Assembly: GCA_035063765.1 (NCBI GenBank)
Contig: JAPSFT010000024.1
Location: 1-57,757, forward strand
DNA from: Deltaproteobacteria bacterium
GTDB lineage: Bacteria > Myxococcota_A > UBA9160 > PR03
Length of the DNA: 57,757 nucleotides
Direction of reading: 5' to 3'
Below the pieces are notes generated by a model. It was given only the letters and a program-made list of their open reading frames with translations, was not told where the DNA came from and did no database searches. Position 1 is the stretch's first letter, and the number at the start of each line of letters is the position of its first letter. Shown one piece after another: positions 1 through 57,757 of the stretch. The translations under genes were made by a program, and so were the position numbers.

Positions 1-199
1 ACTGCGCCAGCTCGACCCCGTCGCCCGGGTCGAGGTTGCGGCCGATCGCGCGCACCTGCTGGCCGAAGTAGCCGTGGACCTGGAGACGCCCGTCGAAGTA
101 CTCGAAGGCGCCCGCCGGCGCACCCGCGAGCCCCATGCTCCCGACGGCGAGCCACAGCGCGGACAGCGCGCACCGCGCCGTCCCCGCGCGCGCACGCAA
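1..199 (-). CDS. Exported protein, DUF1302-like, N-terminal part only
   Basis: Minus-strand gene running off the left edge, so only about 66 residues are visible. The N-terminus is a clear Sec signal peptide: arginines, a hydrophobic stretch, and a cleavage site after GAPAGA. The mature protein begins FEYFDGRLQVHGYFGQQVRA. An F-E-Y/F-x-D/E-G-R-x-Q-V-H-G-Y start is what I recall from DUF1302 outer-membrane/periplasmic proteins of deltaproteobacteria, which often occur with lipid or hydrophobic-substrate metabolism; the assignment is by eye. I chose TTG at 199 because the only ATG (136) would cut the signal peptide, and a GAGGGG ribosome site lies just upstream of the TTG. A 45-bp tandem duplication (214-294) lies directly upstream. 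Confidence 0.55.
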   Translation of the reverse strand, partial: MRARAGTARCALSALWLAVGSMGLAGAPAGAFEYFDGRLQVHGYFGQQVRAIGRNLDPGDGVELAQ

Positions 200-213
200 G
201 CCACCCCTCGCCG

Positions 214-294
214 CGCCGGCTCCCGTTGCGCCGGACCCCGTCGCGACGGCCTCGGTCACGCCGGCTCCCGTCGCGCCGGACCCCGTCGCGACGG
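214..294. repeat. Two-copy 45-bp-period tandem repeat
   Basis: Positions 214-249 and 259-294 are 36-base copies differing at one base, with a 45-bp period. They lie between greB and the start of the DUF1302-like gene, so in the probable leader or promoter of the latter. Because 45 is a multiple of three the repeat could be coding, and one plus-strand frame gives a proline/alanine-rich 15-residue repeat, but nothing else supports a gene there. Confidence 0.8.
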
Positions 295-403
295 ATGCGT
301 TCTGCGCGTACACCGCTCCCTCCCCGTGCTCGGACCCCGGCGCATCATCGCAGCTCCGGCAGGGCGCGGACAACGGAAAAACCGATCCCCCGCCGCTTTC
401 CGC

Positions 404-895
404 TCAACCTTCCGCGCCGGGTCCGTACCGGATCTCGATCACGACGTAGGTGACGGGACCCTTCGGGCGCTCGAGCGTGAAGGCATCGCCTTCCGCCCGG
501 CCGAGCAGCGCGCGCCCGATCGGGGAATCCATGCTGATGCGGCCGCTCGCAGCGTCGAACTCGTCGGGGCCGACGAGGCGAAATTCCGAGACGGCGCCGT
601 CCGCGTCTTCGAGCTTCACCCACGCGCCGAAGTACACGCGATCGGGGCTGTCGCTGCGCGGCTCGACGATCGTCAGCTCCTCGAGTCGCTTGCCCAGGAA
701 CTCGATGCGGCGGTCGATCTCGCGCAGTCGCTTCTTGCCGTAGATGTACTCGGCGTTCTCCGAGCGGTCGCCGTGCGCGGCGGCTTCCGACACCTCGCGC
801 GTGACGCGCGGGCGCTCCTCGCGCCACAGCCGTTCGAGCTCGGCGCGCAGCCGCTCGTAGCCTTCCGGCGTGATGTAGCGCCTGGCCTCCGGCAC
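404..895 (-). CDS. greB: Transcription elongation factor GreB
   Basis: Rescues backtracked RNA polymerase by stimulating cleavage of the nascent transcript inside the secondary channel. The product is 163 residues (E. coli GreB has 158) and co-linear with GreB. The N-terminal coiled coil carries the GreB-type stretch LWREERPRVT, the acidic tip GDRSENAEY and KKRLREIDRR; the C-terminal FKBP-like domain has FGAWVKLED and SIDSP-like SMDSPIGRALL. The WREERP segment and longer tip favour GreB over GreA. I chose GTG at 895 because the protein there begins VPEARRYITPEGYERL, matching the family; longer forms add an Arg/Ala-rich, non-conserved tail. No clear hairpin terminator follows. Confidence 0.93.
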   Translation of the reverse strand: MPEARRYITPEGYERLRAELERLWREERPRVTREVSEAAAHGDRSENAEYIYGKKRLREIDRRIEFLGKRLEELTIVEPRSDSPDRVYFGAWVKLEDADGAVSEFRLVGPDEFDAASGRISMDSPIGRALLGRAEGDAFTLERPKGPVTYVVIEIRYGPGAEG

Positions 896-1026
896 GGAGC
901 CACGATGGGCTCCCCGGCGCGGCGCGTCAACGCGGCGTGCGGCCAGCGCCGCCCCCCCCTCCGGGGTCTGCGGAGCGCTTCCCGCGGCTCGGAGACTGCG
1001 ATCCGCGCCGCGCGCGAAGATCACGC

Positions 1027-1056
1027 TTGGCGAGCGGCTCCCGACTCGACTACAAA
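1027..1056 (+). promoter_or_regulatory. Possible sigma-70-type promoter for the HelD-like gene
   Basis: TTGGCG (1027-1032) and TACAAA (1051-1056) are separated by 18 bp, 4/6 matches each to the -35 and -10 consensus. The likely transcription start would be only about 8 bases before the GTG at 1071, giving an almost leaderless mRNA, which fits the lack of a ribosome site there. Read by eye only. Confidence 0.35.
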
Positions 1057-1070
1057 CGCGAACCGGCTTC

Positions 1071-3203
1071 GTGGAGATCCCCTTGCCGCATCCGGTCGTG
1101 CTCCAGGAGCTCCGCCTGCTCGAGGACGTGCTGCGCGCCCTCGCCGAGGAGCCCGGACGCGACGACGCCGCCGAGGAGTCGATCGTCCGCGAGCTCGAGC
1201 GGGTGCGGGCGCTCCTGCTCTCCGGCGAGGAGCAGAAGGACCGGCTCGCGCTGCTCGAGCAGTGGGATCGGGGCAGCGCGCTCCTGCGGCAGCTACGCGC
1301 CTCGCGCGCGACGCCGCGTGTGAACCGCAGCTCGCCCTACTTCGCGCACATGCGCCTGCTCGAGGACGGCCGCACGCGCGACGTCTGCCTCGGCCGCGCG
1401 ACCTGCGTGCGCAGTGGCGTGCGCATCGTCGACTGGCGCAACGCGCCGATCTCGCGGCTCTTCTACCGCTACCGGCAGGGCGAGTCCTACGAGGAGGAGC
1501 TCGCCGGCCGCGTCGTGTCCGGCGAGGTCGCCGCCCGGCGCACGGTCGCGATCCGGGGCGGCCTGCTCGAGCGCGTGGATGCGCCGGAAGGAAGCTGGGT
1601 CCGCGCGCCCGGCGCCGCGCGGACCCCCGGGTCGGACGAGGCCTGGAAGCAGGTGGCGGAGCGGGCGCCGCGCCTGTCCGGCGGCGCCGGCAGCGCGCTG
1701 CGCGCGCGCGGCGTAGCGCCCGGCGCGCGCCGCCTCGGCACCGACCCGGGCGGCGCGGCCCAGCGCGCCGACAAGCACCTGCCCGAGATCGCGGGCCTGC
1801 TCGATCCGGCGCAGTTCGACCTGATCTCGCGCCCCGGGCCGGGCTGCCTCGTCGTGCGCGGCAGCGCGGGCTCGGGCAAGACGACGGTGGCGCTGCACCG
1901 GATCGCGTATCTCGCCTACGACGAGCCCCGGATCGACTCGCCCGACACGGTGTTCCTGACGCTCTCGCCGGCCCTGTGCGACTACGTGGGCACGCTGCTG
2001 CCGAGCCTGGGCATCGGGCGGGTGCGCGTGGAGACCTTCCCCGAGTGGGCCGCACGCCACCGCCGGCGGCTCTTCCCGCGCCTGCCGACCACGCACCGCA
2101 TCGACACGCCCGACGCGGTCCGCCGCCTCAAGCAGCACCCGGCGATCGGCCGGGTGCTCGCGGCGCAGGTGGCCCGCACGCCCGGTCCCGCCGCCGTCGA
2201 GCAGGCGCTCGACGACTGGGCCAGCGCGCTGACCGACGCGGCCCTGCTCGGCACGCTGCTCGACCCGCCGCTCGCGGCCGGGGACCTGCGCGCCGCCGTC
2301 GACTGGTGTCGCGTGCGGCAGGAGGAGCTGTTCGCCTTCCTCGAAGGCGAGGAGGAGGCGGTCGCCGAGATCGACGCCGAGGACGACGCGCTCCTGCTGC
2401 GCGCCTGGCAGCTGCGGGTGGGCCCGATCCCGGCCGGCGCGCCCGGGGGCGGCGCCTCCTCTTCCGCCCGCCCCGCCTCCGCCCCGGGTGCGCTCCGCTA
2501 CCGGCACGTCGCCGTCGACGAGGCGCAGGACTGGGCGGCGATCGAGCTCCACGTCGTCGCCGGCTGTCTCGCCGAGCCGGCGAGCCTCACGCTCGCGGGC
2601 GACCCCCATCAGCGCATCGCGAGCCCGTTCGCGGCCGCGGACTGGGAGACGCTCGCGACCGAGCTCGGCCTGCCCTCGGCCGAGGTCGAGACGCTGCGCA
2701 CCAGCTACCGCTCGACCGCCGAGATCATGGGCTTCGCGCGCGCGGTGCTCGGCCCGCTCTGGGAGGACGACGCGCCGCCGCGGGCCGTGCGCTCGGGCCC
2801 TCCCGTGGAGGTGTTCGCGTTCGCGGACTCCGGGGCGTGCGTGGCGTTCCTCGCCGACGCGCTGCGCCAGCTCGTCCGGGAGGAGCCGCTCGCCTCGGTG
2901 GCGATCCTGGCGCCGGACGCGGACCAGGCGGCGCTCTACTACGACGGCCTCGAGACCTCCGAGGTGCCCCGCCTGCGGCGCGTCGAGGCCGGCCGCTTCG
3001 CCTTCGCGCCGGGCATCGAGGTGGCCGAGATCGAGCAGGCCCGGGGCCTCGAGTTCGACTACGTCGTCCTCGTGGACGTCTCCGCGGCCAGCTTCGCCGA
3101 CACGCCCCGCAGCCGCCGGCTCTTCCACGTCGGGGCCACCCGGGCGATCCATCAACTCTGGGTCACCCACGCCGGACCGGGATCCCCCCTGCTGGAGACC
3201 TGA
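1071..3203 (+). CDS. HelD/UvrD-like superfamily I helicase or ATPase
   Basis: A 710-residue SF1 helicase-fold protein resembling HelD and helicase IV, DNA or RNA-polymerase remodelling ATPases. The N-terminal part has a charged helical region (about residues 10-75), then the HelD-type segment VRIVDWRNAPISRLFYRYR. Walker A is GSAGSGKTT at about residue 264, followed by LHRIAYLAY. Walker B/motif II is VAVDEAQDW, motif III LAGDPHQRI, motif IV LRTSYRS, and the C-terminal motifs include ARGLEFDYVVLVDV and FHVGATRAIHQLWV. Full helicases usually end motif VI with TRA(R/K)xxL; here it is TRAIHQL, so the arginine finger should be checked. GTG at 1071 has no obvious ribosome site. No operon partner: greB is divergent and the next gene lies 127 bp away. 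Confidence 0.82.
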   Translation: MEIPLPHPVVLQELRLLEDVLRALAEEPGRDDAAEESIVRELERVRALLLSGEEQKDRLALLEQWDRGSALLRQLRASRATPRVNRSSPYFAHMRLLEDGRTRDVCLGRATCVRSGVRIVDWRNAPISRLFYRYRQGESYEEELAGRVVSGEVAARRTVAIRGGLLERVDAPEGSWVRAPGAARTPGSDEAWKQVAERAPRLSGGAGSALRARGVAPGARRLGTDPGGAAQRADKHLPEIAGLLDPAQFDLISRPGPGCLVVRGSAGSGKTTVALHRIAYLAYDEPRIDSPDTVFLTLSPALCDYVGTLLPSLGIGRVRVETFPEWAARHRRRLFPRLPTTHRIDTPDAVRRLKQHPAIGRVLAAQVARTPGPAAVEQALDDWASALTDAALLGTLLDPPLAAGDLRAAVDWCRVRQEELFAFLEGEEEAVAEIDAEDDALLLRAWQLRVGPIPAGAPGGGASSSARPASAPGALRYRHVAVDEAQDWAAIELHVVAGCLAEPASLTLAGDPHQRIASPFAAADWETLATELGLPSAEVETLRTSYRSTAEIMGFARAVLGPLWEDDAPPRAVRSGPPVEVFAFADSGACVAFLADALRQLVREEPLASVAILAPDADQAALYYDGLETSEVPRLRRVEAGRFAFAPGIEVAEIEQARGLEFDYVVLVDVSAASFADTPRSRRLFHVGATRAIHQLWVTHAGPGSPLLET

Positions 3204-3330
3204 TCGACCGATCCCCCACCCCTCTCGCTTATCCCCCAGGGGATCATCCTGTCATCTCGGTCGCCGGGCCCGGGAGGCCGATCGGCTAGGATCCGTCCGT
3301 CCCGATCGGGCGGGGTGGGGGAGGCACGCG

Positions 3331-4728
3331 ATGACGATCGACCCGCGCCGGCGCCGCCGCTGGGACCCGCTCCGTCCCCCCGTCGCTGCCGGGCTCGCCG
3401 CCATCCTGGCGATCGGGCTCGGCGCGCCGATCGCCGCCCGCGCGGCCGATCTCTCCGACCTGGTCGAGCAGGCGCTCCAGGAGCGCCGGGATCGGGACGA
3501 CGCCCCGGCCGTTCGCCCCGGCCGGGAGGAGGTCGCCCGGAACTGGGACGCCTTCCTGACCGTGGTCATCAAGCGGGCCGGGCACGACGCCCCGCCCGGG
3601 GCGCTCCGCGACCAGCTCCTCGGCGTCCTGATCGAGGAACGGCACCACGTCGTCTCGATGCTGACGGACGCCACCGTGGATGGGCCCGAGCTGATGCGGT
3701 CGGTCTTCGAGAGCTCCTGGGAGCAGCTCTCGCCCCTGCTCCAGCAGGTGGCAGCCACGCTGCCCGAGGACAGCGCGCGGCGCTACGCGCAGTTCATCGA
3801 GGCCGGCGAGCTGATGCGCGCCGCCGAGCGCCTCGGGGTGGCGCGCGACCTGGCCGGCTCCCCGGAGAGCCTCCGCAAGCTCGCCGAGATGCTGCTCGGG
3901 GACGAGGGCCGGGATCCGCTCCACTACGACACCGCCGTCGACCCCGAGCTGCGCCGGATCTTCGGCTTCGGCGAGCCGCTCGCCCCCCCGGCGACGAGCC
4001 CCCTGCTCGGGCCCGCGCCGGCACCGCCCTCCAGCGCGCGCCTCGCACCCTTCTCGCCCCTGGCGGCCCTCGCGGACTGGCTGGTTCCCCAGGCCTGGGC
4101 GGCGCCCCAGCCGGCCGGCGAGCGCTCGCTCCTCGTGGCACGGCTCAACACCTGGATCCCCGGCCGCGAGCAGGAGGTCCGCGAGTACGTCCCGCTCGTG
4201 CACGACCTCCTGCGCCTCACCGTCGACGACGCGCTCGGCCCGGCGGTCGCCGAGGCGGACGCGACCGCGGCCCGGGTGTACCCGGACCTGGTGATCGCGA
4301 CGGCGTGGCAGGAGAGCTGCTGGCGCCAGTTCGTACGCAGCAAGGAGGGCGTGCAGCCGCTCGTCAGCCCGGCCGGCTCGGTGGGTCTCATGCAGATCAA
4401 CGGGCGCGTCTGGCGCGGCCTCTACGATCCCGCCGGCCTCGAAGGCGACATCGGCTACAACGGCCGGGCCGGCGCGGAGATCCTCTGGCACTACCTGCGC
4501 GACTTCGCGCTGCCCGCCGGCGAGCACCTCGGGCCGGGCGGCGCCGACAACCTGGCCCGCGCCACCTACGCCGCCTACAACGGGGGGCCCGGCCACCTGG
4601 CGCGCTACCGCAAGGCGAAGACCTCGGCGCACCTGAAGGAGATCGACCAGGAGTTCTGGCGCAAGTACCAGGGGGTCCGGAAGGGGGAGCAGGCCCCGAT
4701 GCTCTCCTGCTATCCGACCGAACGCTGA
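3331..4728 (+). CDS. Exported lytic transglycosylase (SLT domain)
   Basis: Cleaves the MurNAc-GlcNAc bond of peptidoglycan in the periplasm, for cell-wall turnover or insertion of envelope machines. The protein has 465 residues with a twin-arginine-looking or Arg-rich signal sequence (RRRRRW, then a hydrophobic segment ending ARAAD). A long helical, poorly conserved middle region (about 40-270) precedes the SLT domain: catalytic glutamate about E328 in ATAWQESCWRQF, then GSVGLMQINGRVW and ATYAAYNGGPGHLARY. ATG at 3331 is preceded by GGGGGAGG, a strong ribosome site. The much longer reading frame upstream is a shadow of the helicase gene. The next gene is convergent, 17 bp away. Confidence 0.88.
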   Translation: MTIDPRRRRRWDPLRPPVAAGLAAILAIGLGAPIAARAADLSDLVEQALQERRDRDDAPAVRPGREEVARNWDAFLTVVIKRAGHDAPPGALRDQLLGVLIEERHHVVSMLTDATVDGPELMRSVFESSWEQLSPLLQQVAATLPEDSARRYAQFIEAGELMRAAERLGVARDLAGSPESLRKLAEMLLGDEGRDPLHYDTAVDPELRRIFGFGEPLAPPATSPLLGPAPAPPSSARLAPFSPLAALADWLVPQAWAAPQPAGERSLLVARLNTWIPGREQEVREYVPLVHDLLRLTVDDALGPAVAEADATAARVYPDLVIATAWQESCWRQFVRSKEGVQPLVSPAGSVGLMQINGRVWRGLYDPAGLEGDIGYNGRAGAEILWHYLRDFALPAGEHLGPGGADNLARATYAAYNGGPGHLARYRKAKTSAHLKEIDQEFWRKYQGVRKGEQAPMLSCYPTER

Positions 4729-4745
4729 GCGCCGCGCGAGGCCCG

Positions 4746-5108
4746 TCAGCGCGCTCGCGCGAGCCACGGGAGCGACGCCCAGCCCGCCATCAGGCACAGC
4801 CCCCCGAGCGGCGTGAGCGGGCCCAGCCAGCGCGGCCCGCCGAGGACGAGCAGGTAGATCGACCCCGAGAAGAGGAGCATGCCCGCGGCGAAGAGCCACG
4901 GCGCCGGCCCGAGCGCGCGGCCCCCGCTGCTCCCGAGCAGGGCGAGGGCGAGCAGCGCCACCGCGTGCAGGAGCTGGTAGTGCGCGGCGGTCTGCCAGGA
5001 GGCCACCTGCTCGAGCGGCACGCGCGCGCGCAGGCCGTGGGCCCCGAACGCGCCGGCGGCGACGGCGGTGAGCCCGAAGAGCGCTGCGGCGGCGAGCCAG
5101 CCTCGCAT
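4746..5108 (-). CDS. DUF423 family small membrane protein
   Basis: A 120-residue integral membrane protein with four predicted helices and the DUF423 (YgdD-type) pattern: GLTAVAAGAFGAHGLR near the N-terminus, then SWQTAAHYQLLHAVALL, FSGSIYLLVL and PLTPLGGLCLMAGW. The family is widespread and its function unknown. ATG at 5108 gives the usual family length. It converges with the lytic transglycosylase and diverges from the Rap1a-like gene. Confidence 0.88.
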   Translation of the reverse strand: MRGWLAAAALFGLTAVAAGAFGAHGLRARVPLEQVASWQTAAHYQLLHAVALLALALLGSSGGRALGPAPWLFAAGMLLFSGSIYLLVLGGPRWLGPLTPLGGLCLMAGWASLPWLARAR

Positions 5109-5255
5109 CGCGCGCGAGCATAGCGACGCCGCGCGTGGAGGCTGGGGCCACGGCGTCCGGGCACGCGTGCCGTCGCACCCTGGTGACGAGGGACGGCGCG
5201 CGACGCCCTTGCGGCCCGCTTCGCGAACGCGAGACTCCGGCCCGGAGGTGTATCC

Positions 5256-5693
5256 ATGCGCCATCGGCTCGTGCCTGTCCGCTCGCCCGCGCCCCCGCGC
5301 GCCGTCCTGCTCGGGCTGGTCTTCGTGCTCTTGCCTCTCGCGACGAGCGCCGCGCTCACCGAGGACGACTTCTTCGTCAAGAGCGCCCAGGATCTCGTCG
5401 ACATCTGCAGCTCCCCCGAGTCGGATCCGCTGAACGACGCGGCGGACCACTTCTGCCAGGGCTTCGTGGTGGGTGCCTGGCAGTATCACCAGGCCCAGGC
5501 CGCAGGCCCGAAGGGTGTGCGCCTGGCGTGCCCGCCGGATCCGCCGCCCACGCGCAACGAGGTCGTCACCGGCTTCGTCGCCTGGGCCGGCAAGCACCCG
5601 GAGCACATGGCGGAGCCGGCCGTCGACACCTTGTTCCGCTATCTGGTCGAGCTGGCGCCGTGCCCGGGCGCCGAGAAGGGAGGCGCCCAGTGA
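5256..5693 (+). CDS. Rap1a/Tai-like exported small protein
   Basis: A 145-residue exported protein: signal peptide to about residue 33 (cleavage near TSAALT), then a helical domain with cysteines in DICSS, FCQGFVVGAWQYHQA, LACPP and APCPGA. The spacing of Cys, GxxxG and the end of the domain (PAVDTLFRYLVELAPCP) resembles the Rap1a/Tai fold, the periplasmic immunity proteins of type VI amidase effectors that also occur as orphans. No effector or T6SS gene is nearby, so an immunity role is not supported here. GGAGG precedes the ATG. It overlaps the next gene by GTGA, so the two are probably co-translated. Confidence 0.62.
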   Translation: MRHRLVPVRSPAPPRAVLLGLVFVLLPLATSAALTEDDFFVKSAQDLVDICSSPESDPLNDAADHFCQGFVVGAWQYHQAQAAGPKGVRLACPPDPPPTRNEVVTGFVAWAGKHPEHMAEPAVDTLFRYLVELAPCPGAEKGGAQ

Positions 5694-5929
5694 AGCGCAT
5701 GCTCGTGGCTCCGATCCTCGTCCTCGTGCTCGCCGCCGGCGGGTGCGCAGGCCTCTCCGAGACCGAACAGCGCACGCTGACCGGCGGCGCGGGCGGGGCG
5801 GCCGCCGGCGCCGTGATCGGCGCGCTCGCGGGCAACGCCGGGCTCGGCGCCGCGATCGGTGGCGCGGTCGGTGCCGGTGGCGGCTTCCTCTACGGACGCG
5901 GCGTCGAGGCGGGACAGCGGCGCCAGTAG
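5690..5929 (+). CDS. Glycine-zipper lipoprotein
   Basis: A 79-residue lipoprotein with lipobox AAGGC (Cys19), then a glycine-zipper membrane-inserting hairpin: GGAGGAAAGAVIGALAGNAG and GAAIGGAVGAGGGFLYGRG. Such proteins (SlyB/YMGG-like) sit in the outer membrane and are usually structural or stress-related. GTG at 5690 overlaps the stop of the Rap1a-like gene as GTGA. A strong hairpin terminator follows, so the two genes form a short transcription unit. Confidence 0.8.
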   Translation: MKRMLVAPILVLVLAAGGCAGLSETEQRTLTGGAGGAAAGAVIGALAGNAGLGAAIGGAVGAGGGFLYGRGVEAGQRRQ

Positions 5930-5950
5930 GCCCTCATCGTGCCTTCCCGA

Positions 5951-5987
5951 GACCGCGCCAGGGCCTGCCCTGGCGCGGTCTTCGCTT
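5951..5987 (+). terminator. Rho-independent-type terminator after the glycine-zipper gene
   Basis: Perfect 14-bp inverted repeat (5951-5964 with 5967-5980), in practice a 13-bp GC-rich stem with a CCTG loop, followed by TTCGCTT. It sits 21 bases after the stop codon. The U-tract is short, as in many GC-rich genomes. Confidence 0.75.
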
Positions 5988-6033
5988 GCCCGCGAGATTC
6001 CGCCGCGCACCCCTGGCCCGCGGAGGAGTCCCC

Positions 6034-7287
6034 GTGATCGAGTGGTCCGAATCCCACCAGATGATCCGCGACGCCGTGCGCAAGTTCGTCGAGGCGGAGG
6101 TCGTGCCCCGGATCGACGAGCTCGAGCACGGCGACGCACCGCCCTACGAGGTGCTGCGCAAGCTGTTCCGGACCTTCGGCATGGACGAGCTGGCGCGCCA
6201 GGGCTTCCGGCAGCGGATCGAGCGCGAGCGCCGCGCCGAGGCCGCGCGCGCCGGCGGCGAGACCCCTGCCGAGGAGGAGCGCAAGCCGCGCGCCGAGGGC
6301 GCCGACGCGGCCGCCATGCAGATGATCCCGATCATCGAGCTGTGCCGGTACTGCCCGGGCCTGGTGACCGCGATGGGCGTGTCGGTCGGTCTCACCGCGG
6401 CCGCGATCCTGGGCAAGGGCACCGTGGCGCAGAAGGAGCGCTGGGCGCTGCCGCTCCTCACCCTCGAGAAGATCGGCGCCTGGGCGATCACCGAGCCCGC
6501 CTCGGGCTCCGACGCCTTCGGCGCGATGCGGGCGACGGCCCGCCGCGACGGCGACGGCTACCGGCTCGACGGCAACAAGACCTTCATCACCAACGGTCCC
6601 TACGCCGACACGATCGTGTTCATCTGCAAGCTCGACGAGCCCGGGGTCGAGGCCAAGGACCGCAAGATCCTGCACTTCGTGCTCGATCGCGGCATGCCGG
6701 GCCTCGTGCAGTCGAAGCCGATGCGGAAGATGGGCCTGCACAGCTCGCCGACCGGGGAGCTGTTCCTCTCCGACGTCCAGGCGGGCCCGGAGCGGCTGCT
6801 CGGCGGGAGCGAGGAGCGCGCGGCCTCGGCCGGCAAGAGCGGCGCCAAGGACACCTTCTCGATGGAGCGCTCCGGCGTCGCGGCGATGGCGCTCGGCATC
6901 ATCGAGCGCTGCCTCGAGCTCTCGGTCGACTACGCGAAGACGCGCGTCGCCTGGGGCCAGCCGATCGGCGAGTACCAGCTGATCCAGCTCAAGCTCGCCA
7001 AGATGGAGGTGGCGCGCACCAACGTCCGGAACATGGTCTTCCGCCACATCGAGATGGCGGGCGCCGGCAAGGGCATGTCCTTCGCCGAGGCCTCGGCGAT
7101 GAAGCTCTACGCGGCGCAGGCGGCCGTGGAGGTGGCGCTCGAGGCGGTGCAGCTCTTCGGCGGCAACGGCTACATGGCCGAGTACCGGGTCGAGCAGCTC
7201 GCGCGCGACGCGAAGGTGCTCCAGATCTACGCCGGGACCGACGAGATGCAGGTGCGGGCGATCGCGCGGGCGCTGCTCTCGGCCTGA
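6034..7287 (+). CDS. Acyl-CoA dehydrogenase family flavoprotein
   Basis: FAD enzyme oxidising an acyl-CoA to the enoyl-CoA, passing electrons to ETF. It has 417 residues with clear family blocks: WAITEPASGSDAFGAM, GYRLDGNKTFITNG, YAKTRVAWGQPIGEYQ, AVQLFGGNGYMAEYRVE and LQIYAGTDEMQVRAIAR. The position of the medium-chain catalytic Glu (Y-E-G-T) holds Ala (YAGT); instead Glu278 in FSMERSGVAA lies where isovaleryl- and long-chain-type enzymes keep their base. An unusual charged Arg/Glu-rich insert (about residues 65-95) interrupts the N-terminal helical domain before AAAMQMIPIIELCRYCPG. GTG at 6034 has CGGAGGAG upstream. Substrate cannot be inferred. Confidence 0.9.
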   Translation: MIEWSESHQMIRDAVRKFVEAEVVPRIDELEHGDAPPYEVLRKLFRTFGMDELARQGFRQRIERERRAEAARAGGETPAEEERKPRAEGADAAAMQMIPIIELCRYCPGLVTAMGVSVGLTAAAILGKGTVAQKERWALPLLTLEKIGAWAITEPASGSDAFGAMRATARRDGDGYRLDGNKTFITNGPYADTIVFICKLDEPGVEAKDRKILHFVLDRGMPGLVQSKPMRKMGLHSSPTGELFLSDVQAGPERLLGGSEERAASAGKSGAKDTFSMERSGVAAMALGIIERCLELSVDYAKTRVAWGQPIGEYQLIQLKLAKMEVARTNVRNMVFRHIEMAGAGKGMSFAEASAMKLYAAQAAVEVALEAVQLFGGNGYMAEYRVEQLARDAKVLQIYAGTDEMQVRAIARALLSA

Positions 7288-7350
7288 CCGGCGGCGGCTG
7301 GCTCGCCCGCAGCGGCACGGCGCGGCCCCGCGCGTCGGCTACCCTCGCGC

Positions 7351-7376
7351 GCGCCGGCCCTCGCGAGAGCCGGCGC
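7351..7376. other. 26-bp near-perfect palindrome
   Basis: GCGCCGGC (7351-7358) and GCCGGCGC (7369-7376) flank a central CTCGCGAG palindrome, with one C:A mismatch pair. It lies between the acyl-CoA dehydrogenase stop and the next start. It could be a terminator hairpin (no T-tract), an operator, or simply GC-rich noise. Confidence 0.45.
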
Positions 7377-7449
7377 CGCCGAGGCGCGGCCCCCCGGCCC
7401 GAGGCTCCCCGGGGCTCAGGCCGTCGCGACCGGAGACGATGAGACCAGC

Positions 7450-8295
7450 ATGGCGAGCCGGCAGCGCCCCCGGGTGAGCATCCGCCGCTTCCGCGGCGGC
7501 GAGGACCCGTTCCTCGAGCGCCGCGAGGCGCTGGCCGCCGTGACGCCCTACCTGGCGCTGGTGCGGGCGCCGCTCCACCCCGCGCCCCGCACCCGGCCCG
7601 GGGCGCAGCTCGTGGCCGCCACCTACAACGTGCACCGCTGGACGGCGCGGGGCGCGCGCGGCGAGCCGGACCCCGAGCGCGCCGCGTTCGTGATCTCGGA
7701 GCTCGGTGCCGACGTGCTGGCCCTCCAGGAGGTGGTGCGTCCCTTCGCCGGCGAGGACCCGCTGGTGCGGCTCGCCGACCGCCTGCGCCTGCACCTGGCC
7801 TTCGTGACCACCCGCATCCACCGCCTCGGCGAGCTCGGCAACGCGATCCTCTCGCGCTGGCCGATCGCGGGCGCCTCGCTGCTCGACCTCAACTTCTCGC
7901 GGCTCGAGCGCCGCACGGCGGTGGCCGCGCAGCTCGTGACCGAGGCGGGGCCCCTCTCGCTGGTGGCGACCCATCTCGCGATCGTCGACCGCACCCGCCA
8001 CCGCCAGGTGCGCCACCTGCTCGACCACCCGCAGCTCCAGGGCCCCGTCGTGCTGATGGGCGACATGAACCTGTGGCGGACCAACGACAAGGCGGTGCGG
8101 GCGCTCGAGGAGGGCCTGCCGGCACACACCGAGATCGCGTGGCCGGCGAGCTTCCCGGCGGCCCGGCCGGTGCTCTCGCTCGACCGCATCTACGCGCGCG
8201 GCGCCAAGCTGGTCGAGGTCCGCTCGCACCAGACCGCGGCCGCCCGCCGCGCCTCCGACCACCTGCCCGTGGTCGCGCGGATCGAGCTGCTCTAG
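7450..8295 (+). CDS. Endonuclease/exonuclease/phosphatase (EEP) family protein
   Basis: A 281-residue metal-dependent hydrolase of the DNase I/sphingomyelinase fold. Visible active-site blocks are ATYNVHRW (Asn), VLALQEVVRP (metal-binding Glu), LVATHLAIV (His), VLMGDMNLWR (Asp-x-Asn) and RASDHLPVVARIEL (Asp-His). There is no signal peptide and a short basic N-terminus, so it is probably cytoplasmic or peripheral. Substrates in this family range from DNA to phosphoinositides and sphingolipids and cannot be assigned here. ATG at 7450 is the only sensible start. It ends 31 bp from a convergent lipoprotein gene. Confidence 0.85.
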   Translation: MASRQRPRVSIRRFRGGEDPFLERREALAAVTPYLALVRAPLHPAPRTRPGAQLVAATYNVHRWTARGARGEPDPERAAFVISELGADVLALQEVVRPFAGEDPLVRLADRLRLHLAFVTTRIHRLGELGNAILSRWPIAGASLLDLNFSRLERRTAVAAQLVTEAGPLSLVATHLAIVDRTRHRQVRHLLDHPQLQGPVVLMGDMNLWRTNDKAVRALEEGLPAHTEIAWPASFPAARPVLSLDRIYARGAKLVEVRSHQTAAARRASDHLPVVARIELL

Positions 8296-8326
8296 GCGGA
8301 GCGCTCGGAACCCTCGCCGGGGCCGC

Positions 8327-8779
8327 TCAAGGTGGCGCGAAACCGGCTCCGGACGGGTCCGACGGCGCGGGCGATGCCGCTTGCCCGGCTGCGGCCCCTT
8401 GCCCGGCTTCGGGGTGGGTGCGGACCACGTCTCCGCGCACCCGCCAGCCCTCCTGCCCGTAGAGCAGCGGGACGGCGAAGAACAGCCGGTCCACCTCGAC
8501 GTCGACCAGCAGGTCGCCGTTGCCCCGCCGCAGCGCCTGCTCGACCGCCTCCGCGAGCGTCGGCGGATCGGTCCGGGTCGGCACCCAGAGGAAGTGCTGG
8601 GACAGCACCACCGCCTCGACGTCGCGCGTGCGCGAGGCCTCGTCGATCTGGTAGCCGAGCACGGGCGCGGTCCGGGTGGTGAGCGCCGCGAAGCGCCCGT
8701 GGGGCACGGTCTCGAGCGCGCAGCCGGCCCCGGCGAGCAGGCCGAGCGCCAGCCCTGCGAGGGCCCGCCCGGCCCTCAC
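8327..8779 (-). CDS. Lipoprotein of unknown function, paralogue A
   Basis: A 150-residue lipoprotein; GTG at 8779 gives a signal ending LLAGAGC with Cys20 as the lipidation site. It overlaps the upstream gene by GTGA (8776-8779). The body matches its neighbour in layout: a strand ending VVLSQHFLWVPTRTD, a helix LAEAVEQALRRGNGDLLVDV, then a beta end with a V-R-G-D-V-V motif. The last 20 or so residues are Ala/Gly/Pro-rich. I do not recognise a named family. The two genes look like a local duplication forming one operon. Confidence 0.72.
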   Translation of the reverse strand: MRAGRALAGLALGLLAGAGCALETVPHGRFAALTTRTAPVLGYQIDEASRTRDVEAVVLSQHFLWVPTRTDPPTLAEAVEQALRRGNGDLLVDVEVDRLFFAVPLLYGQEGWRVRGDVVRTHPEAGQGAAAGQAASPAPSDPSGAGFAPP

Positions 8780-9150
8780 GGCGACTGCGCGCCGAGCAGG
8801 TCGACGACGTCGCCCCGCACCTCGAGGGTCGACACCCCGATCAGGAACCACCAGTCGATGGTGCGGACCTGCGCGCGCGCCATCACGTCGCCGCCGTGAG
8901 CGAGCAGCGCGTCCTCGACCGCGGTCTCGAGCCGCGGCGACTCGCCGGTCGGCAGGAACAACACCGACGTCACGCGCGTGTCGCTGCCGGTCACGTCACG
9001 CCGGATCGAGGCGTTGCGCAGGTCGACCTCGCGCAGGTCGAGCTCGACGGGCCGCGTGGCGGCGACGGCCAGCGTGCCCTGGTCCGTGATGCAGCCCGGC
9101 AGCGCGAGCAGCGCCGCGGCGGCGAGGGCGGAGAGGCGGGCGCTCGGCAC
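8776..9150 (-). CDS. Lipoprotein of unknown function, paralogue B
   Basis: A 124-residue lipoprotein with lipobox ALPGC (Cys20). The mature part has VLFLPTGESPRLETAVEDAL, a helix rich in Ala, then DWWFLIGVSTLEVRGDVVDL. The same order (small strand, L-x-x-A-V-E-x-A-L helix, hydrophobic strand, VRGDVV) occurs in the next gene, so the two are paralogues. First gene of a two-gene unit, start-stop coupled by GTGA. Function unknown; an outer-membrane or periplasmic location is predicted from the lipobox. Confidence 0.75.
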   Translation of the reverse strand: MPSARLSALAAAALLALPGCITDQGTLAVAATRPVELDLREVDLRNASIRRDVTGSDTRVTSVLFLPTGESPRLETAVEDALLAHGGDVMARAQVRTIDWWFLIGVSTLEVRGDVVDLLGAQSP

Positions 9151-9168
9151 GGCCGGCAGTGTACCCGC

Positions 9169-9861
9169 TCAGGGCTCGATCGCGTAGGTCACGGTCGTGG
9201 TGATCGAGAGCTCGACCTGGCCCGGCGCGATCGGCACGGGCGCGGACGCCTCCATGCGCGCGGCCCTCGGCATCGGGACGGGCGGTCCGCCGCCGGTCTC
9301 GTCGATGCGCAGCAGCCGCCCGAGGCGCACGCCGGCGCTCGCGGCGTAGAGCTCGGCCTTGCGCCGGGCGTCGGCGAGCGCGCGCTTGCGGGCCTCGTCG
9401 AGCAGCGGCGCGGGCTCGCCGACCGAGAACGCGACGCCGCCCACCTCGTTGGCGCCGGCGGCGACGAGCTGGTCCAGCACGCCCCCCACCCTCTCGACCC
9501 CGGCCACCCGCACCGTCACCTGGTTGGAGACGCGATAGCCGGTGATGCGCGGCTGCTCGGCCCGGCCGGCGCTCTCGGCGTACACCGGCCACACCGAGAA
9601 GCCGGAGGTCTGGACGTCCCGCTTCGCGATGCCCGCCGCCTCGAGCGCGGCGAGCACGCGCTCCATCGCCGTCCCGTTCGCGCGCACCGCCTCGGCGGCG
9701 CTCGGCGCCTCCGCCACGACGCCGGCCGAGAGGTGGCCGGTGTCGGGTGTCGCCGAGACCTCGCCGGTGCCCGACACGCGGATCGACGGGGTGTCGTCGG
9801 CGCGGGTGGGCGCGGGAGCCGCGAGCAGCACGACGAGGCAGAGCAGTCCGCGAGGGAGCAT
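9169..9861 (-). CDS. SIMPL-domain (DUF541) exported protein
   Basis: A 230-residue exported protein with a signal peptide cut near PTRADD and a SIMPL/DUF541 domain: IRVSGTGEVSATPDTGHLSA at the start, GIAKRDVQTSGFSVWPVY in the middle, ITGYRVSNQVTVRV, and DEARKRALADARRKAELYA near the end. Homologues (YggE/BP26) are periplasmic and linked to oxidative stress or envelope integrity, with oligomeric ring structures reported for BP26. ATG at 9861 follows a weak ribosome site. Conserved SIMPL spacing supports an intact gene. Confidence 0.88.
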   Translation of the reverse strand: MLPRGLLCLVVLLAAPAPTRADDTPSIRVSGTGEVSATPDTGHLSAGVVAEAPSAAEAVRANGTAMERVLAALEAAGIAKRDVQTSGFSVWPVYAESAGRAEQPRITGYRVSNQVTVRVAGVERVGGVLDQLVAAGANEVGGVAFSVGEPAPLLDEARKRALADARRKAELYAASAGVRLGRLLRIDETGGGPPVPMPRAARMEASAPVPIAPGQVELSITTTVTYAIEP

Positions 9862-9944
9862 CGATTCCTCCGGGTTCCGTCGGGGTCGAACCGTAGCCGG
9901 CCGCGCAGGTTGCGGCCCGCGGCTCGCGACGAGACACTCGCTCC

Positions 9945-10325
9945 ATGCGAAGCCGCCCCGGAGTCCCGCTGCTCCTCGCCGCGGCGCTCGGGGGCGCGCT
10001 CGCGCTCGCGGGCTGTACGTCGTTCCAGGCGATGCGCGCGTTCCAGCGCGGCACCGCGGCGCTCGACCGCGGTGAGGCCGCGCTCGCCGTCGGCGAGCTC
10101 GAGCGGGCGGCCGCCCTGGCGCCCGAGGCGTCGGCGGTGCAAAACCACCTCGGCATCGCCTACGAGGCGGCGGGCCGTCGCGAGGAGGCACGGCGCGCCT
10201 ACGAGCGCGCCGTCGCCCTCGACTGCGAGAACGAGGCCGCCGGCCGCAACCTGGCCGCGCTGCGGGCGCAGGACACGAAGCCGCCGGCGGGCCCGGCGGG
10301 CTCCCGTGCGGCGGGCGCGCCATGA
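9945..10325 (+). CDS. TPR-repeat lipoprotein
   Basis: A 126-residue lipoprotein with lipobox LALAGC (Cys24). It contains about two tetratricopeptide repeats, ending SAVQNHLGIAYEAAGRREEA and RRAYERAVALD, followed by a short Pro/Ala tail. Likely a protein-interaction scaffold anchored in the outer membrane; related proteins include small PilF/NfrB-like TPR lipoproteins, but no specific partner is evident. Its stop overlaps the next start as ATGA (10322-10325), implying co-translation. Confidence 0.78.
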   Translation: MRSRPGVPLLLAAALGGALALAGCTSFQAMRAFQRGTAALDRGEAALAVGELERAAALAPEASAVQNHLGIAYEAAGRREEARRAYERAVALDCENEAAGRNLAALRAQDTKPPAGPAGSRAAGAP

Positions 10326-10810
10326 GCGGCGACGACGAGCGCGAGCGGCCGAAGCGCTCGTGGGCCGAGATCGACCGGCTGCGCGATCGACCCCGCGCGC
10401 GCCGCGACGAGCGGGCGCCGCGCGGGCCTGCCGCCAAGGCCCGCGCCCAGGCCGCGGCGAAGCAGTACCTGGCGGAGCTCGACCGGACGCTCTTCACGAA
10501 GGGTGCAGCGGGCGGCGCCGCCGGCGCCCGGCTCGCCGCCGCGGTGCGGGCGGCGCAGGGCAGCGCGGGGCTCGCCGACGCCTGTCGCGCGTACCTCGCG
10601 GCGATCGGGCCGCCCGCCGAGCCGGCGCTGCTCTCGGCCTTCCTCGATACCGGCGAGCGCGAGCTCCAGCGCAGCGCGCTGGCAGCGCTCGCCGAGGGGA
10701 TCGCGGCGCGCGGGCTCACGCTCACGGCGGGCCTCCGGGCGCAGATCCGGACGCTCGCGGAGGGCCCCGACGACGAGCTCGCGGACGCCGCCGAGGCGGT
10801 CCTGCGCTGA
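10322..10810 (+). CDS. Conserved hypothetical cytoplasmic protein
   Basis: A 162-residue, highly charged protein without signal or membrane segment. The N-terminus has RSWAEIDRLRD followed by an Arg-rich stretch and AAAKQYLAELDRTLF; the C-terminal half is helical, HEAT-like (LLSAFLDTGERELQRSALAA). A K/R-S-W-x-E-I-D-x-x-R-D start is familiar to me from deltaproteobacterial hypothetical proteins, but that is memory, not a search. It starts in an ATGA overlap with the TPR lipoprotein. Function unknown; the Arg-rich part could bind nucleic acid. Confidence 0.65.
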   Translation: MSGDDERERPKRSWAEIDRLRDRPRARRDERAPRGPAAKARAQAAAKQYLAELDRTLFTKGAAGGAAGARLAAAVRAAQGSAGLADACRAYLAAIGPPAEPALLSAFLDTGERELQRSALAALAEGIAARGLTLTAGLRAQIRTLAEGPDDELADAAEAVLR

Positions 10811-10891
10811 CGCAGCGCGACGCCTGCTCGGGCGCGGGCCAGAGGCTTCGCGCGCCGCGGCTCGCCCGGCAGGTCTGACGAGCGCGCCCTC

Positions 10892-11341
10892 ATGCTCTAC
10901 GTTCCTCGCATGGCGCACGATCTCGAGCGCGAGGCCCTCGCGCGCTACCTGGACGACCGCAGCCTGAAGCGCACCCGGCAGCGGGAGGCGATCCTCGAGG
11001 TGTTCCTCGACGTGATCGGGCACATCTCGAGCGAGGACCTCTATCAGCGGGTCCGCGAGAAGTACCCCGGCATCGGCTACACCACTGTGTACCGGACGAT
11101 GAAGATCTTCTGCGAGGCGGGGCTCGCCGTGGAACGCGCCTTCGAGGACGGGGTCACCCGCTACGAGATCCCCCACGAGCACCACGACCACCTGGTCTGC
11201 ACGCGCTGCGGGCGGATCGTCGAGTTCGAGTGCCGCATGATCGAGTCGGCGCAGGACCAGATCGCGCTCGAGTACGGGTTCCGGCTGCTGCGCCATCGCC
11301 ACGAGCTCTACGGGCACTGTCCCGACTGTCGCGGGGCGTGA
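10892..11341 (+). CDS. fur: Fur-family metalloregulator
   Basis: Metal- or peroxide-sensing transcription repressor of the Fur superfamily, 149 residues (143 if the ATG at 10910 is used). The winged helix has LKRTRQREAILEVFLDV and the recognition helix GIGYTTVYRTMKIF. The dimerisation domain has YEIPHEHHDHLVCTRCG, with the CxxC structural zinc pair (CTRC) and a second pair at the end (HCPDCRG). The His-rich HEHHDH loop supports metal sensing. It could be Fur, PerR or Zur; spacing looks most like Fur. Neither start has a clear ribosome site. Its stop overlaps the transporter permease start as GTGA, so regulator and transporter are probably co-expressed. Confidence 0.88.
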   Translation: MLYVPRMAHDLEREALARYLDDRSLKRTRQREAILEVFLDVIGHISSEDLYQRVREKYPGIGYTTVYRTMKIFCEAGLAVERAFEDGVTRYEIPHEHHDHLVCTRCGRIVEFECRMIESAQDQIALEYGFRLLRHRHELYGHCPDCRGA

Positions 11342-12465
11342 CCCCGGCGCCGGCTGCAGCCCTGCGCGCGTCGGCAGGCGAAGCCGGCGAACGCTTGCTC
11401 GTCCTGACGGGACGGCTCGACGTCGAGTCGACCGCGCGGCTGTGGAGCGAGGCGCTGGCAGTGGCGCGCGCGGCGCGCGGCCGGCCGCTGGTGGTGGACG
11501 CCGCCGGGGTCGACTACTGCGACGGCTCCGGCGCGGCGCTGCTGGCGGCCCTCGAGCACGAGGCCGGCCAGGGCGGCGGCGGCTTCGCGCTGCGCGGGCT
11601 GCGCGACGACCTGCGCCGGCTCGTCGCGCTCGTGGCGCCGGGCCCGCCGCACGGGGAGGCGCCCGCCCGCCCCGCGCCGGTGATCGCACGGCTCGGGCGC
11701 GCGACACTCGCGGCGCTCGCCGACGGCCGGCGCTTCGTCGCCTTCGTCGGCGAGACCGTGCTCGCGCTCGCCTTCGTGCTGCGCCACCCCGGGAAGCTCC
11801 GCCTCGGCGAGACGCTGCTCGTCGCAGAGCGCGCGGGCGTCGGCGCGATCCCGATCGTCGCGGGTGTCGGCTTCCTGCTCGGGCTGATCCTCGCCTTCCA
11901 GGGCGCGATCCCGATGCGGCGCTTCGCGGCCGAGATCTTCGTCGCCGACCTGCTCGGCCTCTCGCTCCTGCGCGAGCTCGGGCCGCTGATGGCGTCGATC
12001 CTGCTGGCCGCGCGCTCGGGCTCCGCCTTCGCGGCCGAGATCGGCACCATGAAGGTCAACGAGGAGATCGACGCGCTCACCACCATGGGCCTCGATCCGG
12101 TGCGCTTCCTGGTCGTGCCGCGCGTGGTGGCCGCCGTCGCCGTCGTGCCGGCCCTCGCCATGCTGACCAGCCTGGCCGGCCTGCTCGGCGGGCTGCTCGT
12201 GTACGTGTCGCTGGGCTTCCCGCCGGTCACCTACCTGAACCGCATCGCGGACATGGTGGATCCCGGCGACGTGATCGGCGGGCTCGCCAAGGCGATGGTC
12301 TTCGGGGTGATCGTGGCCGCGGTCGGCTGCCTGCGCGGGATCCAGACCGGGCAGGGCGCCCAGGCGGTCGGGCTCTCCACCACCAGCGCGGTGGTGAGCG
12401 GGATCGTCGGGATCGCCCTCGCCGACGGCGCCTTCGCGGTCGTGTTCTACGTTCTCGGCATCTGA
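11338..12465 (+). CDS. mlaE: MlaE-type lipid ABC permease fused to an N-terminal STAS domain
   Basis: Inner-membrane permease of an Mla/MCE phospholipid transporter, 375 residues. Residues about 1-100 form a STAS domain (VVDAAGVDYCDGSGAALLAA), the role played by the separate MlaB in E. coli. The MlaE domain follows: VGFLLGLILAFQGAIPMRRF, LRELGPLMASILLAARSGSA, FAAEIGTMKVNEEIDALTTM and a C-terminal GIVGIALADGAFAVVFY. GTG at 11338 overlaps the fur stop. The genes behind it supply ATPase, MCE protein and lipoprotein, so this is a complete core. It could act in either transport direction; the sequence does not say. Confidence 0.92.
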   Translation: MTPAPAAALRASAGEAGERLLVLTGRLDVESTARLWSEALAVARAARGRPLVVDAAGVDYCDGSGAALLAALEHEAGQGGGGFALRGLRDDLRRLVALVAPGPPHGEAPARPAPVIARLGRATLAALADGRRFVAFVGETVLALAFVLRHPGKLRLGETLLVAERAGVGAIPIVAGVGFLLGLILAFQGAIPMRRFAAEIFVADLLGLSLLRELGPLMASILLAARSGSAFAAEIGTMKVNEEIDALTTMGLDPVRFLVVPRVVAAVAVVPALAMLTSLAGLLGGLLVYVSLGFPPVTYLNRIADMVDPGDVIGGLAKAMVFGVIVAAVGCLRGIQTGQGAQAVGLSTTSAVVSGIVGIALADGAFAVVFYVLGI

Positions 12466-12471
12466 GGGCCC

Positions 12472-13275
12472 ATGACGAGCGAGCCGAGCCAGCCGGTCGA
12501 GGGCGCGCCGCGCCGCGACGAGCCGATCATCGAGGTGGAAGGCCTGGTGGCCGGCTACGGCGAGCGCACCCTCTTCGACGGGGTCTCCTTCACGGTGCGG
12601 CGCGGCGAGGTCTTCGTGATCCTCGGCGGCTCGGGCTCGGGCAAGAGCACGCTGCTCAAGAACGTGATCGGCCTCGTCCGGCCCTGGCAGGGCCGCGTGC
12701 GGATCGCCGGCGCCGACCTGGTCGACGCGGACGACGCCGAGCGGCGCGCGATCCTGCGCCGGATCGGGGTGATGTACCAGCAGGGCGCGCTCTTCGGGTC
12801 GATGACCCTGCTCGGGAACGTGCGCCTGCCCATGGAGGAGCTGACGGACCTGCCGGACGACGCCATGGACCGGATCGCGGCGAGCAAGCTCAAGCTGGTG
12901 GGGCTCGAGGGCTTCGAGGGCTACCTGCCGGCCGAGATCAGCGGCGGCATGCGCAAGCGCGCCGCGATTGCCCGCGCCATGGCGCTCGACCCCGCGATCC
13001 TCTTCCTCGACGAGCCCTCCGCCGGCCTCGACCCGATCACCTCGGCCGGGCTCGACGACACCATCCTGCTGCTGCGCGACACGCTCGGGATCACCTTCGT
13101 GGTGGTCACCCACGAGCTGGCCAGCATCTACAAGATCGCGGACCGCGTGATCATGCTCGACAAGGAGCGGAAGGGCATCGTGGCGAGCGGGAGCCCCGCG
13201 TTCCTGCGCGACCACTGCGAGATCGACTGGGTCCGCCGCTTCTTCCGCCGCGAAACCGGAGCCGAGGCCGCGTGA
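12472..13275 (+). CDS. mlaF: MlaF-type ABC transporter ATPase
   Basis: ATPase of the Mla/MCE lipid transporter, 267 residues. Walker A is GGSGSGKSTLLKN, the Q-loop IGVMYQQGALFGSMTLLGNV (the FxSMT(V/L)xxNV block typical of MlaF), the signature ISGGMRKRAAIARAM, Walker B ILFLDEPSAGLDP and the H-switch VVTHEL. The C-terminal FLRDHCEIDWVRRFF resembles the end of MlaF. It starts 6 bp after the permease stop. It energises the permease on the cytoplasmic face, working with the fused STAS domain. Confidence 0.94.
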   Translation: MTSEPSQPVEGAPRRDEPIIEVEGLVAGYGERTLFDGVSFTVRRGEVFVILGGSGSGKSTLLKNVIGLVRPWQGRVRIAGADLVDADDAERRAILRRIGVMYQQGALFGSMTLLGNVRLPMEELTDLPDDAMDRIAASKLKLVGLEGFEGYLPAEISGGMRKRAAIARAMALDPAILFLDEPSAGLDPITSAGLDDTILLLRDTLGITFVVVTHELASIYKIADRVIMLDKERKGIVASGSPAFLRDHCEIDWVRRFFRRETGAEAA

Positions 13276-13294
13276 CCCCGCTGGACCCCCCGCC

Positions 13295-14230
13295 GTGAAC
13301 GAGGCGCGCTACTTCCGGGTGGGCCTCTTCGTCCTGGGCGGGATCGCGCTCGCGGTGGCCGTGATCGTGATCGTGGGCGGCGGGCGGCTCTTCGCGCGAC
13401 CGATCGGGATGGAGACGGTCTTCGAGGAGTCGGTCCAGGGTCTCGACGTCGGCGCCCCGGTCAAGCTGCGCGGTGTCAAGCTCGGGTCCGTGAGCTGGAT
13501 CGGCTTCGTCGGCGACGAGTACCCCGAGGCCGACGCCCGCGACGCGAACCTGGTGCTGGTTCGCATGGAGCTGCACCGTGACGAGGCCCTTCTCGAGGAG
13601 CAGCGCGCCCGGGAGCTGCAGGCCATGATCGACCGCGGGCTGCGGCTGCGGCTCACGCCGCTCGGGATCACCGGTGTGTCGTTCCTCGAGGCCGACTTCG
13701 TCGACCCCGGGCGTTTTCCCGCACGCGCGATCTCCTGGACGCCCGCGGCGCTCTACGTGCCGTCGGCGCCGAGCACGATCACCCAGATCACCAGCGCCGC
13801 GGAGCGGCTCATGACCCGGATCGACCGCCTCGACGTCGAGGGCCTGCTGACCAACCTCGACACCCTGCTCGTGAACGTGAACCGCGCCGTCGAGACCACC
13901 GACGTCGGCGCCGTGCAGCGCTCCGTCTCGGAGCTGCTCGAGGAGCTCGACGGCACCGTCGAGGGCCTGCGCCAGGCGATCCGCGAGACGCGCCTGCCCG
14001 CGGTGGGCGAGCGGGCGCGCGCCACCCTGGGCGAGGCCTCCGCCACGCTGGTCCGCCTGCAGCTCCTGCTCGCGAGCGGCGGCGAGGACCTGACGGCGAC
14101 CCTCGAGAACCTGCGCGTCGCCACCCAGAACCTGCGCGACCTGAGCGAGACCGCGCGCAGCTACCCCTCGTTCCTGCTCTTCGGCCAGCCGCCTCCCTCG
14201 ACGCTGCCGGCCGGGGAGGAGGAGCGATGA
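13295..14230 (+). CDS. mlaD: MCE-domain lipid-binding protein (MlaD-like)
   Basis: Periplasmic MCE component anchored by one N-terminal helix (about residues 6-28), 311 residues. The MCE domain follows: FEESVQGLDVGAPVKLRGVK is the diagnostic block, then LRLTPLGITGVSFLEADFVD. An insert EEQRARELQAMIDRGL lies within it. Residues about 165-290 are long helices, as in MCE proteins that form tunnels across the periplasm. GTG at 13295 follows the ATPase gene by 19 bp. The stop overlaps the lipoprotein start as ATGA (14227-14230). Confidence 0.9.
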   Translation: MNEARYFRVGLFVLGGIALAVAVIVIVGGGRLFARPIGMETVFEESVQGLDVGAPVKLRGVKLGSVSWIGFVGDEYPEADARDANLVLVRMELHRDEALLEEQRARELQAMIDRGLRLRLTPLGITGVSFLEADFVDPGRFPARAISWTPAALYVPSAPSTITQITSAAERLMTRIDRLDVEGLLTNLDTLLVNVNRAVETTDVGAVQRSVSELLEELDGTVEGLRQAIRETRLPAVGERARATLGEASATLVRLQLLLASGGEDLTATLENLRVATQNLRDLSETARSYPSFLLFGQPPPSTLPAGEEER

Positions 14231-14847
14231 GAGCGCTCGCGCTGGCCGTTGCCGCCGCGCTGCTGCTGTCCGGCTGCGCGCGGCCCTTCGAGCGCCCGCC
14301 GCTCGAGAAGACGCGCTTCGTGCTGCGGCTCCCGGATCCGGCGCCGGGGGCGAAGACGGCCGGCCCCCTCGCGGTGGACCGCGTGCGCGTCGCCCCGCTC
14401 TACGACCACACGGGCTTCGTCTACCGCACCGGCGAGGACACCTTCGCCTCGGACCCCCGCTTCGAGTGGTTCGGCCCGCCCGGCGCCGTCCTGCGCGAGG
14501 CGATCGTCGACTGGCTCGACGGCGCCTCGGCCTTCGCGCCCGTCGAGCGCGGGTCGGCGGCGGGAGCGACCTGGCTCCTGGAGACGGAGGTCGACCGGCT
14601 CTACGCGGACCGCCGCGATCCGGCCGCGCCGGCCGCGGTCCTCGCCGGGCGCTTCCGGCTGCTCGACCTGCGCGGCCGCGAGCCGCGCCGCGCGCTCGCG
14701 CAGCGCTTCGAGGAGCGCGAGCCGGCCGGCGGCGGGACGCCCCAGGAGCTGGTGGACGCCTTCGGGCGCGCGCTCGTGCGCGTGCTCGGCGGGCTCGAGC
14801 CCGAGCTGCGCGCGGCGGCAGCGGCGCCGGTGCGCGCGGCCCGCTAG
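14227..14847 (+). CDS. ABC-type transport auxiliary lipoprotein (PqiC/DUF330-like)
   Basis: A 206-residue outer-membrane lipoprotein, lipobox LLSGC (Cys17). The mature part reads LAVDRVRVAPLYDHTGFVYR, then SDPRFEWFGPPGAVLREAIVDWL and LLETEVDRLYADRRD, the pattern of the PqiC/YmbA-like auxiliary domain that partners MCE proteins. Start-stop coupled to the MCE gene. It probably forms the outer-membrane end of the lipid bridge. Pgi follows 12 bp later but is functionally unrelated. Confidence 0.8.
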   Translation: MRALALAVAAALLLSGCARPFERPPLEKTRFVLRLPDPAPGAKTAGPLAVDRVRVAPLYDHTGFVYRTGEDTFASDPRFEWFGPPGAVLREAIVDWLDGASAFAPVERGSAAGATWLLETEVDRLYADRRDPAAPAAVLAGRFRLLDLRGREPRRALAQRFEEREPAGGGTPQELVDAFGRALVRVLGGLEPELRAAAAAPVRAAR

Positions 14848-14859
14848 ACCTGGGGAACG

Positions 14860-16488
14860 ATGCCCCCTGGACCGACCGCACTGCCCGCCTGGCAGGCCCT
14901 GCTGCGCCACCGCGAGGCGGCGCGGCGCTTCTCGCTGCGCGCGCTCTTCGCGGCCGACCCCGAGCGCGTGCAGCGCTTCTCGGGCGAGGCCGCCGGCCTG
15001 CACGCCGACTGGTCCAAGCACCTGGTCGACGACGAGACGCTGCGCCTGCTGGTGGCGCTCGCCGAGGCGGTCGACCTGCGCGGCCGCCGCGAGGCGATGT
15101 TCGCCGGCGCGCGCATCAACCCGACCGAGGACCGGCCGGTCCTGCACGTGGCGCTGCGCGCGCCGCGCGGCGAGCGGATCCTGGTCGGCGGGACGGACGT
15201 GGTGCCCGCGGTGCACGAGGTGCTCGACCGGATGGCGGCCTTCTGTGACCGGGTGCGCGGGGGGGCCTGGACGGGGCACGGCGGCCGCCGGATCCGCGCC
15301 GTCGTGAACCTCGGGATCGGCGGCTCGGACCTCGGCCCCGCGATGGCCGTCGAGGCGCTGCGCCCCGACGCCGACTCGGGCCTCGTCTTCCGCTTCGTCT
15401 CGAACGTGGACCCCACCGCCTTCGTCGAGGCGACGCGCGACCTCGACCCTGCCGAGACGCTCTTCATCGTGTGCTCGAAGACCTTCACCACGCTCGAGAC
15501 GCTCACCAACGCGCGCGCGGCCCGCGCCTGGTGCCTGGCCGCCCTGCGCGACGAGGCGGCCGTCGCGCGCCACTTCGTGGCCGTGTCGACGAACGCCGCC
15601 GAGGTCGCGAAGTTCGGCATCGACGTCGCCAACATGTTCGGCTTCTGGGACTGGGTCGGCGGGCGCTACTCGGTGGGCTCGGCGGTCGGTCTCTCGCTGA
15701 TGCTCGCGATCGGCCCCGAGCGCTTCCGCGCGTTCCTGGCCGGCATGCGCGCGATGGACGAGCACTTCCGCAGCGCTCCCTTCGAGCGCAATCTTCCGGT
15801 CGTGCTCGGGCTCCTGGGCGTCTGGTACGGCGACTTCCTCGGCGCCCAGAGCCACGCGATCCTCCCCTACGACCAGCACCTGCACCGCTTCCCGGCCTAC
15901 CTGCAGCAGCTCGACATGGAGAGCAACGGCAAGCGCGTGCAGCGCGACGGGCGGCCGGTCGAGACCGACACCGGCCCGATCGTGTGGGGCGAGCCGGGCA
16001 CCAACGGCCAGCACGCCTTCTACCAGCTCCTCCACCAGGGCACCCGGCTCGTGCCCTGCGACTTCATCGGCTTCGCGCGCTCGCGCAACCCGCTGGGCGA
16101 GCAGCACGAGCTCCTGCTCGCGAACCTGCTCGCACAGACCGAGGCGCTGGCCTTCGGCAAGACCGCCGAGGAGGCGGCTGCCGAGGGCGTGCCGCCCGCG
16201 CAGGTGCCGCACCGCACCTTCCCCGGCGATCGGCCGAGCACGGTCCTGCTCGGGGAGGAGCTCACCCCCTTCGCGCTCGGCGCGCTGATCGCGCTCTACG
16301 AGCACAAGGTCTTCACCCAGGGTGTCGTCTGGAACGTCGACTCCTTCGACCAGTGGGGCGTCGAGCTCGGCAAGCGGCTCGCGGCGCGCATCGCGCCGGA
16401 GCTGCTGGCGGCGGTCGCGCCGCCCCTGCGCCACGACGCCTCCACCAACGACCTGATCGCCCGCGTGCGGCGGCTGCGCTCGCGATGA
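14860..16488 (+). CDS. pgi: Glucose-6-phosphate isomerase
   Basis: Interconverts glucose-6-phosphate and fructose-6-phosphate in glycolysis and gluconeogenesis; its product also feeds GlmS further along the window. The length of 542 residues is normal for the long bacterial/eukaryotic type. Signatures: [80 protein letters not shown] and the C-terminal [18 protein letters not shown] at 14860 follows CTGGGGAACG. It lies 12 bp after the transporter lipoprotein gene and may be co-transcribed. Confidence 0.97.
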
Positions 16489-16577
16489 GCCTCGGCGGCG
16501 CGCCCGGTCGCAGTGGCGTTGAGCCGCCGTCCCGGCGCCGGTAGCCTCCGCCCGGTCCCCCGGCTCCGGAGGCTCCG

Positions 16578-17027
16578 ATGTCCCTGGCGATGACGAAGGA
16601 GGAGCGCGAGGCGTTCCTCGCCGGCCTGCACGTGGGCGTGCTCAGCATCGCGGAGCCCGCCCGCGGTCCGCTCACGGTGCCGATCTGGTACGCCTACGAG
16701 CCGGGCGGCGAGCTGTGGGTGATCACCGAGCGCAGCTCGCGCAAGGGGCGCCTGCTGGCCGGCGCGGGCCGCGTGAGCCTGTGCGCGCAGTCCGAGACGC
16801 CGCCCTACCAGTACGTGAGCATCGAGGGGCCGATCGTCGCGATCGAGCCCGCTGACCGCGAGCGCCACGCGCGCCCGATGGCGCGCCGCTACCTCGGCGC
16901 CGAGCTCGGCGACCGCTACGTCGAGGCCACGAGCGGCGAGCGCGAGGTGGCCGGCGGCAGCGTGGTCGTGCGCGTGCGCCCCGAGCGCTGGCTCACGGTC
17001 GACTACCGCAAGCAGTTCTCCGGGTAG
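16578..17027 (+). CDS. PPOX-class (pyridoxamine 5'-phosphate oxidase-fold) flavin- or F420-binding protein
   Basis: A 149-residue split-barrel protein. It starts MTKEEREAFLAGLHVGVLSI, then PLTVPIWYAYEPGGELWVIT, SSRKGRLLAGAGRVSLCAQS and YQYVSIEGPIVAIE, the usual order in F420/FMN-dependent PPOX proteins of unknown substrate. CCGGAGG precedes the ATG by a normal distance. No dedicated partner is visible; the next genes are on the opposite strand. FMN, F420 and heme-binding forms cannot be distinguished from this view. Confidence 0.82.
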   Translation: MSLAMTKEEREAFLAGLHVGVLSIAEPARGPLTVPIWYAYEPGGELWVITERSSRKGRLLAGAGRVSLCAQSETPPYQYVSIEGPIVAIEPADRERHARPMARRYLGAELGDRYVEATSGEREVAGGSVVVRVRPERWLTVDYRKQFSG

Positions 17028-17083
17028 CCGCCGCCGGAGGGAGGCGGAGCGCGCCCCTCGCAAGACGCTTCCCGGGAGCCCCC

Positions 17084-17719
17084 TCAGTCCTCGAGGACGA
17101 CCAAGCGGTTCGGGATCTCGTCGGGGTTGGTGGCCGCGGCAGGAAGATGGCGCGCGAGGATCTCGCCGCAGCGCCGGACCGCCGCCTCGAGCCCCTCGAC
17201 GGCCCGGCCCGCGCGCAGCCCGCCGGCGGCCAGCTCCACGACCTGGTGCCAGCTCTCGCCGGGGTCGAGCACGCGATCGATGCCCTCGTCGGCGAGCACC
17301 ACCACGCGGCGCTCGAGCAGCGCCACGAAGAGCAGGATGCCCGTGCGCCCGCGGGTCCGGGCGAGGCCCTGCTCGGCGAAGCAGCGGCGCGCGCGCTGCG
17401 CGACGCGCTGCTCGACCAGCGCGGCGGGGAGGAGCGCACGGCGTATCGCTTCGATCCGCCCGATCCCGTGGCCGGCCAGGAGCGCTGCGGCCTGGGCGGC
17501 GAGATAGCCCGTCCAGGGGAGCGGCGGGGCGAACCAGCCGAGGCCCAGGAAGGCCAGCGCCGCGAGCGCGACGCCGAGCCGCCAGCCGAGCGCCCCGTAC
17601 TCGTCGCAGGCTCCGACCACGGCGACCACGATCTCGCCGCCGGTCGCGCGCTCGGCCTCCGCCACCACCGCCTCGAGGTGCTGGCGGGCCGCCGGGTCGA
17701 TCCACTCGTGGGTCCGCAT
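17084..17719 (-). CDS. TPM-domain membrane protein
   Basis: A 211-residue protein: a short N-terminal TPM-like segment (HLEAVVAEAERATGGEIVVAV), one or two hydrophobic segments (LGVALAALAFLGLGWFAPPL and nearby), then a second half containing TGILLFVALLERRVVVLADE and a helical end. This is the usual companion of YgcG-type TPM proteins in lemA clusters. It is the third gene of a minus-strand unit, 4 bp after the ygcG-like stop. Function unknown; probably works with LemA and the larger TPM protein in the envelope. Confidence 0.78.
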   Translation of the reverse strand: MRTHEWIDPAARQHLEAVVAEAERATGGEIVVAVVGACDEYGALGWRLGVALAALAFLGLGWFAPPLPWTGYLAAQAAALLAGHGIGRIEAIRRALLPAALVEQRVAQRARRCFAEQGLARTRGRTGILLFVALLERRVVVLADEGIDRVLDPGESWHQVVELAAGGLRAGRAVEGLEAAVRRCGEILARHLPAAATNPDEIPNRLVVLED

Positions 17720-17723
17720 CGCG

Positions 17724-18635
17724 CTACCAGCTCCCCGAGGCGCCGCCGCCCCCGAAGCCGCCGCCGCCGCCGCCCCCGAAGCCGCCGCCGCCCCCGAAGC
17801 CGCCGCCGTCGCCGAAGCCCCCCCCGCCGCCGGAGCCGCCGCCCCAGCCGCCGCCCGGGACGAAGATGGGCCCGCCCCGGCGCCGGCCCCGGCCTCCGCC
17901 GAGCCCGCCCGGCCCGCCGAGCCCGAGCACGAAGGCGGCCCCGAAGGCCAGGAGCGCCCAGCCGAGGCTCGCCAGCAGGAGCCACGTGACCGCCCCGCCG
18001 ATGCCGCCGCCGACCAGCGACGCGAGCGGCCGCCTGCGCCGGAGCGGGGCTGCGAGCACGGTCCCGAGCAAGGCGGCAAACCCCACCGCGGCGAGCGGGT
18101 CGGTGTGCGGGGTGCGCTCGCGCGCAGGCGGGCGCTCCACCACCTCGCCGCGGGCCGCCCGCATCAGGGCGCCCACCCCCGCCTCGATCCCGCCCGCGAA
18201 GTCGCCCGTCCGGAAGTGCGGGAACATGACGTCCTCGAGCACACGCTTGGCGATCGCGTCGGGGACCACGCCTTCGAGCCCGTAGCCCACCTCGATGCGC
18301 GCGCGCCGGTCCTTCGGCGCCACGACGACGAGGATCCCGTTGTCGGCGCCGGCCTGGCCGAGCCGCCAGCGTTCGGCGACGCGCAGCGCGAAGGGCTCGA
18401 TCGCCTCGCCCTCGAGCGAGGGCACCGTGAGCACCACGATCTGGTGCGTGGTCTCGGCCTCGAAGGCGGCGAGCTGCGCGTCGAGCCGCGCCGCGGCGGC
18501 GGGGTCGAGCACGCCCGCGAGGTCCTCGACCCGCCCGCGCAGCGGAGGGACCGGCAGCTCGGCTCGGGCAGCACCCGCGACCGCGAGGACGACCAGCGCG
18601 GCGAGCGCGATCCCGCGCGCCGGGTGCTGGATCAG
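17724..18635 (-). CDS. YgcG-like TPM-domain protein with Gly-rich tail, probable CTG start
   Basis: A 303-residue exported membrane protein. Signal peptide IALAALVVLAVAGAARA, then the TPM domain (VEDLAGVLDPAAAARLDAQL, HQIVVLTVPSLEG, WRLGQAGADNGILVVVAPKD, RIEVGYGLEGVVPDAIA), two hydrophobic segments and a poly-Gly/Phe tail ending GASGSW, typical of the family. No ATG, GTG or TTG exists in frame before or inside the signal peptide. CTG at 18635 overlaps the lemA stop as CTGA and has a perfect GGAGGTGA ribosome site 5 bases upstream, so I take it as the start. The poly-Gly tail is encoded by GC-rich simple-sequence DNA. Confidence 0.88.
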   Translation of the reverse strand: MIQHPARGIALAALVVLAVAGAARAELPVPPLRGRVEDLAGVLDPAAAARLDAQLAAFEAETTHQIVVLTVPSLEGEAIEPFALRVAERWRLGQAGADNGILVVVAPKDRRARIEVGYGLEGVVPDAIAKRVLEDVMFPHFRTGDFAGGIEAGVGALMRAARGEVVERPPARERTPHTDPLAAVGFAALLGTVLAAPLRRRRPLASLVGGGIGGAVTWLLLASLGWALLAFGAAFVLGLGGPGGLGGGRGRRRGGPIFVPGGGWGGGSGGGGGFGDGGGFGGGGGFGGGGGGGFGGGGASGSW

Positions 18636-19228
18636 AACTTCACCTCCGGCGGGGTCTCCGCGCCCGGACGGGCCTCGAAGCTGGGACGCACCTCGGCGCC
18701 GAGCAGGAAGCGTGCCGTCAGGTTGGTCGGGAAGAAGCGCACGAGCTTGTTGTACTCGGCGACCGCCTCGATGTAGCGGTTGCGCGCCACCGCGATGCGG
18801 TTCTCGGTGCCCTCGAGCTGGGCCTGGAGGTCGCGGAAGCTCGCGCTGGCCTTCAGGTCGGGATAGCGCTCCACCGTCACGAGCAGCCGTGACAGGGCGC
18901 TCGAGAGCTCTCCCTGCGCTGCCTCGAAGCGCTGGAAGGCCGCGGGGTCGTTGACCAGCTCTGGTGTCGCCTGGATGCTGGTGGCCTTGGCGCGGGCGTT
19001 CACCACCGCCTCGAGCGTCCCGCGCTCGAAGTCGGCCGAGCCCTTCACGGTGTTGACCAGGTTCTGCACCAGGTCGGCGCGGCGCTGGTACTGGTTGCCC
19101 ACCTCGGCCCAGGCGGCCTTCACCTGCTCGTCGGCGCCCTGGATGCGGTTGTAGCCACAGCCCGGCGCGAGCAGGCCGAGGATCGTGGTCGCGGCGATCG
19201 AGAGGGCGAGGCGGGTGCGGGCGGCCAT
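18632..19228 (-). CDS. lemA: LemA family lipoprotein
   Basis: A 198-residue LemA-fold helical protein with lipobox LLAPGC (Cys24). The domain has YNRIQGADEQVKAAWAEV, NQYQRRADLVQNLVNTVKG, SRLLVTVERYPDLKAS and a conserved end RNRYIEAVAEYNKLVRFFPT. The gene leads a three-gene unit with the two TPM proteins, the classic lemA-ygcG arrangement. ATG at 19228 is preceded by GGAGGAGGAG. The stop is reused as part of the CTG start of the next gene. Confidence 0.93.
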   Translation of the reverse strand: MAARTRLALSIAATTILGLLAPGCGYNRIQGADEQVKAAWAEVGNQYQRRADLVQNLVNTVKGSADFERGTLEAVVNARAKATSIQATPELVNDPAAFQRFEAAQGELSSALSRLLVTVERYPDLKASASFRDLQAQLEGTENRIAVARNRYIEAVAEYNKLVRFFPTNLTARFLLGAEVRPSFEARPGAETPPEVKF

Positions 19229-19299
19229 GGGGTCTCCTCCTCCGGCGGTGCTCGCAGCTTACCCTCAAGCGGCGCGCGCGAGGGGCCGATTCCGCCGCC

Positions 19300-19467
19300 A
19301 TGGCCCGCCGCGACGACCTCTCCTGTCCGATCTGCCAGGCCGACGTGCCGCTCGCCGGCGACGAGAAGCCGGGCGACGAGGTCGCCTGCATGTACTGCGG
19401 CGCGCCCTGCCGCCTGGTCGGGAAGAAGGACCAGGAGGGCGAGCTCGACCTGGAAGAGGATTTCTAG
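19300..19467 (+). CDS. 55-residue zinc-ribbon protein
   Basis: A short plus-strand gene. The product starts MARRDDLSCPICQADVPLAG and has two CxxC pairs (CPIC and CMYCG) spaced for a single zinc, an intervening acidic stretch (GDEKPGDEV), and an acidic end ELDLEEDF. No signal or membrane segment. Its TAG stop shares a CTAG with the convergent rfbC stop, so the two genes overlap tail to tail by 4 bp. Codon use looks like its neighbours. Likely a small metal-binding or nucleic-acid-associated protein of unknown role. Confidence 0.72.
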   Translation: MARRDDLSCPICQADVPLAGDEKPGDEVACMYCGAPCRLVGKKDQEGELDLEEDF

Positions 19468-20030
19468 GGTCGCTCGAAGGGGGGAAGCCGCCCCTGGCTC
19501 GCCCACTCCGCCAGGGCCGGCGCCTCCCGGTCGCGCGGCGAGAGGACCGGGTCCTGGACCGGCCAGCGCACGCCGATCCGCGGGTCGTTCCACGCGATCG
19601 CGATCTCGTGCTCGGGGGCGTAGACCTCCGAGCACTTGTACTCGACCTCGGCGCTCTCGCTCAGCACGCAGAAGCCATGGGCGAAGCCCACCGGGAGGTA
19701 GAGCTGGCGGAAGTTCTCGGCCGACAGCTCGAAGCCGGCCCAGCGGCCGTAGCCCGGCGAGCCGCGGCGCAGGTCCACCGCCACGTCGAAGATCGCGCCC
19801 GCGACGCAGCGCACGAGCTTCGCCATCGGCCGCGGTGCGAGCTGCGCGTGGAGCCCGCGCAGCGTGCCCCGCTGCGAGCGCGAGTGGTTGTCCTGCACGA
19901 AGCGCGCGTCGATGCCGTGCTCGCGGTAGCGCGCCTCGCGCCAGGTCTCGAGGAAGAAGCCGCGCGCATCGCGGTGGACCACCGGCTCGATCACGACCAG
20001 GCCCGGGAGCTCCGTCGCGAGCACCTTCAC
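19464..20030 (-). CDS. rfbC: dTDP-4-dehydrorhamnose 3,5-epimerase
   Basis: Third enzyme of dTDP-L-rhamnose synthesis, cupin fold, 188 residues. Blocks: [40 protein letters not shown] (His61 is the likely catalytic base), [34 protein letters not shown] and the C-terminal [16 protein letters not shown] at 20030 overlaps the rfbA stop as GTGA. rfbB and rfbD are not in the window, so the pathway is only half encoded here. Rhamnose would go to lipopolysaccharide or exopolysaccharide. Confidence 0.94.
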
Positions 20031-20905
20031 CGCGGCGGCTCCTCGCTGGCGAGCCGCAGCAGGTAGGCGCCGTAGCTCGACTTCGCGAGCTCGCGGCCGA
20101 GCTTCTCGAGCTGTTCGCGGCTCACCCAGCCCTGCCGGTAGGCGATCTCCTCGGGGCACGCGACCATCAGGCCCTGCCGCTCCTGCACCGCGTGGATGTA
20201 GCCCGAGGCCTGGAGCAGCGACTCGTGGGTGCCGGTGTCGAGCCAGGCCGTGCCGCGCCCGAGCCGCTCCACGGCGAGCCGGCCGCGGCGCAGGTAGGCC
20301 AGGTTCACGTCCGTGATCTCGAGCTCGCCGCGCGCCGAGGGCGCGAGCGACTCCGCGATCCCGACCACCTCGCCGTCGTAGAAGTAGAGCCCCACGACGG
20401 CGTAGTGCGAGCGCGGCGCCTTCGGCTTCTCCTCGATCCCGATGGCGCGGCCGTCCGCGTCGAACTCGACGACGCCGTAGCGCTCGGGATCCTGCACCCA
20501 GTAGCCGAACACGGTGGCGCCGGTGCGGCGCGCGGCGGCGGCGCGCAGCGTCTCGGAGAGGCCGCCGCCGTGGAAGAGGTTGTCGCCGAGCGCGAGCGCG
20601 ACCGGCCCGCCCGCGATGAACTCGCGCCCGATCAGGAACGCCTGCGCGATGCCCTCGGGACGGGGCTGCGCCGCGTACCGGATCGACAGGCCGAGCCAGG
20701 ATCCGTCGCCGAGCAGCCGCTCGAAGAAGGGCAGGTCGGCGGGTGTGCTGATCAGGAGCAGGTCCCGGATCCCGGCCAGCATCAGGGTCGAGAGCGGGTA
20801 GTAGATCATCGGCTTGTCGTAGACCGGCAGCAGCTGCTTGCTCACCCCACGCGTGATCGGGTGCAGCCGCGTGCCGGCGCCGCCGGCGAGCAGGATTCCC
20901 TTCAC
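20027..20905 (-). CDS. rfbA: Glucose-1-phosphate thymidylyltransferase
   Basis: Makes dTDP-glucose from dTTP and glucose-1-phosphate, the first step of dTDP-rhamnose synthesis; 292 residues, the normal length. The nucleotide-binding start is [20 protein letters not shown], then [52 protein letters not shown] and [20 protein letters not shown]. The start codon is GTG at 20905. First gene of the rfbA-rfbC pair. An upstream TACAGT on the minus strand may be a -10 element, but I could not find a convincing -35. Confidence 0.96.
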
Positions 20906-21113
20906 CGGACCTCGTCCTCCAGGCGCCCCGCCTCGCGAAGCCCTCCGGGGCTCGCGAAGCCGGCCGGATCCCAGCCTTCCGCTTGCGGGACGCGGCGGAC
21001 TGTATCCCGCCCCTACGGGCGCATCACGGGTGGGTGTCCGGGTGAGCCCGACACGTCACGGCCGCCCGGGGCGATCGCCGCCGGCTCGGGTCCGGGAGGA
21101 AGGAGGGCCGCGT

Positions 21114-21311
21114 TCAACGCGCGTCGAGCGGGCAGTCGCGGAAGTTGCCGACCAGCTTCACGGAGCCGGATTCGAGCATGTGCGCGACGGTGGCGATCAC
21201 CTCGCGCTCGTTGTCGGCGACCTGGCTCACCGCCCAGACCAGCTCCCAGAGCGTGACCTCGAGGGTGTCGGCATGGAGCGTCTGGACCGGGATCGAAACG
21301 GCAGCGGCCAT
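21114..21311 (-). CDS. 65-residue conserved hypothetical protein behind a sigma-54-type promoter
   Basis: The product has 65 residues: a hydrophobic N-terminus MAAAVSIPVQTLHADTLEV, then ELVWAVSQVADNEREVIATV and a C-terminal AHMLESGSVKLVGNFRD. The L-x-E-L-V-x-A-V-x-x-V-x-D-x-E-x-E-V-I-A-T-V pattern looks like a small helical regulator. I recall similar short proteins in Myxococcota but cannot name a family. A strong GGAGG ribosome site precedes the ATG. A good GG-N10-GC element lies 30 bases upstream (21341-21356), so it may be switched on by an RpoN activator. Confidence 0.7.
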   Translation of the reverse strand: MAAAVSIPVQTLHADTLEVTLWELVWAVSQVADNEREVIATVAHMLESGSVKLVGNFRDCPLDAR

Positions 21312-21340
21312 CGGTGAATCCTCCCCTGCCTCCCTGTAGG

Positions 21341-21356
21341 AGCAGGAACCGTGCCA
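21341..21356 (-). promoter_or_regulatory. Sigma-54 (RpoN)-type promoter
   Basis: Minus strand reads TGGCACGGTTCCTGCT, close to the consensus TGGCACG-N4-TTGC(A/T) with the essential GG and GC dinucleotides exactly ten bases apart. The predicted start about 12 bases downstream of the GC falls near 21331, leaving a leader of about 20 bases that holds the GGAGG ribosome site for the ATG at 21311. No upstream activator site was identified and rpoN is not in the window. Confidence 0.6.
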
Positions 21357-21490
21357 CCCCCTGACGGTTGCGCCGCTGGAGGGTTCTCGAGCGATTTCCA
21401 GCAGTTGCAGCGAAGGCTACCCGCCGCCTCGGGTGACGGGGCACGGCCCCGGTGACGGATTTCGGACGCGCGGTGTTCGAAAGCCGGCTC

Positions 21491-23020
21491 TCAGGGCGGG
21501 CCGGGCGCATCGCCCTCGCGGCGGTAGCCGAGCGCCTCCGCCATCGGAGCGGCCCCGACCCGCGCGGCGCCCTCGAGATCCGCGATCGTGCGGGCGACCC
21601 GCAGGAGGCGCCGCGCGGCGCGCGCGGAGAGCCGCAGCTTCTCGACGGCGCGACCGAGCAGGGCGCGCGCTTCGGGGGCGGCGTCCACCAGCAGGTCGAG
21701 CGCGCGGTCGGCGATCTCGGCGTTGGTGCGCAGCCCGTGCCGGTCGAGCCGCTCGCGCTGGCGGGCGCGCGCGGCCAGGACGCGTGCGCGCACGAGCGCG
21801 CTCGCCTCGCCGGCAGGCGTTTCGCTGGCGAGCTCGCGCCACGCGACCGCGGGGACCGAGACGTGCAGATCGATGCGGTCGAGGAGCGGGCCCGAGACGC
21901 GCGCGAGGTAGCGGGCGATCGAGGCGTCGCTGCACGAGCAGTCGCGGAAGCGCGAGAGCCGCCAGCCGCAGGGACAGGGGTTCGCGGCCGCCACGAGCTG
22001 GAAGTCCGCCGGGAAGACGCAGGTCCCTCCCGCCCGCGCCACCACGACGCGGCGCTCCTCGAGGACCTGGCGCAGCGACTCGAGCGTCGTGCGCTCGAAC
22101 TCCGGCAGCTCGTCGAGGAAGAGCACCCCGTGGTGGGCGAGCGACGCCTCGCCGGGGCGCGGGGGCGAGCCGCCGCCGAGCAGGCCCGCGCGGCTCGCGG
22201 CGTGGTGCGGGGCGCGAAACGGCCGCTCGCGCACGATCGGTGCGTCGCCGAGCCGGCCCGCCGCGCCGTGGATGCGCGTGGCCTCGACGGCCTCTGCGAA
22301 GGCGAGGGGCGGCAGCAGGCCCGGCAGGCGCCGCGCGAGCATCGTCTTGCCGGAGCCGGGCGGGCCCTCGAGCAGCAGGCCGTGGCCGCCGGCCGCAGCG
22401 ATCTCGAGCGCACGCTTCGCGCGCGCCTGGCCCCGGACCTCCGCGAGGTCGCCGGCGCAGGTCGGTGCCGGGAGCCGCTCGGGCCCGATGGGTGGCACCG
22501 CCGCCAGGCCGAGGCCGGTCTGGACGAAGCGCAGCACGGTGCCGAGGTCGTCGGCCGGCAGCACGGCGAGGCCGGGTGTCAGCGCCGCCTCGCCGCCGTT
22601 CGCGCGCGGCACGACGACCCGCTTGCAGCCGGCGTCGCGCAGCGCGAGCGCGAGGGCGAGCGCGCCGCGTACCGGGCGCAGCCGGCCGTCGAGCGCGAGC
22701 TCGCCGACGAGCCCGAGCCGCGGCAGGGACGTGGCTTCGACGGCGCCGGACGCCGCCAGCACCCCGATCGCGATCGGCAGGTCGAGACCGGCGCCGCTCT
22801 TGCGGACCGAGGCCGGCGCGAGGTTCACCGTCACGCGGCGCTCGGGAATGCGGTGACCGGCGGCATGCACGGCCGCGCGCACCCGGGCGGCGCTCTCGCG
22901 CACGGCTGCCTCGGGCAGCCCGATCACCTCGATGCGCGGAAGCTGCGAGCCGATCCGGACCTCGACCTCGACCGCGATCCCGTCGACGCCCGAGAGCACG
23001 GCCCCCAGCACGCGTGTCAT
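21491..23020 (-). CDS. comM: ComM/YifB family Mg-chelatase-like AAA+ ATPase
   Basis: Branch-migration helicase of natural transformation (ComM) or its widespread YifB-like relatives, 509 residues. The N-terminal ChlI-like domain has RIEVIGLPEAAVRESAARVR and VNLAPASVRKSGAGLDLPIA. The AAA+ core has Walker A EGPPGSGKTMLARRLPGLLP, then PFRAPHHAASRAGLLGGG, HHGVLFLDELPEFERTTLES and NPCPCGW with a cysteine-rich turn (FRDCSCSD). The C-terminal helical region resembles other ComM proteins. ATG at 23020 has GGGAG upstream. Only this competence-related gene is seen. It diverges from the OmpA-like gene across a 337-bp gap. Confidence 0.93.
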   Translation of the reverse strand: MTRVLGAVLSGVDGIAVEVEVRIGSQLPRIEVIGLPEAAVRESAARVRAAVHAAGHRIPERRVTVNLAPASVRKSGAGLDLPIAIGVLAASGAVEATSLPRLGLVGELALDGRLRPVRGALALALALRDAGCKRVVVPRANGGEAALTPGLAVLPADDLGTVLRFVQTGLGLAAVPPIGPERLPAPTCAGDLAEVRGQARAKRALEIAAAGGHGLLLEGPPGSGKTMLARRLPGLLPPLAFAEAVEATRIHGAAGRLGDAPIVRERPFRAPHHAASRAGLLGGGSPPRPGEASLAHHGVLFLDELPEFERTTLESLRQVLEERRVVVARAGGTCVFPADFQLVAAANPCPCGWRLSRFRDCSCSDASIARYLARVSGPLLDRIDLHVSVPAVAWRELASETPAGEASALVRARVLAARARQRERLDRHGLRTNAEIADRALDLLVDAAPEARALLGRAVEKLRLSARAARRLLRVARTIADLEGAARVGAAPMAEALGYRREGDAPGPP

Positions 23021-23357
23021 GTCCGATGCTCCCGGGACCGGGCGGGGCGAGCTGCGAAGAGCGGTCAACCGGGGTGGGGACGAGGCCGAAGGAGACGGGG
23101 GACAGAAGGCAGGGTCTCCAGAGGAGACCCTGCCTTCCCCCTTTTCGGAGAGCCCCGCCAGGAGTGGGGCTTCCCACACCCTGGAAGTGGCCCGGGGGCT
23201 TCGGAGGTGGCAGCCGGTGGCACGAATGCCGGGGCGTTCGTCTTGCGTCCAAGCCCGGGCGCCGTCTACGTTCGGCCACCCTCGCGAATCCGCTCGAGGA
23301 TCACCGCCCGCGCGTGCGGGTGCCCCGCAGGGCCCGATCCACCAGGAGGGAGCATCC
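23021..23357. other. Divergent intergenic region between comM and the OmpA-like gene
   Basis: 337 bp without a convincing gene. It holds the long terminator-like hairpin at 23106-23145, a second weaker hairpin (AGCCCC 23151-23156 with GGGGCT 23166-23171), and on the plus strand TTGCGT (23243-23248) with TACGTT (23267-23272), 18 bp apart, a weak promoter candidate for the OmpA-like gene. AGGAGGG before 23358 is that gene's ribosome site. Confidence 0.7.
23106..23145 (+). terminator. Strong terminator-like hairpin in a divergent promoter region
   Basis: Perfect 14-bp stem (23106-23119 with 23123-23136) and a 3-base loop AGA, followed on the plus strand by CCCCCTTTTC. This is the form of an intrinsic terminator, yet no gene upstream on the plus strand would use it, because comM starts at 23020 on the other strand. 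It could end a small RNA made from 23021 onwards, act as an attenuator, or be a dispersed repeat. Confidence 0.55.
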
Positions 23358-24035
23358 ATGTCGTCGATCGCCAGCGCCCGGCTCGCGCCGGCCGCCTCCG
23401 TGGCCATCGGCCTGCTCGCAGCGCTCGCCTGCGCATCCGCGCCCGGCAACCGCACCACCCAGGGCGCGGTGCTCGGCAGCCTCGCCGGTGCGGGTGCCGG
23501 CGTGCTGGCGGCGGGCGAGGGCGACAACCTCGCCGGCGGCCTGATCGGAGCTGCGGTCGGCGGCCTCGCCGGCGGCCTGATCGGCCACTACCTCGACAAC
23601 CAGGCCCGCGAGATCGACGCGATCCCCGACGCCACCGTCGAGCGCCAGCCCGACCGCCTGCTCGTCACCTTCCCCGGCGACACGCTCTTCGACAGCGGCT
23701 CCGCCACGATCGCGCCGGGCGCCGCCCAGCGCCTCCAGTCGCTGGCCCGCACGCTCGGGCAGTATCCGGCGAGCGAGGTCGTGGTGCGCGGCTACACCGA
23801 TTCGGTGGGATCCGAGGCGTCGAACCTGCGTCTGTCGGAGGACCGCGCGAACAACGTCCGCAACCACCTGGTCCACGCTGGCGTGTCGCCCTCGCGGATC
23901 ACCGCGATGGGCTTCGGCGAGGAGTTCCCGGTCGCGAGCAACGCGACCGACGCGGGCCGGCTGCAGAACCGGCGCGTCGAGATCGAGATCGTCCCGCAGC
24001 AGGACCAGATGCGCGAACCCGCACCGCGCTACTGA
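23358..24035 (+). CDS. OmpA-family protein with glycine zipper, probable lipoprotein
   Basis: A 225-residue envelope protein. The signal ends AALAC, a lipobox-like Cys25 that is not an ideal match. A glycine zipper follows (GAVLGSLAGAGAGVLAAGEG; LIGAAVGGLAGGLIGHYLD), then an OmpA peptidoglycan-binding domain: GDTLFDSGSATIAPGAAQRL, VVVRGYTDSVGSEASNLRLS, EDRANNVRNHLVHAGVSPSR and DAGRLQNRRVEIEIVP. The layout matches the YiaD/Pal-like family tethering the outer membrane to peptidoglycan. ATG at 23358 has AGGAGGG upstream. Followed closely by a VWA gene. Confidence 0.9.
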   Translation: MSSIASARLAPAASVAIGLLAALACASAPGNRTTQGAVLGSLAGAGAGVLAAGEGDNLAGGLIGAAVGGLAGGLIGHYLDNQAREIDAIPDATVERQPDRLLVTFPGDTLFDSGSATIAPGAAQRLQSLARTLGQYPASEVVVRGYTDSVGSEASNLRLSEDRANNVRNHLVHAGVSPSRITAMGFGEEFPVASNATDAGRLQNRRVEIEIVPQQDQMREPAPRY

Positions 24036-24052
24036 GCTGCGCGGCACCCACC

Positions 24053-25303
24053 ATGCGAGAGCGTCTCCGCCTCCGATCCGCCCTGCCGCTGCTGCTCGCC
24101 GGGCTCGTGCCCGCGGCCGGGGCCGAGGTGCACGTCTCGATCGAGTCCCCGCGTCCCGGCCAGCAGGTCGAGAACCGCGTCGACCAGGCGCCGATCCGGG
24201 GCGCCGCCTCGGCCGACGGCAAGCGACCTGCCGACTTCGACGTGATGATCGTGCTCGACGTCTCGGGCTCGACCCGCAACCCGAGCGGGGTGGACGTCGA
24301 CGGCGACGGCGAGGTCGGCCTCGACCCGCGGCGCGAGCTGATCCCGGGCTTCGGCGACGACGTCCAGAACACCGACCCGGGCGACTCGATCTTCGAGGCC
24401 CAGGCGGCCGCGGCGCGCGCGCTGCTGCGCGGGCTCGACGGGAGCCGGGTGCGCGTGGGCCTCGCGACCTTCGCCGGCGAGGTCGACGCCTCCGGCCAGC
24501 GGCGCAGCCAGAACCAGAAGGATGCCTGGCTCGAGGTTCCCCTCACGAGCGACTTCGCCGCGGTGGCGCGCGGCATCGACGCGGTGGTGGCGCGCGGGCC
24601 CTCCGGCGCCACCAACTACGCCGCCGGGCTGCGGCTCGCGATCACCGAGCTCTCGGGACTGCCCGGCGCCCGCAGCCAGCGCCGCCCCGGCGCGCAGCCG
24701 GTGATCCTGTTCCTGAGCGACGGCGTGCCCTCGCTCCCGATCGGCTCCGGTGCCATCACCGACCCCGGCGACGTCGAGGCGGCGATCTCCGCCGCGAAGC
24801 TTGCCCAGCTCGCCGGGATCCGGATCAACACCTACGCGCTCGGTGAGCAGGCGCTGACCTTCCCCCAGGCGGTGACCGAGATGGCGCGCGTCTCGCTCGG
24901 CACCTACACGCCGGTGCAGAACCCGGGCGACATCGTCGCGATGCTCCAGGGCGTGAGCTTCGCCAACGTCGAGGACGTGGTGATCACGAACCTCACGACC
25001 GGCGACTTCTCCACCGACGTGGCGCTCGAGCCCGACGGCTCGTTCTCGGGCTTCGTGCCGGTGCGCGAGGGGCGCAACCAGATCCGCGTCACCGCGCTCG
25101 CCTCCGACGGGACGCGGGGCAGCGTCACCCTCGACCTCGACTTCGGCCGCACCCAGCTCACCGATCTCGAGCTGGCCCGCGAGCTCGAGCGCATCCGGCG
25201 CATGAACAAGGAGCTCCTGCTGCTCAAGGAGCGCAAGAAGATCGAGGACTTCCGAAGCCGCGAGAAGAAGGACCTCGAGCTCGAGGTGGAGAAGAAGCCG
25301 TAG
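24053..25303 (+). CDS. Exported von Willebrand factor A-domain protein
   Basis: A 416-residue exported protein: a signal peptide ending PAAGAEV, then a VWA domain whose MIDAS is intact (IVLDVSGSTRNPSG). Inside it, DVDGDGEVGLDPRRE resembles an EF-hand/dockerin-like calcium loop. Later blocks are RVRVGLATFAGEV, GPSGATNYAAGLRLA, VILFLSDGVPSLP and INTYALGE. After the VWA domain a beta-rich region (VEDVVITNLTTGDFSTDVAL) looks Ig-like, and the last 50 residues form a charged coiled coil (LARELERIRRMNKELLLLKE). Only 17 bp from the OmpA-like gene, so probably co-transcribed. Likely a surface or periplasmic adhesion or scaffold protein; partner unknown. Confidence 0.88.
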   Translation: MRERLRLRSALPLLLAGLVPAAGAEVHVSIESPRPGQQVENRVDQAPIRGAASADGKRPADFDVMIVLDVSGSTRNPSGVDVDGDGEVGLDPRRELIPGFGDDVQNTDPGDSIFEAQAAAARALLRGLDGSRVRVGLATFAGEVDASGQRRSQNQKDAWLEVPLTSDFAAVARGIDAVVARGPSGATNYAAGLRLAITELSGLPGARSQRRPGAQPVILFLSDGVPSLPIGSGAITDPGDVEAAISAAKLAQLAGIRINTYALGEQALTFPQAVTEMARVSLGTYTPVQNPGDIVAMLQGVSFANVEDVVITNLTTGDFSTDVALEPDGSFSGFVPVREGRNQIRVTALASDGTRGSVTLDLDFGRTQLTDLELARELERIRRMNKELLLLKERKKIEDFRSREKKDLELEVEKKP

Positions 25304-25328
25304 GGCTCGCGAGCGCGGGCGGCGAGCC
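25304..25328. terminator. Possible bidirectional hairpin between convergent genes
   Basis: GGCTCGC (25304-25310) and GCGAGCC (25322-25328) can pair around an 11-base loop. It sits exactly between the stops of the VWA gene and the convergent nitronate monooxygenase-like gene. No T-tract on either side; a weak call. Confidence 0.3.
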
Positions 25329-25347
25329 GGAGGCGCGCGGAGCTCGA

Positions 25348-26325
25348 TCAGGACCCCGGCGCGCCGGCCTCGGCAAGCGCGCCGATGCGCCGCAGCACCC
25401 GCTCCGCCTCCGCCACCACGCTGCGCACCAGGTCGCCCGCGGCGGGCACGTCGTGGATCGCGCCCGCGCCCTGGCCGGCGGGCATGCAGGTCCGTTCCGG
25501 GTCCGCCGTGGCGTCGTCGGCAAAGCCGAGCGCGCCGGCGCGCGCGGCGGCCGCCATCTGCAGGGGGAAGGGCTGGATGTCGCTGCCGCGCGCGCGCCAC
25601 TCGTCGACCCAGGCGTTGCGCAGCACGCGCATCGGTTTGCCCGAGTACGAGCGGGTGATCTCGGTGCCGTCGTCGCGGGCGGCGACCAGGCGCTCCTTGT
25701 AGAGCTTCGCGGCGCGCGCCTCGCGGGTCGCGATGAAGCGCGTCCCCATCCACACCCCCTGCGCGCCGAGCGCGAGCGCGGCGGCGAGGCCGCGGCCGTC
25801 GACGATCGCGCCGGCCGCGAGCACGGGGATGCCGACGGCGTCGACGATCTGGGGCACCAGCGCCATGCCGGCGATCTGCCCGGTGTGGCCGCCCGCCTCC
25901 GTGCCCTGCGCCACGACGGCGTCGCACCCGGCGTCCTCGGCGCGCCGCGCGTGGTCGACCTTGCCGCACACCACCATCACCTGGACGCCGGCCGCGTGGC
26001 AGCGCGCGATCACCGGCGCCGGGACGCCGAGGCCCGCGACGAAGCAGGAGGCGCCCTCCTCGACGATCACGTCGATGGCCGCCTCGACGAGCTCGGGCAG
26101 GGCCGCCAGCATGTCGACGCCGAAGGGCCGCGCGGTGCGCGCCCGCACCGCCCGCATCTGCTCGCGGATGCGTTCCGGCGGCGAGGTCGCCATCCCGAGC
26201 ACGCCGTAGCCGCCCGCCTCGGAGACGGCGGCGACCAGCTCCGCGAAGGCCACCTCGCCCATGCCCGCCAGGAAGACCGGGTGCTCGATCCCGAAGCGCT
26301 CGCAGATCGGGGTCCGCAGGGTCAA
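25348..26325 (-). CDS. Nitronate monooxygenase/NPD-like FMN flavoprotein
   Basis: TIM-barrel FMN oxidoreductase of the nitronate monooxygenase (2-nitropropane dioxygenase) family, 325 residues. Blocks: MTLRTPICERFGIEHPVFLA, AAVSEAGGYGVLGMA, CDAVVAQGTEAGGHTGQ (catalytic His region), GIPVLAAGAIVDGRGLAAAL and GAQGVWMGTRFIATREA. Related sequences include FabK-type enoyl-ACP reductases, but the AQGTEAGGH motif favours the NMO/NPD group. The TTG at 26325 is the start, with GGTGGAG upstream; no ATG or GTG fits. Next to no related gene, so the substrate cannot be inferred. Confidence 0.88.
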   Translation of the reverse strand: MTLRTPICERFGIEHPVFLAGMGEVAFAELVAAVSEAGGYGVLGMATSPPERIREQMRAVRARTARPFGVDMLAALPELVEAAIDVIVEEGASCFVAGLGVPAPVIARCHAAGVQVMVVCGKVDHARRAEDAGCDAVVAQGTEAGGHTGQIAGMALVPQIVDAVGIPVLAAGAIVDGRGLAAALALGAQGVWMGTRFIATREARAAKLYKERLVAARDDGTEITRSYSGKPMRVLRNAWVDEWRARGSDIQPFPLQMAAAARAGALGFADDATADPERTCMPAGQGAGAIHDVPAAGDLVRSVVAEAERVLRRIGALAEAGAPGS

Positions 26326-26392
26326 GCGCTGGCTCCACCGCGGCCAGCGCCAGGGCGGCCGGCAGCGCGGCCGGATCCAGGGCGACCGCGCC

Positions 26393-27724
26393 TCAGAGCG
26401 GCGTCAGCGAGGGGTCGGCGATCTCGCGCTTGACGAGCTTGCCGCCCTCGTAGAGGGAGGTCACGTCCACCTGGCCATCGGCGTTCTTGTCCTCTTCGCG
26501 CTTGACGAGCACCGTCTTCCCGTCCTGCTGCTCGTAGGCCTCGAAGACGTCGGCCTGGCCGTCCCCGGTGGTGTCGCGCTCGACCCGCACCACCACCTCC
26601 TCGCCGCCGGGGCCGCTCCCGTAGTGGCTCCAGACGTCGGCGGCGCCGTTTCGGTCGCGGTCCTCCTCGACGCGCACGACCCGCCGGCCCTCGTAGACGA
26701 CGGTGCGGTCGATCCTGCCGTCGCCGTCCTGGTCGTGGCGCTCCTCGACGAGCGAGCCGCCCGCGAAGCGGTAGAAGGCGTCGCGCGTGCCGTTGCCGTC
26801 CCGGTCCACCTCGCGCGCCGTCATCACGCCCCCCTCGTAGGTCTCCCACGCGTCGGGCTTGCCGTCGCCGCTCTCGTCGAGCCGGCGCTCCGTCACCGCA
26901 CCAGCCGTATACACCGTCCAAGCGTCGATGCGGCCGTCGTAGTCGCGATCGGCCTCGATGCGCAGCAGCGCGCCGGTCTTCGGGTCCGCGTAGCGGATCT
27001 CCTCGGGCTTGCCGTCGCGATCGGCGTCGAGGGAGCGCGCGACGACCGTGAGCTCGTCGTCGTTCTCCCACCTGCCGGCAGGGATCTCGGTCTTGCGCTC
27101 CTCGAAGATCGAGGCGGGCAGCTCGCGCGGCCGGGGTGCACGCGGGGCCGCGCGCGGGTCCGCCTGCTCCGCCAGCTCCTCCGCGGTCGGCGCCGCCGCC
27201 GGGGCGACGCCCGCGCTCCCGCTCGGTGCGGCCGCGGGCTCCTCGTCGATCTCGTCGAGGAGCTCCTCCTGGCGGCGCAGCTCCTCCTCGATCTCGCCCT
27301 CGAGCGAAGCCTGCCGCTCCAGCTCCGCCTCCATCTCGGCCTCGCGCTGCGCTTCGGCGCCGCCTCCCCCGTAGCCGCCTCCGTAGCCGCCGCCGTAGCC
27401 CCCGCCGTACCCGCCGCCGAACGGCACGTCACCGGTCACCGCACCGTAGACACCCGCGAGTGTGCCCACCGCGATGGCGCCGATCGGCCCGCCCACCGAG
27501 CCGATCATCGCGCCGAGCAGCGCGCTGTGGACGCCGCTCTGCGCGCGCTGCCGCGGGGCCGGCCCGCTCGGGAGCGCCGGATCGGGCGGCAGCGAGGCGG
27601 TGGGGCCGGTGGCGGCCGGGTCGGGCGCGGTCGAGCCCGGCGGCGGCGAGCCGCTCGCGCAGGCCCCGGCGGCGAGCAGCGCCGCGAGCAGCGGAGCGAC
27701 GAGGGCCTGGGAGAGGCGCACCAT
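26393..27724 (-). CDS. Lipoprotein with Gly-Tyr repeat, coiled coil and eight DxDxDG-type loops
   Basis: A 443-residue lipoprotein (lipobox LAAGAC, Cys22). Regions in order: a Pro/Ser/Ala-rich linker; a hydrophobic glycine-zipper-like segment (LLGAMIGSVGGPIGAIAVGT); GGGYGGGYGGGYGGG; a Glu-rich coiled coil (about 122-160); an Ala/Pro linker; then about 210 residues with eight acidic loops spaced about 22-29 residues apart (for example DADRDGKPE, DRDYDGRID, DESGDGKPD, DRDGNGTRD, DQDGDGRID, DRDRNGAAD, DTTGDGQAD, DKNADGQVD), each preceded by a hydrophobic strand such as WETYEGG. These loops look calcium-binding. The much longer frame upstream is a shadow. Function unknown. Confidence 0.82.
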   Translation of the reverse strand: MVRLSQALVAPLLAALLAAGACASGSPPPGSTAPDPAATGPTASLPPDPALPSGPAPRQRAQSGVHSALLGAMIGSVGGPIGAIAVGTLAGVYGAVTGDVPFGGGYGGGYGGGYGGGYGGGGAEAQREAEMEAELERQASLEGEIEEELRRQEELLDEIDEEPAAAPSGSAGVAPAAAPTAEELAEQADPRAAPRAPRPRELPASIFEERKTEIPAGRWENDDELTVVARSLDADRDGKPEEIRYADPKTGALLRIEADRDYDGRIDAWTVYTAGAVTERRLDESGDGKPDAWETYEGGVMTAREVDRDGNGTRDAFYRFAGGSLVEERHDQDGDGRIDRTVVYEGRRVVRVEEDRDRNGAADVWSHYGSGPGGEEVVVRVERDTTGDGQADVFEAYEQQDGKTVLVKREEDKNADGQVDVTSLYEGGKLVKREIADPSLTPL

Positions 27725-28159
27725 GGGGGCCGTCGGCCTTCGCAGTAGGAGCCGCCTGCCGGCGGCGACGCCGAGGTGGTACCACAGAAGAGAGGGCGTG
27801 ACACGAAGCGCGCGACCGCGGGTGGCGCCGCGCGCCCGCCGCCGGCGACGGCGGGGCCCCGTCCGACGCGCCGCGGCAACCGGGACCCGCCGGGGCTGCG
27901 GCCGCCCCCGTGGCTCCCGGAAAGCAAACCGCCTCGCGCAACCCGGAGTGGTCACGGGGCGGCAAGCCCGGTGCACGAATCGACTCGACTGGCAGATCGG
28001 CCGCCGGTATCGTAACGCGCTGCATCGGAGGCCGTGATACCCGGCGGGCGCTCGCGGGTACCCACCGGGGGGACGGTCGCGCAGGTCCGGGAGCGACGGT
28101 CCGAGGGGCGTAGGTCGAGAGAGCCGGCGGCTTTGGCGCCGGACCGATGCGGAGGCGGC
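27725..28159. other. Divergent region between the repeat lipoprotein and the patatin-like gene
   Basis: About 435 bp with no convincing gene; if the patatin gene starts at the GTG at 28034 the gap shrinks to 309 bp. It contains the palindrome GTGGTACCAC (27776-27785), a possible operator, and GC-rich inverted segments around 27835-27870. No clear promoter hexamers on either strand. Confidence 0.6.
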
Positions 28160-29524
28160 TTGGGTCTCACGCTGATCCGGAAGAGCCGGGGCTCCCGCCC
28201 GAAGCGCGACCCGCGCATCGCCCTCGTGCTGGCGGGCGGCGCGGTGTCGGGCGGGGCCTTCAAGGTCGGTGGCCTCAAGGCGCTCGACGATTTCCTGGTC
28301 GGCCGCAAGATCACCGACTTCGACACCTACGTGGGTCTGTCGGCCGGCTCGATCCTCGCCGTGGCGCTCGCGAGCGGCGTGTCGCCGGGCGAGATGATCA
28401 AGGTCCTCGAGGGGCGCAGCCGGCGCATGGACCAGCTCCGCCCGATGGACTTCTACAACCCGAACTGGCGCGAGTTCGTGGGGCGGCCGGCCAAGCTCGT
28501 CTACGACCTGCTCGCGTTCCTTCCCGGTGTCGGCGCCGACTTCGTGCGCGCCCTGCCCGGGCTCCCGGAGGCGGTCGGGGGACCGCTGCAGGCCTTCGCC
28601 GGCGCGCCCACCTACGCACACTTCGAGAAGGCGGCGCTGGCGCTCATGCAGCACGTCTCGCCGAGGCGCGAGATCCCGGCGCTCACCAACCACATCCCGT
28701 CGGGCTTCTTCGACAACGCGAGCCTCGAGAGCTGGCTGCGCCGCAACCTCGAGCGGATGCGGATGCCCAACGACTTCCGGGCCTTCCTGCGCAAGCGCGC
28801 GCGCTCCCTCTACATCACCGCCTGCGATCTCGACACCGCCGAACGCGAGGTATTCGGCCCCGACGAGTGCTGCGACGCGACGATCTCGGAGGCCGTGCAG
28901 GCCTCGACGGCGCTGCCGCTCTTCTACCGGCCCGCGCGCATCAACGGCGTCGACTACGTCGACGGCGGCGTGCGCACGACCGCCAGCATCGACGTCGCGA
29001 TCGAGAAGGGCGCCGACCTGATCGTCTGCTACAACCCCTTCCGCCCGTTCCTGAACCGCATCGACGCCGAGGGCGGCGGCGCACCGTACTTCGCGAACGG
29101 CCGCTACCTGGCCGACCGCGGCATGAAGATGGTCCTGAACCAGGTCTTCCGGACGCTGCTGCACTCGCGCCTCAAGCTCGGCCTCCAGCGCTACCTCACC
29201 GACGAGCGCTTCCAGGGCGACATCCTGTTGCTCGAGCCGCGCGAGCGGGACGCGGAGTTCTTCAACCTGAACCCGCTGGCGTTCTGGAAGCGCGCCGACG
29301 CGATCCAGCACGGCTTCGAGTCCGTGCGCACGACGCTCGAGCAGAACTTCGACGCGGTGGCCGAGGTGCTCGGCCACTACGGCCTCGAGATGAGCCGCGA
29401 GGCCGCGCACCGCAAGGCCGAGCGCGTGCGCGCCGAGCGTGGCTGGGCGCTCCCGAAGGACGAGCCGGCCGCGCAGGAGGCGTCCCGGACGCCCCTGCGT
29501 CTCGTGCGCAGCGAGAGCGCCTGA
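28160..29524 (+). CDS. Patatin-like phospholipase/lipase
   Basis: Serine acyl hydrolase with a Ser-Asp dyad, 454 residues. The oxyanion loop is VLAGGAVSGGAFKVGG, the nucleophile Ser61 lies in YVGLSAGSI (GxSxG), and the dyad Asp268 in VDGGVRTT (DGG). C-terminal to it are helical regions (MKMVLNQVFRTLLHSRLKLG) and a basic end. No signal peptide, so cytoplasmic or membrane-peripheral. The TTG at 28160 is chosen because GGAGG lies 4 bases upstream and the extra 42 residues from the GTG at 28034 look non-coding. Probably acts on phospholipid or triacylglycerol acyl chains; it could take part in membrane lipid recycling. Confidence 0.87.
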   Translation: MGLTLIRKSRGSRPKRDPRIALVLAGGAVSGGAFKVGGLKALDDFLVGRKITDFDTYVGLSAGSILAVALASGVSPGEMIKVLEGRSRRMDQLRPMDFYNPNWREFVGRPAKLVYDLLAFLPGVGADFVRALPGLPEAVGGPLQAFAGAPTYAHFEKAALALMQHVSPRREIPALTNHIPSGFFDNASLESWLRRNLERMRMPNDFRAFLRKRARSLYITACDLDTAEREVFGPDECCDATISEAVQASTALPLFYRPARINGVDYVDGGVRTTASIDVAIEKGADLIVCYNPFRPFLNRIDAEGGGAPYFANGRYLADRGMKMVLNQVFRTLLHSRLKLGLQRYLTDERFQGDILLLEPRERDAEFFNLNPLAFWKRADAIQHGFESVRTTLEQNFDAVAEVLGHYGLEMSREAAHRKAERVRAERGWALPKDEPAAQEASRTPLRLVRSESA

Positions 29525-29602
29525 GCGCCTCCGCGCCTCCCGCGCACCCTCCTGTCCCCGGAGTAGCCGCGACGGCCCCGAATCGACTGTTCCGTCGGGG
29601 GC

Positions 29603-29631
29603 TTGCCCCGCGGGGTACACGGTGGTACACT
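29603..29631 (+). promoter_or_regulatory. Sigma-70-type promoter for the TANGO2-like gene, with a GGTACAC repeat
   Basis: TTGCCC (29603-29608) and TACACT (29626-29631) are 17 bp apart, 4/6 matches each to -35 and -10. Two direct copies of GGTACAC, one helical turn apart (start-to-start 10 bp), lie across the spacer and -10, a place where a repressor could bind. The leader to the ATG at 29720 is about 80 bases. Confidence 0.5.
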
Positions 29632-29719
29632 GCGCGCGCCTTCGACACCCTGTGTGCCCCTCCGGACACGCACGCCGGCCGCCGGCGCTCGCGCGTGTCG
29701 TGCGGGTGAGAGGCGTCTG

Positions 29720-30499
29720 ATGTGTACGCTCGTCGCCCTCCACCGCTGCGTGCCCGGCGCCCACCTCTGGGTCGCTGCGAATCGCGACGAGTTCCTCGCA
29801 CGGCCCGCCGCGGGGCCCGCCCTGCGCGACGGGCGTGCCGGTGCGATCGTCGCTCCGCTCGACCTGCAGGCGGGCGGCACCTGGTGGGGGCTGAACGCGC
29901 AGGGCGTGTTCGCTGCCGTCACCAATCGCCCGGCGCCGCGCCCGGACCCGGCCCTCCGCTCGCGCGGGCAGCTCGTCCTGGACCTGCTCGCCGTGGACTC
30001 TGCGCACGCGGCCGCCGAGCGCGCCGCCGCGCTCGGCCCTGCCCGCTACAACCCCTTCAACCTCTTCCTGGCCGATGCGGACGACGCCTTCGCCCTCGTG
30101 TACGAGGGCACGGGGCGCCTCCTGCCGCTCGCGCCCGGCGTCCACGTGGTGGGCAACGCGGATCCCGACGCTCGCGGTGTCCCGAAGATCCGCCGCACGC
30201 TCGAGCGCGCGGAGCGGGTGGCGGGCGGCCCGGCCGGTGCGGTCCGCGACGGCCTCGCTGCGATCTGCCGCACCCACGGCGACGACCCGGATCCGAAGGG
30301 GGACACCTGCGTCCACCTCGGCGGCTACGGCACCCGCAGCTCGAGCCTGCTGCGACTGGGCAGCGACGGCGACCGGCTCGAGCACGCGGCGGGCCCGCCC
30401 TGCGCGAGCCCCTACGAGGATTTCACTCCTCTCCTGCAGGAGCTGGGCCATACGGTCCGGCGACCGCCGGGGGAGACGGCGACGAGGAAGGCCAGTTGA
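29720..30499 (+). CDS. TANGO2/NRDE family protein
   Basis: A 259-residue Ntn-hydrolase-like protein of the TANGO2/NRDE family. It begins MCTLVALHRCVPGAHLWVAA with Cys2 as the likely N-terminal nucleophile, then ANRDEFLARPAAGPAL (the family's N-R-D-E), GGTWWGLNAQGVFAAVTNRP, and later VVGNADPDARGVPKI. Eukaryotic TANGO2 is linked to heme and lipid handling; bacterial roles are poorly known. Preceded by a good promoter. Stop overlaps the next start as TTGA (30496-30499). Confidence 0.88.
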   Translation: MCTLVALHRCVPGAHLWVAANRDEFLARPAAGPALRDGRAGAIVAPLDLQAGGTWWGLNAQGVFAAVTNRPAPRPDPALRSRGQLVLDLLAVDSAHAAAERAAALGPARYNPFNLFLADADDAFALVYEGTGRLLPLAPGVHVVGNADPDARGVPKIRRTLERAERVAGGPAGAVRDGLAAICRTHGDDPDPKGDTCVHLGGYGTRSSSLLRLGSDGDRLEHAAGPPCASPYEDFTPLLQELGHTVRRPPGETATRKAS

Positions 30500-30822
30500 G
30501 GAGAATCGGCAGCAACATCCGGAAGCAGAACTCCGACGCGAAGACCCATCGCGTCGTCAAGAACATCATCCGCTACACGGCGGACGAGGAGCCGCGCAAC
30601 GAGTACCCGAAGAAGATCGTCTCGCCGCCGAGCCCATCGGAGTGCTGCACCGAGGAGAACCGCGAGATCGTGGGCTCGACCCGCGAGATCGACGGCTTCA
30701 AGTTCGCGTACAAGGTGTGCCGGGAGTGCGGCTACGCGCTCAAGTTCTACTACCCGGCCACCGCGGGCACCAGCGAGGCGGTGACGAACTACCGGCAGTG
30801 GAAGCGCTACATGGTGCAGTGA
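30496..30822 (+). CDS. Small cysteine-rich (zinc-ribbon-like) protein
   Basis: A 108-residue cytoplasmic protein with a basic N-terminus (RRIGSNIRKQNSDAKTHRVV) and cysteines in SECCTEENRE and VCRECGYALKFYYP, enough for one zinc site. It ends YRQWKRYMVQ. The start is TTG at 30496, coupled by TTGA to the TANGO2-like stop; GAGGAAGG lies upstream. I do not recognise a named family. The arrangement suggests it works with the TANGO2-like protein or is simply co-expressed with it. Confidence 0.7.
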   Translation: MRRIGSNIRKQNSDAKTHRVVKNIIRYTADEEPRNEYPKKIVSPPSPSECCTEENREIVGSTREIDGFKFAYKVCRECGYALKFYYPATAGTSEAVTNYRQWKRYMVQ

Positions 30823-30838
30823 CGGCTATCCTGGCCGT

Positions 30839-32251
30839 GTGCCCGCCCACCCCCCGCGCGCCCCGATCCGCTCCCTCGCCGACGCCTCCGCCTGGCTCGA
30901 AGGCCTGATCGACGTCGAGCGCCGCCCGGAGCTGCCCTACCGGCGGCTCGGCCTCGAGCCGGTGCGGCGCCTGCTCGCCCGGCTCGGCGATCCACACGCC
31001 TCGCTCTCGGCCCTCCACGTCGCCGGCTCGAAGGGCAAGGGCTCGACGGCGCTCCTCGCCGAGGCGCTCCTGCGCGCGCTCGGCGAGCGCGTGGGCACCT
31101 TCACCTCGCCGCACCTCGAGCGCTGGACCGAGCGCTTCCGGATCGACGGCCGCGAGGTGGAGGGCGAGCGGCTGGCCGACGCGGTGGCGCGCCTGCGCCC
31201 GCACGTCGAGGCGCTCGCGGCCCAGGACCCCGCGCGGGCGCCCACCTTCTTCGACGCCACGACCGCCGCCGCGCTGCTGCTCTTCGCCGAGGCGGGCGTC
31301 GACCGCGCCGTGCTCGAGGTCGGACTCGGCGGGCGCCTCGACTCGACCAACGTGGTCACCCCCGCCGTCGCCTGCATCACCACGATCGAGCTCGAGCACA
31401 CCGACAAGCTCGGCGCGACGCTGGCCGCGATCGCCGGCGAGAAGGCCGGGATCGTGAAGCGCGGGTGCCCGCTCGTGCTGGGCGCCCTGCCGCCCGAAGC
31501 CCTGGCGGTGGTGCTCGAGCGCGCCGAGGAGCTCGAGGCTCCGGTCGCGCAGCTCGGCCGCGACTTCACGGTGCCCTCGTGCCGGGCCGCGCTCGACGGG
31601 CTGCACGTGACGCTGCGCGACGGGCCGCTCGCGGTGGAGGCCGTGCTCCCCTTGCTCGGCGCCCACCACGCGGCGAACGCGGCGCTGGCGCTGGCCTGCG
31701 TGCGCCGCCTGGGCGCGCACCCCGACCCCGTGCTCGCCGGCGCTGCGCGGCGCGGCTTCGCGAGGGCCGAGCTGCCGGCGCGGGTCGAGGTCGTCGGGCG
31801 CACGCCCTGGCGGATCGTCGACGCGGCCCACACCGCCGCCTCGGCGGCGGCGCTCGCGGAGGCCCTGCGTCTCGTGCCGCGCCGCCAGGCGCACCTCGTG
31901 CTCTCGATCTCGGCCGGCAAGGATCTCGGCGCGATCCTCGCAGCGCTCCTGCCGCTTGCTGCGCAGGTGACCGTGACGCGCGCCGAGCCGGCGCGCTCGC
32001 TGGCGCCCGAGGCGATCGCCGCGGCGGTGCGTGCCGCGGGTCCCGCCGCCGCGCTGCGCGTGGTCCCGAACCCGCATCTCGCGCTGCGGGCGGCCCGCGA
32101 AGGCGCCGGCCCCGACGATCTCGTCGTCGCGAGCGGCTCGGTCTACCTGGCGGGGATCGCGCGCCGCGTCTGGCGCGAGCCGCCGGGCCCGGTGCCGGTC
32201 AGCCGGCGCCGACCGACGCCTTCAGGCGCCGGAAGACCTCGGCGGGCGTGA
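30839..32251 (+). CDS. folC: Folylpolyglutamate/dihydrofolate synthase
   Basis: Adds glutamate to folates (and, in the bifunctional form, makes dihydrofolate from dihydropteroate); 470 residues, slightly long. Mur-ligase-like blocks: ALHVAGSKGKGSTALLAEAL (P-loop), FTSPHLERWTERFRIDG, LEVGLGGRLDSTNVVTP, IELEHTDKLGATLAAIAGEK, and late IVDAAHTAASAAALAEALR. The last 20 or so residues are an Arg/Pro-rich extension that overlaps the end of the convergent GH20 gene by 53 bp. GTG at 30839. Confidence 0.93.
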   Translation: MPAHPPRAPIRSLADASAWLEGLIDVERRPELPYRRLGLEPVRRLLARLGDPHASLSALHVAGSKGKGSTALLAEALLRALGERVGTFTSPHLERWTERFRIDGREVEGERLADAVARLRPHVEALAAQDPARAPTFFDATTAAALLLFAEAGVDRAVLEVGLGGRLDSTNVVTPAVACITTIELEHTDKLGATLAAIAGEKAGIVKRGCPLVLGALPPEALAVVLERAEELEAPVAQLGRDFTVPSCRAALDGLHVTLRDGPLAVEAVLPLLGAHHAANAALALACVRRLGAHPDPVLAGAARRGFARAELPARVEVVGRTPWRIVDAAHTAASAAALAEALRLVPRRQAHLVLSISAGKDLGAILAALLPLAAQVTVTRAEPARSLAPEAIAAAVRAAGPAAALRVVPNPHLALRAAREGAGPDDLVVASGSVYLAGIARRVWREPPGPVPVSRRRPTPSGAGRPRRA

Positions 32252-34148
32252 AGCCCGCGTGCGGCCCGGGCGGGGGCGGCGGGCGGCCGCGCTCGAGGGC
32301 GCGTGCGGCCCGCGCGGTGCTCGCGATCGCGCGCGCGAGGCGCCGGCCGGTGATCTCGTAGTTCGAGGGCCGGCTCCGCGCCAGCCACAGGCGGCGCAGC
32401 CGCGCGCCGAGCCGGCGCTGCTCGCCGGCGAGCGCGGCGAGCTCGCGGGCGAGCGCGCGCCGCGCGCGGCGGTCGAGGCCCGCCGGCCGCTCGCGCCAGG
32501 CGATCCAGCGCCGGCCGGCGAGCGCGCGGCGCAGCGCCAGTGACGAAGCGTCGGCGGCCCAGGTGAGCTCGGCGTGGGTGAGCGCGTCCGCCCCGAAGCG
32601 CCGCCCGGCGGCGGCGAGCCGGGACGCGAATCTTCCGAGCCGCGCCAGCGTGCGGCGGGCCGCCTTCGGCTCGACCCCGCGCACGAACCAGGCCTCGTCG
32701 AGGGTGTCGAAGAACAGGAACTGGAGCGGGGAGCCGTTGAAGATCCGGAAGCCGGCGTCGTGGAGGCCGCCGAGCTCGCGATAGAGCCGCGCCGCCTCGC
32801 CGCTGTCGTCGCCGAAGAGCACGCGGCCGAAGGCGCGGTCGAAGACCGCCTCGGTGGCCGGGCCGCTCCAGGCCTCCTGGGCCGCCCATGCGTAGCCGAG
32901 CCACGAGCCGCCGAGCAGGTTGTAGTGCCCGAAGTCCCCCCAGTCGGTCATCAGGAGGCCCGTCGCGCCATGACGCCGCCCGGCGTCGGCCCAGCGCGAC
33001 ACGTTCGCGAGGGCGTTCTCCATGCGCGGGAAGAGGCAGTTCCAGGACGAGGTGCCGGGGCAGACCCAGAACTCGAGCCCGTGCTTCGCGAACACCCGGA
33101 CGCGGTCGAAGTCGAACTCCGCCTCGTACCACCAGTCGCAGAGCAGGACGTCGCGGTCGAGCTCGGCGATCCGCTCGGGATGGTGGTGGACGAAGTCGGC
33201 CCAGATCATCGGCCGGCGGCCGAGGGAGCGTGCCAGCTCGTGGACCCGCCGCACGTGCTCGAGGAAGAGCCCGCCGGGCCCCAGCGACTCCGCCAGCTCC
33301 CGGGAGCGCCCCTTGCCGAGGTCCCAGGGCTCGTCGCAGTTGGCGTGGAAGAGCTGCGAGCGGAAGTTCGGGACGTACTCCCCGTAGAGGTCGCGCAGCA
33401 GCTCGTAGCTGCGCGGATCGGCGCAGGCGAGCGTCCAGCGCGCGTCGGTCTCGGCCAGCTCCGCGTAGGCGGGCAGCGCCAGCACGTGCTCCATGTGGCC
33501 GAGCGACTGGAGGTTCGGCACGAGCTCGACGTGGCGTTCGGCGGCGTAGGCGTCGAGCGCGCGCAGGGTCTCGGCCTCGAGTCCCCAGGCGCCGGCGCCG
33601 ATCGCGGGGTGCCGGCGCGAGCGGAAGGTGTGCTCGACGTAGAGCATGAGGACGTTGAGCTTCAGCCGGACGCACAGGTCCACGAGCGCGCGCAGCTGGG
33701 CCTCGGTCGGCACCTTGCCGCGCGAGACGTCGAGCAGGATGCCCCGGTACGGGAAGGCGGGCGCGTCGTCGATCTCGCAGGCCGGGAGCCGGCCGCGCGC
33801 GCCGACGAGCTGCCCGAGCGTCTCGACGCCGTAGCGCAGGCCCGCGGGGCCCGCGGCGACGAGCTCGGCACCGCCCGCCGCAACCCGCAGGCGGTAGGCC
33901 TCGCCGGCATCGGCCTCGCGGCGCAGCGCGATCGCCGGCCCGAGCCCGTCCCGCCGCGCGTGGGTCTCGATCGCCAGCCGCACGCCGGCCGCGCGGGCCG
34001 CCGCCTCCTGGAGCGCGCGCGCCGACGCGAAGTCGCGGTCGTCGGAGCCGGCCTCGAGCACGATCGGGAGGCCGTCGCGCAGCGCGAGCTGGCCCGGGCG
34101 GCGCTCGGCACGGCGGGGCGCGGGGAGCAGCGGCGGGAGCGCGGGCAT
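32199..34148 (-). CDS. Glycoside hydrolase family 20 beta-hexosaminidase-like enzyme
   Basis: Removes terminal N-acetylhexosamine residues by substrate-assisted catalysis. The protein has 649 residues and no clear signal peptide, so it may be cytoplasmic. An N-terminal GH20b-like domain (GPAGLRYGVETLGQLVG) precedes the TIM barrel: YRGILLDVSRGKVPTEAQLR, VPNLQSLGHMEHVLALP and the catalytic Asp-Glu pair D272-E273 in FHANCDEPWDLG; then MIWADFVHHHP and a WNCLFPRMEN segment. The C-terminal 170 residues are helical and Arg-rich. Its C-terminus overlaps folC by 53 bp tail to tail. A CadC-like regulator diverges 150 bp away and may control it. Confidence 0.85.
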   Translation of the reverse strand: MPALPPLLPAPRRAERRPGQLALRDGLPIVLEAGSDDRDFASARALQEAAARAAGVRLAIETHARRDGLGPAIALRREADAGEAYRLRVAAGGAELVAAGPAGLRYGVETLGQLVGARGRLPACEIDDAPAFPYRGILLDVSRGKVPTEAQLRALVDLCVRLKLNVLMLYVEHTFRSRRHPAIGAGAWGLEAETLRALDAYAAERHVELVPNLQSLGHMEHVLALPAYAELAETDARWTLACADPRSYELLRDLYGEYVPNFRSQLFHANCDEPWDLGKGRSRELAESLGPGGLFLEHVRRVHELARSLGRRPMIWADFVHHHPERIAELDRDVLLCDWWYEAEFDFDRVRVFAKHGLEFWVCPGTSSWNCLFPRMENALANVSRWADAGRRHGATGLLMTDWGDFGHYNLLGGSWLGYAWAAQEAWSGPATEAVFDRAFGRVLFGDDSGEAARLYRELGGLHDAGFRIFNGSPLQFLFFDTLDEAWFVRGVEPKAARRTLARLGRFASRLAAAGRRFGADALTHAELTWAADASSLALRRALAGRRWIAWRERPAGLDRRARRALARELAALAGEQRRLGARLRRLWLARSRPSNYEITGRRLARAIASTARAARALERGRPPPPPGPHAGFTPAEVFRRLKASVGAG

Positions 34149-34298
34149 GGCCGCGCAAGCTAGCCCAGCGACGCCGCGCCGTGGCAAGGACCCCTGGCTC
34201 GCGAGCGGTGGTGCACGCACCCTGGCGTCCCGCCGGTGGGTCGCAGCGGTGCGGGCAGGTACCTTCGGCGCGGCTGGCCGCCTCGCCCGGAGGGTTGC

Positions 34299-36050
34299 GT
34301 GTCGCGAGGGCTCGAACGACGAGCGGTCCACTTCGGTGCGTTCCGGCTCGAGCCCGACGGCCGGCTGCTCCGCGAGGCCACCTCCGTTCCGATCGCGCCC
34401 AAGGAGGTCGCGCTGCTGCGCCTCCTGATCGGCGCCGAAGGCCGCGTGGTCCCGAAGCAGGAGATCCTCGACCGCCTCTGGCCCGGCGAGGAAGTGGCGG
34501 AGGCCAGCCTCACCAGCTGCGTCCACGGCATCCGTCTCGCGCTCGGGGACCGCGGGCGGCGCGGTCGATACCTCGAGACCGTTCATGGCCGAGGCTACCG
34601 GTTCACGGCGGCGGTACGGTGGGGCGAGGACCGGGCGCAGGACGCGAGCCGGACCCGGGTCGCCGTGGCCCCCTTCACCGCCGAAGCCGAGGACGACGCC
34701 TACCTCGCGCACGGTCTCGCGGCCGAGGTCACGTCGCGCCTCGCGCGCTGGCACGACGACGGGATCGACGCCATCGCGCACCAGCCGACGGCCTCCCGCG
34801 CGGCGTCCGGCCTGGACGCGCTCCGCCTCGCGAAGGAGAGGCAGGCCGCCTTCCTCGTGCTCGGCCACGTGCGGCCGGGCGGCCGGGAGACCCTCGTGCG
34901 CGCCGAGCTGGTGCGCGTCCACGACGAGGTCGTCGTCTGGTCCGAGGAGATCGTGAAGCCGCCGAGCGCGACGGCGAGCGTCGCGGCCGACATCGCGGAG
35001 GCGGTCGCCAAAAGGCTGGTCGACCTGCGGGGGAGCGCCTTCACCTCGCGTAGCACGCCGCCGACGGCGCAGGACCCCCGCTCGTACCACGCGCTCCTAC
35101 GCGGCCAGTTCCTCAACCAGCTCCGCACGGAGATCGGACTGCGCCGCAGCATCGTCTGCTTCGAGCAGGCGCTCGGGTGGGATCCCGGCTGTGCCGCCAT
35201 CCACACCGCGCTCGCCGAGGCCCATCTGAATCTCGCATGGCGCGGCTTCGAGCCGCCGCGCGAGATGGCGTCGAAGGCCCTGGCGTCGATCACCCGTGCG
35301 CTCGATCTCGAGGGTCGGAACGCCGCCGCGCTCGCGTTGCTCGCGTTCCTCCGCGTCACGATCGACCTCGACGCGCGCTCGGCCGAGGACGCCCTCGTGG
35401 CGAGCGCGACCGGGAGCGAGAGCGACCGCGTCTCCTGGCTGCGGGCCAATGCCTTCGTCGCGATGGGGCGCTTCGACGCAGCGCTCGCGACCGTCGAGGC
35501 GGCGCTCGAGGTCAACCCCTTCTCCCCGAACCTCGCGGTCTCGCGGGTGCTCGCCCTCTGGTGCGGCGGACACGATGACGAGGCGCTTCGCGCCGCCCGG
35601 GCGCTGGTGGCGGCGGAGCCCGAGTTCCCGAGCGGACACGCGATCCGATCGTGTGTCGCCGGGACGATGGGGCTCTCCGGGGAGAGCCTGCGTGCCGCCG
35701 AAGCCGCAGACGGTCTCGCGCGGGGCGATCAGCTCACGCGCAGCGCCTGCGCCTGGGCCTTCGCCCGCGCGGGCCGCGCCGACGCGGCGTGGACCATCCT
35801 CACCACGCTCGAGCGGCGCGGTGCTCACCGCTACGTCTCCCCGACCTGCGTCGCGGTCGGCTACGCCGGCCTCGGCGACGCCGACCGCGCCCTCGAGTGG
35901 CTGGCACGGGCGCGCGAGCTGCGCTGCATGTGGCTGCCCTTCGCGGCCGTCGACCCGCGGTTCGCGCTCCTTCGCGAGCGCGCGGCCTTCCGCGCTGCGA
36001 CCGCGTGGACGGCGCCGCCGGCCCGGCCGCCGGCGGCCCGTCCAGGCTGA
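34299..36050 (+). CDS. CadC-like winged-helix regulator with TPR-type C-terminus
   Basis: A 583-residue transcription regulator. The N-terminal OmpR/CadC-type winged helix has HFGAFRLEPDGRLLREATSV, PKEVALLRLLIGAEGRVVPK, QEILDRLWPGEEVAEASLTS and GRYLETVHGRGYRFTA. A TolB-like segment follows (RTRVAVAPFTAEAEDDAYLA), then about 330 residues of TPR-like helical repeats (YHALLRGQFLNQLRTEIGLR onwards). No membrane helix, so it differs from classic CadC. GTG at 34299 has CGGAGGG upstream. Divergent from the GH20 gene with a 150-bp shared promoter region, so it could regulate that enzyme. Confidence 0.85.
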   Translation: MSRGLERRAVHFGAFRLEPDGRLLREATSVPIAPKEVALLRLLIGAEGRVVPKQEILDRLWPGEEVAEASLTSCVHGIRLALGDRGRRGRYLETVHGRGYRFTAAVRWGEDRAQDASRTRVAVAPFTAEAEDDAYLAHGLAAEVTSRLARWHDDGIDAIAHQPTASRAASGLDALRLAKERQAAFLVLGHVRPGGRETLVRAELVRVHDEVVVWSEEIVKPPSATASVAADIAEAVAKRLVDLRGSAFTSRSTPPTAQDPRSYHALLRGQFLNQLRTEIGLRRSIVCFEQALGWDPGCAAIHTALAEAHLNLAWRGFEPPREMASKALASITRALDLEGRNAAALALLAFLRVTIDLDARSAEDALVASATGSESDRVSWLRANAFVAMGRFDAALATVEAALEVNPFSPNLAVSRVLALWCGGHDDEALRAARALVAAEPEFPSGHAIRSCVAGTMGLSGESLRAAEAADGLARGDQLTRSACAWAFARAGRADAAWTILTTLERRGAHRYVSPTCVAVGYAGLGDADRALEWLARARELRCMWLPFAAVDPRFALLRERAAFRAATAWTAPPARPPAARPG

Positions 36051-36089
36051 AGCCGCGCGAGGCCTGTGTCCCGCGATCCGAGCCGCCCG

Positions 36090-36785
36090 CTACGCCGGGT
36101 TCGACAGGTCGGGGCGGTAGACCGTGATCGAGCGCTGCGCCTCCTCGATCCCCTCCATGGCGTTGCGCCAGATCAGACCGCCCTCCGCCGCGCCGAAGGC
36201 TTCGGTGAGCAGCCCGGCGGGTGTGCGCTGCGCGTCGAGGTCGGCGAGCGCCGCCATCGGCCGCACGGTCCAGAGCGTGCGCAGGTCTCCGATCACGGTC
36301 TGGTACGAGACCAGGCGCGCCGGATCGTCCACCTTCGGGATCGCCTCGGACAGCTTGCGGAGCAGCTCCTCGATCGCTTCCTGGTGGCCCGGCCGGCCGC
36401 GCACCAGCGTGACCATCGCGAACGGCAGCGACGAGGCGTCGCGGGAGTCGGGCGGGTAGCCGAGATCGGGGCGCTCGAGCGAGACCGTGTTGCGCACGGC
36501 CGTGGACATCTCCTCGGCCTGCTCGCGGAACTGCGCAGCCTGTTTCGTGCCGAGCACGCGCTCGATCAGCTCGGGCGTCGAGCCGCGGGTGGCGAAGCCG
36601 GCGAAGGTCTCGCTGCGCGAGACGAAGTGGTAGCCGGCCGTTTCGCCCATCACCGTCTGGTGTGCGTCCCAGCGGAACCTCTCCTTGGCGGCGGCGGCCT
36701 TCTTCGCGAGATCCGCGACGAGCTCTTCGTAGCGGCGGTTGGCGCCCGGGCGCACCTGGATCGAAAGCACGTTGACGAGGGACAT
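36090..36785 (-). CDS. NIPSNAP/dimeric alpha-beta-barrel-like protein
   Basis: A 231-residue cytoplasmic protein whose two halves look like repeated ferredoxin-like alpha/beta domains. N half: VNVLSIQVRPGANRRYEELV, HQTVMGETAGYHFVSRSETF. C half: LPFAMVTLVRGRPGHQEAIE, ARLVSYQTVIGDLRTLWTVR. The starting strand-helix pattern (V-x-V-x-P-G-x-x-x-x-Y-E-x-x) is shared with NIPSNAP and antibiotic-monooxygenase-like proteins. No cofactor motif is visible. ATG at 36785 with GAAGGAGA upstream. Function unknown. Confidence 0.55.
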   Translation of the reverse strand: MSLVNVLSIQVRPGANRRYEELVADLAKKAAAAKERFRWDAHQTVMGETAGYHFVSRSETFAGFATRGSTPELIERVLGTKQAAQFREQAEEMSTAVRNTVSLERPDLGYPPDSRDASSLPFAMVTLVRGRPGHQEAIEELLRKLSEAIPKVDDPARLVSYQTVIGDLRTLWTVRPMAALADLDAQRTPAGLLTEAFGAAEGGLIWRNAMEGIEEAQRSITVYRPDLSNPA

Positions 36786-37279
36786 GTCCCGTCTCCTTCG
36801 GGGGCAAGGCTCGATCGACGAGAGACCGCAGGGCGGACGGCAGGCGGGGTGGGGCTCGCGCCGCGACGAAGGGGAGGTCGTCGCAGCCCGTGATGCGGCG
36901 CCGGAAGACGGGCGGAGCCCGCACGGCGGGAGCCTCCAGACCCGACTCTGCGCCCGTTCTCCGCGCCGGGTCAACCGGGAAGAACGTGCGAACGGACCGG
37001 GCGGTCCGAGCTTCTGGTTTCCACATCCGCGGGGGGAGGGACGGTCTCGTCGCCGAGCAGGTCGCAAGGGGGTCCGGGTGCCGGGGTGGCGACCGACGCG
37101 ACGGGTGCCGCCGCGACCGCGTGGACGGGGCTCCGCCGGCCCGCCTGCCGGCGCCCCGCGCCCGGGCGGACGCAGCGCTCAGAACCGGATCAGGATTCCC
37201 GGAGCGGCCGCCCGTAGGGTCGGTCGAAGCGGCGGGGCCCGACCCACACCGGCCCCATCGACCCATCCGGGGAGGCACC
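36786..37279. other. Divergent intergenic region before the sulfatase gene
   Basis: About 490 bp, no convincing gene. It has a 16-bp palindrome CGGACC-GGGC-GGTCCG (36993-37008) that could be an operator, and on the minus strand a GGTTGACC near 36970 that might serve as a -35 for the NIPSNAP-like gene without a good -10. GGGGAGG before 37280 is the sulfatase ribosome site. Confidence 0.5.
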
Positions 37280-38851
<1,572 letters not shown>

Positions 38852-39088
38852 GCCCCCTCCGAGGCCGCTGCGCGTGCTTCGAGGCGCGCGGCGGCCTCCC
38901 TCCTTCCGGGACCCGCGCCACAGCCACGCGGGGTCGGGACGATGCGCGTCCCGGCGCCGCCCGCTCCGGGCTGCTCTCGCCTCGGGGTCGGCTCCCCTCG
39001 TGCGCGCCGCGAGGCCTCGGTACCGTCGCGGTGGCGGCCGACGGGCCCGGTGGCCGCGCGATGCAGCGCGGACGGTGTGGCCCCCGGT
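38852..39088. other. Intergenic region between the sulfatase gene and the tandem-repeat block
   Basis: 237 bp with no convincing gene or promoter. Together with the repeat-bearing stretch to 39231 it forms a 380-bp gap if the small membrane ORF at 39089 is not real. No hairpin with a T-tract follows the sulfatase stop. Confidence 0.5.
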
Positions 39089-39235
39089 GTGCGAGCCGAT
39101 CGGGCTCGTGCTCGGATCGCGGAGGGCGTGATCGCGGCGGGCGGGGTCGCGGCGGTCGGGGTCGTGGCGGTCTGGGTCGTGGCGGTGGTGATCGCGGTGG
39201 TCGGGGTCGCGGCGGTCGGGGAGGGACGGCGATGA
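39089..39235 (+). CDS. Possible 48-residue membrane peptide made from a tandem repeat
   Basis: An open frame from GTG 39089 ending in TGA 39233-39235, which overlaps the next gene's ATG as ATGA, the junction form used repeatedly here. The product is basic at the start (RADRARARIAEG), then one strongly hydrophobic stretch of Val/Ala pentads (GVAAVGVVAVWVVAVVIAVV), then EGRR. That is a perfect single-span membrane peptide, encoded by the 15-bp repeat at 39136-39225. There is no clear ribosome site, and a repeat of this composition could give such a frame by chance. Low confidence. Confidence 0.3.
   Translation: MRADRARARIAEGVIAAGGVAAVGVVAVWVVAVVIAVVGVAAVGEGRR
39136..39225. repeat. 15-bp tandem repeat, about six imperfect units
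   Basis: Six consecutive 15-base units based on GGCGGTCGGGGTCGT, at 39136, 39151, 39166, 39181, 39196 and 39211, in perfect register, the last degenerating into the ribosome site. It lies just upstream of the heme propeller gene (ATG 39232). It could be a translated linker, a regulatory array or a length-variable element. Confidence 0.85.
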
Positions 39236-41031
39236 GCACGCTCGCGAGACGCTGCGGGCTGGCGGTCCTCGCACTCGGGGCAGCGGTCCCGGGCCTGGCG
39301 TCCGCTGCCGGGCTCGACGGGCGCCTCCACGGTCCCGACGGCGCGCCGATCGTCGGGGCACGCGTGACGGCGGAACGCGGCGCGCCGGCGCGCGGCACGA
39401 CCGTGTTCTCGGACGCGGACGGGCGCTTCCGGGTGGAGGATCTCGCGCCGGGCGACTGGCAGCTGCGCGTGCGCCGCATCGGCTGGCGCGACCTGGGCGC
39501 CCGGGTCAGCGCCCCGAGCGCCGGGCTCGCCCTCGCCCTCGAGCCCGAGACCGATCCCGCCGCGCTGGCCGAGCAGCTTCCGGCCAACCGCTGGTTCGCG
39601 CTCTTCCTCGAGCAGATCGAGACGCCCTGGCAGCGCGAGCAGTTCGTGCGCCAGTGCACCTACTGTCACCAGCAGGGCAGCGCGGCCACGCGCGTGCCGC
39701 GCGAGGACTGGCAGTGGGAGAAGGTGCTCTCGCTGATGGCGCGCCTCGGCGGCGGGCTCTCGCCGGAGGTGCGCGCGCAGGTGCCGGGCTGGTTCCGCGC
39801 CGCCTACGAGCCGTCCCACGCGGTCCCGCGCCTGACCGCCGGGATGGGCACGGCGGCCTTCGCCCCGCCGCCGCCCGAGGAGGTGCGGCGCGCGGTGATC
39901 GACGAGTGGGTGCTCGGCGGCCGCGCCTCGATGCAGCACGATCTGACGGTCCACCCGAGCGGACACGTCTACTCCGTCGACATGATGCAGGACACGCTGT
40001 TCCGGCTCGATCCCGAGAGCGGCGCGACCGAGAGCTTTCCGATTCCCGACGACGGGCTCCCGCTCGGCGGGGTCTTCGCCACCAGCGGCGCGCCGCTGGT
40101 TCCGAACGCGAATGCGCACGTCGGGCCGCACTCGCTGCAGGTGGCGCCCGACGGCTCGCTCTGGGTCACGCTGGCGCTCGGCAACCGCCTCGGCCGCTTC
40201 GACCCGGCGACCGGGCAGTGGAAGCTCTACGCGATGAGCGAGGGCTACTACCCTCATACGCTGCGCATCGACGGCGGCGGGCGCATCTGGTTCACGATCG
40301 CCGGCTCGAACCACGTGGCGCGCTTCGATCCGGCGCAGGGGCGCTTCGACACGATCCGCCTGCCGGCCCAGGGCCTCCAGCAGGAGGTGATGCTGCGGCT
40401 CCTGCCCTTCGCGATGTGGCTCTCCCGGTACGTCGACCTGCCGCTCGAGGCCGGCGAGGGCGTCGCGAACATGCCGATCCCCTACGGCATCGACATCGCG
40501 CCGGACGGCGACGTCTGGTTCAGCCAGCTCAATGCCCACCGGATCGGGCGCGTCGATCCCGGGACGCTCGCGGTCGAGCTGGTCGACACGCCGTTCACGG
40601 CCCCGCGCCGGCTGCGCTTCGACTCGCAGGGGCGCTTGTGGATCCCGGGCTTCTCGTCCGGGGTCGTGTCCCGTTTCGATCCGGCGACGCGCGCCTTCGA
40701 GAGCTGGGAGATCCCGGTCGAGCCGAAGGGCGCCGACACGCCGTACGCCCTGCACGTGGATCGCCGCACCGACGTGGTGTGGATCTGCGGCACCAACAGC
40801 GACACCCTGATCCGCTTCGACCCCGCCCGGGAGTCGTTCCTCGTCTACCCGCTGCCGACCCGCGTCACCTACACGCGTGAGCTCGACTTCGACGAGCAGG
40901 GCCGCGTCTGGACCTCGAACTCGAATACGCCCACCTGGCAGATCGAGCGGGGCGAGCCCCGTGTGATCCGCCTCGATCCCCGGCTCGGCGAGGCGCCCCG
41001 GCAGGCGAGCGCGCGGGCGGGCCTCCCTTGA
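39232..41031 (+). CDS. Exported heme-bearing streptogramin-lyase-like (Vgb) beta-propeller protein
   Basis: A 599-residue exported protein with signal peptide LAVLALGAAVPGLASA. Domain order: a carboxypeptidase-regulatory/Ig-like domain (about 25-105; GLDGRLHGPDGAPIVGARVT, FRVEDLAPGDWQLRVRRIGW); a short cytochrome c domain with one heme site C142-T-Y-C-H146 and MARLGGG after it; then a six- or seven-bladed propeller resembling virginiamycin B lyase (SLWVTLALGNRLGRFDPATG, GRIWFTIAGSNHVARFDPAQ, GDVWFSQLNAHRIGRVDP, GRLWIPGFSSGVVSRFDPAT). ATG at 39232 has GGGGAGGG upstream. The next gene, a cytochrome c, is coupled by TTGA. Probably a periplasmic redox or lyase protein; substrate unknown. Confidence 0.82.
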   Translation: MSTLARRCGLAVLALGAAVPGLASAAGLDGRLHGPDGAPIVGARVTAERGAPARGTTVFSDADGRFRVEDLAPGDWQLRVRRIGWRDLGARVSAPSAGLALALEPETDPAALAEQLPANRWFALFLEQIETPWQREQFVRQCTYCHQQGSAATRVPREDWQWEKVLSLMARLGGGLSPEVRAQVPGWFRAAYEPSHAVPRLTAGMGTAAFAPPPPEEVRRAVIDEWVLGGRASMQHDLTVHPSGHVYSVDMMQDTLFRLDPESGATESFPIPDDGLPLGGVFATSGAPLVPNANAHVGPHSLQVAPDGSLWVTLALGNRLGRFDPATGQWKLYAMSEGYYPHTLRIDGGGRIWFTIAGSNHVARFDPAQGRFDTIRLPAQGLQQEVMLRLLPFAMWLSRYVDLPLEAGEGVANMPIPYGIDIAPDGDVWFSQLNAHRIGRVDPGTLAVELVDTPFTAPRRLRFDSQGRLWIPGFSSGVVSRFDPATRAFESWEIPVEPKGADTPYALHVDRRTDVVWICGTNSDTLIRFDPARESFLVYPLPTRVTYTRELDFDEQGRVWTSNSNTPTWQIERGEPRVIRLDPRLGEAPRQASARAGLP

Positions 41032-41429
41032 GGGCGCGAGCGGCGGCGCGGGCCGCGGGCCTGCTCCTCGTGCTCGGCGCGCCGGCGGCCGGCGAGGCGG
41101 TGGAGGCGGGTCCTGCCGCGGCGCTTCCGGGCCAGGCCCTCTACGCCGAGCACTGCGCCCTCTGCCACGGCGTGGAGGGGGGTGGCGACGGGCCGGCGGG
41201 GCTCCCGCTCGTGCCGATGCCGCGGGACTTCCGCGTCGGTCGCTTCAAGTTCGACGCGGACGGGGACGGCCGCACCGGCACGGATCGCGACCTCTTCCTG
41301 GTGATCCGCGACGGAGCCGGCGCCGTCGGCGGGAATCCCGTGATGGCGCCCTGGGGTCAGCTCGGCGAGCTGCGCATCCACGAGCTCGTCGCCTACGTCC
41401 GCAGCCTCGAGCGACACCAGGCGCCGTAG
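41028..41429 (+). CDS. Exported c-type cytochrome
   Basis: A 133-residue monoheme cytochrome c. The TTG at 41028 overlaps the preceding stop (TTGA). Signal peptide GLLLVLGAPAAGEA, heme site HCALCHGVEGGGDGPAGLPL (Cys43, Cys46, His47), then PMPRDFRVGRFKF and a likely methionine ligand in GNPVMAPWGQL, ending in the usual helix LVAYVRSLE. Also contains a calcium-loop-like DADGDGRTG. Almost certainly the electron partner of the heme propeller protein in the same unit. Confidence 0.88.
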   Translation: MRARAAARAAGLLLVLGAPAAGEAVEAGPAAALPGQALYAEHCALCHGVEGGGDGPAGLPLVPMPRDFRVGRFKFDADGDGRTGTDRDLFLVIRDGAGAVGGNPVMAPWGQLGELRIHELVAYVRSLERHQAP

Positions 41430-41964
41430 CCACGCGGCCGTATCGCCGGCCCCACCCGCCCGCTGCTCGCAGGCCGTGCGCCGCGCACGGCGCAGAGCGA
41501 CGCGCGCCGGACCAGAGCGATGCGCCCGGACCGGCACCCAGCACCGAAGTGCTGGGGGAGGGGTTGCCAGTCCGGGCGCGGTGGACCGCGAGGCTCTGTG
41601 TTGTGCCAGGGAGTAGAGCAATCGGCGTGCCCAACGCGCGCGAGTACGGAATCGGGCGCACGAGCGGGTGATCGGGCAGCGCATGCGCAGGACGGGTCGC
41701 CGCCGCGGCAGTCGATCGGCAGGGTCGGTGCAGGCGCTCGAGGGCGGTGACGCAAAGTTCGTCACCACCGGAGCGCGCTTCGTCTCCGGGGTCGAGATCG
41801 AAACCGCCCCGATGCGCTGCGCCCGCCGTCGGCTCGCTGCGCGGCGCCTCCGGCCCCTCGCGGGCCGCGCACCTCGCGGCCCGGGAAGAGGGCCGCCCGC
41901 CCGCAGGACGCCGGCGGGAGCAGGCGGCCGGCTCGCTGGCCTCCGGGAGGGCGCAAGGGTTACC
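41430..41964. other. 535-bp intergenic region before the GH36-HAD fusion gene
   Basis: No convincing gene. It contains the nested stem-loop at 41522-41579, a palindromic hairpin GGTGACG...CGTCACC (41746-41766) with a CAAAGTT loop, and GC-rich simple sequence from 41800 to 41930. AAGGG at 41955-41959 is the ribosome site for the GTG at 41965. A promoter was not evident. Confidence 0.6.
41522..41579 (+). ncRNA. Nested stem-loop, possible structured RNA
   Basis: An outer perfect 10-bp stem (41522-41531 with 41570-41579) encloses a 4-bp helper stem (GGCA with TGCC, 41533-41536 and 41565-41568) and an inner perfect 8-bp stem CCCAGCAC/GTGCTGGG capped by a CGAA tetraloop (41545-41548). An unpaired GGAGGGG lies on the 3' side of the inner stem. 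No T-tract follows, so it is not a standard terminator. It could be a leader element, an RNA processing site or a protein-binding structure. Confidence 0.45.
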
Positions 41965-44592
41965 GTGCGGGCCATGCCGGCGCTCCGAGATCCGGCGGGC
42001 GGCGTCCTCGAGCCGGTCCGCCTCTTCGCCCGCAGCCGCGAGGCGGGACGCGAGGCGTTCCACGAGCTGCCGCTCGCAGCCGGCGAGCTCGCGTGCGGGC
42101 CGCTGCGGGTGCGGCTCGCCGTCGAGGGGGCGGGGGACTGCGCGACCTGGCGCGCGCGGGTGCGCAACGCCGGCCCCGATCCGCTCGCGGTCGACGCGAT
42201 CGGGATGGGCTTCCGCTGGCGCGCGCCCGGCGCGGCCGCGGCGCCGGGCTGGCGGCTGCTGCGCCAGGGCTTCCAGTCCTGGTCGTTTGCCGGCGGTGTC
42301 GCGCTCGACGACGCCGGGACGCCGCCCTTCCCGTCGGGCCCCTGGCTGCGCGGCTTCCACCACGCCCACTTCGCGCCGCCCGCGGACCGCGCCGGCTGGC
42401 ACGAGTCCGACGGCGCCGCCGTGCTGAGCGCTCCGGGCGGACCCGCCTGCCTGGCCGGCGTGCTCGAGAGCGGCCGCGCCTTCGGCACCGTCTTCGTGCG
42501 CCGCGAGGGCGGGGCCCTGCGCGTCGAGCTCGAGCAGCGGCTCGAGCGCGTGCTCGCGCCCGGCGCGGCGTGCGAGCTCGAGCCGATCCGCCTCGAAGCG
42601 GGCGCGGACGCCGCGGCGCTCCTCGAGGCCTTCGCCGACGCCCACGGCGCCTTCGCGCGCGCCCGGCGCTTCGCGCCCTTCCAGGCCGGCTGGTGCTCCT
42701 GGTACCACTTCTTCCACGACGTCACCGAGGTCGGCTTCCTGCGCAACCTGGCCGCCCTCGCCGCCGCCCGCGACGAGGTGCCGATCGACCTCGTGCAGCT
42801 CGACGACGGCTGGCAGCGCGCGATCGGCGACTGGCTCGAGACGAACGTGAAGTTCCCGAGCGGCCTGGCGGCGATGGCGCACGCCGTGCGCGACGCCGGC
42901 TTCCACGCCGGGCTGTGGACGGCACCGTTCTGCGTCGTGCCCGAGAGCCGCGTGCTGGCCGACCACCCCGACTGGCTCCTGCGCGAGGTCGAGACCGGCG
43001 AGCCGCTGCGCGGCCTCCATCACGGCACGTGGACGAAGGACGGCTGGGTGTTCGTGCTCGACCCGACGCACCCGGCGGTCTCCGTCCACCTCGAGCACAC
43101 CTACCGCACGCTCTCCGAGATGGGCTTCTCCTATCTGAAGCTCGACTTCCTCTACGCCGCAGCGCTCCAGGCTTCCGCGCGCGACCCGCACGCGACCCGC
43201 GCCGAGCGCCTGCGCCGCGGCCTCGAAGCGGTGCGCAGCGGCGCCGGTGAGCACGCCTTCCTGCTCGGCTGCGGCTGTCCGCTCGGGCCGGCGGTCGGGC
43301 TCGTGGACGGCATGCGCATCGGCCCCGACACCGGCCCGCACTGGGAGCCGCTGCCGGTGACGCGGATCCCGGGCCTCGAGCCGGCCGTGCCGGCCGGCCG
43401 CAACGCGCTGCGCAACACGCTCGCGCGCGCCTGGATGCACCGCCGGCTCTGGCTCGACGACCCCGACTGCCTGATGACCCGGGTCGTGGACTCGCAGCTC
43501 AGCCGCGACGAGGTGCGCGCGCTCGCGATCTCGATCGCCGTGACCGGCGGCATGGTGCTCCTCTCCGACGACGTGCCCGCCCTCGGCCCCGGCGAGCGCG
43601 CGCTCGTGCGCGAGACGATCGAGCTCGCGCGCGAGGTGGACGAGGCCGGGCAGGCCGGAGCCGCGCGCGCCCTCGACCCGGCCGGCGACGAGATCCCCCG
43701 GGTCGTGACGGCGCGCGCCTTCGGCGACCGCCTCGTCGCGCTCTTCAACCCGGGCGACGAGCCCGCCTCCGTCACGGTGGCGCGCGCCGCCGTCGCCGCC
43801 GCCGCGCCGGGCCGGCTCGCCGACGCCCCGGCCGAGCCGCTCCTCGGCTCGCCGCCGGCCGCGGAGTCGCAGGGCCGGATCACCGTCGCGCTGCCGCCGC
43901 ACGGCGCCGCGCTCTACCGGCTGCGCGGCGCGCCGGCGCTCGTCGTGTTCTGCGACTACGACGGCACCTTCGCGGTGCAGGACGTGGGCTCGACGCTCGC
44001 GCGCCGCCACGCCGGCGCACGGCGCGCCGCGCTGTGGCCGCGCCTCGAGCGCGGCGAGCTGACGGCCTGGGAGTACAACCTGGAGCTGCTCGACGGCCTG
44101 CGCCTCCCGGAAGCCGAGCTCGAGGCCTTCCTGCGCACGGTCGAGCTCGATCCGGGTGCCCGCGAGCTGGTGGCCTGGTGCGAGGCGCGCGGGATCCCGT
44201 TCCGCGTCCTCTCCGACGGCTTCGACCGCAACCTCGACCGGCTCCAGGAGCTGCACGGCGTGCGCTTCGCCTACGACGCCAACCACCTGCGCTACGAGCA
44301 CGGGGCCTGGCGGATCGCTGCCGGCCATCCGAGCGACGGGCGCTGCGATTGCGGCACCGGCGTGTGCAAGCGCTCCCGCATCGAGCACTTCCGCGCCCGG
44401 CACCCGGGCGTGCCGGTGGTGCACATCGGCAACGGCCGCGTCTCGGACCTGTGCGCCGCCCTCGCGGCCGACCTCGTCTTCGCCAAGGACTCGCTCGCCG
44501 ACGAGCTCGACGAGCGCGGCATCGCCTACCGGCGCTTCGCGACCCTGCACGACGTCGTCGCGGGGCTCGCGGCACGGCTCGCGGAAGGCTAG
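41965..44592 (+). CDS. GH36 alpha-galactosidase fused to a HAD-family phosphatase
   Basis: An 875-residue fusion. The N-terminal part (about 1-655) is a GH36 alpha-galactosidase-like enzyme: WRLLRQGFQSWSFAGGVAL, FQAGWCSWYHFFHDVTEVGF, DLVQLDDGWQRAIGDWL, FHAGLWTAPFCVVPES, nucleophile Asp394 in YLKLDFLY, acid/base Asp455 in DGMRIGPDTGP, and a C-terminal beta domain ending ALPPHGAALYRL. The remainder (about 658-870) is a HAD-IB phosphatase like MtnX/phosphoserine phosphatase: CDYDGTFAVQD (Asp664, Asp666), FRVLSDGFDRNLDRLQ, CDCGTGVCKRSRIEHFR and VVHIGNGRVSDLCAALAADL (Asp828). No signal peptide. GTG at 41965 has AAGGG 5 bases upstream; ATG at 41974 is the alternative. Confidence 0.9.
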   Translation: MRAMPALRDPAGGVLEPVRLFARSREAGREAFHELPLAAGELACGPLRVRLAVEGAGDCATWRARVRNAGPDPLAVDAIGMGFRWRAPGAAAAPGWRLLRQGFQSWSFAGGVALDDAGTPPFPSGPWLRGFHHAHFAPPADRAGWHESDGAAVLSAPGGPACLAGVLESGRAFGTVFVRREGGALRVELEQRLERVLAPGAACELEPIRLEAGADAAALLEAFADAHGAFARARRFAPFQAGWCSWYHFFHDVTEVGFLRNLAALAAARDEVPIDLVQLDDGWQRAIGDWLETNVKFPSGLAAMAHAVRDAGFHAGLWTAPFCVVPESRVLADHPDWLLREVETGEPLRGLHHGTWTKDGWVFVLDPTHPAVSVHLEHTYRTLSEMGFSYLKLDFLYAAALQASARDPHATRAERLRRGLEAVRSGAGEHAFLLGCGCPLGPAVGLVDGMRIGPDTGPHWEPLPVTRIPGLEPAVPAGRNALRNTLARAWMHRRLWLDDPDCLMTRVVDSQLSRDEVRALAISIAVTGGMVLLSDDVPALGPGERALVRETIELAREVDEAGQAGAARALDPAGDEIPRVVTARAFGDRLVALFNPGDEPASVTVARAAVAAAAPGRLADAPAEPLLGSPPAAESQGRITVALPPHGAALYRLRGAPALVVFCDYDGTFAVQDVGSTLARRHAGARRAALWPRLERGELTAWEYNLELLDGLRLPEAELEAFLRTVELDPGARELVAWCEARGIPFRVLSDGFDRNLDRLQELHGVRFAYDANHLRYEHGAWRIAAGHPSDGRCDCGTGVCKRSRIEHFRARHPGVPVVHIGNGRVSDLCAALAADLVFAKDSLADELDERGIAYRRFATLHDVVAGLAARLAEG

Positions 44593-44596
44593 GGCG

Positions 44597-45943
44597 GTGG
44601 CCACGGTCGTGGTGGTGGGCGCCGGCCTCGCCGGGCTCGCGGCGGCCGCGCGCCTCGCCGCCGCCGGCCAGCAGGTGCAGATCCTCGAGCGCGCCGGCCG
44701 GGCCGGCGGGCGCGCGGCCCTGGCCCTGCACGGAGAGCGCGTGATCGACCCGACCGCGGCACGCGTCTCGACCGGCGACCGGGCGCTGCTCGCGCTGGTG
44801 CGCGAGGCCGGGCTCGGGTCCGAGCTGCTGCCGCTGCGACCCTGGCTCGCCGCCCAGCTTTGCGCGGGGAGCGCCGGGTTCGGGCCCGTCGCCGACGGGG
44901 AGCCCTGGGAGGTGGCGCGCACGCCGGGGGTTCGCAGGCGCGACGCCTGGCGCCTGCTCCGGCTCCCGCGCCTCGCGGCCCGCTATGCGCCGCACCTCGA
45001 CCCGGCCTTCGCGGAGCGGGCCGCGCCGCTCGACGACCGCTCGCTGCGCGACTGGGGCTCGCTCTACTTCGGCCGCAGCGTCGTCGAGCGCTGGCTCGAG
45101 CCGTGGCTCACCGAACGCGCCCCGGCCGACGAGCGCGAGGCGAGCCGCGCGGCGTTCCTGCTGCGCTGGGCGCCCGAGCAGCGGAGCGAGGCCGGTGCCC
45201 TGCGCGAGCCGCCGGGCCTCCTGGCGGAGCGGCTCGGCGCGCGGCTCGGCGTGCGGCTCGCCTGTGCCGCCGGTGCCGTCGCGCCGCGGGCGGAGGGTGG
45301 GCTCACGGTCGCGCTCGAAGGCGGCGGGGCGCTCGCGGCCGACGCGGTGGTGCTCGCGGTGCCGGCCGCCGAGGCGCTCCGCCTCGGCGCTCCGCTCTGG
45401 GTCTCGGCCGAGCGCGACGTGCTCGCCGCCGCCCGCTGCGACGCCGCGATCACCTGGGTCGGCGCGACGCGCCCGCTGCCGGTCTCGGCGCCGACGCGCG
45501 TGCGGGTGCCGCGCGCGGAGGGCTCGCCGCTCGCGCTCGTGGCGCTCGAGCCGGAGCCCGCGCGCACGGCCGGCGAGATCGGCAGGGGGCGGGTCACGGC
45601 CCTGGCCCGTGAGCCCTGGAGCACGGCGCACCTGGACGCGCCGGACGACGTCGTCGCCAAGCCGCTGGTCGAGGCGATCGCGCGCATCCTCCCCGGCGGG
45701 CTCGAGCCCCCGGGAGACGCGATCGTGTGTCGATTCCCCGCGGCCTGGCCCCGCTTCGATGTGGGCAGCTTCCGCCGGCTCGCGCGCCTGCGCGCGGCGC
45801 AGGCGGACCGCCGCGCGGCCGGCCGGCGCCTCTACCTGGCCGGCGACTGGCTCGCGGCCCCCACGCTGGAGGGCGCCGTCGCGTCGGGACGCCGTGCGGC
45901 GGAGGAGGTGCTCGCCGACCTCAACGCAGCGCGACCTGGGTGA
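44597..45943 (+). CDS. FAD-dependent amine-oxidase/protoporphyrinogen-oxidase-like protein
   Basis: A 448-residue Rossmann flavoprotein. FAD-binding start VVVVGAGLAGLAAAARLAAA followed by a Glu-Arg at the end of the second strand and RAGRAGGRAA (the GGR block of amine oxidases). Near the C-terminus LYLAGDWLAAPTLEGAVASG matches the FAD-contacting motif of protoporphyrinogen oxidase and phytoene desaturase relatives, and EEVL ends the last helix. GTG at 44597 follows the fusion gene by 4 bp, so they are probably one unit. The end overlaps mutS2 by 23 bp. Substrate uncertain: carotenoid, porphyrin or amine. Confidence 0.85.
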   Translation: MATVVVVGAGLAGLAAAARLAAAGQQVQILERAGRAGGRAALALHGERVIDPTAARVSTGDRALLALVREAGLGSELLPLRPWLAAQLCAGSAGFGPVADGEPWEVARTPGVRRRDAWRLLRLPRLAARYAPHLDPAFAERAAPLDDRSLRDWGSLYFGRSVVERWLEPWLTERAPADEREASRAAFLLRWAPEQRSEAGALREPPGLLAERLGARLGVRLACAAGAVAPRAEGGLTVALEGGGALAADAVVLAVPAAEALRLGAPLWVSAERDVLAAARCDAAITWVGATRPLPVSAPTRVRVPRAEGSPLALVALEPEPARTAGEIGRGRVTALAREPWSTAHLDAPDDVVAKPLVEAIARILPGGLEPPGDAIVCRFPAAWPRFDVGSFRRLARLRAAQADRRAAGRRLYLAGDWLAAPTLEGAVASGRRAAEEVLADLNAARPG

Positions 45944-48329
45944 CGCCCGCGCCGCCCGCCTCGGGCGGGGCGGGGTCGAAGCGCTCGACGTAGGGCGACC
46001 CGGCGAGGTGCGCGCAGACGGCCTCGCGCAGCGCGCCGGTGCCGATGCCGTGGACCACGTCGAGGCGCGCCCGGCCGGCCAGCGCCGCGCGGTCGAGGGC
46101 GCGGATCAGCTCGGCGAGCGCCTCGTCGACGCGCAGGCCGCGCAGGTCGCAGCGCTCGTGGCCGCCGCGGCTCGGGGCGTCCCCGGCGCCGCGGCCGGCG
46201 GCCTCGAGCGAGACGCGCTCCGCCCGCTCGCGGCGCGCCTCCTCGGCGGACGGCGCGGCCGGCGGCGCCGCCACGCGCTCGCGCGGCAGCAGCACGCGGG
46301 CCGTCCCGAGCTGGACCGCGACGCGGCCGTGGCGGTCCGGCAGCGCCGCCAGCACGCCGACCCCACCGCCGACGACGGCGACGCGGTCGCCGGGCCGTGC
46401 GCGCTGCCAGTCGAGGGGCACGGCGCCGGCCGCCGCCCCCGCCCGGCCGCCGGCCCCGGCCGCCGGCAGGGCCTCCCGCGCGCGCGCCTCGATCGCGACG
46501 AGCGCGCGCCGGGCGTGCTCGGCCTCGCGCGCGCCCGGTGCCCGCTGCAGCTCGCGGATCACGCCCGCCACCTCCTCGTGTGCACGGCGGAAGGACTGCT
46601 CGAGGTCGCGGCGCATGGTGGCGTAGAGCTCGTCGCGCCGCGCCTCGTGCCGTGCGAGCCGGTCCTGGAGGGCGGCGCGTTCGCTCTCGGTCTCGGCGCG
46701 CAGGCGGGCCGCCTCGCTGCGCTCCGTCTCGAGCGCGACGCGGCTCGCGTTCAGCTCGGCGAGGGTGCGCTCGAGGCGCCTGTCGGTGCGGGCCAGCAGC
46801 TCGCCGGCGCGCTCCAGGACGTCCCGGCGCAGGCCCATGCGCGCGGCGACGGCGGTCGCGGACGACGCGCCCGCCACGCCGGCACGCAGCCGGTAGGTCG
46901 GCGCCAGCGTGTGTGGGTCGAACTCGAAGCTCGCGTTCTCGAAGCGCGGGTCGACCTGCGCCATCTCCTTGAGGAGCCCGTAGTGGGTCGTCGCGATCAC
47001 CCGCGCGCCGGCCGCGGCCAGCGCTTCGAGCACGGCCTGGGCCAGCGCTGCGCCTTCGCCCGGGTCGGTGCCGTCACCGATCTCGTCGAGCACCACGAGC
47101 GTGCGCGCGTCCGCCTCCTCGACGATCCGGGCCAGGTTCGCGAGGTGGGCCGAGAAGGTCGAGAGGCTCTCGCGCAGGCTCTGGGCGTCGCCGATGTCGG
47201 CGAGCAGCCGCTCGGTCCAGTCGACGCGCGCGCCCGGCGCCGCCGCCACCTGCAGGCCGGCGCGCGCGCACAGCGCGGCGAGGGCCACCGCCTTCATCGC
47301 GACGGTCTTGCCGCCCGCGTTCGGTCCCGAGAGCACGAGCACGCGCACGGGGAGCCCGAGCCGCAGGTCGTTCGGGACGGCGCGGGCGGGGTCGAGCAGC
47401 GGATGCCGGAGCTGGGGCAGCACGAAGATGCCCTCGTCGCCGATCGCGGGCGCGACCCCGTCCCACTCGGCCGCGAGCGCCCCGCGCGCGAAGGCGAGGT
47501 CGAGCTCCTCGAGCCCGGCGAGGCTCGCGCGCAGCGCGGGCGCCTCGCGGCCGGCGGCGTCGGCGAGCTCGCGCAGCACGCGCGCCACCTCGCGCTCGGC
47601 GCGCAGCTCGGCCTCCCGCAGCTGGTTGTTCGCGTCGACCACGGCCTGCGGCTCGACGAACAAGGTGGTGCCCGAGGACGAGGCGTCGTGGACGATGCCG
47701 CGCACGCGCCCGCGCGCGTCGGCCCGCACCGGCAGCACGTAGCGGTCGTGGCGCACGGTGACGAAGCGGTCCGAGAGATGGGGCGCGATCTCGGGGTCGT
47801 GGAGCGTGGCGTCGAGGCGGCGCTGGAGCTCGCCCGCCAGCCGGCGAGCCTCGGCGCGCGCCGCAGCCAGCACCGGCGAGGCGGCGTCGCGCACCTGGCC
47901 CTCGGAGTCGAGCGCCGCGCGGATCTCGTCGGCGAGCGGCTGGTGGTCGCCGAGCCCGCTGCCGCGCGCGGCAAGGCGCGGCGCGTGTTCGCCCTGCCGT
48001 GCCAGGAAGCGGGCGGTGGCGGTGATCGCCTCGACCGCCGCAGCGGTGTCGAGCAGCTCCCCGGCACCCAGCCCGCCGCCGCGCTCGGCGCGCGCCAGGG
48101 CCGGCGCGACGTCGGGGAGGCCACCGAAGGGCGGCGCCGCGAGGGCCAGCACCGCGCGGGCCTCACCGGTCTCGGCGAGCCGCTCGCGCGCCTCGTCGGG
48201 ATCGGCGGCGAAGCCGGCCGCCGGGTCTTCGAGGCGCCGGCGCGCGCCGGGCGTGCGCGCGTGACGGCGCAGGCGCTCGACGACGAGCGGCCACTCGAGG
48301 ACGTCGAGGGTGCGGCGCGAGGCGTGCAC
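45921..48329 (-). CDS. mutS2: Endonuclease MutS2
   Basis: MutS-like ATPase with a C-terminal Smr domain that acts on branched DNA, and in some bacteria on collided ribosomes; 802 residues. An N-terminal helical region (SRRTLDVLEWPLVVERLRRH) precedes the clamp (HDRYVLPVRADARGRVRGIV; SSSGTTLFVEPQAVVDANNQ). Walker A GPNAGGKT is at residues 335-342, Walker B LVVLDEIGDGTDPGEG, then ATTHYGLLKEMAQ. A coiled coil (AARLRAETESERAALQDRLA) leads to the Smr domain: CDLRGLRVDEALAELIRALD and LDVVHGIGTGALREAV. The start is GTG at 48329. Tail-to-tail overlap of 23 bp with the FAD gene. Confidence 0.95.
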   Translation of the reverse strand: MHASRRTLDVLEWPLVVERLRRHARTPGARRRLEDPAAGFAADPDEARERLAETGEARAVLALAAPPFGGLPDVAPALARAERGGGLGAGELLDTAAAVEAITATARFLARQGEHAPRLAARGSGLGDHQPLADEIRAALDSEGQVRDAASPVLAAARAEARRLAGELQRRLDATLHDPEIAPHLSDRFVTVRHDRYVLPVRADARGRVRGIVHDASSSGTTLFVEPQAVVDANNQLREAELRAEREVARVLRELADAAGREAPALRASLAGLEELDLAFARGALAAEWDGVAPAIGDEGIFVLPQLRHPLLDPARAVPNDLRLGLPVRVLVLSGPNAGGKTVAMKAVALAALCARAGLQVAAAPGARVDWTERLLADIGDAQSLRESLSTFSAHLANLARIVEEADARTLVVLDEIGDGTDPGEGAALAQAVLEALAAAGARVIATTHYGLLKEMAQVDPRFENASFEFDPHTLAPTYRLRAGVAGASSATAVAARMGLRRDVLERAGELLARTDRRLERTLAELNASRVALETERSEAARLRAETESERAALQDRLARHEARRDELYATMRRDLEQSFRRAHEEVAGVIRELQRAPGAREAEHARRALVAIEARAREALPAAGAGGRAGAAAGAVPLDWQRARPGDRVAVVGGGVGVLAALPDRHGRVAVQLGTARVLLPRERVAAPPAAPSAEEARRERAERVSLEAAGRGAGDAPSRGGHERCDLRGLRVDEALAELIRALDRAALAGRARLDVVHGIGTGALREAVCAHLAGSPYVERFDPAPPEAGGAGVTQVALR

Positions 48330-48477
48330 GGGTGGCGCGAGAGGCTAGCCGCCCGCATGCGGCGGCGCGCTCCGCTTCCGCGCCCGGCCTACGCCGCGAG
48401 CTGCTGCAGATCCCGGATCCGCGCGGGGACCGGACCGGTTCGCCGACCCGGTCGTCGGCGCGGAGATCGAGAGGACG

Positions 48478-49440
48478 TCAGCCGGCGCCGGCCAGCAGCG
48501 CCGCGGCGGCGTGCGCGGGGACGGGGCGCGCCCGGGCCAGGAGCCCGAGCTGCTCTGCCGCCGCCCCGATCACCTCGCCGGCCGACCAGCCCGCCGCGCG
48601 CAGCGCGCGCACGCCGCTGTCGCCGTCGGCCTTGCTGAGCTTGCGGCCGGAGGCCTTCCGCAGGAGGCCGTGGTGGAGGTAGACGGGCGGTGCCTCGCGG
48701 CCGAGCAGGCGGGCGAGCTGGAGCTGGCGGCCGGTCGAGGCGAGCAGGTCCTGGCCGCGGATCACGAGCGCGACGTCCTGGTCACGGTCGTCCACCGTGA
48801 CCGCGAACTGGTAGGTCCAGTTGCCGTGCCGGTCCCGCACCGCGAGGTCACCGCACTGGCGGGCGGGCGTCTGGCGCTGGGGGCCGAGGAGCGCGTCGTC
48901 GAAATGCTCGTCGCCTTCGGGCAGGCGGACGCGCCAGGTGAGGTCGGGCGCATCGAGGGGCACGGCGCGGGCGCGGCACGTGCCGGGGTAGCGCCGCTCG
49001 GCGCCGCCGCCCGACGCCGCCTCTGCCGCGCGGCTCCCGATCGCCCGGCGGCTGCACGCGCAGGCATAGAGGAGCCCGCGGGCCGCGAGCGCGCTGGCAG
49101 CCGCGCGATAGGCGGCGTCGCGATCGGACTGGCGGGCGGGGCAGGGCCCCGTCCGGTAGGCCGCGGTCGGGAAGAGGTCGGCGGCGAAGCCGAGCCAGTC
49201 GAGATCGTCGAGCAGGGTCTGCTCGTACTCCCGGCGGCAGCGCTGGCGATCGTGGTCCTCGATGCGCAGCAGCACGCGGCCTCCGAGCGCCCCCGCCACG
49301 CCCCAGACCACGAGCGCGTTGGCGACGTGCCCGAGGTGCAGGTGCCCGGTGGGAGCGGGCGCGAAGCGCGTGAGGGGGCGCTCCGGCAGGCGCGTGCGCA
49401 GCCGGGCCAGGTCGGGCCGGATGGGGTCCCCTGCGCTCAG
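48478..49440 (-). CDS. gluQRS: Glutamyl-Q tRNA(Asp) synthetase, probable CTG start
   Basis: Charges glutamate onto queuosine in tRNA(Asp); 320 residues, close to the E. coli size of about 300. Class I motifs: TRFAPAPTGHLHLGHVANAL (the HIGH signature), LLRIEDHDRQRCRREYEQTL, a zinc-binding Cys group (LLYACACSRR and YPGTCRAR) and LHHGLLRKASGRKLSKADGD (KMSKS equivalent KLSK). No ATG, GTG or TTG lies before the HIGH motif in frame. CTG at 49440, overlapping the acyl-CoA dehydrogenase stop as CTGA, is the best start, though no strong ribosome site is present. Downstream gene of a coupled pair. Confidence 0.9.
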   Translation of the reverse strand: MSAGDPIRPDLARLRTRLPERPLTRFAPAPTGHLHLGHVANALVVWGVAGALGGRVLLRIEDHDRQRCRREYEQTLLDDLDWLGFAADLFPTAAYRTGPCPARQSDRDAAYRAAASALAARGLLYACACSRRAIGSRAAEAASGGGAERRYPGTCRARAVPLDAPDLTWRVRLPEGDEHFDDALLGPQRQTPARQCGDLAVRDRHGNWTYQFAVTVDDRDQDVALVIRGQDLLASTGRQLQLARLLGREAPPVYLHHGLLRKASGRKLSKADGDSGVRALRAAGWSAGEVIGAAAEQLGLLARARPVPAHAAAALLAGAG

Positions 49441-50606
49441 ATCGCCCGCATCCCCGTCGCGTGCTCGCCCAGGATCAGCATGTGGATGTCGTGGGTGCCC
49501 TCGTAGGTGCGCACGGTCTCGAGGTTCACCATGTGCCGCATCGCGCAGTAGTCGTCGACGATGCCGTTGGCGCCGAGCAGGTCGCGAGCCAGGCGCGCGA
49601 TGCGCAGCGCCACGTCGACGTTGTTGCGCTTGCCCATCGAGACCATCACGTGCTCGAGCCGCCCCTCGTCCTTGAGCCGGCCGAGCCGCCAGGCGAGGAG
49701 CTGGCCCTTCGTGATCTCGGTGAGCATGTAGACGAGCTTCTCCTGCGTGAGCTGCTTGGCCGCGAGCGGGCCCCCGTCGACGACGCGTTCCTGCGTGTAG
49801 TGGAGCGCCTCGTCGTAGCAGGCCATCGCGGCCCCGAGCGCCCCCCAGGCGATCCCGTAGCGGGCCTGGGTCAGGCACGAGAGGGGCCCCTTGAGGCCGC
49901 GAACGCCCGGGAGCAGCGCCTCCTCCGCGGAGACCTCGACGTCGTGCAGGAAGAGCTCCGAGGTCACCGAGGCGCGCAGCGAGAGCTTGCCCTTGATGTC
50001 ACGCGCCTCGAAGCCGGGCCGGTCCGTCTCGACCAGGAAGCCGCGCACGCCCTCGTCGGTGTGCGCCCACACGAGGGCCACCTGCGCGAGCGTGCCGTTG
50101 GTGATCCAGCGCTTGGTGCCGTTCAGGACCCAGGAGGCGCCGCGCCGGACGGCACGCGTGCGCATCCCCGAGACGTGGCTCCCGAAGTCCGGCTCGGTGA
50201 GCCCGAAGCAGCCGATCGCCCGGCCCGCGGCAAGGGCCGGCAGCCAGCGCTCCTTCTGCGCCTCCGATCCGTAGGCGTGGATCGGGTACATCACGAGGCC
50301 GCCCTGCACCGACGCGAAGGAGCGCAGCCCCGAGTCGCCGCGCTCGAGCTCCTGCATCACCAGCCCGTAGGCGACGTTGTTCATGCCGGCGCAGCCATGG
50401 CCGTGGAGGTTCGCCCCGAACAGCCCGAGCTCCGCCATGCGCGGGACGAGCTGCATCGGGAAGGAGCCGTCCTGCCGGACGTGCTCCCGGACGAGCGGCA
50501 GGAACTCCTTGCCGACGAAGGCCCGCACCGTCTCGCGGGCGAGGCGCTCCTCCTCGGAGAGCAGGTCGTCGAGGCGCAGGAAGTCCGCGCCCTGGAAGTC
50601 GGCCAT
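49437..50606 (-). CDS. Glutaryl-CoA dehydrogenase-like acyl-CoA dehydrogenase
   Basis: FAD enzyme closest by eye to glutaryl-CoA dehydrogenase, which oxidises and often decarboxylates glutaryl-CoA; 389 residues. Blocks: RSFASVQGGLVMYPIHAYGS, IGCFGLTEPDFGSHVSGMRT, WVLNGTKRWITNGTLAQVAL, QARYGIAWGALGAAMACYDE and the catalytic Glu369 in TYEGTHDIHMLILGEHATG, the exact form of the GCDH end. GCDH usually has SVQSS and EPNHGSDP, so substrate selectivity may differ. ATG at 50606 has GGGGAGGTCC upstream. Coupled to gluQRS by CTGA. Confidence 0.9.
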   Translation of the reverse strand: MADFQGADFLRLDDLLSEEERLARETVRAFVGKEFLPLVREHVRQDGSFPMQLVPRMAELGLFGANLHGHGCAGMNNVAYGLVMQELERGDSGLRSFASVQGGLVMYPIHAYGSEAQKERWLPALAAGRAIGCFGLTEPDFGSHVSGMRTRAVRRGASWVLNGTKRWITNGTLAQVALVWAHTDEGVRGFLVETDRPGFEARDIKGKLSLRASVTSELFLHDVEVSAEEALLPGVRGLKGPLSCLTQARYGIAWGALGAAMACYDEALHYTQERVVDGGPLAAKQLTQEKLVYMLTEITKGQLLAWRLGRLKDEGRLEHVMVSMGKRNNVDVALRIARLARDLLGANGIVDDYCAMRHMVNLETVRTYEGTHDIHMLILGEHATGMRAI

Positions 50607-50713
50607 GGGGAGGTCCTCCTCGATCGAGGGCCGCAGGTCCGGCCCAGGATAGACGAAGGCCCGGTCACCCCTCCGCGACCGGGCCTCGCCTGCGCTCCTG
50701 GCGGGAAATCGTT

Positions 50714-51100
50714 CTAGGCGGCCGCGTGGCCCTGCGCCTTCTCCATCTCGCGCAGCTTGCGGTCGATCGAGCGCAGCTTGCGGTCGATGCGGTCGATCTC
50801 GCCCTTGGTGGCGAGCGGGAAGGCGCCGAGCACGCCGGCGACGCCGGCCTCGATGCGGCTCTGGGCCTCGGCGCGCAGCGTGCTCGCCTGTTTCTGCGCC
50901 CGCTTCACGAGCGGCTGGCGCGCGATCTCCTTCTGGACGCGCGTGATCTCCCGCTGCGCCCGCTTCTCGATCGCCCTGCGGCGGGTCGTGAGCTCCTTCT
51001 CGAGCGCCTTGCGCCGGGTGCTCACCTGGCGCTGGATCCGGCGGATCCGGGTCCTGAGCTGGTCCACGCCCTCCTGGACGCGGCTCGATTGCTGGGCCAT
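50714..51100 (-). CDS. Phasin-like coiled-coil protein
   Basis: A 128-residue basic protein, almost all helix. The long coiled coil (RIQRQVSTRRKALEKELTTR to VKRAQKQASTLRAEAQSRIE) is followed by the short hydrophobic VAGVLGAFPLATKGEIDRID and a second coiled coil KLRSIDRKLREMEKAQ. The (L/I)-x-(I/V)-P-x-T-K-x-E-I-x-x-(I/L) form is what polyhydroxyalkanoate granule-associated (PhaI/PhaF-like) proteins show, here with LATKGEIDRI. Not certain, since any basic coiled coil could look this way. AAGGAGAG precedes the ATG. Its own promoter lies at 51130-51157. Confidence 0.68.
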   Translation of the reverse strand: MAQQSSRVQEGVDQLRTRIRRIQRQVSTRRKALEKELTTRRRAIEKRAQREITRVQKEIARQPLVKRAQKQASTLRAEAQSRIEAGVAGVLGAFPLATKGEIDRIDRKLRSIDRKLREMEKAQGHAAA

Positions 51101-51129
51101 TCGGCTCTCCTTGTACGGGGAAGGACCGC

Positions 51130-51157
51130 AATCTAACACGGTGCGTCACTGCGTCAA
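51130..51157 (-). promoter_or_regulatory. Sigma-70-type promoter for the phasin-like gene
   Basis: On the minus strand TTGACG (51157-51152) and TAGATT (51135-51130) are separated by 16 bp. The -35 matches 5/6 and the -10 4/6. The ATG at 51100 is about 23 bases downstream of the likely start, with AAGGAGAG between. One of the best promoter candidates in the window. Confidence 0.6.
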
Positions 51158-51206
51158 CAGGGGGTGGAGACCCACCCATCCTGCGTCCAGGACAGGGGAT
51201 TCCATG

Positions 51207-51232
51207 AATCCGATCCAGGTCCGGATCGGATT
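51207..51232 (-). terminator. Hairpin after fabH
   Basis: Perfect 10-bp stem AATCCGATCC/GGATCGGATT with a 6-base loop, 28 bases past the fabH stop at 51260. No T-tract, so either a weak intrinsic terminator or an operator near the phasin promoter. Confidence 0.4.
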
Positions 51233-51259
51233 GCGCAACGCGCCGCGGCGCCCCGGAGC

Positions 51260-52267
51260 CTACCAGCGGACGATCGCGGAGGCCCAGGTGAAGCCCGACC
51301 CGAAGGCCGTCATCGCGACGAGCTGGCCCCGGCGCAGCCGCCCCTCGCGCACCACCTCGTCGAGCAGCATCGGGATCGAGGCGGCCGAGCAGTTGCCGTA
51401 GCGCTCGATGTTGCTCGGGCAGCGCTCGGGCGGGATCCCCATCGACTGCGCCACGTACTCGTTGATCCGCAGGTTCGCCTGGTGGAAGAGGAAGAGCGCG
51501 ACGTCGTCCTGCTTCACGCCGGCGTCGTCGAGCGCGCTGCGCAGCACCTCGGGCATGCGCGTGACGGCGTGCTTGAAGACGAAGCGGCCCTCCATCTTCG
51601 GGAAGTGCCGCCCCTCGGCCAGCATCGCCCCGGTGATGCGCTGCGGGAAGAAGCTCGAGCCCGGCGCCTCGATCCACAGCCGCGAGGCATGCTCGCCCTG
51701 CGCGTGCATGCGCACCGAGAGCACGCCCGAGAGGTCCTCCGGGTCCGCGTTCGCCTCCACCACGACCGCGCCGGCACCGTCGCCGAAGAGCACGCCGACG
51801 TCGCGGCCGCGGGTCGTGAGGTCGAGGCCCGTCGAGTGGACCTCGCAGCCGACGACCAGCACGCGCCGCATCTGGCCGGTGCGCACGAAGGCGTCGGCGG
51901 TCGCGAGCGAGTAGAGGAAGCCGCTGCACTGGGCGCGCAGGTCGAAGCAGGGGATCTCGGGCACCCCGAGCCGGTGGTGCAGGAAGAACGAGGTGCCCGG
52001 GAACTCGTGCTCGGGCGAGAGCGTCGCGAGCACGATCCCGTCCAGCTCCTCGGGCTCGATGCCGGCGGCCTCGAGGGCGCGGCGCGACGCCTGCTCGGCG
52101 AGCGTCGCCGGGCTCTCGCCCTCCGACACGTGGCGGCGCTCGGCGATCCCCGAGCGCTTGCGGATCCACTCGTCGCTCGTGTCCATGAGCCGCTCGAGGT
52201 CGTGGTTGGTCACCACGCGCTCGGGAACGGCAAGGCCGGTGCCGATGATCCTGGTACGGATGCTCAT
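51260..52267 (-). CDS. fabH: Beta-ketoacyl-ACP synthase III
   Basis: Condenses an acyl-CoA with malonyl-ACP, normally starting fatty-acid synthesis; 335 residues. Catalytic triad visible: Cys114 in FDLRAQCSGFLYSLATADAF, His262 in LFHQANLRI, Asn292 in ERYGNCSAASIPM. Others: DEWIRKRSGIAERR and VLFGDGAGAVVVE. It sits directly after hflX and before the phasin-like gene, with no fabD, fabG or acpP, so it could be a specialised KAS III that uses another starter acyl-CoA or feeds a secondary pathway. ATG at 52267, 15 bp after the hflX stop. Confidence 0.94.
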   Translation of the reverse strand: MSIRTRIIGTGLAVPERVVTNHDLERLMDTSDEWIRKRSGIAERRHVSEGESPATLAEQASRRALEAAGIEPEELDGIVLATLSPEHEFPGTSFFLHHRLGVPEIPCFDLRAQCSGFLYSLATADAFVRTGQMRRVLVVGCEVHSTGLDLTTRGRDVGVLFGDGAGAVVVEANADPEDLSGVLSVRMHAQGEHASRLWIEAPGSSFFPQRITGAMLAEGRHFPKMEGRFVFKHAVTRMPEVLRSALDDAGVKQDDVALFLFHQANLRINEYVAQSMGIPPERCPSNIERYGNCSAASIPMLLDEVVREGRLRRGQLVAMTAFGSGFTWASAIVRW

Positions 52268-52282
52268 GCTTTCCCCTCCCGG

Positions 52283-53980
52283 TCAGCCGCCGAGCGACGC
52301 CAGGCGCAGCCGGCTGCGCTCGTCCACGTCCTCGCTCCAGACGCGCCCTTCGACCCCCTCGAGCAGCTCGCGCAGACCGAGGCCGCGCAGCGCCGAGATC
52401 GCGACGCCGCCCTCGCGGGCGGCGATCTCCTGGCCGAGCCCCGGTGCGAGCCGGTCGATCTGGTTGAAGACGAGCAGCTCCGGGGTGTCGCCGAGCTGCA
52501 TCGCGTGGAGCACCCCGCGGACGGCGGCGATGCGCTCCGGGTAGTCCTCGGCCGAGGCGTCCACGACGTGCAGGAACAGGTCCGCGTCGCGCAGCTCCTC
52601 GAGTGTCGCGCGGAAGGCCTCCTGGAGGTCCGCCGGCAGGTCGCGCAGGAAGCCCACGGTGTCGGTGACGATCACCTCGCGCTCCCTGGGAAAGCGCAGC
52701 CGCCGGGAGGTCGGGTCGAGGGTCGCGAAGAGCTTGTCCTCGACCTGCACGTCGGCGTGCGTCAGCGCGCGGAGCAGCGTGCTCTTGCCCGCGTTCGTGT
52801 AGCCGACGATCGAGAGCACCGGCACCCCGCGCCGGTTGCGCCGGCTGCGGCGCCCCTCGCGCTCGCGGCGCAGGCCCTGGAGCTCCTTCTGGAGCCTTGC
52901 GATGCGGTCGCGCACGCGGCGGCGATCGACCTCGAGGCGCTGCTCGCCGGGCCCGCGCCCGCCGATCCCGCCGCCGAGCCGCGAGAGCCCGAGATCCTGT
53001 TGGGCCAGCCGCGGCAGCCGGTACTGGAGCTGCGCGAGCTCGACCTGGAGCTTGCCGTCCCGGCTGCGCGCGCGCTGGGCGAAGATGTCGAGGATCAGCT
53101 GGGTGCGGTCGATCACGCGCAGGTCGAGCCGCTCGCCGAGGTTGCGGGCCTGGGCCGGGGTGAGGTCGCGGTCGAAGATCACGAGGTCGACGTCGTGGCG
53201 GAATGCGGCCACGGTCAGGTCCTCGAGCCGCCCCTCGCCGATCGCCGTGCGCGGGTCCACCTGCGGTCGCTGCTGGGTGATGACGTCGACGACCTCGACG
53301 CCGGCGGTACGCGCGAGCTCGCGCAGCTCGGCGATCGAGTCCTCGGTGCCGGCGCGGCTGCGGCCGCCGCTCACCGCGACGAGGATCGCCCGTTCGCCTT
53401 CGCCGACCGCGCGCGTGCGGTCGCGGCGCGCGAGCTCCTCCTCGAGCGCGCCGATCCAGGCCGCGAAGTCGAGCTCGAGGCGCGAAGGCGCCGCCGGCGG
53501 GAGGCGTTCGATCACGGTGCCGTCGGCCGCCGCGGGGCGCAGGTGCGCGACGTGGGCGTCGCCCGGCAGGCCGTCGTCCTCGACCTCGAGCGCCACCATC
53601 GCGTCGAGGCGCAGCTTGGCGAGGTCGGTCAGGTCGTCGTGGGTGAGCGCCTCGCCCGAGGCGCCGTTCGCGGCGCGGGCGCCGCCGAGCCGGGTGCGGA
53701 TGCAGCGGATCCCGCGCAGGCGCCCCTGGCCGGCACGCAGGCGGCCCCAGTCGGGCATCTCGAGCCGGCCGCGGGCGTCGCCGACCATCGCGTGCGTCAC
53801 CGTGCCGCGTCGGTCCACGAAGACACCCACCGGCCGGCGGATGTCGTAGCTCAGCTCCGTGAGCTCGCGGGCGAACTCGTGGGTGACCAGGCGATCCGAG
53901 GGCAGGTGGCGGCGGTAGAGGCGCTCGAGGGCCCGGACCTGGCTCGCCTTGAGACCTTGGGTGTTGCCGAGAACGCGGAT
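52283..53980 (-). CDS. hflX: GTPase HflX, start codon unusual
   Basis: Ribosome-associated GTPase that splits stalled ribosomes, with an N-terminal extension (565 residues from ATC 53980). The extended N-terminus starts IRVLGNTQGLKASQVRALER, then VGVFVDRRGTVTHAMVGDAR. The HflX domain has TQQRPQVDPRTAIGEGRLED, FDRDLTPAQARNLGERLDLR, Walker A VGYTNAGKST (393-401), switch VTDTVGFLRDLP and NQID. No ATG, GTG, TTG or CTG lies near the conserved start; ATC at 53980, after GAGGAG and a 9-base spacer, is the only nearby codon with a ribosome site. The nearest upstream start is ATG 54163, giving a low-complexity 61-residue extension (626 residues in all). Confidence 0.85.
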   Translation of the reverse strand: MRVLGNTQGLKASQVRALERLYRRHLPSDRLVTHEFARELTELSYDIRRPVGVFVDRRGTVTHAMVGDARGRLEMPDWGRLRAGQGRLRGIRCIRTRLGGARAANGASGEALTHDDLTDLAKLRLDAMVALEVEDDGLPGDAHVAHLRPAAADGTVIERLPPAAPSRLELDFAAWIGALEEELARRDRTRAVGEGERAILVAVSGGRSRAGTEDSIAELRELARTAGVEVVDVITQQRPQVDPRTAIGEGRLEDLTVAAFRHDVDLVIFDRDLTPAQARNLGERLDLRVIDRTQLILDIFAQRARSRDGKLQVELAQLQYRLPRLAQQDLGLSRLGGGIGGRGPGEQRLEVDRRRVRDRIARLQKELQGLRREREGRRSRRNRRGVPVLSIVGYTNAGKSTLLRALTHADVQVEDKLFATLDPTSRRLRFPREREVIVTDTVGFLRDLPADLQEAFRATLEELRDADLFLHVVDASAEDYPERIAAVRGVLHAMQLGDTPELLVFNQIDRLAPGLGQEIAAREGGVAISALRGLGLRELLEGVEGRVWSEDVDERSRLRLASLGG

Positions 53981-54281
53981 GGTGGGCGGCTCCTCGAAGG
54001 ATCCGGGGCGCGGATGGGACGGACGGGTCGGGGACGTGGGACGCCGCGCAGGGTAACCCAGCGATCCGGGTGGGGCCTTGACCCCAGGGGGAGGATCCTC
54101 CCGGTCGGCCCGCCCGACCGCGCTCGCTCCCCGTGTCAGCAGCTCGCGATTCCGGGTTACCATGCCCGGCTCCGCAGACCGCGTCGCGCCTCGTGTGCTC
54201 GAGTCGCGCCCGTGCCGGGGCGAGTTGGGGTCCGCTCCCGGAGCAGACCCGGCAGCATCGGATCCTAGGGGGAGCGACGGC
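53981..54281. other. Divergent region between hflX and glmU
   Basis: About 300 bp (118 bp if hflX starts at 54163). Plus strand has TTGACC at 54078-54083 without a matching -10 at the expected distance. GGGGGAG at 54268-54274 is the glmU ribosome site. No hairpin terminator or clear gene; the long Pro/Arg-rich frame here looks non-coding. Confidence 0.5.
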
Positions 54282-55664
54282 GTGAGCGAGCTGGCCTCGA
54301 AGGGGCGTCCGCTGGCGGTCGTGGTGCTGGCCGCGGGCCAGGGCAAGCGGATGCAGTCGGGCCTCGTGAAGGTGCTGCACGAGGTCGCCGGGCGGCCCAT
54401 GCTGGCCTTCCCGCTCGAGCTCGCGGCCGCGCTCGACGCCGAGCGCGGCGTGGTCGTGGTGGGGCGCGACGCCGACAAGGTGCGGGAGGTCTTCGCCGCC
54501 CATCCCCTGTTCCGCGACGGCCGGGTGCGCTTCGTCGAGCAGCCGGAGCGGCGTGGCACGGGCCACGCGGTCCAGATGGCGCGCCCGGCGCTCGCGGGCT
54601 TCCGCGGCGACGTCCTGATCCTCTACGGCGACACGCCGCTCCTGCGCCTCGACACGATCGTGCGGATGCGCGAGCGCAAGGCGGCTGCCGGGCACGACCT
54701 GCTGATCCTCTCGGCGCCCGAGCCGATGCCCGGCGTGATCGTGCGTGGGCCGGACGGGCGCGTGGAGCGCATCGTCGAGCTGGTGGACGCGACGCCCGAG
54801 GAGCGCCGCCTCCGCGAGGGCAACACCGGTGTGTACCTGGTGGACGCGGAGTTCCTGTGGAAGGCCCTGGAGCAGGTCGACGACCGCAACGCCCAGGGCG
54901 AGCTCTACGTGACGGACATCGTGAAGATCGCCGTGCGCGAGGGGCGCTCGCTCGACGCGCTCTGCCTGGACGACGCCGAGGAGGCGCTCGGCATCAACAC
55001 GCGCGCGGAGCTCGCGCGCGCGAACGTGGAAGCGCGCCGCCGCGTGGCCGAGCGGCTGATGGACGCCGGCGTGACCTTCGTGGACCCCGGGGCCGCCTGG
55101 CTCGACTGGAACGTCGAGGTGGGGCGTGACACGGTGATCGAGCCCGGCGTCGTGATCACCGGTCCCACGCGGATCGGCGAGCGCTGCCGGATCCGGGCCC
55201 ACACGGTGATCGAGTCGTCGGAGCTGGCGGACGACGTCGTGGTCGGCCCGTCCGCGCACCTGCGCCCGGGCAACCGGCTCGCGTCGGGGGTGCGGATCGG
55301 CAACTTCGTCGAGCTCAAGAACAGCCGTCTCGGGGCCGGCGTGAAGGCCGACCACCTGTCGTACATCGGCGACGCCGACGTGGGGGAGGGCGCGAGCTTC
55401 GGCTGCGGCGCGATCACGGTGAACTACGACTGGGAGCAGAAGCACCGCACCGAGGTCGGCGCCCATGCCTTCGTCGGCTGCAACGCGAACCTGATCGCGC
55501 CGGTCCGGATCGGCGACCGCGCCTACGTGGCGGCCGGCTCGACGATCACCGGCCCGGTGCCCGACGGAGCGCTCGCGGTGGCCCGCGAACGGCAGCGCAA
55601 CGTCGAGGGCTGGGCGGACCGGAAGCGACCCCCGAAGAAGAAGCCGAGGAAGGCGGAGGAGTAG
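54282..55664 (+). CDS. glmU: Bifunctional GlmU: GlcN-1-P acetyltransferase/UDP-GlcNAc pyrophosphorylase
   Basis: Makes UDP-GlcNAc from GlcN-1-P, acetyl-CoA and UTP for peptidoglycan and LPS; 460 residues (E. coli 456). The pyrophosphorylase domain begins LAVVVLAAGQGKRMQSGLVK, then RRGTGHAVQMARPALAG and LILYGDTPLLRLDTIVRM. The C-terminal left-handed beta-helix has GNFVELKNSRLGAGVKADHL, YIGDADVGEGASFGCGAITV, NYDWEQKHRTEVGAHAFVGC and a basic tail. GTG at 54282 with GGGGGAG upstream. glmS follows by 3 bp, a common pairing. Confidence 0.97.
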   Translation: MSELASKGRPLAVVVLAAGQGKRMQSGLVKVLHEVAGRPMLAFPLELAAALDAERGVVVVGRDADKVREVFAAHPLFRDGRVRFVEQPERRGTGHAVQMARPALAGFRGDVLILYGDTPLLRLDTIVRMRERKAAAGHDLLILSAPEPMPGVIVRGPDGRVERIVELVDATPEERRLREGNTGVYLVDAEFLWKALEQVDDRNAQGELYVTDIVKIAVREGRSLDALCLDDAEEALGINTRAELARANVEARRRVAERLMDAGVTFVDPGAAWLDWNVEVGRDTVIEPGVVITGPTRIGERCRIRAHTVIESSELADDVVVGPSAHLRPGNRLASGVRIGNFVELKNSRLGAGVKADHLSYIGDADVGEGASFGCGAITVNYDWEQKHRTEVGAHAFVGCNANLIAPVRIGDRAYVAAGSTITGPVPDGALAVARERQRNVEGWADRKRPPKKKPRKAEE

Positions 55665-55667
55665 GCC

Positions 55668-57503
<1,836 letters not shown>

Positions 57504-57620
57504 CGGGAGGGGGAGAGGGAGCTTCGGGCGGGCGGCTGCAGCTGGCCGCTCGGGGCCTCGTGGGCTTCGCGCGGGGGGCGAGGGCGGCAGCTGAGCCGCC
57601 GGCTGGGGCCGCGTTTGCGA

Positions 57621-57757
57621 GGGCGCGCGTGGGGGGTTGGCGTCTGCTCTTGGGGGCGCTGCCGTGGGAGCCTCTGGCGGGGGCGCTCTTGCGCGGGCGC
57701 GCGTGGGGGGTGGCGTCTGCTCTTGGGGGCGCAGCCATGGGAGCCTCCGGCTGCGGG
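57621..57757. repeat. Direct repeat of about 60 bp, 74-bp spacing, running off the edge
   Basis: Two copies starting at 57621 and 57695 share GGGCGCGCGTGGGGGG and GGCGTCTGCTCTTGGGGGCG, with a few substitutions and one single-base deletion. They follow the glmS stop, and the block may continue beyond the window. It looks like an intergenic repeat array; no gene is evident from 57504 to the end. Confidence 0.8.

Follow-up and report, generated by a model that had tools for sequence, protein, structure and literature searches.

A conserved family of Vgb-type propeller proteins with a predicted heme c site in Myxococcota and its candidate redox partners

The stretch of DNA analysed here (the window; 57,757 nucleotides, contig JAPSFT010000024.1 of a Deltaproteobacteria bacterium) encodes an apparently exported protein in which a putative heme c domain is joined to a propeller of the type of virginiamycin B lyase (Vgb; the fusion is called heme-Vgb below). 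This protein represents a family that is uncharacterised, well conserved and accompanied by a clear set of partners. We put the chances at about even that the protein is in its own right a catabolic enzyme of the periplasm that carries out a redox reaction and releases the electrons through its own heme. No description of a heme-Vgb or Vgb-quinoprotein system was found in the open-access literature searched.

Domain organisation of the heme-propeller protein

The features of the gene, its downstream neighbour and the sulfatase gene upstream are as follows.

37280-38851, plus strand: type I sulfatase (CTAGR motif), PF00884 at 155.9 bits
39232-41031, plus strand: heme-c / Vgb-type propeller fusion protein, 599 aa with stop; ATG at 39232, stop at 41029-41031
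39232-39309, plus strand: putative signal peptide, residues 1-26; hydrophobic N-terminus with an AxA-type end (...GLASAA/GL), by inspection
39313-39492, plus strand: CarboxypepD_reg domain, residues 28-87; PF13620, 49.2 bits against a cut-off of 32.3
39541-39879, plus strand: predicted all-helical heme-c domain, residues 104-216; modelled separately, pLDDT 90.3
39655-39669, plus strand: CTYCH, predicted site of covalent heme attachment (C142, C145, H146); invariant in 60 aligned homologues
39736-39738, plus strand: M169, 23 residues past the heme His, candidate axial ligand; invariant in the alignment
39874-40986, plus strand: seven-bladed Vgb-type propeller, residues ~215-585; PF24684 and structural match to 2qc5
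39937-40878, plus strand: inner-strand polar residues H236-D237, H300, H342, Y418, R459-R460, Y505 and R549; invariant or nearly so, one set per blade
41028-41429, plus strand: class I monoheme cytochrome c; TTG start, TTGA overlap with the stop of the heme-Vgb gene

The open reading frame combines a signal peptide, a carboxypeptidase-regulatory domain, a CxxCH motif and a Vgb propeller, as the original prediction had it. Export to the periplasm is predicted from the signal peptide, which was read by eye, and heme would be attached at the CTYCH motif. The model of the whole product has a pLDDT of 88.6 and a pTM of 0.89, and its residues ~215-584 match 2qc5 with a Z of 35.1 and a deviation of 1.6 A over 295 of 298 residues; the next-best unrelated propeller, at Z 28.8, falls well under the Vgb value of 35. 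Pfam assigns the propeller to PF24684 (Vgb_lyase; 80.4 bits, cut-off 50), and PF08450 (SGL) also matches this region. The gene is single copy in its own genome. A G+C-rich tandem repeat with a 15-base unit (TCGCGGCGGTCGGGG) is present seven times, with 82% matches, at 39117-39221, immediately 5' of the ATG at 39232.

The heme domain itself gave little by comparison with known folds. Against Pfam Cytochrome_CBB3 it scored 13.5 bits, under the cut-off of 27, its best match by sequence among solved chains was not significant (E 0.094) and Foldseek returned no usable match in the PDB. In VIA the best cytochrome-bearing row was a chain of sulfite dehydrogenase (2blf_B) with a Z of 3.0, which is too weak for use. 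The heme site is not a chance occurrence, since CxxCH, W162 and M169 are invariant in 60/60 homologues despite the sub-cut-off Pfam score.

Conserved residues in the heme domain and the propeller

Conservation was read from an alignment of 60 proteins, mostly from Myxococcota, two of them from Alpha- and Gammaproteobacteria, where identity falls to ~26%. C142, C145, H146, W162 and M169 never vary in this alignment, W162 lying at +16 and M169 at +23 relative to the heme His, and M169 may perhaps serve as an axial ligand of the heme. Equally invariant are D237, H300, H342, Y418, R459, R460, Y505 and R549, while H236 is replaced by R in both proteobacterial sequences. When strand positions are taken from the model, every conserved polar set opens the innermost strand of one blade, and this ring of residues is, as judged from sequence, a conserved propeller pocket. 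Vgb-like enzymes have their active sites at the starts of the innermost strands, and in carotenoid oxygenase and nitrous oxide reductase metals are held by inner-strand histidines (PMC8916777). Both the CTYCH site and the propeller pocket, on whose conservation the original prediction turned, thus proved to be constant across all 60 sequences.

Distribution of the family

Matches at an E-value of 0.001 or better were found in 38 of 60 related genomes, and 35 of these 38, in which the E-value was below 1e-100, were taken to hold clear family members and are called carriers below. With the family alignment as query, 58 of the 377 genomes sampled from the phylum gave a match at 1e-60 or better. 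Relatives with names come from uncultured Myxococcota and 'Deltaproteobacteria'.

Shorter heme-Vgb fusions are encoded on plasmids of Microvirga ossetica and Catenovulum adriaticum (L123, L124). They share with the window protein the spacing of Trp at His+16 and Met at His+23 as well as D237, H300, H342, Y418, R459, R460, Y505 and R549, but lack the CarboxypepD_reg domain and carry R instead of H236. The C. adriaticum protein (plasmid pCadTS8_2), of which that of M. ossetica is a homologue, is annotated only as 'cytochrome C', and no PQQ dehydrogenase was seen alongside this annotated protein. In G003, a genome from the same family without a close orthologue, three divergent paralogues (L127, L128, L129) combine CarboxypepD, CxxCH and propeller. 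The view that Vgb-type propellers are without heme, from which the original prediction had started, does not hold in the face of these paralogues and of the plasmid fusions with the same spacing. Two heme-free relatives of the 'lyase' type, from Methylocystis and Cupriavidus, have nearly the same pocket, and the chemistry of the pocket therefore need not use heme.

Partner genes

The strongest partner of heme-Vgb is a small lipoprotein of ~180 residues, termed PPC-like from its best Pfam match (PPC, E 0.003, below the cut-off). It is the immediate neighbour of heme-Vgb in 31 of 63 loci. Genome-wide it was present in 31/35 carriers as against 1/25 non-carriers (60 genomes; Fisher 1e-11) and at genus level in 21/23 carrier genera as against 0/15 others, with the proviso that p-values of this kind overstate independence because the genomes are related. 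In three genera where sister genomes differ, either both the lipoprotein and heme-Vgb are there or neither is. The co-occurrence extends to genomes in which the two genes lie far apart, including that of the window, where the sole copy detected (L086 7834-8385; G000:C7, near 17854-18354) is unlinked to heme-Vgb and has two-component and nitrate-reductase-like genes within a few kilobases of it. Such association data identify a functional unit; they do not give the reaction itself.

The gene downstream of heme-Vgb in the window encodes a small class I cytochrome c with a CALCH motif at 41154-41168 (PF13442, 37.1 bits against a cut-off of 27; PF00034, 32.2 bits against 21.3). Its predicted TTGA overlap was confirmed, with the TTG beginning at 41028 and the TGA stop of heme-Vgb at 41029-41031. 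In the closest clade an orthologue of this cytochrome lies directly downstream of heme-Vgb, usually with overlapping stop and start. A cytochrome c is near heme-Vgb in 8/63 loci and as a neighbour it is limited to one clade plus a single further locus (L062).

A PQQ-type dehydrogenase is encoded within three genes of heme-Vgb in 14 of the 63 loci. These enzymes form two subgroups and belong to the glucose/quinate family, with a match to TIGR03074 of 681 bits that lies below the cut-off of that family. In one genome (G030) there are two paralogues of heme-Vgb and a separate dehydrogenase beside each of them, and at two loci (L045, L046) the genes for dehydrogenase, lipoprotein, heme-Vgb and cytochrome c follow one another in this order with overlapping ends. 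The co-encoding of a quinoprotein, a heme-bearing partner and a small cytochrome c at these two loci resembles quinohemoprotein dehydrogenase systems; the difference is that here the heme is on the Vgb-type propeller protein rather than on the dehydrogenase and that the linkage is optional. No PQQ dehydrogenase adjoins the window copy, and the three from its genome that were compared are unlinked and fall outside both neighbour subgroups in the tree (weak support). PqqC, of PQQ synthesis, was not detected over the cut-off in 13 of the 35 carriers and showed no association with heme-Vgb (p = 0.19). Coupling to a PQQ enzyme cannot therefore be general, and obligate PQQ dependence was rejected on the same count. 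In three genomes a PQQ-type dehydrogenase stands beside heme-Vgb with PqqC absent over the cut-off (G010 at L057, G021 at L069, G030 at L062 and L068); these dehydrogenases may use scavenged PQQ or stay empty.

At L105-L110, which hold distant homologues, heme-Vgb is packed into a tight operon between genes for a short-chain dehydrogenase/reductase (SDR) and an MFS-like transporter, the ends of the genes overlapping and the names being taken from sequence reading. This is as expected of a catabolic enzyme for a transported small molecule. No recurrent kinase or chemoreceptor gene was found among the neighbour families shared by heme-Vgb loci.

Of the two neighbours to which the original prediction gave a role, the cytochrome c is conserved within its own clade and the sulfatase is not a conserved neighbour in close relatives. 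The lipoprotein and the quinoprotein dehydrogenases had been missed, since neither adjoins the window copy.

Possible functions

In the catabolic redox enzyme that we favour, a small molecule would be bound in the propeller pocket and either be transformed there with loss of electrons or be delivered as the product of a partner dehydrogenase. The monoheme cytochrome c encoded alongside would receive the electrons from the heme at C142/C145/H146 and hand them to the respiratory chain. The PPC-like lipoprotein, as the constant partner, could act as an anchor or a substrate-handling subunit, and the PQQ-type dehydrogenases would be frequent and exchangeable co-workers. We infer the redox nature of the pocket reaction, the direction of electron flow and the roles of the partners. 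As originally predicted, an enzyme with a redox reaction in the periplasm remains the best reading, and a plausible one, in view of the heme site, the pocket and the links to cytochrome and PQQ enzymes. A wider and more tentative proposal, to which we give somewhat less than an even chance, is that these proteins form a family of oxidoreductases in which a Vgb-type propeller is coupled to heme, with oxidation in the pocket, a built-in heme c, a dedicated cytochrome c, a constant lipoprotein and interchangeable quinoproteins. Such a class of redox enzymes would be built on a fold that is known from lyases otherwise.

The heme might instead take electrons from a heme-less PQQ dehydrogenase, and the propeller would then only dock or act on what that enzyme has oxidised, as a lactonase or lyase might. 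The dehydrogenases within three genes at 14/63 loci, among them both paralogous loci of G030, speak for such an arrangement. Most loci, that of the window included, nevertheless have no PQQ dehydrogenase nearby, those of the window genome lie elsewhere and outside both neighbour subgroups (with weak support), 13/35 carriers are without PqqC over the cut-off, and docking alone does not account for an invariant pocket; we regard this explanation as fairly unlikely. A sensor or ligand-binding protein of the periplasm, reporting redox state or ligand through the lipoprotein, would make sense of the constancy of that partner, and CarboxypepD_reg and propeller domains occur in surface receptors and sensors too. 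Against this stand the neighbour families shared between loci, in which neither kinases nor chemoreceptors recur, the metabolic look of the operons and the resemblance of the pocket residues to an enzyme site, and a sensing role seems improbable.

The remaining alternatives turn on the comparison with Vgb itself (2qc5, 2z2n-2z2p; PF24684), which has the same seven blades and matches the window propeller over the whole fold with a Z of 35 and a deviation of 1.6-1.7 A. Vgb consists of a single domain of ~300 residues, in which blades 6-7 hold the substrate and Mg (PMC8916777). The window protein differs in being exported, in the added CarboxypepD_reg and heme domains and, in the collinear register, in having its conserved histidines in blades 1-3. 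The fold and Pfam family that both have in common are what would suggest an ordinary streptogramin B resistance lyase; with 46.1 and 42.5 bits against cut-offs of 600 for NCBIfam VgbA and VgbB, export, a heme site and a different pocket, this is very improbable indeed. A Vgb-type lyase or hydrolase of another kind, in which a bond is eliminated or hydrolysed without net electron transfer and the heme is structural or regulatory, has more in its favour, namely the nearly identical pocket of the heme-free relatives and a register rotated by three blades that places H300, H342 and Y418 on H228, H270 and Y18 of Vgb. In 53/62 sequences it is this rotated register that gets the highest score. The blades are alike enough for the register to be rotated. 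In the end-to-end structural register, on the other hand, the catalytic H270 of Vgb falls at ~R549, and the preference for the rotation is absent in outgroup sequences and is not the best among all 5040 blade orders. A circular permutation relative to Vgb is hinted at by local HMMER matches and, within the window clade, by the rotation test, but is not upheld in the outgroups or across all blade orders. A heme site that is invariant in 60/60 sequences is also hard to see as decoration, and we consider a lyase or hydrolase unlikely. CylK, the alkylating enzyme of cylindrocyclophane synthesis, which works at the interface of its propeller and added domain, is likewise a two-domain catalytic protein with an N-terminal domain added over a Vgb-like propeller, but in CylK this domain is a calcium beta-roll without heme and the reaction is an aromatic alkylation (PMC8916777).

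If the favoured reading as a redox enzyme is correct, a propeller family with the annotation 'lyase' would gain electron transfer as a function. The database names 'virginiamycin B lyase' and 'cytochrome C' would then be corrected in a widespread family, and uncultured Myxococcota, whose biochemistry is little known, would offer a concrete, testable module of lipoprotein, heme propeller, cytochrome c and quinoprotein.

The upstream sulfatase and other distant contexts

The sulfatase at 37280-38851, which had been thought to supply a desulfated substrate, adjoins heme-Vgb in no close relative, and the link was rejected for these. It probably lies outside the heme-Vgb module. One distant locus (L102) has, at 4572-6128, a sulfatase that belongs to the subfamily of the one in the window and is 62% identical to it, two genes upstream of a heme-Vgb homologue of 35% identity; this proximity may be due to chance, given the 9-41 sulfatases per genome counted in eight genomes. 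At L101-L104 the distant heme-Vgb genes are found beside NAD-epimerase-like SDR genes, together with a TPP-type enzyme and SDRs. With the operons of L105-L110, an NAD-epimerase-like SDR stands beside heme-Vgb in two differing contexts.

Follow-up and report, generated by a model that had tools for sequence, protein, structure and literature searches.

Why should a single bacterial polypeptide carry a GH36 glycosidase at one end and a phosphatase of the HAD superfamily at the other, and do the two halves work on the same molecule? The question is raised by a locus of an uncultured Myxococcota bacterium (contig JAPSFT010000024.1), analysed here as a stretch of 57,757 nucleotides that we call the window. 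A first-pass annotation of the window had described a GH36 alpha-galactosidase joined in one open frame to a HAD domain resembling MtnX and phosphoserine phosphatase, and this description holds up. The plus-strand frame from 41668 to 44592 has no internal stop, and Pfam places Melibiase (PF02065, aa 261-395, 53.5 bits against a cut-off of 27) and HAD (PF12710, aa 661-832, 36.3 bits against a cut-off of 27) on the same chain. The likely start, set by homologous N-termini, is the ATG at 41974, where the relatives' N-terminal pattern M..x.RHxxAGxLEPxRLGVR lines up; a GTG lies 9 bp upstream, and residue numbers of the fusion protein are counted from that GTG. The gene and its domains are laid out as follows.

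41974..44592, plus strand: GH36-HAD fusion gene, 872 aa from ATG 41974; alternative start GTG 41965
41974..42650, plus strand: N-terminal beta-supersandwich of the GH36 half, about aa 4-228 (AlphaFold2 strand pattern; QSWS motif)
42660..43635, plus strand: GH36 (beta/alpha)8 catalytic barrel, about aa 233-557 (PF02065; TmGalA 1zy9; Foldseek 6gvd)
43640..43920, plus strand: C-terminal beta-domain of the GH36 half, about aa 560-652, followed by the linker of about 6 residues (AlphaFold2 secondary structure)
43930..44592, plus strand: HAD-IB (MtnX-like) phosphatase domain, aa 656-875 (PF12710; TIGR01489; HAD-SF-IB; Foldseek MtnX 2fea)

The AlphaFold2 model predicts one compact protein (pLDDT 93.2, pTM 0.93), so that the structure prediction suggested by the first-pass annotation returned a single confident body. 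The linker of about 6 residues runs between a strand at 645-650 and the next strand at 657-661 in the numbering of the model. The QSWS motif of the supersandwich (aa 104-107) is nearly invariant among the fused proteins. No signal peptide was seen by eye in the fusion, and the protein is therefore read as cytosolic.

A frame error joining two adjacent genes, or split genes in all relatives, had been named beforehand as what would undo the fusion. Both were looked for in the relatives and neither occurred. Of the 80 genomes from the window's order, about 40 have the two domains in the same frame (35 with a continuous match and 5 as two pieces), and contig ends split GH36 from HAD in 2 further genomes of the 80. 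A second species of the genus carries the fusion at full length with 75% identity to that of the window, far beyond what chance would give, and NCBI contigs from independent assemblies of Myxococcota and Deltaproteobacteria MAGs have the same fused architecture. An error of frame or assembly is ruled out by the roughly 40 independent fused genomes. One fused copy, in a MAG that is 67% complete (G005), has a single internal TGA. The search for the domain architecture and its neighbours thus found the fusion across the order, in a syntenic locus and with a single GH36 clade: in the GH36-domain tree all fused copies group together with an SH-aLRT of 100, apart from the unfused GH36s of Chloroflexota and from those of the sister order, which sit at a different locus. 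A very divergent, long-branched GH36 of the same order (G006) also falls inside the fused clade, although its placement is unsure. Because all fused GH36 domains form one clade, the tree most likely records a single fusion event, in the ancestor of this Myxococcota order. Repeated independent fusion is unlikely, since the fused GH36s make up one clade and the junction is constant.

The residues expected to carry out catalysis in the GH36 half were placed by alignment with TmGalA, the GH36 alpha-galactosidase of Thermotoga maritima.

43144..43146, plus strand: Asp394, catalytic nucleophile (TmGalA Asp327), in YLKLD; alignment, invariant in 31 fused proteins
43327..43329, plus strand: Asp455, acid/base (TmGalA Asp387), in RIGPD; alignment, at least 90% conserved in the 31 fused proteins

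TmGalA (PDB 1zy9, 5m0x) matches this half with an E-value of 6.7e-71 for 1zy9, and in a Foldseek comparison the GH36 half aligned with TmGalA 6gvd at an E-value of 5e-46 and a TM-score of 0.84 on target length. The supersandwich, barrel and beta-domain of the GH36 fold are all present in the AlphaFold2 model and by Foldseek. In TmGalA galactose is bound by Trp190, Tyr191, Asp220, Asp221, Trp257, Lys325 and Arg383, together with Asp327 and Asp387 (PMC5132143; also PMC6089974). The alignment finds this subsite fully kept in the fusion, as W246, Y247, D280, D281, W318, K392, R451, D394 and D455. Among its relatives, the GH36 half stands nearest to hydrolases of the TmGalA/TtGalA type. TmGalA differs from the fusion in being without a C-terminal HAD domain, and the two share about 29% identity; the nucleophile, acid/base and galactose subsite are the same, and the GH36 half is probably a retaining alpha-galactosidase of the TmGalA type.

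The HAD half likewise has a full set of motifs, which were compared across 54 fused and stand-alone HADs.

43954..43962, plus strand: HAD motif I, nucleophile Asp664 and Asp666 (CDYDGT); invariant in the 54 fused and stand-alone HADs
44212..44214, plus strand: HAD motif II, Ser750 (VLSDG); invariant in the 54 HADs
44368..44370, plus strand: Lys802 (CxCGTGxCK), candidate for motif III; invariant
44446..44448, plus strand: Asp828, HAD motif IV (GNGRVSD; the first acidic position is Asn823); invariant in the 54 HADs

Three invariant cysteines, Cys794, Cys796 and Cys801, adjoin Lys802 in the CxCGTGxCK loop. The aspartates and the VLSDG serine are thus all where the first-pass annotation had put them, in complete catalytic sets, and the sets of both halves are conserved across 31 fused proteins, which argues that neither half is decaying. 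As to family, the HAD domain alone scores 48.6 bits with the HAD-IB profile TIGR01488, above the cut-off of 45; the window's protein scores 72 bits with the MtnX-like HAD-IB profile TIGR01489, just under the cut-off of 81.55, and all 54 aligned HADs match TIGR01489 at E<1e-3. MtnX, the 2-hydroxy-3-keto-5-methylthiopentenyl-1-phosphate phosphatase (PDB 2fea), is the nearest relative in the PDB both in fold (Foldseek TM-score of 0.86, with phosphoserine phosphatases next) and in sequence, and it shares with the HAD half the HAD-IB motifs and a Cys-rich loop ahead of the motif III lysine. With the MtnX equivalog model, however, the HAD half reaches only 71.8-76.9 bits against a cut-off of 292. 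The MtnX salvage pathway requires acireductone dioxygenase, whose family (PF03079) is above cut-off in just 2 of the 80 genomes of the order and not in the window's genome. The low score and an order nearly devoid of the dioxygenase exclude in practice a function in methionine salvage. The HAD half would be a small-molecule phosphomonoesterase with an aspartyl-phosphate mechanism.

Each half is thus of a familiar type, and it is the architecture that is undescribed in the sources searched. The first-pass annotation knew of no standard enzyme with this layout, and none has turned up since: neither the literature searched nor the PDB matches contained a GH36-HAD fusion, and the plasmid collection held no place covering at least 80% of the fusion query and no second lineage. 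The nearest precedent is RgAgaSK of Ruminococcus gnavus, in which a GH36 alpha-galactosidase is fused to a sucrose kinase (PMC7688924). There, too, GH36 is linked to a second catalytic domain that handles phosphate, and the two activities are separable (PMC7688924). The likeness goes no further: the partner of RgAgaSK is a kinase instead of a HAD phosphatase, and the window's protein falls outside the AgaSK kinase-domain definition. RgAgaSK also belongs to a different GH36 subgroup (2yfn, TM-score of 0.55) and to a gut RFO gene cluster.

The distribution of the two halves within the order is far from equal. About 72 of the 80 genomes retain the HAD half; it stands alone in about 29 of these 80, at the same locus where examined, and is absent from 8, with one more locus cut by a contig end. 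No clear case of GH36 retained without HAD was seen in the 80 genomes, and upstream of the stand-alone HADs there were no GH36 remnants at meaningful E-values. In a species proxy tree built from MutS2 and the FAD gene, fused and HAD-only genomes are interleaved, and the GH36 state changes at least 8 times. Since GH36 changed this often while HAD stayed, the conserved core is the HAD half, whereas GH36 is an optional part that was lost several times.

The gene that follows the fusion had been given a part of its own in the first-pass annotation, as the third activity of a pathway.

44597..45943, plus strand: FAD-dependent amine-oxidase-family gene, HpnE-like (PF01593; synteny)

It does start, with a GTG at 44597, 4 bp past the stop of the fusion, just as the annotation had it, and in many relatives, too, it lies a short way behind HAD. 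The order of the syntenic locus is patatin, TANGO2, a 108-aa Cys protein, FolC, MFS, GH20 (opposite strand), homocysteine S-methyltransferase (divergent), HAD with or without GH36, the FAD oxidoreductase, MutS2 (opposite) and a MurQ-like SIS protein. In 12 fused loci, however, HAD is separated from FAD by two genes of the other strand, one with a PspC domain and one for an ECF sigma factor. Genome G034 has its FAD gene about 18 kb from HAD, and the FAD-MutS2 pair also occurs in the sister order and in 5 genomes of this order that lack HAD. The 4-bp spacing is therefore best taken as an inherited neighbourhood, and the FAD gene is probably a syntenic neighbour and not a third pathway step. Co-transcription of HAD and FAD in the window's genome is possible. 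The locus showed neither a partner nucleotide-sugar synthase nor a transporter.

Several other features of the region may be recorded here. The PspC-domain gene between HAD and FAD carries a zinc ribbon (e.g., L093, L094, L100, L102). The 108-aa paired-cysteine protein between TANGO2 and FolC (L086:15741-16064) occurs in at least 25 syntenic loci and has no Pfam match. The GH20 hexosaminidase-like gene lies upstream of the fusion on the minus strand (window 32199-35090) and is kept in many relatives with and without GH36. Between it and the fusion, the window has an insertion of several kb (35090-41965) that is absent from the sister species; the homologous stretches flanking it are 8.1 kb apart in the window and 0.8 kb apart in the sister species. 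The insertion holds regulator-like sequence, an arylsulfatase (36890-38848), a Vgb-lyase-like protein with a CarboxypepD_reg domain (39031-41031) and a cytochrome c (41028-41429).

How, then, might the two halves work together? The explanation that we favour, and hold to be somewhat more probable than not, is a cytosolic two-headed enzyme with a phosphatase core and an optional alpha-galactosidase feeder, the FAD gene contributing no third step. The GH36 half would free galactose from a cytosolic alpha-galactoside and feed the galactose or the aglycone into a route in which the HAD half, as the general step, would dephosphorylate a sugar phosphate or polyol phosphate belonging broadly to that route. 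The two heads would share place and dosage, with no obligatory passing of one intermediate between them; such an obligatory hand-over is unlikely, given that cells have dropped the GH36 head while retaining the HAD. That both halves would serve one route at all is suggested solely by the single, long-kept fusion.

The model put forward in the first-pass annotation was a stricter one, in which a single phosphorylated galactoside is processed by one half after the other, with the FAD enzyme taking a third step. Its appeal is easy to see, given a single ancient fusion with a short linker and both halves intact, and an FAD gene so close behind in the window and in many relatives. Neither part of it fared well against the genomes of the order: GH36 was repeatedly lost without loss of HAD, which speaks against obligatory sequential action, and the intervening PspC and ECF sigma genes and the persistence of FAD-MutS2 where HAD is absent speak against the three-activity pathway, so that we regard the model as unlikely. 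An equally small chance is given to the proposal that the HAD half is simply the phosphoserine phosphatase of the order, to which GH36 became fused without metabolic linkage. SerB shares the HAD-IB fold and motifs with the HAD half, the HAD is nearly universal in the order, and SerB itself is above cut-off in only 10 of the 80 genomes, the remaining 70, including that of the window, being below it. Yet true SerB and the HAD half coexist in the same genomes, with at least 9 of the 10 SerB-positive genomes (G013, G044, G053, G078, G085-G090) still holding the HAD. The HAD half scores a mere 17-21 bits with the SerB equivalog model against a cut-off of 144.15, while other HADs of the window's genome come closer at 48.7 bits, and its nearest fold is MtnX and not phosphoserine phosphatase.

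A role in synthesis has also to be considered, with GH36 as a transgalactosylase and the HAD stripping phosphate from a phosphorylated acceptor, in the manner of the two-domain synthase/phosphatase pairs for compatible solutes such as galactosyl-glycerol compounds. Phosphatase fusions are common in solute synthesis, and some GH36 enzymes are transferases, such as the plant galactinol-dependent enzymes, with 7exg among the PDB matches. The nearest relatives of this GH36 are hydrolases, however, and the locus is without the synthase or transporter partner, which leaves the proposal rather improbable. The galactose metabolism of the order invites two further readings. A galactokinase (GalK) signature is present in 57 of the 80 genomes, including that of the window, where galK lies among protease genes and not in a galactose operon (G000:C19; L148:4610-5788); for GalT, two models found nothing in 79 of the 80 genomes. 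From this gene content, the Leloir route of the order appears incomplete, with GalK but no GalT. The HAD could then serve overflow or detoxification by handling galactose-1-phosphate or a related sugar phosphate, but it is also kept in genomes with no GalK match (e.g., G045, G020, G016), and the association of GalK with GH36 is not robust on the tree; we consider this very improbable. The raw counts do differ (GalK in 32 of 42 fused and 13 of 29 HAD-only genomes, Fisher p 0.012), and GalK was rejected as a correlate of GH36 when the association was lost after correction for relatedness. Similarly doubtful, if marginally less so, is a bolder version in which the fusion would be a dedicated galactoside/galactose-phosphate enzyme of a non-Leloir route: galactose would be released in the cytosol and phosphorylated by GalK, and the HAD would complete a new branch as a specific phosphatase, whose substrate might be, for instance, a phosphorylated galactoside or polyol.

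Whichever substrates the phosphatase core and its optional alpha-galactosidase feeder may use, the locus gives a much-studied family of glycosidases an undescribed two-enzyme architecture, one that is fixed throughout an order of uncultured Myxococcota. It raises two testable gaps for that order, namely the fate of galactose without GalT and the enzyme that replaces SerB. The repeated loss of one half is a natural experiment, which shows which half of the fusion the cells need.
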